Below, piece by piece: positions 1 to 32,157 of a stretch of 32,157 bases of DNA. The stretch's first letter is position 1. Every line of letters starts with the position of its first letter. Both the position numbers and the translations under genes were made by a program. The DNA is from a virus: the IMG/VR virus record IMGVR_UViG_3300011115_000315, positions 1-32,157 of that record; one strand, given 5' to 3'. The notes under the pieces are model-generated. The model worked only from the letters and a program-made list of their open reading frames with translations, made no database searches and had not been told where the DNA came from.

Positions 1-200
1 GGTGAATTAATTAAGTTAAGTTTAAGAGTAGACAAACTACCAAAAGAAAAGTTTGTACAAGGTAAAGATGGCGAGGTTTATTACAATTTTACTATTGGAG
101 TAAATGACGAATCTAACCAATGGGGACAAAACGTAACTGCTACAGATTCACAAACAAAAGATGAACGTGAAGCTAAAAAACCAAAGTCTTATTTAGGAAA
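1..200. repeat. Left copy of 200-bp terminal redundancy
   Basis: Bases 1-200 match 31958-32157 with three substitutions (5 A/C, 15 G/T, 74 A/C; left/right). The repeat lies inside one gene, so it reads as the overlap of a circular or circularly permuted genome cut at an arbitrary point. A true direct terminal repeat is possible but less likely because it would interrupt a coding sequence. Confidence 0.95.
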
Positions 201-294
201 TGGTAATGTAGTTTGGACTGATGGTAACATTAAACTTGCTGATAAAAAAGTAGAAGTTACCGCTAAAGAAGTAGAAGCAGATTTACCATTTTAA
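1..294 (+). CDS. SSB-like single-strand DNA-binding protein (3' part; start codon at 31955)
   Basis: This is the C-terminal 97 residues of a protein of about 98 residues whose ATG lies at 31955 across the circular junction. It is small, beta-rich and polar, with no membrane segment. It ends in an acidic stretch followed by DLPF, resembling the C-terminal tip (D-x-P-F) with which bacterial SSB proteins recruit partner proteins. It follows an ERF annealing protein and precedes a RepA-like ATPase, so a role coating phage single-stranded DNA during replication or recombination fits. The OB fold is inferred, not demonstrated. Residue differences from the right-hand copy are Glu/Ala, Lys/Asn and Glu/Ala. 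Confidence 0.7.
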   Translation, partial: GELIKLSLRVDKLPKEKFVQGKDGEVYYNFTIGVNDESNQWGQNVTATDSQTKDEREAKKPKSYLGNGNVVWTDGNIKLADKKVEVTAKEVEADLPF

Positions 295-308
295 ATTAAA
301 TATATAGT

Positions 309-351
309 GCTTATCGCTGCCGGGCTTTTCTTGGTAGTATCAGGAATAAGT
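309..351 (+). other. GC-rich hairpin in the 5' leader of the ATPase gene
   Basis: A two-part hairpin can be drawn. CTTAT at 310-314 pairs with ATAAG at 346-350, and GCUGCC at 316-321 pairs with GGUAGU at 333-338 using two G-U pairs, with an 11-nt apical loop. The base composition is far more GC-rich than anything around it. There is no following T-run, so it is not a standard terminator. It may be a structured leader or a site on the DNA. Confidence 0.45.
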
Positions 352-410
352 TAAATGTGAGTTCGTCAAGCTATATTTTTTTAAAACAATTAAAACAAAG
401 AAACAATAAT

Positions 411-1253
411 ATGGATATAGAAGCACAAAGGTTATTAATGCAAATGTTTGAAGAAGATTGCTTTATTAATCCATTAGAAAAAATAGAATATCCTAAACCT
501 GCAATATCATTTGGAACTAAAACTTATGAAACAAAAGATGGTTTAAAAGAATATCCTATCCCTTTAGGAACTTATGGAAACTTTAGCTTTGTTCAAGCAC
601 CACCTAAATCAAAGAAAACATTTTTTGTTAGTTTACTATCAGCAGTATATTTAGCAGAAGATTTAGAATCGTTTTGTGGTGATTTAAAAGCAAATAGAGA
701 AAACAAACATATAATACATTTCGACACCGAACAAGGTAATTTTCACGCGCAAATGGTTTTTAAAAGACCATTAGATATGACTTCAATAAAAACTGATAAA
801 TATCATACATTAGCATTACGCCAATTATCATTTAAAGAAAGAGTAGATTTTATTGAATATTATTTATATGACAAATTAGAAGCAAAAGAAATAGGTTTAG
901 TAATTATAGACGGTATAGCGGATTTATGTTCTGATGTAAACAATATTGAAGAATCAAATACTGTAGTTCAAAAACTAATGAAATGGTCAAAAGAATTAAA
1001 TTGTCATATAGTTACTGTTATCCACTCTAACTTTGGTTCAGATAAACCTACAGGACATTTAGGTTCATTTTTAGAAAAGAAAGCAGAAACACAAATACAA
1101 TTAGAATTAAATACAGTAAACAAAGGTTTAGTAACAGTATCCTGTAAACGTTCACGTAATGCACCATTTGAAAACTTTAGTTTTAAAGTTAATAGTTTTG
1201 GATTGCCACAAGTTGAAGGTGCTTTTTACGATCCACTAAAAGATATATTTTAA
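411..1253 (+). CDS. RepA/RecA-like hexameric ATPase (AAA_25-type), probable replicative helicase or recombination ATPase
   Basis: The 280-residue product has a RecA-fold ATPase layout. A degenerate Walker A (APPKSKKT, about residues 63-70) lacks the usual glycines. An HFDTEQ motif lies at 103-108, Walker B LVIID at 163-167, a sensor-like HSN at 205-207, and a GHLGS/KAET stretch near 215-226 is typical of the plasmid RepA/AAA_25 group. It follows the SSB-like gene, fitting a helicase or ssDNA-tracking role in replication. The frame is open back to a GTG at 357, but ATG 411 is chosen because it follows the A-rich leader seen at other genes here. The next gene overlaps by one base (TAATG). Confidence 0.75.
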   Translation: MDIEAQRLLMQMFEEDCFINPLEKIEYPKPAISFGTKTYETKDGLKEYPIPLGTYGNFSFVQAPPKSKKTFFVSLLSAVYLAEDLESFCGDLKANRENKHIIHFDTEQGNFHAQMVFKRPLDMTSIKTDKYHTLALRQLSFKERVDFIEYYLYDKLEAKEIGLVIIDGIADLCSDVNNIEESNTVVQKLMKWSKELNCHIVTVIHSNFGSDKPTGHLGSFLEKKAETQIQLELNTVNKGLVTVSCKRSRNAPFENFSFKVNSFGLPQVEGAFYDPLKDIF

Positions 1254-1546
1254 TGCAAACAACAATTAAAACACACTTAGAAGAACTACAAACTTCTGCA
1301 GCAAGAATGTTGGTATTAAATTCAGATAATAAAATGTTAATAAGTTATTTTAAAGACTTGAATGAAAAGTTAATATATTTACAGCAATTAGTTAATATGG
1401 AAACAAAATATGATTGGAGCAATTTAGATACAATTATACAGGAAACACAATATCAAGATAAAGAATTAACACATATTAATATGAATTTTCAATTAAGAGA
1501 AATAACTACAGAAAAAAAAGAAGCATTTATTAATTTAAAAATTTAG
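1253..1546 (+). CDS. Hypothetical protein, 97 aa
   Basis: I do not recognise this protein. It is 97 residues, soluble, rich in Leu, Gln and Lys, and probably helical. The ATG overlaps the stop of the ATPase gene (TAATG), so the two are probably translationally coupled and this may be an accessory of the ATPase. No catalytic motif is visible. Confidence 0.7.
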   Translation: MQTTIKTHLEELQTSAARMLVLNSDNKMLISYFKDLNEKLIYLQQLVNMETKYDWSNLDTIIQETQYQDKELTHINMNFQLREITTEKKEAFINLKI

Positions 1547-1548
1547 TT

Positions 1549-1773
1549 ATGGAATTATTTACAGTAGCATTAATAGTTATTTTAGCATTAGTATTTTTAG
1601 GAACAAGTTTCTTTGAATGTGATGTTATTATAACACCTATTAAAGGAATTATGTTTGGTGCTTTATATAATGATGATGTATATGATATTGAAACAGATCA
1701 CACAATACAAATAGTAATATTATTTATATCATTTAACTTTTTATGGACAACTTCAAATGGCTTGAACAAGTAG
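1549..1773 (+). CDS. Small membrane protein, 74 aa
   Basis: A strong hydrophobic segment at residues 3-22 and a second at about 52-66 suggest a two-pass inner-membrane protein. The intervening loop contains a short acidic patch (YNDDVYDIETD). It starts two bases after the upstream stop, and its last 31 bases overlap the start of the sigma-like gene. Function unknown. Confidence 0.6.
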   Translation: MELFTVALIVILALVFLGTSFFECDVIITPIKGIMFGALYNDDVYDIETDHTIQIVILFISFNFLWTTSNGLNK

Positions 1774-2285
1774 CAAAACACCACAAAGAATGGATTAAAA
1801 CAATCCAAAGTCTTGGTGAGTATGATTATGCTGAAGATATAGTGCAGGAATCTTATATTGCTTTAATGAAGTATGCAAACGCAGAAAAGTTAATAGATGA
1901 TAAAGGAAATGTACGCAAAGGTTATATGTTCTTTACATTACGTTCTTTATATTACCAATATTACAATAAAAAGAAAACTATTAATAAAGTACCTTTTGAT
2001 GGATGTTGGGAATTATTTGATGATTCAAACATAGAAGAACACAATGCATACAATGATATTTGTTTAATGATTGATGAAGAAATAGATAATTGGCATTGGT
2101 ATGATAAAAAGCTATTTAAATTATATCGTGATACAGATATGTCTATGCGAGATATTGCATCAGAAACAAACATTAGTTTAATATCTATATTTCACTCGAT
2201 TAAAAATTATAAAGAAATACTAAAAAATAAATTTCAAAAAGATTATCAAGATTATATTACAAACGATTACAATAACATTTATTAA
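1743..2285 (+). CDS. Sigma-70-like RNA polymerase sigma factor
   Basis: The 180-residue product has an ECF-like two-domain layout. Residues 26-45 (EYDYAEDIVQESYIALMKYA) match the sigma region 2 helix, where an acidic D-I-V-Q-E core is typical. Residues 118-160 contain a region-4 helix-turn-helix around SMRDIASETNISLISIFHSI. A sigma factor of this kind would bind host core RNA polymerase and redirect it to phage promoters. It could instead be a sigma-like regulator that no longer initiates alone, as in some phage late regulators. Its position early in the map fits control of later operons. The start overlaps the upstream membrane gene. Confidence 0.75.
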   Translation: MDNFKWLEQVAKHHKEWIKTIQSLGEYDYAEDIVQESYIALMKYANAEKLIDDKGNVRKGYMFFTLRSLYYQYYNKKKTINKVPFDGCWELFDDSNIEEHNAYNDICLMIDEEIDNWHWYDKKLFKLYRDTDMSMRDIASETNISLISIFHSIKNYKEILKNKFQKDYQDYITNDYNNIY

Positions 2286-2300
2286 TTAAAATTTAAAATT

Positions 2301-2672
2301 ATGGCTAAAAAGCAAGCACAAGGTTTAGGTGATACTGTAGAACAAATCACTGAAGCAACAGGAATTAAAAAAGCAGTTGAAATGTTTTCAAAAGCAACAG
2401 GTATTGATTGTGGATGTGATGAACGTAAAGCAAAGTTAAATCAATTATTTTCTTATAACAGAAACGTAAACTGTTTAACAGAAAAAGATTATAATGCTTT
2501 AACAGATTTAATTGCGCCAAGTAAAAACACATTAACACCTGAAGAACAAAAAGTAATAAGTGATATATACTACAATGTATTTAATTATCGTTTAGAATTA
2601 AGTTCTTGTGGTTCTTGTTGGGCAGGTAAGGTTCAGGAATTAAGAAAAGTTTATAACGAATATGAAAAATAA
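2301..2672 (+). CDS. Conserved phage protein with CGC and CGSC cysteine motifs, 123 aa
   Basis: The N-terminus carries GDTVEQITEATGIKKAVEMF, followed by a CGCDERKAKLN motif near residue 38 and a C-terminal CGSCWAGKVQELRKVY motif. The two cysteine clusters could bind a metal or form a pair in the fold. I recall proteins of this layout in Bacteroidota phages but no established function. It has an A-rich leader and overlaps the next gene by 11 bases. Confidence 0.7.
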   Translation: MAKKQAQGLGDTVEQITEATGIKKAVEMFSKATGIDCGCDERKAKLNQLFSYNRNVNCLTEKDYNALTDLIAPSKNTLTPEEQKVISDIYYNVFNYRLELSSCGSCWAGKVQELRKVYNEYEK

Positions 2673-3021
2673 AAACGTTATACAACAAGAATATTTAAAA
2701 TCAGTTTTATTAAGTCAACTATTATTAGAGGCAAATGAAAATTTATTTTTTACAATTCAATATAAGCAACAAATTAAACATAAAATAAATAGTTTAAATA
2801 AAGACTTAGAAGATACTGTAAGAAACGAATATAAAATAATCTATAATACAGATCCAGAAACAACTACTAATATTCTAAATAGTATTGAATCAATTATAAA
2901 AAAACTACAAACAAGCTCTATAGATGAGTTAGTATTTATTAATGCTATAATTGATAAGTATAAAGAAAATAAAGAATGGTTTACTGAGTATTGTGAAACT
3001 GAATTTTTAAGAATAGATTAA
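2662..3021 (+). CDS. Hypothetical protein, 119 aa
   Basis: The product is a soluble, Lys/Asn/Glu-rich, probably helical protein with no recognisable motif. Its ATG lies inside the end of the preceding gene and its stop overlaps the next ATG (TAATG), which supports expression as part of the early operon. Confidence 0.65.
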   Translation: MKNKNVIQQEYLKSVLLSQLLLEANENLFFTIQYKQQIKHKINSLNKDLEDTVRNEYKIIYNTDPETTTNILNSIESIIKKLQTSSIDELVFINAIIDKYKENKEWFTEYCETEFLRID

Positions 3022-3284
3022 TGGCTAAAAAATATGAAGCGACATATAAACCTACTGAGAAAGAAATTCAAAGTATGTATGTTTGTAACAAAAATGATTT
3101 AGCTTATGTAATTCAACCTATTCAATATACTAAAAAATTTAAGGTAGTTAAATTTCAAATATCAAATAGGTTAGAAGTGCATAACTATAAAGAAAATAAT
3201 ATTGATGTTGAATTTACAGAATACGATGCACTAAAAAAAACAATGGAACTTTATACACAACACGCTAAAAGATTTAACAAATGA
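3021..3284 (+). CDS. Hypothetical protein, 87 aa
   Basis: This small basic protein starts MAKKYEATYKPTEKEI and has alternating beta-like segments in the middle. No domain is recognised. One-base overlap with the gene before and four-base ATGA overlap with the gene after indicate translational coupling. Confidence 0.65.
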   Translation: MAKKYEATYKPTEKEIQSMYVCNKNDLAYVIQPIQYTKKFKVVKFQISNRLEVHNYKENNIDVEFTEYDALKKTMELYTQHAKRFNK

Positions 3285-3526
3285 AAAATAAAGAAATAAA
3301 ATTTCCTGATAGATGGGATTATAAAGAACCATTAAAAGATACAATAGTAGAATCAGTTATAGAACAATTTAAACAACGTTCAGAAGCAGGAATAAATAAA
3401 TATGGTGTTACACTTGACAGAGAAGATTTAAACGCTTTAGAATGGCTACAACACCTGCAGGAAGAATTAATGGATGCAACGCTTTACGTTCAGAAACTAA
3501 AAGAAAAATTAAATGACAAATTCTAA
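3281..3526 (+). CDS. Small all-alpha protein resembling MazG-like phage proteins
   Basis: The 81-residue product contains KYGVTLDREDLNALEWLQHLQEELMDATLYV (residues 40-70; key elements KYG, LDR, LEWLQHxQEExMD). This pattern is common in small phage proteins related to the all-alpha NTP pyrophosphatase fold, where the EELMD acids would bind metal. A role trimming the nucleotide pool is possible but unproven. It overlaps its neighbours on both sides (ATGA upstream, 14 bases downstream). Confidence 0.6.
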   Translation: MKNKEIKFPDRWDYKEPLKDTIVESVIEQFKQRSEAGINKYGVTLDREDLNALEWLQHLQEELMDATLYVQKLKEKLNDKF

Positions 3527-3638
3527 ATACTTTAAACCAATTACACGTATAAAAAAAGTAATGGATTTCTATTACAATAGAGGTATAAATTCAGAAAGAG
3601 TAAATGAATTATATAGAAAAATTATTAATCAAAAATAA
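3513..3638 (+). CDS. Small hypothetical protein, 41 aa
   Basis: A 41-residue basic protein (MTNSKYFKPITRIKKVMDFY at its N-terminus) begins inside the end of the MazG-like gene and fills the gap before the next small gene. The tight overlap and open frame favour a real gene. No family is recognised. Confidence 0.55.
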   Translation: MTNSKYFKPITRIKKVMDFYYNRGINSERVNELYRKIINQK

Positions 3639-3643
3639 AAATT

Positions 3644-3787
3644 ATGCCAATACCACAACCAAATCAAGGTGAACACGAAAAAGAATTTGTACAACGATGT
3701 ATGATAGATGAAAAGATGAAAACAGAATATCCTGATGTAGACCAAAGATACACAGTTTGTAGAAGTCAAATTAAGAGTAGTAAATAG
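3644..3787 (+). CDS. Small conserved phage protein, 47 aa (MPIPQPNQGE type)
   Basis: The N-terminus MPIPQPNQGEHEKEFVQRCM and the ...EYPDVDQRYTVCRSQ ending resemble a short protein found in many tailed phages, often near head or packaging genes. Two cysteines are present. The function is not established. Its stop codon sits in the loop of the terminator at 3773-3801, so the gene is the last of the first operon. Confidence 0.65.
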   Translation: MPIPQPNQGEHEKEFVQRCMIDEKMKTEYPDVDQRYTVCRSQIKSSK

Positions 3788-3802
3788 CTACTCTTTTTTT
3801 TA
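3773..3802 (+). terminator. Rho-independent terminator ending the early operon
   Basis: A perfect 8-bp stem (AAGAGTAG at 3773-3780 with CTACTCTT at 3788-3795) with a 7-nt loop is followed by a run of T. The stop codon TAG of the preceding gene lies in the loop. Confidence 0.9.
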
Positions 3803-3853
3803 TGTTAAATTTTTGTTAAAATGTATTTTATATTAATAACTTGTTTATATTTG
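3803..3853 (+). promoter_or_regulatory. Promoter with paired TGTTAAA boxes and TATATTTG
   Basis: TGTTAAA occurs at 3803-3809 and again at 3814-3820, 11 bp apart start to start. The -7 element TATATTTG is at 3846-3853, 32 bp from the second box. It sits directly after a terminator and before an A-rich leader, as expected for a new transcription unit. Confidence 0.8.
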
Positions 3854-3885
3854 CATATATAATTAAACAACTAAAAACAAAAACA

Positions 3886-4098
3886 ATGACTACAACATTT
3901 ACAAAATTCAGATTAATAAATCAAAAACCTAATGGTTATAATGGTTTATATAAAAAATTATTTGCTATTTTAGATAAAGATTCATTATTTGTAGAATGTG
4001 CAGAAGAAGATTCTTATTTTGAAGGTAACGATATGATTATTACTACAACTTGGGGTACATATGAAAAACTACCTAAAGGAATTGAAATTTTAAACTAA
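3886..4098 (+). CDS. Hypothetical protein, 70 aa
   Basis: First gene after the promoter at 3846. ATG 3886 is preferred over the upstream TTG 3841, because that TTG overlaps the -7 box and ATG 3886 follows an A-rich leader. The protein is small and mixed alpha/beta, with a Trp-Gly-Thr-Tyr motif near the C-terminus. No family recognised. Confidence 0.6.
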   Translation: MTTTFTKFRLINQKPNGYNGLYKKLFAILDKDSLFVECAEEDSYFEGNDMIITTTWGTYEKLPKGIEILN

Positions 4099-4109
4099 AA
4101 ACAAAAATT

Positions 4110-4328
4110 ATGAAAAAAAATGCAGTACAATTTATTAAAGATTTTGGTTTAGATGATGATTGGAAAGATTTAACAATGGGTGATTTAATTAATTCAGATA
4201 TTCCTGATTTAATAATTACAGATTTAGAAATGGCTATTAAATTAGTTAGAGCATCAGGTAAAAGCAATATTCAATTACGCCAAGATGATAAAATAAATGG
4301 CGGAACATTTGAATGGGATAATTTTTAA
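4110..4328 (+). CDS. Hypothetical protein, 72 aa
   Basis: This small acidic protein has LGLDDDW-like and LINSDIPDLIITDLEMAI segments and a C-terminal FEWDNF. No catalytic signature is recognised. It has an A-rich leader and a short spacer from the gene before. Confidence 0.6.
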   Translation: MKKNAVQFIKDFGLDDDWKDLTMGDLINSDIPDLIITDLEMAIKLVRASGKSNIQLRQDDKINGGTFEWDNF

Positions 4329-4339
4329 AAACAAACATT

Positions 4340-4543
4340 ATGACAAAAAAAGAAATTATTGAAAAATTAGAAAACCTAACTTGGTTAATGGCAGAAGTAG
4401 AAAATACATTTGTTAAACATCAATTAGAAGAAATTACAGAAGCATTAAGAACTGAATTTAATTATTCAGATCAATATGAAGAACAAGTTAAAAAAGTATT
4501 AAACTACGACGAGACAATGAATAATTTAAATAATCTATTTTAA
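4340..4543 (+). CDS. Hypothetical helical protein, 67 aa
   Basis: The sequence is Glu/Lys/Leu-rich and predicted helical throughout (for example EIIEKLENLTWLMAEVENTF). It may oligomerise. It lies one base upstream of the next gene, which is the same length and also helical. Confidence 0.6.
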   Translation: MTKKEIIEKLENLTWLMAEVENTFVKHQLEEITEALRTEFNYSDQYEEQVKKVLNYDETMNNLNNLF

Positions 4544-4544
4544 T

Positions 4545-4748
4545 ATGAATGAAGCGGCGTTAATTAAGATACAATCTAAAATAATAGGTTTAGATAGAGA
4601 ATTAAAACAATATGTAGATGAATTAATGACAGGTCAAACTGATTTAAATGATGACCAATTAACATCAATGATTAATAGTACTACAAGAGAAATGGCGTTA
4701 TATGATTATATTTTAAAACTAATATTAAAAGATACTAATACAAATTAA
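4545..4748 (+). CDS. Hypothetical helical protein, 67 aa
   Basis: A small helical protein with no recognised family. One base separates it from the gene before and one base from the nuclease gene after, so it belongs to the same operon. Confidence 0.6.
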   Translation: MNEAALIKIQSKIIGLDRELKQYVDELMTGQTDLNDDQLTSMINSTTREMALYDYILKLILKDTNTN

Positions 4749-4749
4749 T

Positions 4750-5463
4750 ATGATACTACTATTTGATGCTGACAGTTTAATATATTCAAGTTGTTGTAAA
4801 AGAAAAGAACACGAAGAAGATGATAGATTTTATACTGATATAGCTTTAACAGTACACAAGTTTGATGAAGGATTTATGAGTATAATAAATCATTTAGAAG
4901 ATATATATGAAATACAACAAGTTCTTGTGTTTTCAAGTTCTAAAGGTAATTTTAGAAAATATATATCACCAAAGTACAAAGCTAATAGAGTTAGTAGTGA
5001 ATTACCACCATTATTAAACGAAATGCATCAATTTGTAAAAGACAATTATGATTCAATAATAGGTTATGGAGTAGAGACTGATGATATGGTTGCAAGGTAT
5101 TGGTATAATCTATCTAAAGAACATGGTAGAGATAACGTAATGATAATATCAATAGACAAAGACTACAAGCAATTTCCTGCTTTAATATATAACTATCATG
5201 CTAAGCATAAATGTATTTATGATATATCAGAATCAGAAGCAATGTATAATTTTTATGAGCAAATGATTATAGGTGATGGAGCAGATAATGTACAATATTG
5301 TAAAGGTTATGGAAAGAAATATGCTGAAAAATTATTTAAAGATTGTGATTCACATTATAAATATACAAAAAGAGTTTATGAATTATTTAAACAAATACAC
5401 AAAGGAAAAGCAAAACAACGTTATATTGAATGCTATAATTTGTTAAAATTAAGAACTAATTAA
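4750..5463 (+). CDS. 5'-3' exonuclease / flap nuclease (FEN, T4 RNase H-like)
   Basis: The 237-residue product starts with LLFDADSLIY (acidic residues 6 and 8). It contains a helical-arch type segment KYKANR (75-80), ETDDM (109-113), SIDKDYKQFP (134-143) and GDGADNV (175-181), the ordered acidic clusters of the FEN/PIN-like phage 5' nuclease family. T4 RNase H removes RNA primers and flaps, and here the enzyme would process lagging-strand fragments. Its length is somewhat shorter than T4 RNase H. The last 17 bases overlap a candidate upstream promoter box for the following gene. Confidence 0.8.
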   Translation: MILLFDADSLIYSSCCKRKEHEEDDRFYTDIALTVHKFDEGFMSIINHLEDIYEIQQVLVFSSSKGNFRKYISPKYKANRVSSELPPLLNEMHQFVKDNYDSIIGYGVETDDMVARYWYNLSKEHGRDNVMIISIDKDYKQFPALIYNYHAKHKCIYDISESEAMYNFYEQMIIGDGADNVQYCKGYGKKYAEKLFKDCDSHYKYTKRVYELFKQIHKGKAKQRYIECYNLLKLRTN

Positions 5464-5481
5464 AAAAAATTTATATATTTA
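5441..5481 (+). promoter_or_regulatory. Candidate internal promoter (TGTTAAA ... TATATTTA)
   Basis: TGTTAAA at 5441-5447, inside the end of the nuclease gene, lies 33 bp before TATATTTA at 5474-5481. The first box of the pair is poor (TGCTATA at 5431), and the -7 element has A for the last G. It precedes a long A-rich leader to the ATG at 5510. Confidence 0.5.
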
Positions 5482-5509
5482 CATTTTATTAACTAAAACA
5501 AACAAAACA

Positions 5510-5770
5510 ATGAACATTTTAGAAGAAGCAAACAAAATTATTAATTTACGTTCTGAAGAAAAAGAAAGAATGTATGGACCATTTGAAGAAGGTATGGAAC
5601 GCGCTGCTATGATTGCATCAGGTTGCACAGGTAAACAATTAACTGCACAAGATATATATATGTGTCTTGTAGCTTTAAAGTTGTCAAGACAATCTTATAA
5701 TCATAAAGAAGATAATCTACTTGATGCTGTTGCTTATTTAGGTAGTTTAAACGATTACAATAGTAAGTAG
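5510..5770 (+). CDS. DUF6378-like phage protein (possible nucleotide-pool enzyme)
   Basis: The 86-residue product has RMYGPFEEG, a helix with MERAAMIASG, then IYMCLVALKLSRQSYNHKEDNLLDAVAYL. The ALKLSR...DNLLDAVAYL ending is the mark of small phage proteins grouped as DUF6378, which look like reduced all-alpha proteins. No reaction is established. It directly precedes the glycosyltransferase-like gene by one base, so a link to modified-nucleotide metabolism is possible. Confidence 0.6.
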   Translation: MNILEEANKIINLRSEEKERMYGPFEEGMERAAMIASGCTGKQLTAQDIYMCLVALKLSRQSYNHKEDNLLDAVAYLGSLNDYNSK

Positions 5771-5771
5771 T

Positions 5772-7094
5772 ATGAAAATTAATGTTGGAATTTTAATTTT
5801 TGGTGACCCTACAAGACGAGGTACTATTAATTCTGAAGTTAAATTCTTAAATAGTTTATATGAATATAACAACCAAGATTGTGATTTTTATATTATAACA
5901 GTTAATAGTAATTTTACTAAAAGAATTATAGAAAATAATAAAACTATATATAATTTTAAACATGATATAATAGAGGTGTTTAGTGAAAAGGATTTATACA
6001 AGATTAATAATATATCTTGTATAATTACTTATCCTAACCATAGTTCCTTTTATGCTGGTGTTTTAAATGATAATAACGTTTTAATGTATAAAATAATATC
6101 TTATTTAAATAACGAATTAAACAGTAAAGCTTTTATTCGTGTTAATGATTCAGAATTAAAAATAAGAGATTACAGAAGCATTTGTAAATTAAGATTAGAA
6201 CACAATCTCAGCAATAAAGAAAACAATGAAACTGTATTTATTAAAGATAAAAACAATTTAATAAAAGCTAATGATTTAATTTCTACTAAACCTTGGGATT
6301 ATTCTAAAATATTTTGGATAGCTAATGGTTCAAAAGAACATTACGATTGGGTTTCAGAAACTTTATATGATAGAGAAACTAAAATGTATAGAGTTGATAG
6401 CAAAGAACAAATAAATAAAAATACAATATATTTGTCGGATGACTTGTTGTTTTTAGTTAGAAAGAATTACGAAAGATTCAATCAAAAATATAGCAATAGT
6501 TTAAATCAAGAAAAAAAATTATGTTACATTGGTTTCTTTGATACTGTAAACAAGAAAAGAGCTAAGGCATTTGAAACTTTATTTAGTAATAACACATGTG
6601 AAATTCCAATTAAAATATTTGGAAAAGGAACAGAGATAATAGAAACATTAAAAGATAAAGAAAACATAGAAATAATAGAAGGATTTATTGAAGGTGATTC
6701 AGAAAAATACTTTGATTTTTTAAATAAACATTTAGCTTATGTTTTTATAGGAAAAGGAAATAATAAGTCTAGATACATTGGTAAAACTTTATATGATTCA
6801 GTTGTAGCAAAAACACCTGTTATAGTTTATAAAAAATGTGATACTGAAATGATATGTTTTAAAAATAAAGATTATTATTTTGAAAACGAACAAGAATTAA
6901 AAATTATTTATGATAAACTTTTAGATGATAATATTAGAAATAATTGGATTGAACAACAAAAACAAGAAATATTTAATAATTTAAAACAATGTGACTTTAA
7001 ATTTAAAGACCAATTAGTAAGTTTAAATGAACCTGTAAAAGAAATATATAAAAAAGATGATGAAATTAGTAAAAGACAACTATTATTATTTTAA
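5772..7094 (+). CDS. GT-B-like glycosyltransferase, candidate DNA-modifying enzyme
   Basis: The 440-residue protein has two lobes. The N-terminal half begins with a beta strand (VGILIFGDPTRRGTINSEVKFLNSL). The C-terminal half starts near KKLCYIGFFDT (249-257) and contains IKIFGKGTE (280-288), IIEGFIEG (301-308) and KTLYDSVVAKTPVIVYKKCD (338-357). That last element resembles the nucleotide-sugar binding end of GT-B enzymes. It lies close to a TS/dCMP hydroxymethylase homologue, which suggests glucosylation of a modified base, as T4 alpha- and beta-glucosyltransferases do. The sugar and acceptor are unknown, and modification of a surface glycan remains an alternative. Confidence 0.55.
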   Translation: MKINVGILIFGDPTRRGTINSEVKFLNSLYEYNNQDCDFYIITVNSNFTKRIIENNKTIYNFKHDIIEVFSEKDLYKINNISCIITYPNHSSFYAGVLNDNNVLMYKIISYLNNELNSKAFIRVNDSELKIRDYRSICKLRLEHNLSNKENNETVFIKDKNNLIKANDLISTKPWDYSKIFWIANGSKEHYDWVSETLYDRETKMYRVDSKEQINKNTIYLSDDLLFLVRKNYERFNQKYSNSLNQEKKLCYIGFFDTVNKKRAKAFETLFSNNTCEIPIKIFGKGTEIIETLKDKENIEIIEGFIEGDSEKYFDFLNKHLAYVFIGKGNNKSRYIGKTLYDSVVAKTPVIVYKKCDTEMICFKNKDYYFENEQELKIIYDKLLDDNIRNNWIEQQKQEIFNNLKQCDFKFKDQLVSLNEPVKEIYKKDDEISKRQLLLF

Positions 7095-7236
7095 ATTTGC
7101 AGGTGATACTTTGTATGGAAAATTTAAAGAAGTAAATATATTATACGAAGGAACAGAAGTTTATTTATTTGAAGACAAAAAAGGATACAAATATCCAATT
7201 AAAAAAGAAAACGTATGTGGCAATTTAAAACAATAA
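7057..7236 (+). CDS. Small overlapping protein, 59 aa
   Basis: ATG ATG at 7057/7060 opens a 59-residue frame (MMKLVKDNYYYFKFAG at its start; EGTEVYLFEDKKGYKYPIKK later). It bridges the gap between the glycosyltransferase and the TS-like gene and overlaps both by 38 and 22 bases. Its aromatic, beta-like sequence and dense overlap indicate a real gene, perhaps an SH3-like fold. Function unknown. Confidence 0.65.
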   Translation: MMKLVKDNYYYFKFAGDTLYGKFKEVNILYEGTEVYLFEDKKGYKYPIKKENVCGNLKQ

Positions 7237-7862
7237 CAGAAGCATTTGAGTATTACTACGAAAAGTTAGATAGTCAAGTAGAACAAATAGAAACAGGTAC
7301 TAAAGCATTATACAATCAAATGTTTACTATATTAGATACTTCTGATTCTATAGTTAGATCTGAATTTAGAAATTTTAAATTAGATTATGCTGAAAAAGAA
7401 TGGGAATGGTATTTAAGTAAAGATAGAAGTGCTGTTGAAATAGCTAAAGTAGCTAAGATATGGTATAATCACATGGATGAACGTGGTTATGTTAACTCAA
7501 ACTATGGTTGGCAATGGAGTAGAAACAATCAATTGGAATATGTAATTAAAGAACTTCAGAGGGATAAATATTCACGTCGTGCATTAATATCTATATATGA
7601 TGGTAAAGAACACTCTGAGTATTCTAAAGATACTCCTTGCACATTATCAATTCAATTCTATTTTACACCTGATTCAAGTAAACTACATATGACAGTTTTA
7701 ATGAGAAGTAATGATTTATGGTTTGGATTCTGTAATGATGCTTATACATTTTTACAATTACATAAATTAGTATGTAAATCATTAAATGTAGAGCAAGGAT
7801 TCTATACTCATTATGCGCAAAATTTACATATATATGAAAGACACTACAATAAAAAGTGTTAA
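7215..7862 (+). CDS. Thymidylate synthase-fold enzyme, probable dCMP (hydroxy)methylase
   Basis: The 215-residue protein has the TS core: SRRALISIY (120-128), catalytic Cys142 in DTPC, QFYF (147-150), RSND (164-167), and HYAQNLHIYERHY (199-211) for the final nucleotide-binding motif. An ungapped alignment of RSNDLWFGFCND with the E. coli TS motif RSxDxxLGxPFN puts Asp175 where TS has Asn177. That Asn-to-Asp change is known to switch specificity from dUMP to dCMP, as in T4 dCMP hydroxymethylase. Thr follows Cys142 where TS usually has His. The gene would make methyl- or hydroxymethyl-dCMP with a folate cofactor. With a one-residue gap, Asn174 could instead be the selector, so ordinary TS is not excluded. 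Confidence 0.75.
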   Translation: MWQFKTITEAFEYYYEKLDSQVEQIETGTKALYNQMFTILDTSDSIVRSEFRNFKLDYAEKEWEWYLSKDRSAVEIAKVAKIWYNHMDERGYVNSNYGWQWSRNNQLEYVIKELQRDKYSRRALISIYDGKEHSEYSKDTPCTLSIQFYFTPDSSKLHMTVLMRSNDLWFGFCNDAYTFLQLHKLVCKSLNVEQGFYTHYAQNLHIYERHYNKKC

Positions 7863-7907
7863 ATTTATGTTAAAATGTAAATAAGTTGTAAATAAGTATT
7901 ATATTTG
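7857..7907 (+). promoter_or_regulatory. Promoter with paired TGTTAAA boxes and TATATTTG
   Basis: TGTTAAA at 7857-7863 and 7868-7874 (11 bp apart) precedes TATATTTG at 7900-7907, 32 bp from the second box. This is the same geometry as at 3803. The first box overlaps the stop of the TS-like gene. The A-rich leader to ATG 7928 follows. Confidence 0.8.
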
Positions 7908-7927
7908 TATAACAAAAACAAATAACT

Positions 7928-8152
7928 ATGAGACAAATATTTGAAGATTTAGGATTTTTTATTGAATATCATGTTGATAATAAATACGTTGGAAGTATAC
8001 TTGTTATTGAAAATGATAGAGATTGTATTGGTTACTATAGTAGAAAAGATAGTATTGCTGATGAAGATATTAAATTTAAAAATAATAAAGTAATTAAAAA
8101 AGGCACTAAATATCATTCATACATATACCCTCTTTGTGGTAGAAAAATCTAA
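7928..8152 (+). CDS. Hypothetical protein, 74 aa
   Basis: This small protein has beta-like segments (FFIEYHVDNKYVGSILVIEN) and ends YPLCGRKI. It is the first gene downstream of the promoter at 7900 and lies two bases before the GIY-YIG::MazG gene. No family recognised. Confidence 0.6.
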   Translation: MRQIFEDLGFFIEYHVDNKYVGSILVIENDRDCIGYYSRKDSIADEDIKFKNNKVIKKGTKYHSYIYPLCGRKI

Positions 8153-8154
8153 CT

Positions 8155-8913
8155 ATGTATTATATATATCATATTAAAGGAGTTAAAGTAGGTTGCACTA
8201 ATGATTTAAAAAGACGTGTTGAACAAATACAAGGTTACAAAGAATACGAAGTACTTGCATCAACAGATAACTTAACACAAGCTTCAAGATTAGAAATACA
8301 TTTTCAAGAAGTATTAAACTATAAAAAAGATAAAAATTCGTACTTACAATTAATGATTAATAAAAACAAAAAAACAATGGACAAAACAATTCATGTAACA
8401 CTAAGAACAATTACGTTTAAAGGAACAGATGACTTACATTTAACGGGATATAAATTTCCTATGTTAGTAGAACTATTAGATGGTACTCATATCGAGTTTG
8501 ATAACAGAACAATAGAATGGTGTAAATCAAACAATGTATCATCAGCACATAATAAAGAAAGGTTTATTTATATTGGTGCTTTGTTAAATTATTTAAAACC
8601 TGTTGAATCAACTGAAATAGAAATATTTAGTAATATTAGAACATGGGCTCAACAAAAAGGAATATTTGACAAAGGAGATGTAAAGACACAATATATAAAA
8701 CTACAAGAAGAATCAGGTGAATTAGCAAAAGCTTTATTAAATAATGATAAAGAAGAAATAATAGATGCTATTGGTGATTGCGTAGTAGTATTAACTAACC
8801 TATCTAAGTTAGCAGGTTATAACATAGAAGATTGTATTAATAGTGCATACAATGTAATAGTTAATAGAACAGGTAAAATGGAAAATGGAACATTTATAAA
8901 AGACAAACAATAA
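8155..8913 (+). CDS. GIY-YIG-like domain fused to MazG nucleotide pyrophosphohydrolase
   Basis: Residues 1-65 (YYIYHIKGVKVGCTNDLKRRVEQI, with RLEIHFQE later) resemble a reduced GIY-YIG endonuclease domain. Residues 75-155 are a linker or unknown domain. Residues 160-245 are MazG-like, with a full EExxE-x(11)-ExxD signature: EESGE at 185-189, EIID at 201-204 and D208. MazG enzymes hydrolyse (d)NTPs to (d)NMPs and pyrophosphate, so this could remove canonical dNTPs and play the role of T4 dCTPase. An internal ATG at 8377 follows an A-rich leader, so a shorter product lacking the GIY-YIG part may also be made. The stop overlaps the next ATG (TAATG). Confidence 0.7.
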   Translation: MYYIYHIKGVKVGCTNDLKRRVEQIQGYKEYEVLASTDNLTQASRLEIHFQEVLNYKKDKNSYLQLMINKNKKTMDKTIHVTLRTITFKGTDDLHLTGYKFPMLVELLDGTHIEFDNRTIEWCKSNNVSSAHNKERFIYIGALLNYLKPVESTEIEIFSNIRTWAQQKGIFDKGDVKTQYIKLQEESGELAKALLNNDKEEIIDAIGDCVVVLTNLSKLAGYNIEDCINSAYNVIVNRTGKMENGTFIKDKQ

Positions 8914-9434
8914 TGGAAATTACACAAAGATTAAAAGATATAATAAAGCAAGAAACAAATACAGATATAGATATTAGAACACGTAATAGAAACACTGTAG
9001 AATTACGTTCACTATATTGCAATGTATTAAAAGAATTAAAACCAAAGAAAACATTACAAGCTATTGGTGATACATTAGACTTAAATCATGCTACAGTTAT
9101 TCATGCGTTAAAGAATTATAAAATGTATGAAGAATATAATCCTGAACTAAAAAAGTTTAAAGCAACAGTATTAAGTTACTTTACAATGGATGATACTGAA
9201 ATAAAAGAACTAAATGAAATAGATAAATTAAAAAATAGTTTATTAAAATTGCATTGGGAAAATGAAAGACTAAAAAAAGAATTACAGGAACAAATAGAAA
9301 AACCAAGACACGAATACAAAATAATAGATGAACTAAATAACCTAATGTCAGATACAAAAGGAACAACACAACATACAATAATTAAAGATAGACTTGAAGC
9401 ATTTTACTTAATGAATAAAAACATAAAACTATGA
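8913..9434 (+). CDS. DnaA domain IV-like DNA-binding protein
   Basis: In this 173-residue protein, residues 30-70 (LRSLYCNVLKE, then TLQAIGDTLDLNHATVIHALKNY) match the DnaA C-terminal domain. DnaA has IGxxFxxRDHTTVxHAxxKI there, which includes the DnaA-box recognition helix. The ATPase domains of DnaA are absent. The C-terminal half is coiled-coil-like (LKNSLLKLHWENERLKKELQEQIEK). It may bind the phage origin or host DnaA boxes and recruit the RepA-like ATPase. Overlaps follow on both sides (TAATG, ATGA). Confidence 0.7.
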   Translation: MEITQRLKDIIKQETNTDIDIRTRNRNTVELRSLYCNVLKELKPKKTLQAIGDTLDLNHATVIHALKNYKMYEEYNPELKKFKATVLSYFTMDDTEIKELNEIDKLKNSLLKLHWENERLKKELQEQIEKPRHEYKIIDELNNLMSDTKGTTQHTIIKDRLEAFYLMNKNIKL

Positions 9435-9643
9435 AAGAAATAGTAGAAATAACTTTTTTTATAGTATTATTAATAGCTTTACTTCCTGCTTTAATTTATT
9501 TATGGATACTTTGTATTGAAGAGATTAAACAAAAATTAGATTATTATTATAATATTAAATTAGAAAACAGTGAATTAAGAAGTGAAATTATAGAAAGAGA
9601 TTGTGAAATAAAACATTTAAGAGAACATATAAAAAATAGTTAA
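9431..9643 (+). CDS. Membrane-anchored coiled-coil protein, 70 aa
   Basis: An N-terminal membrane segment (residues 6-27, ITFFIVLLIALLPALIYLWIL) is followed by a charged coiled-coil-like tail (KLENSELRSEIIERDCEIKHL). The protein probably sits in the inner membrane with its tail on one side. It overlaps the upstream gene by four bases. A lysis role is possible by layout, but it lies far from the lysis cassette, so the function is open. Confidence 0.6.
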   Translation: MKEIVEITFFIVLLIALLPALIYLWILCIEEIKQKLDYYYNIKLENSELRSEIIERDCEIKHLREHIKNS

Positions 9644-9645
9644 TT

Positions 9646-9834
9646 ATGAAAAACAAAGATTGGTTACTTAGTAAAATAATAAAATCAAAAATCAAAATTA
9701 AACTACTTAAAGAAGAGTTAGACAAAACAGAAAATGATTATTACGAAATTAAATTAGTAAGAGATCAGTTATTAATAACAATAGCAAGTTTAAAAAGACA
9801 ATTAGAAGGTAAAGATTTAATGGATTTAAAATAA
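9646..9834 (+). CDS. Small coiled-coil protein, 62 aa
   Basis: The whole sequence is a charged helix of heptad type (KIKIKLLKEELDKTENDYYEI...). It starts two bases after the membrane-anchored coiled-coil gene, and the two tails could pair. No family recognised. Confidence 0.6.
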   Translation: MKNKDWLLSKIIKSKIKIKLLKEELDKTENDYYEIKLVRDQLLITIASLKRQLEGKDLMDLK

Positions 9835-9838
9835 AACT

Positions 9839-9943
9839 ATGACAAACAAACAAGAAAAAATAGTAGTAGAAGTAACAGCAATAATATGTTCTTTTATAAT
9901 AGCATTAGCAATATCATTAATAATTTATTCAATAGTATTATGA
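9839..9943 (+). CDS. Small single-pass membrane peptide, 34 aa
   Basis: The frame encodes a short charged N-terminus (MTNKQEKIVVEVTA) and one hydrophobic helix up to the end (IICSFIIALAISLIIY). It fits between neighbours with a four-base gap before and an ATGA overlap after, supporting a real gene. Function unknown. Confidence 0.6.
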   Translation: MTNKQEKIVVEVTAIICSFIIALAISLIIYSIVL

Positions 9944-10131
9944 CAGCAAAAGAAAAAGCAGAAATATTATTTGATGAATATTATCAATTATTAGGTGAAT
10001 ACATTTTTAATGGTCATTTTGATATAGCTAAAGAATGTGCATTAATAACCGTTAATGAACTTATACATGAAACAGATATGGATGAATTAAGGTATTATAG
10101 AAAAGTTAAACAAGAAATTGAAAAACTATGA
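9940..10131 (+). CDS. Small helical phage protein, 63 aa (KEKAEILF family)
   Basis: The start at 9940 (MTAKEKAEILFDEYYQ) overlaps the previous stop as ATGA and is preferred over the upstream ATG 9886, which lies inside the membrane peptide gene. The KEKAEILFDEYY...AKECALITVNELI pattern recurs in short proteins of Bacteroidota phages. No function is established. The N-terminal motif is shared with the next gene, suggesting duplication. Confidence 0.65.
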   Translation: MTAKEKAEILFDEYYQLLGEYIFNGHFDIAKECALITVNELIHETDMDELRYYRKVKQEIEKL

Positions 10132-10319
10132 ACGCAAAAGAAATAGCAGCAAACTATATGAAATTAAAAGAAGGATATATAACACCAAAAGAACGTGCTG
10201 AAATACTATATAATAAATACAGCAAAGAATATAATAGAACTTTATGTTCAGGTGCAATGCAACAAACAGAACATTGGAAAGAAGTAGCAAAAGAATTAGC
10301 AAAACTATATAAAAAATAA
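10128..10319 (+). CDS. Small helical phage protein, 63 aa, paralogue-like of the previous gene
   Basis: It contains TPKERAEILYNKYSKEYNR, close to KEKAEILFDEYYQ of the preceding gene, and ends with a charged helix (EHWKEVAKELAKLYKK). The start overlaps the previous gene by four bases. Function unknown. Confidence 0.65.
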   Translation: MNAKEIAANYMKLKEGYITPKERAEILYNKYSKEYNRTLCSGAMQQTEHWKEVAKELAKLYKK

Positions 10320-10323
10320 GATT

Positions 10324-10572
10324 ATGAAACAAGAAACACCTGAAGAAGCTGCTGAAAGATTATATCCAATGGTTGGAAACGAATATCTTTGGAATATTCC
10401 TATACAAAGAAGAGAAGGCTTTATTGCAGGTGCTGAATGGCAACAACAAAGAAGTTTTAGTGAAGAAGATATGAATCAATATTCAGACTATGTTCTTATG
10501 TGTTCAGCAGAAAAAACTTTTAAACTACCATTACCACCAAAAGAATGGTTTAAACAATTTAAAAACAAATAA
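10324..10572 (+). CDS. Small conserved phage protein, 82 aa
   Basis: EEAAERLYP at the N-terminus, then RREGFIAGAEWQQQRSFSEEDM and a proline-rich LPLPPKEWFKQF end are typical of short phage proteins of unknown role with an F-I-A-G-A-E-W core. An A-rich leader lies upstream. No catalytic motif is visible. Confidence 0.65.
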   Translation: MKQETPEEAAERLYPMVGNEYLWNIPIQRREGFIAGAEWQQQRSFSEEDMNQYSDYVLMCSAEKTFKLPLPPKEWFKQFKNK

Positions 10573-10576
10573 GATT

Positions 10577-10801
10577 ATGGCAGATATAACAATGTGTAAA
10601 GGCAACTATTGCGAATTAAGCAAAACTTGCTACAGATATAAAGCAGAACCTTCAGAGTATCAACAATCATACTTTGTAAAAGAACCTAATGTTACAAGTT
10701 ATCAATGTGATTACTATTGGGAAGTATGTCAATATTGCCATCAAGAAAATGGTAACCATAAAATGAGTTGTCCAACAATGAAAATACAAGTAAACTTATG
10801 A
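10577..10801 (+). CDS. Cysteine-rich zinc-finger-like protein, 74 aa
   Basis: Cysteines occur in the pattern MCKGNYCELSKTCYRYKAEPSEYQ, QCDYYWEVCQYCHQE and MSCPTMK, giving at least two plausible metal sites (C-x4-C-x5-C and C-x2-C/H). Short proteins starting MADITMCKG occur in Bacteroidota phages. ATG 10577 follows the previous stop with a four-base gap and is preferred over 10490, which would read inside the previous gene. It may bind nucleic acid or a host partner. Confidence 0.65.
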   Translation: MADITMCKGNYCELSKTCYRYKAEPSEYQQSYFVKEPNVTSYQCDYYWEVCQYCHQENGNHKMSCPTMKIQVNL

Positions 10802-11028
10802 AAGCAACATTAGAATTTAATTTACCTGAAGATAGAACAGAATACTTAATAGCTATTAAAGCTAATGATATGGCTAACTTTATATTTGATTTAGTTTATA
10901 ACACAAAAAAAGGATTGTTTGATTCTATAGATGATATTGAAGTAGAAGAAGGAATTGATATAACATATCAAAAGATATATGAATTGTTACAAAAACATAA
11001 TATTGATATCGATGAGATAATTGATTAA
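10798..11028 (+). CDS. Small conserved phage protein, 76 aa
   Basis: The sequence MKATLEFNLPEDRTEYLIAIKAND... is a short acidic alpha/beta protein of a type common just upstream of terminase genes. ATG 10798 overlaps the previous stop as ATGA, which decides the start over an upstream ATG at 10768. Function unknown. Confidence 0.65.
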   Translation: MKATLEFNLPEDRTEYLIAIKANDMANFIFDLVYNTKKGLFDSIDDIEVEEGIDITYQKIYELLQKHNIDIDEIID

Positions 11029-11078
11029 ACAATAAACGTTTTATTTTATTTTTAAATTAATAATAAAATTATTTAATT

Positions 11079-11339
11079 ATGGAAGATAAAAGAAAATACA
11101 ATGGTGGTCATACAACTGCAGGTAGAAAATCTAAAGCAGAAGAAGTACAATTAATAGAAAAGTTAGGTGCATTAGAACCATCAGCATTTATGGCATTAGA
11201 ACAAGGATTAGAACGTGGTGACTTTAAGTTTGTACAATTGTTTTATAACTATTATGCAGGTAAACCACGTGAGACTAAAGATATAACAGTAACTAATGAA
11301 CAACCTATATTTAATATAGATGATTTAGATTTAATTTAA
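11079..11339 (+). CDS. Putative terminase small subunit
   Basis: The 86-residue protein has N-terminal KYNGGHTTAGRKSKAEE, then helices (LIEKLGALEPSAFMALEQGLERGDFKFVQLFYNYYAGKPRETKDITV) ending in acidic FNIDDLDLI. This layout, directly before the large terminase, is that of short Bacteroidota phage small terminases that recognise packaging sites. It is shorter than most small subunits and lacks an obvious N-terminal helix-turn-helix, so part of the function is inferred from position. The 50-bp region upstream is AT-rich and holds only weak AT hairpins. Confidence 0.6.
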   Translation: MEDKRKYNGGHTTAGRKSKAEEVQLIEKLGALEPSAFMALEQGLERGDFKFVQLFYNYYAGKPRETKDITVTNEQPIFNIDDLDLI

Positions 11340-11350
11340 GACACTATTTT

Positions 11351-12517
11351 ATGGAGTTCATAGTAACTACTGCAATTAAAAAGTTATTGCGTCTAAAGCA
11401 ACGTATAAAGGTTATAAGAGGTGGTACATCAGCAGGTAAAACTTTTGGTATATTACCATTGTTGATTGACAAAGCAATTAAAGAACCTATGCTTGAAATA
11501 AGTGTAGTATCAGAATCAATACCACATTTACGTAGAGGTGCGTTAAAAGATTTTTTAAAAATCATAATGGCATTAGGTAGATATAACGACTCACAATTTA
11601 ATAAGTCTACTTTAAAATATACATTTGCAAATGGTAGTTATATAGAATTCTTTAGTGTCGATCAACCTGATAAACTTAGAGGTGCAAGGCGTAACATACT
11701 TTATGTTAATGAGTGTAACAACATTGACTTTGATTCTTATTACCAAATGGCAATTAGAACATCAGGTGATATATGGTTAGATTATAACCCTGCTTCTTCG
11801 TTTTGGGTAGACAAAGAAATACTTACACAAGATAATGTAGACTTTATAACATTAACATATTTAGATAACGAAGCATTAAGTGATACTATAATAAAAGAAA
11901 TAGAATCAGCAAAGTTTAAAGCATTAACATCTACATATTGGGCAAATTGGTGGCAAGTATATGGACTTGGACAAACAGGAAGTTTAGAAGGTGTATGTAT
12001 AACAGATTGGAATGAAATAAACCTACCATCAGAAGCAAGAATACTATGTTATGGAATGGACTTTGGTTATAGTAATGACCCAACAAGTTTAGTTGCTATG
12101 TATAAATACAATGATGCATATATCTTTGACGAAATAATATATAAGAAAGGTTTATTAAATAGTGAAATATCTAATCTATTAAAAGCAAATGATGTTAACG
12201 ATATAATACATGCTGATTGTGCAGAACCTAAATCAATTGCAGAGTTGAATAGTTATGGTCATAATGTATTACCTGTTAGTAAAGGTAAAGATAGTATCTT
12301 ATATGGCATTAATTTAATTAATCAAAACAAGATATACGTAACATCAAGAAGTAAGAACTTAATAAATGAATTGAATAACTATATATGGTTAACAGATAAG
12401 TCAGGAGTTAAAATGAATAAGCCTATTGATTCATATAATCATGCTATAGATGCAATGCGTTATGCAATAACAAGTCAATTAGAGAATCCTAATAAAGGTA
12501 ATTACTTCATATACTAA
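11351..12517 (+). CDS. terL: Terminase large subunit
   Basis: The 388-residue protein has the packaging ATPase signatures: Walker A GGTSAGKT (24-31) and Walker B ILYVNE (116-121). The RNase H-type nuclease acids are in GMDFGYSNDP (Asp237), HADCAEPKS (Asp289) and NHAIDAMRY (Asp367). It docks on the portal, cuts concatemers and drives DNA into the prohead. Its length is at the short end for the family. The stop overlaps the next ATG (TAATG). The portal gene is not adjacent and lies about 12 kb downstream. Confidence 0.95.
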   Translation: MEFIVTTAIKKLLRLKQRIKVIRGGTSAGKTFGILPLLIDKAIKEPMLEISVVSESIPHLRRGALKDFLKIIMALGRYNDSQFNKSTLKYTFANGSYIEFFSVDQPDKLRGARRNILYVNECNNIDFDSYYQMAIRTSGDIWLDYNPASSFWVDKEILTQDNVDFITLTYLDNEALSDTIIKEIESAKFKALTSTYWANWWQVYGLGQTGSLEGVCITDWNEINLPSEARILCYGMDFGYSNDPTSLVAMYKYNDAYIFDEIIYKKGLLNSEISNLLKANDVNDIIHADCAEPKSIAELNSYGHNVLPVSKGKDSILYGINLINQNKIYVTSRSKNLINELNNYIWLTDKSGVKMNKPIDSYNHAIDAMRYAITSQLENPNKGNYFIY

Positions 12518-12666
12518 TGACTTACGGAGAAATCATAGCAACAATACAATGTTACATTCATCAAACAACAGGTAAAGAAGTTATGATTAATCTACCACGT
12601 AATGTAGGTGAAATTAAGAAGATGCAACAGATGTATAAAGTAGCTGTTGAATATTTGAAACAATAA
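12517..12666 (+). CDS. Small hypothetical protein, 49 aa
   Basis: A short open frame (MTYGEIIATIQCYIHQTTGK at its start; EIKKMQQMYKVAVEYLKQ at its end) begins on the terL stop (TAATG). The helical, charged end suggests a small binding protein. It is the last gene before the next promoter. Unknown function. Confidence 0.55.
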   Translation: MTYGEIIATIQCYIHQTTGKEVMINLPRNVGEIKKMQQMYKVAVEYLKQ

Positions 12667-12671
12667 ACAAA

Positions 12672-12722
12672 TGTTAAAGTTTTATTAAATGTAACATATT
12701 TAAAACATAATTGTTACATTTG
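12672..12722 (+). promoter_or_regulatory. Promoter with TGTTAAA/TATTAAA boxes and TACATTTG
   Basis: TGTTAAA at 12672-12678 and the variant TATTAAA at 12683-12689, 11 bp apart, precede TACATTTG at 12715-12722, 32 bp from the second box. The geometry is identical to 3803 and 7857. A 26-bp A-rich leader leads to ATG 12749. Confidence 0.75.
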
Positions 12723-12748
12723 TATAAAATTTAAAACAAACAAACAAA

Positions 12749-12955
12749 ATGAAAAAAATAAAAGTAGCAGTAAACTATTGTGATATAGAATTTGAAGTAA
12801 AGGGATTCTATTTAAAAGGTGATTCATACGATAACACAGGAAGCTGTATTGAAGATGAAAGTATATTAATAGAAGGTGTTGATGTTTGGGAAATACTATC
12901 TACAAAACAAATAAATGATATTATAGCTTTAGCAATACAAGAAATAGAAGATTAA
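12749..12955 (+). CDS. Hypothetical protein, 68 aa
   Basis: This acidic protein (KVAVNYCDIEFEVKGFYLKGDSY..., ending IALAIQEIED) is the only gene between its own promoter at 12715 and the terminator at 12984. It is thus a one-gene transcription unit between packaging and tail genes, which suggests separate, perhaps early, timing. No family recognised. Confidence 0.65.
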   Translation: MKKIKVAVNYCDIEFEVKGFYLKGDSYDNTGSCIEDESILIEGVDVWEILSTKQINDIIALAIQEIED

Positions 12956-12983
12956 ATTTGGTTAATTTAATAATGGTGAAATT

Positions 12984-13011
12984 AGGTGTGCAGAAATGTA
13001 CGCCTTTTTTT
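12984..13011 (+). terminator. Rho-independent terminator with GAAA tetraloop
   Basis: A 9-bp stem with two G-U pairs (AGGTGTGCA 12984-12992, TGTACGCCT 12997-13005), a GAAA loop and seven T. It separates the gene at 12749 from the structural operon. Confidence 0.85.
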
Positions 13012-13058
13012 GTTTAATACAATTTGAACAAATAGTTATTAATATAAAAAACAATAAT

Positions 13059-13742
13059 ATGAAATTAGAAATTAGCATACCTACAGAATTAAAAGAAATT
13101 AAGTTAGCACAGTATCAAGCTTTTTTAAAGATAGCTAAAGATAATGATGATGAAGAATTTTTGAATCAGAAGATGGTTCAAACGTTCTGCAATATAGATT
13201 TAAAAGATGTAGCTAAAATTAGATTTAAAGATGTGTTAGAAATAACTGCATCACTATCTAATATGTTTAATGTTAAAGAACATAAATTTATAAACAGATT
13301 TAAACTTGGTGGTGTAGAATTTGGTTTTATTCCTGATCTTGAAGATATATCATTAGGTGAATATACAGATTTAGATTCTTATTTATCTGATTGGGACAAT
13401 ATGCACAAAGCAATGGCTGTATTATATAGACCAATAACAAATAAAGGTTTTAATGGAACTTATGAAATAGAAAACTATAAAGGTTCTAAAGAATATGCTG
13501 ATGTAATGAAACACGCAACTTTAGATGTTGTATTTGGTGCTAATGTTTTTTTTTACAATTTAGGCAACGAATTATTGAAAAGTACGATGACTTATTTGGA
13601 GAACAATCAGGAGATACAGACTATTCAGCAACAGCACAATTTGGAAAAAGATGGAAATGGTACAGTTCAATCTATGCTCTTGCTCAAGGAAACATTATCA
13701 ACTTTGATAGAGTTACCGAACTACCGATTAACCAATGTTTAA
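13059..13742 (+). CDS. Tail assembly chaperone, zero-frame product (227 aa)
   Basis: The protein starts MKLEISIPTELKEIKLAQYQ and contains RFKLGGVEFGFIPDLEDISLGEY and MHKAMAVLYRPITNK. This is a form seen in Bacteroidota siphophages at the position of the tail assembly chaperone, upstream of connector, tail and tape measure genes. ATG 13059 follows the A-rich leader; an in-frame ATG at 12996 lies in the terminator and is rejected. Nine T residues at 13546-13554 encode V-F-F and allow a -1 shift into a second coding frame. The zero frame continues NLGNELLKSTMTYL for 62 more residues. Both frames look coding, so this is a G/GT-like pair. Confidence 0.75.
   Translation: MKLEISIPTELKEIKLAQYQAFLKIAKDNDDEEFLNQKMVQTFCNIDLKDVAKIRFKDVLEITASLSNMFNVKEHKFINRFKLGGVEFGFIPDLEDISLGEYTDLDSYLSDWDNMHKAMAVLYRPITNKGFNGTYEIENYKGSKEYADVMKHATLDVVFGANVFFYNLGNELLKSTMTYLENNQEIQTIQQQHNLEKDGNGTVQSMLLLKETLSTLIELPNYRLTNV
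13546..13554 (+). other. Candidate -1 frameshift site T_TTT_TTT
   Basis: Zero-frame codons GTT TTT TTT TAC give the slippery heptamer T_TTT_TTT at 13547-13553. After a -1 slip the frame reads TTA CAA TTT and stays open for 84 codons to 13807. The -1 frame is closed by TAA at 13541 and has no ATG. No strong downstream hairpin was found by eye. Confidence 0.75.
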
Positions 13743-13807
13743 CATACCTAACATTTGAGAAACAAAAGAATCAAATAGAATCAGATTTAATAAAAAGAAA
13801 TAAATGA
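13553..13807 (+). CDS. Tail assembly chaperone C-terminal extension in the -1 frame (no own start codon)
   Basis: This 84-residue extension contains FGKRWKWYSSIYALAQGNII, then FDRVTELPINQCLTYLTFEK. This W-Y-x-S-I-Y-x-L-A-x-G pattern is the second component I associate with this Bacteroidota tail chaperone pair. The frame has no start codon, begins within the T9 tract, and ends with a TGA overlapping the ATG of the next gene (13804). The simplest reading is a fusion of 249 residues made by -1 frameshifting, analogous to lambda gpGT, which binds tape measure and tail tube protein. A sequencing indel in T9 is the alternative, but would leave the coding-like zero frame unexplained. Confidence 0.75.
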   Translation, partial: LQFRQRIIEKYDDLFGEQSGDTDYSATAQFGKRWKWYSSIYALAQGNIINFDRVTELPINQCLTYLTFEKQKNQIESDLIKRNK

Positions 13808-14259
13808 GTACATTTTACGAAATAACACAAGTAATAAAAAACAAACTGCAAGAAGATTTGTTTGTAAATACAGTAACTACAGGTGATATATTTAAAGTTG
13901 ATTTAAACAAACTAACTATATTTCCTTTAAGTCATATTATAGTTAATTCTGTATCTTATCAAGGTCCTGTATTGAATTATAATATATCTATTTTATCAAT
14001 GGATATTGTAGATGAATCAAAAGAAAAAGTTGCTGATATATTTTTAGGTAATGATAACGAGCAGGATGTTTTAAATACTCAGTTAGCTGTAGCAAATAGA
14101 TTTTTAGAAGTATTACGCAGAGGTGATTTAGCAGAAGATTATGAATTAGTAAATGATACAGCAAACATTGAATTTTTTACTGAACGATTTGAAAACAAAA
14201 TAGCAGGTGTAACTTTTACATTTGATATTGCTATTTCAAATACAATGACAAAATGTTAA
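13804..14259 (+). CDS. Putative head-tail or tail completion protein, 151 aa
   Basis: The protein has an alpha/beta sequence (FYEITQVIKNKLQEDLFVNTVTTGDIF; IDIAN-like end FTFDIAISNTMTKC) with no catalytic motif. Placed between the tail chaperone and an HK97 gp10-like gene, it resembles tail terminator or neck proteins by size and position only. It overlaps the chaperone -1 frame stop (ATGA) and the next gene by seven bases. Confidence 0.6.
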   Translation: MSTFYEITQVIKNKLQEDLFVNTVTTGDIFKVDLNKLTIFPLSHIIVNSVSYQGPVLNYNISILSMDIVDESKEKVADIFLGNDNEQDVLNTQLAVANRFLEVLRRGDLAEDYELVNDTANIEFFTERFENKIAGVTFTFDIAISNTMTKC

Positions 14260-14801
14260 AACTTGAAAAAGTAAATAAAACTATTCAAATGTTTCGTGAC
14301 TATGTTATACGTGAAGCAAAGGATAATTTAAAACGTTCAAATCACAATAATACAAGTTCATTATTAAATAGTGTAGATGGTGAAATAATTACAGAAGGTG
14401 GTTATACTATTGTAGGGTTTAAAATGAACGATTATGGAACATTTGTAGATTTAGGTGTAAAAGGAAAAACAAGTTCAGATAAAGCTCCTAATAGTCCTTA
14501 TAAGTTTGGTTCAGGTACAGGTGCAAAAGGTGGTTTAACAAAAGGAATAAATCAATGGGTAAGACAAAAAGGTTTTCAATTCAGAAGCAAAGAAGAAGGA
14601 AGCAAAGGTAGGTTTTTGAGTTATGAATCTACAGCTTATTTAATTACAAGATCTATATTTCATAAAGGAATTAAACCTTCTTTATTTTTTACTAAACCAT
14701 TTGAAGCAGGATATAAGAAATACATAGATATAGATTTAATGACTGCATTTGGACAAGATATAGATACAATGATAGATTATAATTTAAAAGATATAAAATG
14801 A
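14253..14801 (+). CDS. HK97 gp10-like head-tail connector or tail component
   Basis: The 182-residue protein has YGTFVDLGVKGKTSSDKAPNS (residues 61-81) after a helical N-terminus, a Gly-rich central segment, and a C-terminal part with RSIFHKGIKPSLFFTKPFE. The Y-x-x-F-V-x-x-G core and the KGIKPxxFF end are typical of HK97 gp10-family neck proteins. It would link the connector and the tail. The next gene overlaps by four bases (ATGA). Confidence 0.65.
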   Translation: MLKLEKVNKTIQMFRDYVIREAKDNLKRSNHNNTSSLLNSVDGEIITEGGYTIVGFKMNDYGTFVDLGVKGKTSSDKAPNSPYKFGSGTGAKGGLTKGINQWVRQKGFQFRSKEEGSKGRFLSYESTAYLITRSIFHKGIKPSLFFTKPFEAGYKKYIDIDLMTAFGQDIDTMIDYNLKDIK

Positions 14802-15856
14802 ATGTAATAAGTGCAAGAAGTCCGTTTGAAATAATCATAAATGAAACAGGACAAACAGGAAGCAAAGTAGAATTATTTATTTGGAATAAAGGAACTACAG
14901 AACCTACTATTCCTACTTATATAATGAGTGAGAATATAGCATCTGTAACACAAACAGAAACAAACTATAATATATCACCTTATATTTTAGAATATATAAA
15001 TCAAATATCAGTTAATTATAATACTGTACCTGCTATTGAAGAAAATACAGATTGGTGCTTAGTACGTGTTAAAAGATATAAAAATGTTTCAGGTACTTTT
15101 ACTTTATTAGATAACATAGTTTACTTTGGTGTTAATGGTTATACAGAAGTATCTCAAGGTATGAATTATATGAATGATGATTATAATAATAAGTATTTAT
15201 TAGGTAGTGGTGGTATTATACAATATTATAATGATATACCATATTATAATTTTCTTTGTATTAGTGATACAGGTACTAATTTTTATATTAAATATTATAA
15301 TAAATTAGGAACATTATTAAATACTAATACATTTAGAACTGCTATTGCAGCTAATTATTTTAATTATCGTTTACCATTAGCTTATAATAATTCTGCTTAT
15401 TGTAAAATAGGTGATGATGGAGATGGAGTTGCTTATACAATTTATACAGAAAAATTAGAAGAATGTAGATATACTCCTATTAATTGTAGTTATGTAAATA
15501 AATATGGTGGATGGCAACAATTAGTATTTTTTAAAGAACGAATTTATAAAGTAGATGTTAAAGGAAGTAAATATAATTTAATGCAATCTAATGTAAATTA
15601 TAATTATCAAATTGGACAAACAAAAACTTTTAATTCAAATGGTAAAGCTTCTATAACTTGCAACACAGGATGGGTTTACGAAAGCTATAATACATTTATT
15701 AAAGAACTAATGTTAAGTGATACTGTATTACTTAATGGAATACCTGTAACTGTTAAAACACAATCTTTAACTTATAAAACAGATTTAAGAGATAAGAATA
15801 TAAACTTCACTATTGATTTTGAATACTCTAATAATCTTTTAAACGATATAGTATAA
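14798..15856 (+). CDS. Putative tail structural protein, 352 aa
   Basis: A Tyr/Asn/Thr-rich, beta-type protein without catalytic motifs, beginning MNVISARSPFEIIINETGQT. Its N-terminal segment (SPFEIIINETG...SKVELFIWNKG) resembles tail proteins of Bacteroidota siphophages. It sits between the connector and the large tail protein, so a distal-tail or baseplate role is likely. Exact position in the particle is unknown. Confidence 0.6.
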   Translation: MNVISARSPFEIIINETGQTGSKVELFIWNKGTTEPTIPTYIMSENIASVTQTETNYNISPYILEYINQISVNYNTVPAIEENTDWCLVRVKRYKNVSGTFTLLDNIVYFGVNGYTEVSQGMNYMNDDYNNKYLLGSGGIIQYYNDIPYYNFLCISDTGTNFYIKYYNKLGTLLNTNTFRTAIAANYFNYRLPLAYNNSAYCKIGDDGDGVAYTIYTEKLEECRYTPINCSYVNKYGGWQQLVFFKERIYKVDVKGSKYNLMQSNVNYNYQIGQTKTFNSNGKASITCNTGWVYESYNTFIKELMLSDTVLLNGIPVTVKTQSLTYKTDLRDKNINFTIDFEYSNNLLNDIV

Positions 15857-15857
15857 T

Positions 15858-18434
15858 ATGATAGCAGTACAAATATATATTAAAAAAAATACTTTAGTAC
15901 AAACAGGAAGTGTAACAACAGCAAATACAAGTCCTTATACAGCAGTTAAAAATAGTGCAGCATCTTACACTACAAATCAATATAAAGGACACTATATTAA
16001 AATAATTAAAGGTAAAGGTTTAGGTTCTATTGCTTATATATCATCAAACACAGCAACAGAATTAACATTACAAACTGCAATACAAAATGATACATCAACT
16101 CAGTATGAAATATATAGAGCTGATTATCAAAAGTTAGATTTATTTAAAGATGAAAAAATAAGCGTTACAAGTTCTATAGCTAATGCAAATGATATAGGAA
16201 AAATATTTACTGACTATTCACAATCATTTACAATACCTGCATCAGATAGAAATAATCAAATACTATCACATTGGTATGAAAGCACAATAGATAATGGATA
16301 CGACCATAGACAAAGATACGATGGGTTTATAGAAATAGATACACATAGATTTAAAGATGGTAATTTTCAATTAGAAAAAGCAAATAAAAAGAACGGATTT
16401 ATTGAAAGTTATTCAGTTACGTTTTATGGCAATTTAACACAGCTAAAAGATAGATTTAAAGATGATAAATTAAACACTTTAGATTATAACAGTTTAAAAC
16501 ACACTTATAATTCAACTAATATTATAAGTAGAATACAAGATAATACAGTTTATAGCGTTAGGTACCCTTTAATTGGTTCATCCAAAAAATATTATTATAA
16601 ATATGGAATAGCTTCAGATGATATAAATAATTCAGCAGGGGCAATTAAATGGGATGAGTTATTTCCTGCAATAGAATTATCTAAAATATTTCAATTTATA
16701 CAAACTAAATATAATGTAATATTTACAGGTAGTTTTTTTAATTTAGATCAATGGACTAAACTTTTTTTATATCTTAAAAACTCTGAAAAATTATCTGTAT
16801 ATTCAGAACAATTAAAATTATTTCCTACATATGCTACATCTTGGATAAACACTCAAGGTACAATTACTTCGTCTTGGAATTTTTCTAATTATCCAAATGC
16901 TATACAATATTTTTATGTAAAAATATATCCAACAGATTTAACTAAAAAATATAATGTTTATATTTATAAAGATAATGTTTTATTTGCTCATTTTGATAAT
17001 TTAATAGGTGTACCTACTACAACTGCTCAAGGTTTAATAGTAGATGCAATATATATAAATACAGATCCAAACAATTATCAATATGAAGTTAAAATAAGTT
17101 CAGATGGTATTAATACTTTTAAAACTGATTTTACTTATGTTTATGGAGATGATGATCCTTATTATACAGGATATACTTTAACTACAATTTCAAATGCAAT
17201 AGGACAAACAACAATTAACAATATAAAACTTGAAAATTATATTCCTGATATTACTATTAATGATTTTATTACAGGAATTATTAAAGCATTTAATTTAATG
17301 ATTATACCTAAAGATGTAAATACATTTGAGTTTATACCTTTAGAAATGTATTATAATTCAGGTAAAATATTAGATATAACTAAATATGTTTATGCTGATG
17401 AAATGGATATTGAAAGACCTAAATTATATAAATCAATTAATTTTACTTATGAAAAAAGCATTAACATTTTAAATAATGCTTATAAAGGTTTTTATAACAC
17501 AGAATATGGTGATTTAATTTTTACTAATAGTAATTCTAATGAAAGTGCTAATTATGAAATTAAACTACCTTTTGAAAATGTTTTATTTGAACGTTCTGTA
17601 GGTTATGATTTTGAAACAGCAACTTTAATAGATAAAGATTTAAAACCATATACACCTAAACCAATGTTAATTTATAATAATGGTAGATTAACAACGGATT
17701 TTGCTACAGGTGATAAAATATATATAACTACTGCAACAACACCTATAGAAATAGATAATTATAATAGATTTTCAAATGAATATAATAGCTTACCTACAGA
17801 TTTAACTTATTTAGGTTTAATGACTATGAATTTCAGTAATGAACAATCGCCTTGGTACAATGTTTTAGCACCAAAAGGATTGTATTTTAGACACTATAAA
17901 AATTATATAGATAATTTATACAATATTAAAACAAGGATTGTTAAAGTAAAAGCTTTGTTTCCTGCAAGTTTATTATCTTCTAATGTAACAAATGGATCAG
18001 GTAAAAAATTAGGAATATCTTTAAACGATAGATTAATAATTAGAAATAAAAGATATATTATTAATAATATGAATATTGATTTAACAACAGGTGAAGCTAA
18101 TTTAGAATTATTAACAGATTATAGAGGTGTTAATGCTGCCTCTACTATTGGATATAAATACGCAAGTATAATTCCTGTTGTAGTTGATAAAAAATTACAA
18201 ACATTACAAGAAATTATATACTTAAATGATTATGATAGTTTTTCTGTAAAAGGTGCTGAAAACTTTTTAAGTTATACAACAAGTTCAAATAATACAAATG
18301 ATATTTTATTAGATATTACTATTCCTGAAAATACAGGAACTACAATTAGAAAAGATAGAATAGGCATTGAATATTATACAAATGGTATTTTACAAACAAC
18401 AGAATATATAGTATTTACACAAAACGAAATATGA
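15858..18434 (+). CDS. Large tail structural protein, 858 aa (baseplate or hub candidate)
   Basis: The second largest tail gene of the window by role, and the longest protein here. Near residues 90-130 it carries LFKDEKISVTSSIANANDIG and TDYSQSFTIPASDRNN, a signature I associate with Bacteroidota phage tail proteins upstream of the tape measure. It is rich in Tyr, Asn and Thr, and probably beta-sandwich. The position and size suggest a tail-tip hub that could contact the receptor. No enzymatic domain is visible. Its stop overlaps the next ATG (ATGA). Confidence 0.65.
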   Translation: MIAVQIYIKKNTLVQTGSVTTANTSPYTAVKNSAASYTTNQYKGHYIKIIKGKGLGSIAYISSNTATELTLQTAIQNDTSTQYEIYRADYQKLDLFKDEKISVTSSIANANDIGKIFTDYSQSFTIPASDRNNQILSHWYESTIDNGYDHRQRYDGFIEIDTHRFKDGNFQLEKANKKNGFIESYSVTFYGNLTQLKDRFKDDKLNTLDYNSLKHTYNSTNIISRIQDNTVYSVRYPLIGSSKKYYYKYGIASDDINNSAGAIKWDELFPAIELSKIFQFIQTKYNVIFTGSFFNLDQWTKLFLYLKNSEKLSVYSEQLKLFPTYATSWINTQGTITSSWNFSNYPNAIQYFYVKIYPTDLTKKYNVYIYKDNVLFAHFDNLIGVPTTTAQGLIVDAIYINTDPNNYQYEVKISSDGINTFKTDFTYVYGDDDPYYTGYTLTTISNAIGQTTINNIKLENYIPDITINDFITGIIKAFNLMIIPKDVNTFEFIPLEMYYNSGKILDITKYVYADEMDIERPKLYKSINFTYEKSINILNNAYKGFYNTEYGDLIFTNSNSNESANYEIKLPFENVLFERSVGYDFETATLIDKDLKPYTPKPMLIYNNGRLTTDFATGDKIYITTATTPIEIDNYNRFSNEYNSLPTDLTYLGLMTMNFSNEQSPWYNVLAPKGLYFRHYKNYIDNLYNIKTRIVKVKALFPASLLSSNVTNGSGKKLGISLNDRLIIRNKRYIINNMNIDLTTGEANLELLTDYRGVNAASTIGYKYASIIPVVVDKKLQTLQEIIYLNDYDSFSVKGAENFLSYTTSSNNTNDILLDITIPENTGTTIRKDRIGIEYYTNGILQTTEYIVFTQNEI

Positions 18435-18586
18435 TAAAAAACATTTTAGAATTATTATCACTTGATACACATTACGGACAAAGTGAAATAATAGAAATAG
18501 CAAAGGGAAAATATAAAATACAAAGAACTTGGAAACAAGCATATAAACAATTTAAAAGAGAATTAAAATGGCTGATGTTAAAATAG
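18431..18586 (+). CDS. Small hypothetical protein, 51 aa, before the tape measure
   Basis: ATG 18431 overlaps the stop of the large tail gene and the frame runs 19 bases into the tape measure gene. It encodes a basic helical protein (HYGQSEIIEIAKGKYKIQRT, then WKQAYKQFKRELKW). The double overlap favours a real gene, perhaps a tape-measure partner. Function unknown. Confidence 0.6.
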   Translation: MIKNILELLSLDTHYGQSEIIEIAKGKYKIQRTWKQAYKQFKRELKWLMLK

Positions 18587-20649
18587 TAGAATTACAGGTT
18601 AAAACAAATATTGATTCTGCTGCAACAAATGTAGATAAATTAAAAACAGGTTTAAAATCTGCAACTACAGAATCTAATAATCTATCACAAAGTATGTCAG
18701 GTGGTAAAGCATCTGAATTTATAAATACTTTAGGTGATAGTGTAGGTAAATTAAATCCTGCTTTTGGTGCTGCTGTAAAAGGTTCAAATGGTTTACTATT
18801 AAAAATGTGGGAATTAGTTGCTAATCCTATTGGTGCTATTCTTGCAGCTATTGTAGTAACGTTAAAATTTTTATATGAATCTTTTCAAAGTTCAGTTGCA
18901 GGTGGTAAAGAATTAAAGGCAGTTTTTGCTGCTATTTCTGCTATAGGTACACAAGTAAAAGATGCTATGTTTGGACTTGGTAGAGCTTTAATAGATGTTG
19001 CTTCTGCTGCTTATAAATTTATTACATTAGATTTTAAAGGTGCTGCTGAAGATATGAAAAAAGCTAATAAAGAAGCTACTGAATCATATAAACAATTAGG
19101 TAATGCAGTTGATGGAACTACAGCTAAAATAATGTATAATTTAGAAAAGCAACAACAAGCAAATGACAAAGCAAGAAAAATGCAAGCTGTTACGCAATCT
19201 GAAACTAATAAATTACTTGTTAAATCACGTGAAACTTTAACAGATGAAACTGCATCATTAAAAGATAAAAAGAAAGCATTAGAAGAAGTTACTAAAGCTG
19301 AAACTGCATCAAGTAAAGAAAAAGTTAGAATTGCTGCAGAAGATTTAAGAATAGCACAAGCAAAAGCAAAAGGTTTAGGTGGTGAAGAAGAAAAGAAAGC
19401 TAAACAAGAATTAAGAGAATTAACTATTGCATTAAATGAAGCAGAAACAGAAAATGCAATGACAGGAATAAAGTTGAACAAGCAGAAAAAAATGCTTAGT
19501 AGACAAGAAATGGCAGATGCAAAAGAAGCAGCTGATGCTCAAAAAGAAATAACAAAATCAAAAACAGAAGCAGCTAAAAAAGCACACGATGATGATAAAC
19601 AATTATTAGATGAAAAATTAAGACAAGAAGGTTTAAATTTTCAACAACGTAGAGATTTAGTAGCTAAAGATAAATTATTAACTAAAGCCGAAAGAGATAA
19701 ATACAATGAACAAATAAATAAAGAAGAAAAGAAATCTATTGAAGAACATAAAAAAGCTGTTGAAGATTTAGAAAAATCATATATTACAAGAGCAGAAGAT
19801 GCTGCTGCAAATACAGATCAAAAGAAATTAGATTTGGAAATGTCAAGGCAGAAAAAGGTTATTGAATCAACTGCCAAAACAGAAGAAGAAAAAGCTAAGT
19901 TATTAGATTATTGGCAATCTGAATATGATAGAAAACAAAAAGAATTAACTGATAAAACCGAAAGAGATATAGCAGCAAAAAAAACTGCTGAATTAGATAA
20001 AATTATCGCTGATAAAGAATTAAGTTCTGAAGAACGTTTAAAAGCTATTGATGAAGAACAATTATTATTACAACAACAATTTGATAATAAACTTTTAACA
20101 GAACAACAATATAATGATAAGGTTAAAGGTTTAGCTAAAGCACGTATTACAATAGGTGATGAAGAAGCAAAAGCTAAAATGGAACAATTACAAAGAGGTT
20201 CTGCATTATTAAGTAATATTGGTGGTTTATTAGGTAAAAGTACAGCAGCAGGTAAAGCAGCGGCAGTAGCATCAGCAACTATTGATACTTATGCAGCAGC
20301 AACCACAGCATTTAAAAATGCACAAGCGAATCCAATATCTATTCTTGGTCCTGCATATCCATTTATTCAGGCAGGTTTAGCTATTGCAGGTGGTTTAAAA
20401 AATGTACAAGCAATATTAGCTGTAGAAACACCGGGTGGTGGTGGTGGTGGTGGTTCTGCTCCTACTGCTTCAAGTATGGGAAGTGCTGCACCAAGTTTTA
20501 ATGTAGTAGGTCAAGGTGGTACAAATCAATTAGCACAATCAATAGCAGGACAAGAACAACAACCTTTAAAAGCTTATGTAGTTTCAAATGATGTAACAAC
20601 AAGTCAATCATTAGATAGAAACATAGTAAATAACGCATCAATAGGTTAA
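18568..20649 (+). CDS. Tail tape measure protein
   Basis: The 693-residue protein has a hydrophobic stretch near residues 88-108 (NPIGAILAAIVVTLKFLYESF) and then a very long Lys/Glu/Ala-rich coiled-coil region to about residue 545. A second hydrophobic stretch (PAYPFIQAGLAIAGGL) and a six-glycine run (VETPGGGGGGGS) precede the C-terminal tail. This is the tape measure layout; it sets tail length and is ejected with DNA. At about 1.5 angstrom per residue it would fit a tail near 100 nm, an estimate from the usual rule, not a measurement. Confidence 0.85.
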   Translation: MADVKIVELQVKTNIDSAATNVDKLKTGLKSATTESNNLSQSMSGGKASEFINTLGDSVGKLNPAFGAAVKGSNGLLLKMWELVANPIGAILAAIVVTLKFLYESFQSSVAGGKELKAVFAAISAIGTQVKDAMFGLGRALIDVASAAYKFITLDFKGAAEDMKKANKEATESYKQLGNAVDGTTAKIMYNLEKQQQANDKARKMQAVTQSETNKLLVKSRETLTDETASLKDKKKALEEVTKAETASSKEKVRIAAEDLRIAQAKAKGLGGEEEKKAKQELRELTIALNEAETENAMTGIKLNKQKKMLSRQEMADAKEAADAQKEITKSKTEAAKKAHDDDKQLLDEKLRQEGLNFQQRRDLVAKDKLLTKAERDKYNEQINKEEKKSIEEHKKAVEDLEKSYITRAEDAAANTDQKKLDLEMSRQKKVIESTAKTEEEKAKLLDYWQSEYDRKQKELTDKTERDIAAKKTAELDKIIADKELSSEERLKAIDEEQLLLQQQFDNKLLTEQQYNDKVKGLAKARITIGDEEAKAKMEQLQRGSALLSNIGGLLGKSTAAGKAAAVASATIDTYAAATTAFKNAQANPISILGPAYPFIQAGLAIAGGLKNVQAILAVETPGGGGGGGSAPTASSMGSAAPSFNVVGQGGTNQLAQSIAGQEQQPLKAYVVSNDVTTSQSLDRNIVNNASIG

Positions 20650-20684
20650 TTAAAACAAAACAAAATTTAATTTATTTTAATAAT

Positions 20685-21281
20685 ATGAAGATAATAGAAC
20701 TAATAATAGACGAAAACGAAAAACTATCAGGAGTTGATGCAGTTTCAATAGTAGAATTTCCTGCAATAGAATCTAATTTTGTTTCATTAAATAAACAATT
20801 AGCATTGGCTAAAGTTGATGATGAAAAACGTATTTTAATGGGTGCTGCTTTAATTCCTAACAAGCACATTTATAGAAGAAATGGTGAAGATGAATATTAT
20901 ATTTTCTTTTCTGATGAAACAGTACGAAAAGCAAGTGAATTGTTTTTAATGAATAGCAATCAAAATAATGCAACATTAGAACACGAAAAAGAATTAAAAG
21001 ATTTGTCAATAGTTGAATCTTGGATTGTTGAAGATACAGAAATGGATAAGTCTAAAAAATATGGTTTAGATGCACCTGTAGGATCTTGGGTTGTTTCAAT
21101 GAAAGTAAACAATGATACTATATGGAATGATTTTGTTAAAACAGGTAAGGTTAAAGGATTTTCAATTGAAGGATATTTTGCTGACAAATTAGAAATGAGT
21201 TTAGAAAAAGAAAAAGAATTAGAGTTAATGGAACAAATAAAAAACATCATTTTAAATGGTGAAAAAAAAAAGTTCAATTAG
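20685..21281 (+). CDS. Prohead protease, XkdF/S78_2-type, zero-frame product
   Basis: The 198-residue product has MGAALIPNKHIYRRNGEDEY (52-71), then LEHEKE with candidate catalytic His100 (98-103), SIVESWIVED (108-117) and VKGFSIEGYF with candidate Ser160 (156-165). These are the ordered motifs of the XkdF-like S78_2 proteases that mature the phage prohead. The zero frame ends a few residues after an A10 tract (NGEKKKFN). The same tract allows a -1 shift into a HAD-like domain. It precedes scaffold and capsid genes, as expected. Confidence 0.8.
   Translation: MKIIELIIDENEKLSGVDAVSIVEFPAIESNFVSLNKQLALAKVDDEKRILMGAALIPNKHIYRRNGEDEYYIFFSDETVRKASELFLMNSNQNNATLEHEKELKDLSIVESWIVEDTEMDKSKKYGLDAPVGSWVVSMKVNNDTIWNDFVKTGKVKGFSIEGYFADKLEMSLEKEKELELMEQIKNIILNGEKKKFN
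21262..21272 (+). other. Candidate -1 frameshift site A_AAA_AAG
   Basis: Zero-frame codons GAA AAA AAA AAG TTC hold the heptamer A_AAA_AAG at 21266-21272, the same as the E. coli dnaX slippery site. After a -1 slip the next codon is GTT at 21272. The -1 frame is stopped at 21260 and has no early ATG. The A10 run could also hide a sequencing indel; one extra A would fuse the two frames. Confidence 0.65.
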
Positions 21282-21577
21282 CTAAAATATCTTTTGATTA
21301 TGATTCTACATTATCTACTGCAAAGGGTACAGAATTAGCAAAAAAACTAATAGCAGAAAATAATGATTTATATATTATTTCTGCAAGGCATTTAAAAAGT
21401 GGAATGTTAAATAAAGCTAAAGAATTAGGTATTCCTTTAAATAGAGTTTATGCAACAGGAAGCAATACTAATAAAATTAATAAAATCAAAAGTTTAAAAA
21501 TAGATACGCATTACGATAATAATGAAAATGTAATTAAACAAATTGATGGAATTGGAAAATTATTTACAAACGATTAA
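21272..21577 (+). CDS. HAD-like phosphatase domain in the -1 frame of the protease gene (no own start codon)
   Basis: The 101-residue stretch reads VQLAKISFDYDSTLSTAKG. It carries HAD motif I (DYDST, D-x-D-x-T), motif II-like IISAR, a lysine-rich KINKIK segment and motif IV-like HYDNN, so the active site looks complete. I recall similar domains fused in one frame to XkdF-type proteases of other Bacteroidota phages. Here it would be joined by -1 frameshifting to make a fusion of about 297 residues. Because an ATG appears only deep inside the domain, independent translation is unlikely. Function of the domain in the capsid is unknown. Confidence 0.7.
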   Translation, partial: VQLAKISFDYDSTLSTAKGTELAKKLIAENNDLYIISARHLKSGMLNKAKELGIPLNRVYATGSNTNKINKIKSLKIDTHYDNNENVIKQIDGIGKLFTND

Positions 21578-21587
21578 ATTAAAAATT

Positions 21588-21770
21588 ATGTCACAAAAAA
21601 CAAGTTCACCTAAAGGTGGAAAAAGAGGATGTTTATGCAAAGATGGAACTTATAATTCAGAATGTTGCAAAGGTGAATTATCAGAACAAGGAATTGGTGC
21701 TACAGTATCACAATCTAATTGTGTTGTTAAAGATTCTGCAGGTAATATAATATCAACAAGAACTAACTAA
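21588..21770 (+). CDS. Small cysteine-rich conserved phage protein, 60 aa
   Basis: MSQKTSSPKGGKRGCLCKDG is followed by YNSECCKGELSEQGIGA. The CLC...ECC cluster and GKRGCLCKDGTY motif are those of short proteins near capsid genes in Bacteroidota phages. ATG 21588 follows the A-rich leader and lies after the HAD stop, so it is preferred over an in-frame ATG at 21543 inside that domain. It might bind metal or stabilise the capsid. Function unknown. Confidence 0.65.
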   Translation: MSQKTSSPKGGKRGCLCKDGTYNSECCKGELSEQGIGATVSQSNCVVKDSAGNIISTRTN

Positions 21771-21820
21771 TTTATAACAAAAACAAATAATAATAATTTA
21801 ACTAATAAATACTTATTAAT

Positions 21821-22381
21821 ATGAATGTAATCAATGAAATCAAAACTCTTTTGGGTATGGAAGTAAAACTTGCTCAAATGAAACTTAAAGATGGAGTTAC
21901 TGTTTTAGAAGCTGATGCTTTTGAAGTAGATAATAACGTTTTTATTGTTAATGGTGAGGAAAAAATTCCTGTACCTGTTGGAGAATACGAATTAGAAGAT
22001 GGTAACATTTTAAAGGTTGATGTAGAAGGTGTAATTGCTGCTATTGAAATGCCTGAAGAAGAAATGCCTGCTAATGAAGAAACTGTACCTTCACCTGCTG
22101 AAGTACCTGTTGAAGCAGAAGCTGCTACTCCAAAAAGAATTGTTGAATCAGTTTCTAAAGAAATGTTCTTTGCAGAAATTGAAAAATTAAGAACTGAAAT
22201 TGCTGAATTAAAATTAGCTAAAGAAGTTGTTAAAGAAGAATTAAGTTCAGATGTGATTTTTGAAAATGTTGAACCATTGACACATTCACCTGAAGTTAAA
22301 AACGAAGTTAAACTAAATAAATTATCACCTAATCGCCAAATGACTACACAAGATTTAGTTATGGCAAAACTTTTTAATTAA
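21821..22381 (+). CDS. Putative scaffolding or capsid assembly protein
   Basis: The 186-residue protein has a beta-like N-terminus (VKLAQMKLKDGVTVLEADAF), an acidic Pro/Glu-rich middle (EMPEEEMPANEETVPSPAE) and a C-terminal coiled-coil-like helix (FFAEIEKLRTEIAELKLAKE). It sits between the protease and the major capsid gene, the standard place for a scaffold. No sequence family is recognised beyond this, so the role rests on layout and position. Confidence 0.6.
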   Translation: MNVINEIKTLLGMEVKLAQMKLKDGVTVLEADAFEVDNNVFIVNGEEKIPVPVGEYELEDGNILKVDVEGVIAAIEMPEEEMPANEETVPSPAEVPVEAEAATPKRIVESVSKEMFFAEIEKLRTEIAELKLAKEVVKEELSSDVIFENVEPLTHSPEVKNEVKLNKLSPNRQMTTQDLVMAKLFN

Positions 22382-22387
22382 TAAATT

Positions 22388-23353
22388 ATGGCTACTACTA
22401 CAACCATTACTTCGCCTACTTATGCAGGTGAATTTGCAGGAAAATATATTTCTGCAGCGTTACTTTCAGGATCTACTATTGCAAATGGTGGAATTGAAGT
22501 ATTACCAAACGTAAAATTCAAACAAGTAATTTCTAAAATTGGAACTGATGCAATCGTTAAAGATGCAACTTGTGATTTTGATGCTACTTCAACTGTAACA
22601 TTAACTGAAAGAGTTATTCAACCTGAAGAATTTCAAGTAAATTTACAACTTTGTAAAAAAGACTTTCACCAAACTTGGGAAGCAGTTCAAATGGGATATT
22701 CTGCATTTGATTCTTTGCCACCAAGCTTTTCTGACTTCTTAATTTCTCACGTAGCTACTAAAGTTGCTGAAAAAACAGAAAAAAACATTTGGGCAGGTGT
22801 TACTGCTAATGCAGGTGAATTTAATGGATTCACAAGATTATTAACTTTAGATGCAGGTTTACCTGCTGCACAAGAAGTTGCTGCTACTTCAACTAACATT
22901 ACTGCTTCTGCTACTGTAGTTGCTGAACTTGGTAAATTAGTAGATGCTATTCCTGCTTCACTTTATGGAAAAGAAGATTTGTACTTATATGTTTCACAAG
23001 CTACTGCAAGAGCTTATGTTAGAGCATTAGGTGGATTTGGAGCTTCAGGTTTAGGTGCTAATGGTACTAACGCTATGGGTACTCAATGGTATAACAACGG
23101 AAGTTTATCTTTTGATGGTATTAAAATATTTGTTGCTAATGGTTTAGCTCCAACTGTTGCTATTGCTGCTCAAAAATCAAACTTATATTTTGGAACAGGT
23201 CTATTAAATGATACTAACGAAGTTCAAGTAATTGATATGTCACCAATTGATGGTTCACAAAACGTAAGAGTTGTAATGAGATTTACAGCTGCAGTTCAAT
23301 ATGGTGCTGTTGAAGATATCACTACATACGGAATTACAAACGCTGCTAACTAA
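22388..23353 (+). CDS. Major capsid protein (HK97-like fold expected)
   Basis: The 321-residue protein has an N-terminal segment with PTYAGEFAGKYISAALLSG, a central core with LQLCKKDFHQTWEAVQMGYS, and a P-loop-like region near ALGGFGASGLGANG. It ends with FTAAVQYGAVEDITTYGI. Length, Ala/Gly/Thr content and position after the scaffold fit the HK97 capsid fold. Codon usage is richer in GCT and ACT than its neighbours, as is usual for a highly expressed gene. A terminator at 23376 follows directly. Confidence 0.8.
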   Translation: MATTTTITSPTYAGEFAGKYISAALLSGSTIANGGIEVLPNVKFKQVISKIGTDAIVKDATCDFDATSTVTLTERVIQPEEFQVNLQLCKKDFHQTWEAVQMGYSAFDSLPPSFSDFLISHVATKVAEKTEKNIWAGVTANAGEFNGFTRLLTLDAGLPAAQEVAATSTNITASATVVAELGKLVDAIPASLYGKEDLYLYVSQATARAYVRALGGFGASGLGANGTNAMGTQWYNNGSLSFDGIKIFVANGLAPTVAIAAQKSNLYFGTGLLNDTNEVQVIDMSPIDGSQNVRVVMRFTAAVQYGAVEDITTYGITNAAN

Positions 23354-23375
23354 TACTAATTTAGTTTATTTAAAT

Positions 23376-23405
23376 AAGGGTAGGTAAAAGTGCCTGCCCT
23401 TTTTT
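23376..23405 (+). terminator. Terminator after the major capsid gene
   Basis: A 9-bp stem with one G-U pair (AAGGGTAGG 23376-23384, CCTGCCCTT 23393-23401) and a T run. No promoter is visible between it and the next gene, so it probably reduces rather than stops transcription. Confidence 0.85.
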
Positions 23406-23429
23406 ATTAACTTTTAAAAAAATAAAACT

Positions 23430-23972
23430 ATGCCTTGCGATATATCATTAGGAAGAGCCGAACAATGTAAAAATTCAATCGGTGGATTAAAAGCTGCATA
23501 CTTCATTAATTGGGGTGATGCTACAACTGTAACTTATTCTGCAACATCAGGACAAGAAGATGTAATTACTGCAATGGGTGGAACCGCAGTAGGTTACAAA
23601 TATGAATTAAAAGGAACTTCAACATTTGAACAAACTGTTACTTCATCAAGAGAAAATGGTACTACATTTGTAGACCAAAAATTATCTTTAAGTATTAAAA
23701 AATTGACTATTGCTGACCACAAGCAATTAAAACTTTTAGCTTATGGTAGACCACAAGTTATTATTGAAGATAACAACGGAAACTTCTTTATGGCAGGTTT
23801 AACTAAAGGTATGGATTTAGTTACTGCAACTATTTCAAGTGGTGCTGCAATGGGTGATATGTCAGGATACAAAATGGAGTTTCAAGGAATGGAACCTGTA
23901 CCTGCAAACTTTGTAACAGGACCATTAACTACAAGTATTTTAGCTTCTATTGTTGAAGGTACTGTAGCATAA
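23430..23972 (+). CDS. Major tail tube protein
   Basis: The 180-residue protein starts MPCDISLGRAEQCKNSIGGL and contains AYFINWGDAT and FEGxxL-like KLTIADHKQLKLLAYGRPQVIIEDNNG. This beginning is the mark of Bacteroidota siphophage major tail proteins. It lies between two terminators and after the capsid gene, as expected for a high-level structural gene. Two cysteines (residues 3 and 13) are near the N-terminus. Tail tube identity would be confirmed by structure prediction. Confidence 0.7.
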   Translation: MPCDISLGRAEQCKNSIGGLKAAYFINWGDATTVTYSATSGQEDVITAMGGTAVGYKYELKGTSTFEQTVTSSRENGTTFVDQKLSLSIKKLTIADHKQLKLLAYGRPQVIIEDNNGNFFMAGLTKGMDLVTATISSGAAMGDMSGYKMEFQGMEPVPANFVTGPLTTSILASIVEGTVA

Positions 23973-23992
23973 TATTATTGTTTGTTTTTTAT

Positions 23993-24025
23993 AAAAGGGG
24001 TGCTATTTATTTAGCATCCTTTTTT
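23993..24025 (+). terminator. Terminator after the tail tube gene
   Basis: An 8-bp stem with one G-U pair (23998-24005 with 24012-24019), six-nt loop and six T. Flanking A4 and T4 extend the stem if one G is bulged. Confidence 0.85.
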
Positions 24026-24073
24026 GTTTTAAAACAATTTTGAAATTAAATTATTAATATATAAAAATAGTTT

Positions 24074-24403
24074 ATGATAATTTTAAAAGAACAAAATACA
24101 GCACAAAGCATCACTTTCATACCACGTGAAATGAATGCTACAACTATTGTTTTAAGAAATGAAACTACAGGTGTTGAAACAAATATAGCAGCTGATTTTT
24201 ATTTATCAGATTATTATATAACTGCTACAACTATTTTTACTTTAAAAGAAAATACATTTTATAATTTAACTATTAAAAATGGTTCTAATATAGTTTATAA
24301 AGATAAAATATTTTGCACAAATCAAGCAAACGATGTTTATACAGTAAACCAAAATCAATACGTGGCAAACGTTACAAATAACGAATTTAAAATTTATGAG
24401 TAA
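24074..24403 (+). CDS. Putative structural protein, 109 aa
   Basis: This Thr/Asn-rich beta protein (MIILKEQNTAQSITFIPREM; TTIVLRNETTG; YNLTIKNGSNIVYKD) looks like a small Ig-like or tail-associated domain of Bacteroidota phages. It begins 48 bases after the terminator and overlaps the portal gene by eight bases. No family is named with confidence. Confidence 0.6.
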   Translation: MIILKEQNTAQSITFIPREMNATTIVLRNETTGVETNIAADFYLSDYYITATTIFTLKENTFYNLTIKNGSNIVYKDKIFCTNQANDVYTVNQNQYVANVTNNEFKIYE

Positions 24404-26180
24404 TATATCAATAGTAAATTTAAGTGCTTATACAAGTCCTGTAATACAAGAAAATAAAAAGAGTGATTATATTGAATATGGAAGTGATAATAATTACTTT
24501 CAATATTTAATTGATAGATATTTATATAGTGCTACAAATGGTGCTATTATTACAGGTGTTGCTAATATGATTTATGGTAAAGGTTTAGATGCTTTAGATT
24601 CTAATAAAAAGCCAAATGAATATGCACAAATGAAGTCTATTATTAAAGATTCAGATTTGCGTAAAATAGCTTTAGAACGTAAATTGTTAGGAATGGCTGC
24701 AATGCAAGTTGTTATGCAAGGTAAAACAGTTAAACAAGTTTTACACTTTCCTATGCAAACATTACGTGCAGAAAAATGTAATGATAAAGGACAGATTGAA
24801 GCTTGGTATTATCACCACGATTGGACCAAGAAAAAACCAAGTGAAGATGCAAAACGTATTCCTGCTTTTGGTTTTGGTAATGGTAATGAAGTTGAAATTT
24901 ATGTTATTAGACCTTATGTTTCAGGATTTGACTATTATAGTCCGATAGATTATTCAGGTTCTTTGCCATATGCTTTGCTCGAGGAATCAATAGCCGATTA
25001 TCAAATTAATGATGTTCAAAATGGATTTAGTGGTACTAAAGTAATCAACTTTAATAATGGTATTCCTTCTGAAGAAACGCGTGATAAAATGAAGCGTGAT
25101 GTAATGGGTAAATTAACAGGAGCAAGAGGTGAAAAAGTTATTATAGCTTTTAATGCTAATGCAGAATCAAAAACTACTGTTGAAGATTTGCCTTTAAATG
25201 ATGCACCTGCACACTATGAATATCTATCTAAAGAATGTTTTGATAAGTTAATTGTAGGACACAGGGTTACTTCACCAATGCTTTTAGGAATTAGAACAGG
25301 TGAAGGTGGTTTAGGTAATAATGCTGATGAAATTAAAACTGCTACTTTATTATTTGATAACATAGTTATTAAACCATATCAACTTGAAATAATTGATGCT
25401 ATTGATGAAATATTAGCGGTTAATGATATATCATTAAAATTATATTTTAAAACAATACAACCTTTAGAATTTGTTGAAACTGCAGGTTTAGATGCACAAA
25501 CAAAAGAAGAAGAAACAGGTGTTAAAATGTCTGAACATACTTGTTTAAGTTCTAAAGAATTAACAGATGAAGAAGGTAATAATATTCTTGAATTATTAAA
25601 TGGTGAATCTATTGATGATGAATGGGAATTGGTAGACAAAAGAGAATATTCAGATTCAAATATTTCTATTGATGAATGGGCAAATTCTAAAATAAAAAAT
25701 AAAGAAAATTTATTTCAAAAATTAGCTGATATTATAAAATCAAAACCAAGTGCTAAAAGTTATTTAGATAAAGATAATTATAAAGTACGTTATGAATATG
25801 CTGAAAAGTATTCAAGTGGTAATTCAAGAGATTTTTGTAAAAGAATGATGGCAAGAACAGCTAATGGTGTTGTTTATAGAAAAGAAGATATAGACCAAGC
25901 AAGTTTTCAGGGCGTAAATATTGAATTTGGCCATAATGGACAAAATTATTCACTGTTCAAATATAAAGGCGGACCTAATTGTGGCCACGTATTTAATGAA
26001 AATCTATATAGATTAAAAACTAAAACAGATGGAACGCCTTATGTAGATAAAGCATTAAGTTCAAGTGAACAAGTAGATTCTATTGCAGGTTACAATCCTA
26101 ATCCAAGTGGATGGAATGAAGCACAAATAGCACCAATAGATATGCCTAATAGAGGACATCACCCAAATTATAAAGGATAA
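24396..26180 (+). CDS. Portal protein with extra C-terminal domain
   Basis: The 594-residue protein starts with a portal-like core: YIEYGSDNNYFQYLIDRYL, IITGVANMIYGKGLDA, VLHFPMQTLRAEK, HRVTSPMLLGI and a helix ending LEIIDAIDEIL. The portal forms the dodecameric DNA gate bound by TerL. After about residue 440 it carries a Cys/His-containing segment (NSRDFCKRMM; FGHNGQNYSLFKYKGGPNCGH; LYRLK). I recall this segment in Bacteroidota phage head proteins, where it is not a standard portal part. That makes this longer than usual portals. The gene is 12 kb from the terminase, an unusual order. Confidence 0.75.
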   Translation: MSNISIVNLSAYTSPVIQENKKSDYIEYGSDNNYFQYLIDRYLYSATNGAIITGVANMIYGKGLDALDSNKKPNEYAQMKSIIKDSDLRKIALERKLLGMAAMQVVMQGKTVKQVLHFPMQTLRAEKCNDKGQIEAWYYHHDWTKKKPSEDAKRIPAFGFGNGNEVEIYVIRPYVSGFDYYSPIDYSGSLPYALLEESIADYQINDVQNGFSGTKVINFNNGIPSEETRDKMKRDVMGKLTGARGEKVIIAFNANAESKTTVEDLPLNDAPAHYEYLSKECFDKLIVGHRVTSPMLLGIRTGEGGLGNNADEIKTATLLFDNIVIKPYQLEIIDAIDEILAVNDISLKLYFKTIQPLEFVETAGLDAQTKEEETGVKMSEHTCLSSKELTDEEGNNILELLNGESIDDEWELVDKREYSDSNISIDEWANSKIKNKENLFQKLADIIKSKPSAKSYLDKDNYKVRYEYAEKYSSGNSRDFCKRMMARTANGVVYRKEDIDQASFQGVNIEFGHNGQNYSLFKYKGGPNCGHVFNENLYRLKTKTDGTPYVDKALSSSEQVDSIAGYNPNPSGWNEAQIAPIDMPNRGHHPNYKG

Positions 26181-26183
26181 CAA

Positions 26184-26687
26184 ATGGCACAAAAAGCATT
26201 ATTCATAACAACAAACGATTTAGTTAAACATACTATTTTAAATGGTAATGTTGATCCTGATACATATACACAATATATTTTTCAAGCACAACAAGTTCAC
26301 GTACAAAATTATTTAGGTACTAAATTATATAATAAAATTAACGATGGAATTGTAGCAGGTAATTTAGCATCACCATATACAACGCTTTTAAGCGATTATA
26401 TTAAAATGATGGTAATACATTGGACAATGGTGGAATTTTTACCTTACGCATCGATTAAGATATCAGAAAAAGGTGTATTTAAACATAGTTCAGAAAATAG
26501 TACAGCAGTTGATAAAACAGAAATAGATTTTTTAATTGAAAAAGCAAGAGATACTGCACAAAGTTATACAAATAGATTTATTGATTATATGACTTTTAAT
26601 CAATCATCTTTTCCTGAATATAATCTAAATTCAAATGCAGATGTATTTCCTGATAAAGATGCTAATTTTTCAGGATGGGTGCTATAA
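26184..26687 (+). CDS. Head-tail connector protein (DUF6712-like)
   Basis: The 167-residue protein has KALFITTNDLVKHTILNGNVDPDTYTQYI, then QAQQVHVQNYLGTKLYNKI. Both resemble the Bacteroidota phage family annotated DUF6712, placed with head-tail connectors. It follows the portal by three bases, which fits a connector role between portal and tail. A second source of evidence would be a predicted connector fold. Confidence 0.65.
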   Translation: MAQKALFITTNDLVKHTILNGNVDPDTYTQYIFQAQQVHVQNYLGTKLYNKINDGIVAGNLASPYTTLLSDYIKMMVIHWTMVEFLPYASIKISEKGVFKHSSENSTAVDKTEIDFLIEKARDTAQSYTNRFIDYMTFNQSSFPEYNLNSNADVFPDKDANFSGWVL

Positions 26688-26770
26688 AAGAAACATATAA
26701 ACCAAAAGAAACTAATGTAAAGAAATTAGAAGTCTTTTTAAATAAATTAGAAAAACAAAAAACGTTATGA
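26675..26770 (+). CDS. Small basic protein, 31 aa
   Basis: ATG 26675 overlaps the end of the connector gene, and TGA overlaps the ATG of the next gene at 26767. The peptide (MGAIKETYKPKETNVKKLEV start) is a basic helix. The double overlap favours a real gene. Function unknown. Confidence 0.5.
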   Translation: MGAIKETYKPKETNVKKLEVFLNKLEKQKTL

Positions 26771-27102
26771 GTTTAAACTTTTCACATATTCAAGGCGATA
26801 CATTTGAAGCAGTTAATTTTGAAGTTATTAAAAATTCAACAGCTTTAAATTTAACAGGTGCAGTTATTAAAATGCAATTAAAAAAAGAATGTGGTGGTGT
26901 ACCTATTTTATCTTTTACTTCTGTAGCTTCTGCAGGTATAACAATAACTAATGCTGCAAGTGGTTTATTTAGAATTAATAAACAGATAATTAATATACCT
27001 GAATTCAATTATTTATATGATATTGAAATAACATTTGCTGATGGTACTGTTAAAACTTGGGTTGAAGGGAATTTTACTATTAATTGTGATATAACAAGAT
27101 AA
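26767..27102 (+). CDS. Baseplate BppU N-terminal-like protein, 111 aa
   Basis: FSHIQGDTFEAVNFEVIKNSTALNLTGAVIKMQLK, GLFRINKQIINI and YDIEITFADGTVKTWVEGNFTI give the pattern of a small beta-sandwich (G-D-T-F-x-x-V, L-T-G-x-x-I-x-M-Q) seen in BppU-type baseplate proteins and Bacteroidota phage tail domains. It would attach the fibre of the next gene, which starts one base downstream. Confidence 0.6.
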   Translation: MSLNFSHIQGDTFEAVNFEVIKNSTALNLTGAVIKMQLKKECGGVPILSFTSVASAGITITNAASGLFRINKQIINIPEFNYLYDIEITFADGTVKTWVEGNFTINCDITR

Positions 27103-27103
27103 A

Positions 27104-28810
27104 ATGGCAGATATAATAGATATTAATGTTTCAAAAACTACAGAAACAGTTACAATAAATTCAACACCTAATTTAACTACTATTAATATTAATACAGTTA
27201 CAGGTGGTGGAAGTGCAGTTACTTCTGTAAATGGTGATATAGGTGATGTTATAGTACCTACTTCAGATAATAACTTTACCAATGCTTTAAAAACTAAATT
27301 AGATGGTATTGCTACCGGTGCAGAAGTAAATGTAAATGCTGATTGGAATGCTACTTCAGGCGATGCACAAATATTAAATAAACCTACAATACCAACACAA
27401 ACAAGCCAATTAACTAATAATGGTGCTGATGGTACAAATCCTTTTATAACTGCATTAGATATTCCAATAGCAGGTCAAGCAGGTACATTAGTACGTGAGG
27501 TTAAGAATATGACAGGTGCAACATTAAATAAAGGTACTGTAGTTTATATTAGTGGTGCAAATGGAAACAAACCATTAGTATCAAAAGCATTAGCTACTAC
27601 AGATGCTTTAAGTGCAAGAACATTTGGTTTATTACAATCAAATATTTCAAACAATGGTGTAGGATATTGTGTTATAATTGGTGATTTAACAGGATTAGAT
27701 ACTTCAGCTTATACAGAAGGAGTACAATTATATTTAAGTGGCGTTACTGCAGGAACTTATACTTCAACAAAAACATTAGCACCTACACATTTAGTTTATA
27801 TAGGTAAAGTAACACGCTCACACCCAACATTAGGGCAAATTGAAGTAGGTATTCAAAATGGTTATGAATTAGAAGAAATACACGATGTAGCTATTACAAG
27901 TGTTGCAGATAAACAATTATTATCTTATGACCTTGCTACTGATTTATGGAAAAATAAAAGTGTAACTACAGATGATATTGCAGATTCAACTAATAAACGT
28001 TATGTAACTGATGCAAATTTAACAACTATTGGTAATACAAGCGGAGTTAATACAGGTGATGAAACAATAACTACAATTAAATCAAAACTTGGAATTACTA
28101 CTTTATCAGGAAGTAATACAGGCGATCAAGATTTAAGTAATTTAGTTGTTAAAAATACTGCTATAACAGGTGCAACTAAAACTAAAATAACATATGATGC
28201 AAAAGGTTTAGTAACTGCAGGTGCAGATGCTACAACAGCAGATATAGCAGATAGCACAAATAAACGTTATCAAACAGATAACCAAAATAGTTTTAATGAT
28301 GCTACAAGTTCTATTCAAACACAATTAAACGCAAAACAAAACGCATTAAGTTATACACCATATAAATACATAAATACAACAAGTTCAACTGTAACAGGAA
28401 CTACAGCTGAAACAATTATGGCAACTGCTACAATTTCTGCTAATACTTTCAATGCAAATGATGTAATGAAAATTTTATATGAAGTTAGTAAATCTGCAAC
28501 AATATCAGCGCCAACTTTCAGAGTAAAAATAAATACTACTAATAGTTTAAGTGGAGCAACAACTATAGCTACTTATACTTTTGCAAGTGCAAATACTTAT
28601 GCTTTAATTCAAAGAAATTTTATTATATCAAGTGGAAATCTTAGTGGAATTTCATTTACTGCATCTGTTTTAACAGATATTGCTTCGGTTACTACTGTAG
28701 CTTCATCAACTTCATATAATCCTGCAAATACATTATATTTATTTTTTACGTTACAATTAGGTAACACTGCTGATAGTACAAGTTTTACAATGGGTAATAT
28801 AACAAACTAA
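27104..28810 (+). CDS. Tail fibre protein
   Basis: The 568-residue protein has a short N-terminal region, then SVNGDIGDVIVPTSDNNFT, KLDGIATGAEVNVNADWNA and NKPTIPTQ, which are typical phage fibre shaft motifs. Two copies of DIADSTNKRY (residues 291-300 and 380-389) with NTGD repeats between them mark a repeated stalk. A C-terminal beta domain (from about residue 420) is likely the receptor-binding tip. It sits after the baseplate protein and before the lysis genes. The host receptor is unknown. Confidence 0.75.
   Translation: MADIIDINVSKTTETVTINSTPNLTTININTVTGGGSAVTSVNGDIGDVIVPTSDNNFTNALKTKLDGIATGAEVNVNADWNATSGDAQILNKPTIPTQTSQLTNNGADGTNPFITALDIPIAGQAGTLVREVKNMTGATLNKGTVVYISGANGNKPLVSKALATTDALSARTFGLLQSNISNNGVGYCVIIGDLTGLDTSAYTEGVQLYLSGVTAGTYTSTKTLAPTHLVYIGKVTRSHPTLGQIEVGIQNGYELEEIHDVAITSVADKQLLSYDLATDLWKNKSVTTDDIADSTNKRYVTDANLTTIGNTSGVNTGDETITTIKSKLGITTLSGSNTGDQDLSNLVVKNTAITGATKTKITYDAKGLVTAGADATTADIADSTNKRYQTDNQNSFNDATSSIQTQLNAKQNALSYTPYKYINTTSSTVTGTTAETIMATATISANTFNANDVMKILYEVSKSATISAPTFRVKINTTNSLSGATTIATYTFASANTYALIQRNFIISSGNLSGISFTASVLTDIASVTTVASSTSYNPANTLYLFFTLQLGNTADSTSFTMGNITN
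27974..28270 (+). repeat. Repeated fibre motif DIADSTNKRY
   Basis: The ten-residue motif is coded at 27974-28003 and 28241-28270, 267 bases (89 codons) apart, with differing synonymous codons. It marks duplicated stalk units of the fibre and could aid recombination or trimer formation. Confidence 0.7.
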
Positions 28811-28977
28811 TGAAATCAATAATAAATAAAATAACAGGTAAATTAATATGTGCAACTTCAATAGATGTTGAAATTTTAGATAATGAAATGTTAATAGATG
28901 AATTATTAACTGAAGAATTTGAAAATCCATATTTTGATTTTGAAACAAGAACATTTTATAATAAGGTAGATGAGTAG
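28810..28977 (+). CDS. Small acidic protein, 55 aa, after the fibre gene
   Basis: TAATG couples it to the fibre stop. MKSIINKITGKLICATSIDV is followed by acidic residues (ELLTEEFENPYFDFETRTFY). By position it may be a fibre chaperone, a common arrangement, but no family is recognised. It overlaps the start of the holin-like gene. Confidence 0.55.
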   Translation: MKSIINKITGKLICATSIDVEILDNEMLIDELLTEEFENPYFDFETRTFYNKVDE

Positions 28978-29152
28978 GCAAGAATTTGATACAATTTTAA
29001 ATAAGTTAATTAGCAGAAAATTATTAGTTTTTGTTATAGCTTGTATTGGTTTATTTACTCAAACATTAACTTCTTCTGATTGGGTTATAATTGCAACAGC
29101 ATATATAGGAATAGAAGGGGTTACGAATATAGTAGAACGATTAAAAAAATGA
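28970..29152 (+). CDS. Putative holin, 60 aa
   Basis: A short basic N-terminus (MSRQEFDTILNKLISRK) precedes two hydrophobic helices (LLVFVIACIGLFTQTL, 18-33; WVIIATAYIGIEGVTNIV, 38-55) and a charged tail (ERLKK). Size, two membrane segments and position before the endolysin fit a holin that opens the inner membrane. It shares four bases with the next small membrane gene. Confidence 0.65.
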   Translation: MSRQEFDTILNKLISRKLLVFVIACIGLFTQTLTSSDWVIIATAYIGIEGVTNIVERLKK

Positions 29153-29325
29153 TTAACAAGATTTTAGATTTAAGGCAGTCACTTTTAACAGGAACATATT
29201 TTATGGTTACATTTGCTAACGTTGATGTTGCAATGAAATTAATAGCTTTTATAATTGCTACAGGGTATACTGCAAGAAGATGGTATTTAATGGAAAAAAA
29301 TAATAAAAATGAAGCTGAACAATAG
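29149..29325 (+). CDS. Second small membrane protein of the lysis cassette, 58 aa
   Basis: ATG 29149 overlaps the holin stop (ATGA) and decides the start over an in-frame upstream ATG at 29080. It has a hydrophobic segment (FMVTFANVDVAMKLIAFIIATG) and a basic C-terminus (ARRWYLMEKNNKN). It could be an antiholin or second holin. It overlaps the endolysin gene by 17 bases. Confidence 0.6.
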   Translation: MINKILDLRQSLLTGTYFMVTFANVDVAMKLIAFIIATGYTARRWYLMEKNNKNEAEQ

Positions 29326-29755
29326 TGGTTATTTATTAATTACAGAATTTGAAGGGTTTAGTGCTAAACCTTATTTATGTCCTGCTAAAATACCTACAAT
29401 AGGATTTGGAAATACATATTATCCTGATGGTAAACGAGTAACTTTATTAGATAAAGAAATAACTAAAGTACAAGCTTTTGAAATATTTAAATCAGTTGCT
29501 GATAGATTTGGAAGTGCAGTTTCTAAATTAGTTACAAGTCCTTTAAATCAAAATCAATTTAACGCATTAGTTTCTTTAGCATATAATATTGGAACAGGTA
29601 ATTTTGCAAGTTCTACATTATTAAAAAAAGTAAATAAAAACCACAATGATATTACAATAGCATTAGAATTTAAAAAGTGGAATAAAGTAAATAAAAAAGA
29701 AGTTGCAGGTTTAACCAAAAGAAGAATTTATGAAGCCAATATATATTTTAGTTAG
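29309..29755 (+). CDS. Endolysin, GH24 lysozyme (T4-type muramidase)
   Basis: The 148-residue protein has FEGFSAKPYLCPAKIPTIGFGNT, giving the GH24 catalytic triad spacing E-8-(D/C)-5-T: Glu15, Cys24 and Thr30, with cysteine replacing the more common aspartate. PLNQNQFNALVSLAYNIGTG and RRIYEANIYF are further family marks. It would cut the glycan chain of peptidoglycan. There is no signal peptide, so it depends on a holin. Its last 26 bases overlap the spanin gene. Confidence 0.9.
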   Translation: MKLNNSGYLLITEFEGFSAKPYLCPAKIPTIGFGNTYYPDGKRVTLLDKEITKVQAFEIFKSVADRFGSAVSKLVTSPLNQNQFNALVSLAYNIGTGNFASSTLLKKVNKNHNDITIALEFKKWNKVNKKEVAGLTKRRIYEANIYFS

Positions 29756-30209
29756 TTTATTATTATTTAGTTGTGCATCACGTAAAGTAGATTTAAAAGT
29801 AAAAGAAGTTAAAAAAGATAGTTTAGTAGAAACTAAAATAGATTTAACTGAAAATAAAGTTAAAGATACAGATCAAGAAACTAATATAAACAAAACTGTT
29901 TACTTTGATGAAATTATAATAAAACCATTAGATAGTTTAAAAGAATTTATTGTAGAAGGTAAAAAGTACAAGAATGTTGTTTTAAGCTATAAAAAAACTA
30001 AAACTAATAGTTTATATAATAACAAGATAAAAGTGTCAGAAAACACCTTAAAACATGTTAAAACACGTAATAAGGTTAAAACTTCTACAAAAGAAAATAC
30101 AAAACAAAAAGAAATAGATAAAAAAGCTAATTATTTTATATATATATATTTTATCATAGGTATTATAATACTTTATATTATATATAAATATAAAAGTTTT
30201 ATTATATAA
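29730..30209 (+). CDS. Unimolecular spanin (u-spanin) candidate: outer-membrane lipoprotein with C-terminal TM
   Basis: The 159-residue protein starts with a lipoprotein signal (MKPIYILVSLLLFSC; lipobox L-F-S-C, Cys15). A long charged linker follows, then a C-terminal membrane segment (NYFIYIYFIIGIIILYIIYK, about 134-153). One protein attached to both outer membrane (acyl anchor) and inner membrane (TM) is the u-spanin layout known from phage T1 gp11, which fuses the two membranes in the last step of lysis. It overlaps the endolysin gene, as lysis genes often do. Confidence 0.8.
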   Translation: MKPIYILVSLLLFSCASRKVDLKVKEVKKDSLVETKIDLTENKVKDTDQETNINKTVYFDEIIIKPLDSLKEFIVEGKKYKNVVLSYKKTKTNSLYNNKIKVSENTLKHVKTRNKVKTSTKENTKQKEIDKKANYFIYIYFIIGIIILYIIYKYKSFII

Positions 30210-30295
30210 TTAAATATTTAATATATATATTTAAATTAATAATATATAAATACTTATTAACATATAAGTTAATAATATATATTTATATTTACAAA
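30209..30295. repeat. Very AT-rich region with palindromes and direct repeats
   Basis: These 87 bases are almost pure A/T. They contain the palindrome ATTAAATATTTAAT (30209-30222), an inverted repeat TTATTAAC-6-GTTAATAA (30254-30275), and TTAATAATATATA twice (30236-30248, 30269-30281), 33 bp apart. It separates the lysis cassette from the NinG-like gene and may hold an operator or an origin-like DNA-unwinding region. Confidence 0.7.
30284..30291 (+). promoter_or_regulatory. Candidate -7 element TATATTTA before the NinG-like gene
   Basis: TATATTTA at 30284-30291, with A for the final G, lies five bases before ATG 30296. If transcription starts about seven bases downstream, the mRNA would be nearly leaderless. 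No paired TGTTAAA boxes are present, but the GTTAATAA palindrome lies upstream. Confidence 0.4.
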
Positions 30296-30682
30296 ATGAA
30301 AAAACCTACAAGAAAATCATTAGTAGATAAATTAGATAAAATCTTTAGTATTTATATTAGAAGAAAAGATGCTATTAATGATATAGCTACTTGCGTAACT
30401 TGTGGTAAAAAAGACCATTGGAGTAAATTACAAAATGGCCACTTCATGTCACGTAGACACTACAACACAAGATGGGACGAAGATAACTGTCATGTTCAAT
30501 GTTCAGGTTGTAATGTATTTAAAGCTGGTGAAATATACTTATATAATAAATACCTATGTTTAAAATTTGATAATAACTTTCCTGATAGGTTATACGAAAA
30601 ATCAAATAAAGTAGTTAAATTTGCTGATGTGGATTTAATAGATTTAATAGAATACTACACTGATAAAGTCAATAGTTTATAA
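30296..30682 (+). CDS. ninG: NinG/Rap-like recombination protein
   Basis: The 128-residue protein contains CVTCGKKDHWSKLQNGHFMS, then RRHYNTRWDEDNCHVQC and SGCNVFKAGE. These match the NinG/Rap family (C-x2-C, GHF, TRWDE-NCH-QC-x2-CN), a zinc-binding HNH-like nuclease that lambda uses on recombination intermediates. It is shorter than lambda NinG. It is a single-gene transcription unit between the AT-rich region and a terminator. It may work with the ERF and SSB-like proteins of the next unit. Confidence 0.8.
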   Translation: MKKPTRKSLVDKLDKIFSIYIRRKDAINDIATCVTCGKKDHWSKLQNGHFMSRRHYNTRWDEDNCHVQCSGCNVFKAGEIYLYNKYLCLKFDNNFPDRLYEKSNKVVKFADVDLIDLIEYYTDKVNSL

Positions 30683-30707
30683 TTTGTTTCTTGTTTTTCT
30701 TTGTTTT

Positions 30708-30737
30708 AAACCCTGTATTAATAGTGCAGGGTTTTTT
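30708..30737 (+). terminator. Rho-independent terminator after the NinG-like gene
   Basis: A 10-bp stem (AAACCCTGTA 30708-30717, TGCAGGGTTT 30725-30734, one G-U) with a 7-nt loop and six T. Confidence 0.9.
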
Positions 30738-30741
30738 AATA

Positions 30742-30803
30742 TGTTAAAATTGTGTTAAAATTTTAAATCATAGTTTTTTATATGAAAAACATTTATATAT
30801 TTG
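30742..30803 (+). promoter_or_regulatory. Promoter with paired TGTTAAA boxes and TATATTTG
   Basis: TGTTAAA at 30742-30748 and 30753-30759 (11 bp apart) precedes TATATTTG at 30796-30803. The second box is 43 bp away, 11 bp more than at the other sites. The element follows a terminator and leads to the ERF transcription unit. Confidence 0.8.
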
Positions 30804-30832
30804 CATAACAATAACAAACAAAAACAAAAATT

Positions 30833-30922
30833 ATGAAACAAACATTAAAAAATTTCGGATTAGCTCTTTTATTATGGGCAGGTTTATTTACAATGCAAAT
30901 ATTAATTAATAACTTTATTTAA
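30833..30922 (+). CDS. Small membrane peptide, 29 aa
   Basis: MKQTLKNFGLALLLWAGLFT with MQILINNFI is a basic start and one hydrophobic helix. It is the first gene after the promoter at 30796, with an A-rich leader. Function unknown. Confidence 0.55.
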   Translation: MKQTLKNFGLALLLWAGLFTMQILINNFI

Positions 30923-30923
30923 G

Positions 30924-31103
30924 ATGAAAGATTTATTAGACTACAACAGATTTAGATTAGAAGCAATGCAGGAACAAATTTGCAAATTACAAAGTCATAT
31001 TTCAACATTAGAAACTTATGTATTTGAATTAGCAGATATAGAATGTCCTGATGAATACAAAACAGTAGTTAAACAAGAACTATATAATTTAAAAAACAAT
31101 TAA
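30924..31103 (+). CDS. Small coiled-coil protein, 59 aa
   Basis: A short Leu/Glu-rich helix (RFRLEAMQEQICKLQSHISTLE) and an acidic end with ECPDEY. One base separates it from the membrane peptide gene and one base from the next gene. No family recognised. Confidence 0.6.
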   Translation: MKDLLDYNRFRLEAMQEQICKLQSHISTLETYVFELADIECPDEYKTVVKQELYNLKNN

Positions 31104-31104
31104 A

Positions 31105-31326
31105 ATGAAATATAGAATAATTGAAAAAGCAAATGGTTATTTTATACCACAAGTTAAATTTGGTTTTGGTTGGGATTGGAGTAATATTGATAAACATTTA
31201 GAAACTTGGACAATTGAAGCTGAAAGAACAAAATTTAATACTTTTACAGAAGCGTTAGAAATTATAGAAAAATATAAAATAAAAACAGAACAAGAAAAAA
31301 CAATTAAATACTATAAAATAAATTAA
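31105..31326 (+). CDS. Hypothetical protein, 73 aa
   Basis: MKYRIIEKANGYFIPQVKFG with FGWDWSNIDKHLETW has a beta-sheet-like start and a basic end. Similar small proteins with a W-D-W core occur in phages, but no function is known. It lies one base before the ERF gene. Confidence 0.6.
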   Translation: MKYRIIEKANGYFIPQVKFGFGWDWSNIDKHLETWTIEAERTKFNTFTEALEIIEKYKIKTEQEKTIKYYKIN

Positions 31327-31327
31327 A

Positions 31328-31891
31328 ATGGAATTAACATTAAATCAAAAATTATCTTTAATTCAAAAGGAATTTAAAGCAAACAAATCAAAGTTTAATA
31401 GCTTTGGAAAATACAATTTTAGAAGTGCAGAAGATATTTTAGAAGCACTTAAACCTTTTAACGAAAAATACAAAGTGAATTTTACAATTACAGAATCAGT
31501 AGAAGAAACACAATTTTTACAATTTCCAATGCTACGTTCTACAGCTTCAATAAATGATGATGTAGATTCAATTTCAGCTACAGCTATAGTAGGAGTTGAT
31601 TTACAACAAAAAGGAATGCAAGTACCTCAACAATTTGGTTCTGCTTCTTCTTATGGTAAAAAATATGCATTAGGTAATTTACTATTGATTGATGATACAC
31701 AAGACCCTGATGCAACTAATAAGCATGATAAAACATCTATTAAAACTGATGATTTAAAATGGTTAAATAAAAACACTCCTGAATTTAATAAAGCTATTGA
31801 ATATTTAAAAATAGGTGGTAATATATCAACCATTGAATCAAAATATAAAATGACAAAAGAAGTAAAAGATGAATTATTAAAAAATAATTAA
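31328..31891 (+). CDS. erf: ERF-family single-strand annealing protein
   Basis: The 187-residue protein has FGKYNFRSAEDILEALKPFN (26-45) and a central QQFGSASSYGKKYALGNLLL, then IDDTQDPDA. These two motifs define the ERF family of phage recombinases that anneal complementary strands; phage P22 Erf circularises the genome. The C-terminal third (LKWLNKNTPEFNKAIEYLKI) resembles a helical partner-binding tail. It is followed by the promoter of the SSB-like gene. Confidence 0.85.
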   Translation: MELTLNQKLSLIQKEFKANKSKFNSFGKYNFRSAEDILEALKPFNEKYKVNFTITESVEETQFLQFPMLRSTASINDDVDSISATAIVGVDLQQKGMQVPQQFGSASSYGKKYALGNLLLIDDTQDPDATNKHDKTSIKTDDLKWLNKNTPEFNKAIEYLKIGGNISTIESKYKMTKEVKDELLKNN

Positions 31892-31899
31892 TATATTTG
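31892..31899 (+). promoter_or_regulatory. -7 element TATATTTG before the SSB-like gene
   Basis: TATATTTG at 31892-31899 directly after the ERF stop, with a 55-base leader to ATG 31955. No TGTTAAA pair is visible upstream, so it may be regulated differently. Confidence 0.55.
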
Positions 31900-31954
31900 T
31901 AAAACTGAATAGCTGACAACAGTAAAAAAAGGTAGGCAATTAAAAACAAATAAT

Positions 31955-32157
31955 ATGGGTGCATTAATTAATTTAAGTTTAAGAGTAGACAAACTACCAA
32001 AAGAAAAGTTTGTACAAGGTAAAGATGGCGCGGTTTATTACAATTTTACTATTGGAGTAAATGACGAATCTAACCAATGGGGACAAAACGTAACTGCTAC
32101 AGATTCACAAACAAAAGATGAACGTGAAGCTAAAAAACCAAAGTCTTATTTAGGAAA
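31955..32157 (+). CDS. SSB-like single-strand DNA-binding protein (5' part, runs off the window)
   Basis: ATG 31955 follows an A-rich leader. The frame reads MGALINLSLRVDKLPKEKFV onward and runs off at 32157; it continues in the left copy to the DLPF end at 294. Together the two parts give about 98 residues. The right copy has Ala, Asn and Ala where the left copy has Glu, Lys and Glu. Placement after ERF and before the RepA-like ATPase supports a replication/recombination role. Confidence 0.7.
   Translation, partial: MGALINLSLRVDKLPKEKFVQGKDGAVYYNFTIGVNDESNQWGQNVTATDSQTKDEREAKKPKSYLG
31958..32157. repeat. Right copy of 200-bp terminal redundancy
   Basis: Matches 1-200 with three substitutions, all giving amino-acid changes in the SSB-like protein. 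This shows that the window is one genome length plus 200 bases. Confidence 0.95.

Follow-up and report, generated by a model that had tools for sequence, protein, structure and literature searches.

A conserved A10 tract predicted to place a HAD-like domain on some copies of a phage head maturation protease

Among phage assembly genes, those for tail chaperones, capsid and tail-tube proteins are known to undergo recoding. We describe here a head maturation protease gene that ends in a run of ten A residues, where slippage would give the free protease by default and, in a fraction of products, a protease fused to a HAD-like domain lying in the −1 frame; we hold this reading at a probability of roughly 0.83. 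The window, the whole 32,157-nucleotide stretch of viral DNA analysed here, had already suggested this pair of products to a sequence-only reading, and the comparison of relatives presented below supports it, with the slip itself inferred. Most products would end two codons past the tract as the free 198-aa protease. In a fraction, either the ribosome would slip back one base on A_AAA_AAA or A_AAA_AAG, or RNA polymerase would add one A, after which reading in the −1 frame would produce a protease–HAD fusion of about 297 aa. The likely use would be that a few HAD copies enter the prohead together with the protease.

If so, the head protease of a common uncultivated phage group would exist in two forms by way of a tract that is kept despite an approximately 100-fold avoidance of such runs. 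Two questions thereby become directly accessible to experiment: do phages use the protease to bring enzymes into the head, and do Bacteroidetes phages employ poly-A slippage? Our literature search found no paper on a frameshifted XkdF protease, nor one pairing 'XkdF' with 'frameshift'.

The protease gene, its junction and the HAD-like extension

The short product is an XkdF-type head maturation protease (20685..21281, + strand; ATG at 20685, TAG at 21279-21281; 198 aa) that matches Pfam PF14550 Peptidase_S78_2 (E 2.7e-15, 56.9 bits, above the gathering cut-off of 24) as well as head protease PHROGs. Its H100 and S160 are invariant in alignment A3 of relatives, consistent with the predicted catalytic Ser/His. 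The C terminus reads ...ILNGEKKKFN*, encoded across an A10 tract of exactly ten A (21262..21271, +) followed by G at 21272, and the frame-0 stop TAG (21279..21281, +) sits two codons past that tract. Frame 0 reads GAA AAA AAA AAG TTC AAT TAG across the junction and therefore places the heptamer A_AAA_AAG (21266..21272, +) in the correct phase, overlapping a second heptamer, A_AAA_AAA (21263-21269, +). Thus a zero-frame X_XXY_YYZ heptamer coincides with an overlapping −1 open reading frame, the arrangement expected for −1 ribosomal frameshifting. The sequence-only reading had described an XkdF-type frame stopping at 21281, an A10-G junction containing A_AAA_AAG and a HAD-like domain without a start codon in the −1 frame from 21263, and each of these features is confirmed, the heptamer being correctly phased and the domain recovered both by frame reading and by its motifs.

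The −1 frame is closed on its upstream side by TGA (21260-21262) and stays open from 21263 to TAA at 21575-21577, a span of 104 codons whose translation begins KKKVQLAKISFDYDST... It holds no ATG, GTG or TTG ahead of motif I or before the internal M47, and the sole start-containing ORF listed near this frame, which begins with TTG at 21543, is unrelated. We thus rejected a start codon of the domain's own in the window, none being present. The predicted shifted product would join 196 protease residues to 101 further residues, 297 aa in all, with VQLAK and ISFDYDSTLSTAK as the first peptides past the junction.

Membership of the extension (21263..21577, +) in the HAD superfamily rests on motifs and fold. 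The core of the domain starts at 21284 with motif I, DYDST, at 21296-21310 (+), and motifs I–IV are kept across 15 sequences, where D12, D14, K71 and D85 are invariant and position 40 is S/T. An AF2 model reached a pLDDT of 95, with the HAD phosphatase 3n07 as its top Foldseek match in the PDB (E 1.7e-3, TM 0.55) and a further match to the HAD domain of CopA (TM 0.65); these PDB scores are modest, and other Rossmann-like folds are among the matches. In the BFVD viral models, the top matches (TM up to 0.93) are 'HAD-like' and 'XkdF' proteins of uncultured phages, of which the 'XkdF' entries are, judging by name and length, in-frame protease–HAD fusions. The extension also matches PHROG 8630 'nucleotidase' (E 2.5e-5). 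A Pfam profile search returned no HAD model at E<1, a sequence search of solved structures gave nothing significant and a search of 50,697 phage records found no match to the domain.

Conservation of the tract among relatives

Relatives were gathered by protein searches with the protease (80 of 482 relatives used) and the HAD-like domain (80 of >549 related viral stretches used), and further queries brought the set to 418 loci; removal of identical junctions left 286 protease loci. Such protein queries are blind to A-run length. The relatives are metagenome contigs, and related loci are mutually dependent. The phage group is large, uncultivated and probably infects Bacteroidetes. Its closest isolate relatives by protease, the Nonlabens P12024 phages, have no A10–HAD junction and carry a scaffold-like part fused instead, and none of the four Bacteroidetes MAG relatives found in a genome collection has the junction (0/4).

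A −1 HAD domain behind A10 occurs in 11 contigs, the window and ten more, with proteases that are window-like down to about 54% identity. The junction is A10-G with KKKFN* before the −1 HAD in L003, L004, L005, L009, L012, L030 and L089; L070 has A10-G followed by TAA, L040 has A10-T followed by TAG, and L108 reads KKKFN and then TAA, such that the frame-0 stop sits 0–2 codons past the tract in these relatives. A second module of about 100 aa, unrelated to HAD (ESYTDYP...GWGSCGT...WGGDAGxEWA), occupies the −1 frame at five loci, four with A10 and KKKSN* or KKKFN* (L230, L232, L263, L265) and one with A9 (L050). We leave it unnamed, as Y, because it matches no Pfam family and its all-helical model has low confidence (pLDDT 62).

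Neither A11 nor A8 was found among the −1 relatives, in which the tract is A10 throughout except for the A9 of the Y locus L050. Tract length, site (nt 577 of the ORF) and phase agree between the −1 relatives and those that carry a module in frame. The Ka/Ks ratios of the −1 HAD copies are 0.04–0.10 among near relatives and 0.10–0.25 against L040, L070 and L108, with one distant pair at 0.52. The junction comparison and Ka/Ks together indicate that the site and the −1 frame are conserved under selection. With >549 relatives of the domain, ten more contigs with the arrangement and low Ka/Ks, the −1 placement of HAD is more than chance. The sequence-only reading had named A11 or A8 tracts, or a pattern of pseudogene decay in related phages, as grounds for giving it up; neither was borne out, the comparison returning A10 in all 11 −1 HAD contigs and Ka/Ks mostly between 0.04 and 0.25.

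Some HAD domains carry an ATG of their own (L067, L071, L092-L096, L111-L113), and none of these loci has the tract. At L067, L071 and L092-L096 this ATG overlaps or touches the protease stop, and these loci probably do make HAD from it, which lends some weight to the idea that the window yields a free HAD by reinitiation at a non-standard start past the protease stop. We consider this very unlikely, given that the −1 class is without that ATG and has no ATG, GTG or TTG before motif I, and that A10 is found only where the HAD ATG is absent.

Homologues fused in one frame, which the sequence-only reading had proposed to look for, were also found: L090 is an in-frame protease–HAD fusion, L110 an in-frame fusion of module domains to the XkdF protease, and the BFVD 'XkdF' entries add to these. 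The largest in-frame set has Y in frame 0 behind A10, at about 20 loci and almost always at nt 577 of the ORF in the same phase (L006-L008, L010, L011, L013-L015, L019, L037, L039, L041, L044-L047, L058, L063, L178 and L179). Past the tract, these loci have a −1 stop after one codon and a +1 stop after two. The residues after KKK vary (TN, ID, VD, IS), and the −1 stop varies in step (TAA, TGA, TGA, TAG) and is never lost. This stop is present at 6/6 distinct in-frame EKKK junctions versus 4/29 tract-less in-frame Y junctions (Fisher p about 1e-4, in a test that ignores kinship); for ordinary Lys-Lys sites, the share at which the −1 and +1 frames are both closed within two codons is 3.7%. Two further junctions have A10: a portal–HAD fusion (L101), whose off-frames run for 1 and 2 codons before they close, and the Y/HAD junction of L110, where they run for 3 and 1. 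Because the off-frames are closed right after the tract in the in-frame class, both arrangements would give a short (about 197-aa) and a long (about 297-aa) protease, and only the default would differ.

The in-frame class also bears on whether the −1 junction is an artefact, with a base lost in assembly, or the HAD an unexpressed relic. All the sequences do come from metagenome assemblies. Independent assemblies nevertheless agree on A10, and an identical A10 leaves the in-frame class with an intact reading frame, meaning that systematic under-calling would have to affect the −1 loci alone. We therefore rejected sequencing or assembly error, since frame-correct relatives carry the same tract, and the low Ka/Ks of HAD led us to reject the pseudogene reading; taken together, artefact or decay is extremely unlikely.

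Long A-runs are mutable, and replication slippage might in principle toggle the conserved run, leaving individual phages either fused (A11) or unfused (A10). The Y relative L050, with A9 where near-identical proteases have A10, fits such phase variation. Against it, 11/11 −1 HAD contigs have A10 across a long divergence, with no A11 or A8; the protein searches did not select for tract length, and the in-frame class is likewise A10. We regard phase variation as very unlikely and retain slippage during expression as the preferred reading.

Rarity of A-runs and the route of slippage

To set the tract against its background, we counted A-runs across 907 further genes of the loci studied, 832 kb in total, with expectations from synonymous resampling under the codon use of these phages. 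Runs of A≥9 were seen once versus 103 expected and runs of A≥10 not at all versus 41 expected, while A≥8 reached 0.21 of expectation. The in-frame heptamer A_AAA_AAG was not depleted (133 seen versus 124 expected). It follows that the A10 run, rather than the heptamer, is the exceptional element, and the emphasis that the sequence-only reading had placed on a dnaX-type heptamer is not supported. Among module-less loci, an A-run of at least 8 near the protease end was present in 2/179, one of these being an A8 far downstream. The codon that completes the tract is in almost every case AAG, which these phages use rarely for Lys (11%). The approximately 100-fold avoidance of A≥9 in the genes of these AT-rich phages suggests that polymerase or replication slippage matters in their hosts.

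The exceptional status of the run shifts weight towards transcriptional slippage. Under this alternative, RNA polymerase would stutter on the T10 template and A11 mRNAs would give the fusion by ordinary translation; we place it at slightly under even odds, so that slippage by the polymerase and dnaX-type frameshifting by the ribosome are equally plausible. A10 is longer than a heptamer requires, runs of at least nine A are avoided 100-fold elsewhere in coding DNA where in-frame A_AAA_AAG is not, both alternative frames are quickly closed, and nine A's suffice for transcriptional slippage in Thermus dnaX (PMC1088944). On the other side, the usual AAG end creates a heptamer that ranks with the best for bacterial ribosomes, A_AAA_AAG being among the most efficient in E. 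coli (PMC4066793), and the avoidance of A-runs may stem from replication errors.

RNA structures near the tract differ among lineages. A 7-bp hairpin directly 5′ of the A-run (CATCATTTTAAATGGTG; 21245..21261, +), a possible lineage-specific stimulator, folds in the window group, in both L040 and L070, and at some of the in-frame Y loci. In the window group it resembles the arrangement of the Roseiflexus IS (PMC5009743), in favour of transcriptional slippage; its absence from L108 and L230 counts against that route. A possible downstream stem (21281..21339, +) starts 8 nt past the heptamer, with −12.5 kcal/mol (z −2.1) in the window and −15.9 (z −3.8) in L070, and is lost in L005 (z −0.1) and L108 (z +0.6). 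A single stimulator structure common to all −1 loci was rejected, the hairpin occurring in some and the downstream stem in two only. No SD-like sequence lies just upstream of the window's A10 tract. Bacteroidetes host ribosomes depend little on Shine–Dalgarno signals. In a Psychroflexus MAG, taken as a proxy host with an incomplete tRNA set, the only tRNA-Lys among 30 examined tRNA loci is UUU.

In dnaX, a ribosomal slip on A_AAA_AAG in E. coli and a transcriptional slip on A9 in Thermus thermophilus yield two variants that differ at the C terminus. The short form of the in-frame Y class would likewise arise by slipping. Unlike dnaX, the HAD class would make its long form by slipping, and no dnaX-type Shine–Dalgarno element is seen. 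AAAAAAG has been predicted in some phages for the tail chaperone frameshift (PMC3483164), and lambda gpG/gpGT resembles our case in placing a −1 slip close to where an assembly gene ends, although gene and role differ. T7 gene 10A/10B likewise yields one head protein in a short form and a form with a C-terminal extension, with the difference that this is the major capsid protein and that another heptamer and a distant stimulator are used.

Exchange of the tract with its module, and genomic setting

Tract and module are gained and lost together. In the pairs L230/L292, L044/L072, L014/L027 and L007/L016, the proteases are 100% identical across 175 aa, yet one member of each pair has tract and module and the other has neither. 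In the L230/L292 alignment the linker, A10 and module are absent as one block with the flanks intact. The module-less L292 protease keeps the last RNE* of the lost module, possibly a deletion scar. On the protease tree, the tract state needs 24 changes. Between L108 and the window, HAD is 85% identical and the protease 54%, the sort of difference that a module moving independently of the protease core would produce. By these comparisons, tract and module behave as an exchangeable cassette that would add a domain to some copies of a head protein, and HAD is one of at least two exchangeable modules. Somewhat better than even, in our estimate, is the broader proposal that a mobile slip cassette of A10 plus domain moves as a unit among near-identical head proteases and into the portal, with the domain held sub-stoichiometric in either frame by slipping into it (−1 class) or out of it (in-frame class).

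Further placements were seen at other loci. A portal protein (L101:1084-3159) has an in-frame HAD insertion behind A10. In haloviruses and Roseobacter phages, relatives of Y (Y itself at L006:3592-3897) are carried by proteins with prohead protease, portal and major capsid protein annotations. In L116 (2740-3759), and also in L119, L155, L160 and L167, the HAD domain sits inside the XkdF protease, in the order N-terminal segment, short Cys-containing module (FLPRCI...AVCNSMW), HAD and then protease core (PF14550 at 192-313 of 339); the protease therefore collects modules at several points. Since the carriers (protease, portal and major capsid protein) all belong to the head, the simplest purpose would be to load the head with a small number of copies of the domain. 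We infer slippage at some level, by ribosome or polymerase, and delivery into the head of a putatively active HAD.

The closest parallel is provided by the Ig-like C-terminal domains frameshifted onto structural proteins of T3, Lactobacillus phage A2 and Listeria PSA/A118 (Fraser et al., reviewed in PMC5009743), where various phage proteins carry the domain through −1, +1 or in-frame decoding and the mixture was put down to chance landing (PMC5009743). In both systems, a mobile domain is joined, in frame or by frameshift, to a fraction of the molecules of a virion or assembly protein. Here, in contrast, the domains are HAD-like (in the window, not Ig-like) and an unrelated module, and they ride on the head protease or, in one case, on the portal. 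In addition, loci with the domain in frame still retain the slip tract and have the other two frames closed, a pattern that chance landing would not predict. One tract with both polarities and two unrelated modules argues that the mixture of short and long forms is itself selected, rather than an accident of where a domain landed.

In the window, the protease belongs to the head operon and precedes a scaffold-like gene (21821..22381, +) that matches positions 205-316 of phrog_24921, the portion fused behind the protease in Nonlabens phage P12024L. Between them lies a small Cys-containing ORF without a family match (KGGKRGCLCKDGTYNSECCKGEL; 21588..21770, +), which follows the protease or the module in many relatives. 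Elsewhere in the window, a thymidylate synthase-like gene (7215-7862; PF00303, E 3e-25) adjoins a gene for a 440-aa protein without a family (5772-7094), a pair with a possible function in base modification.
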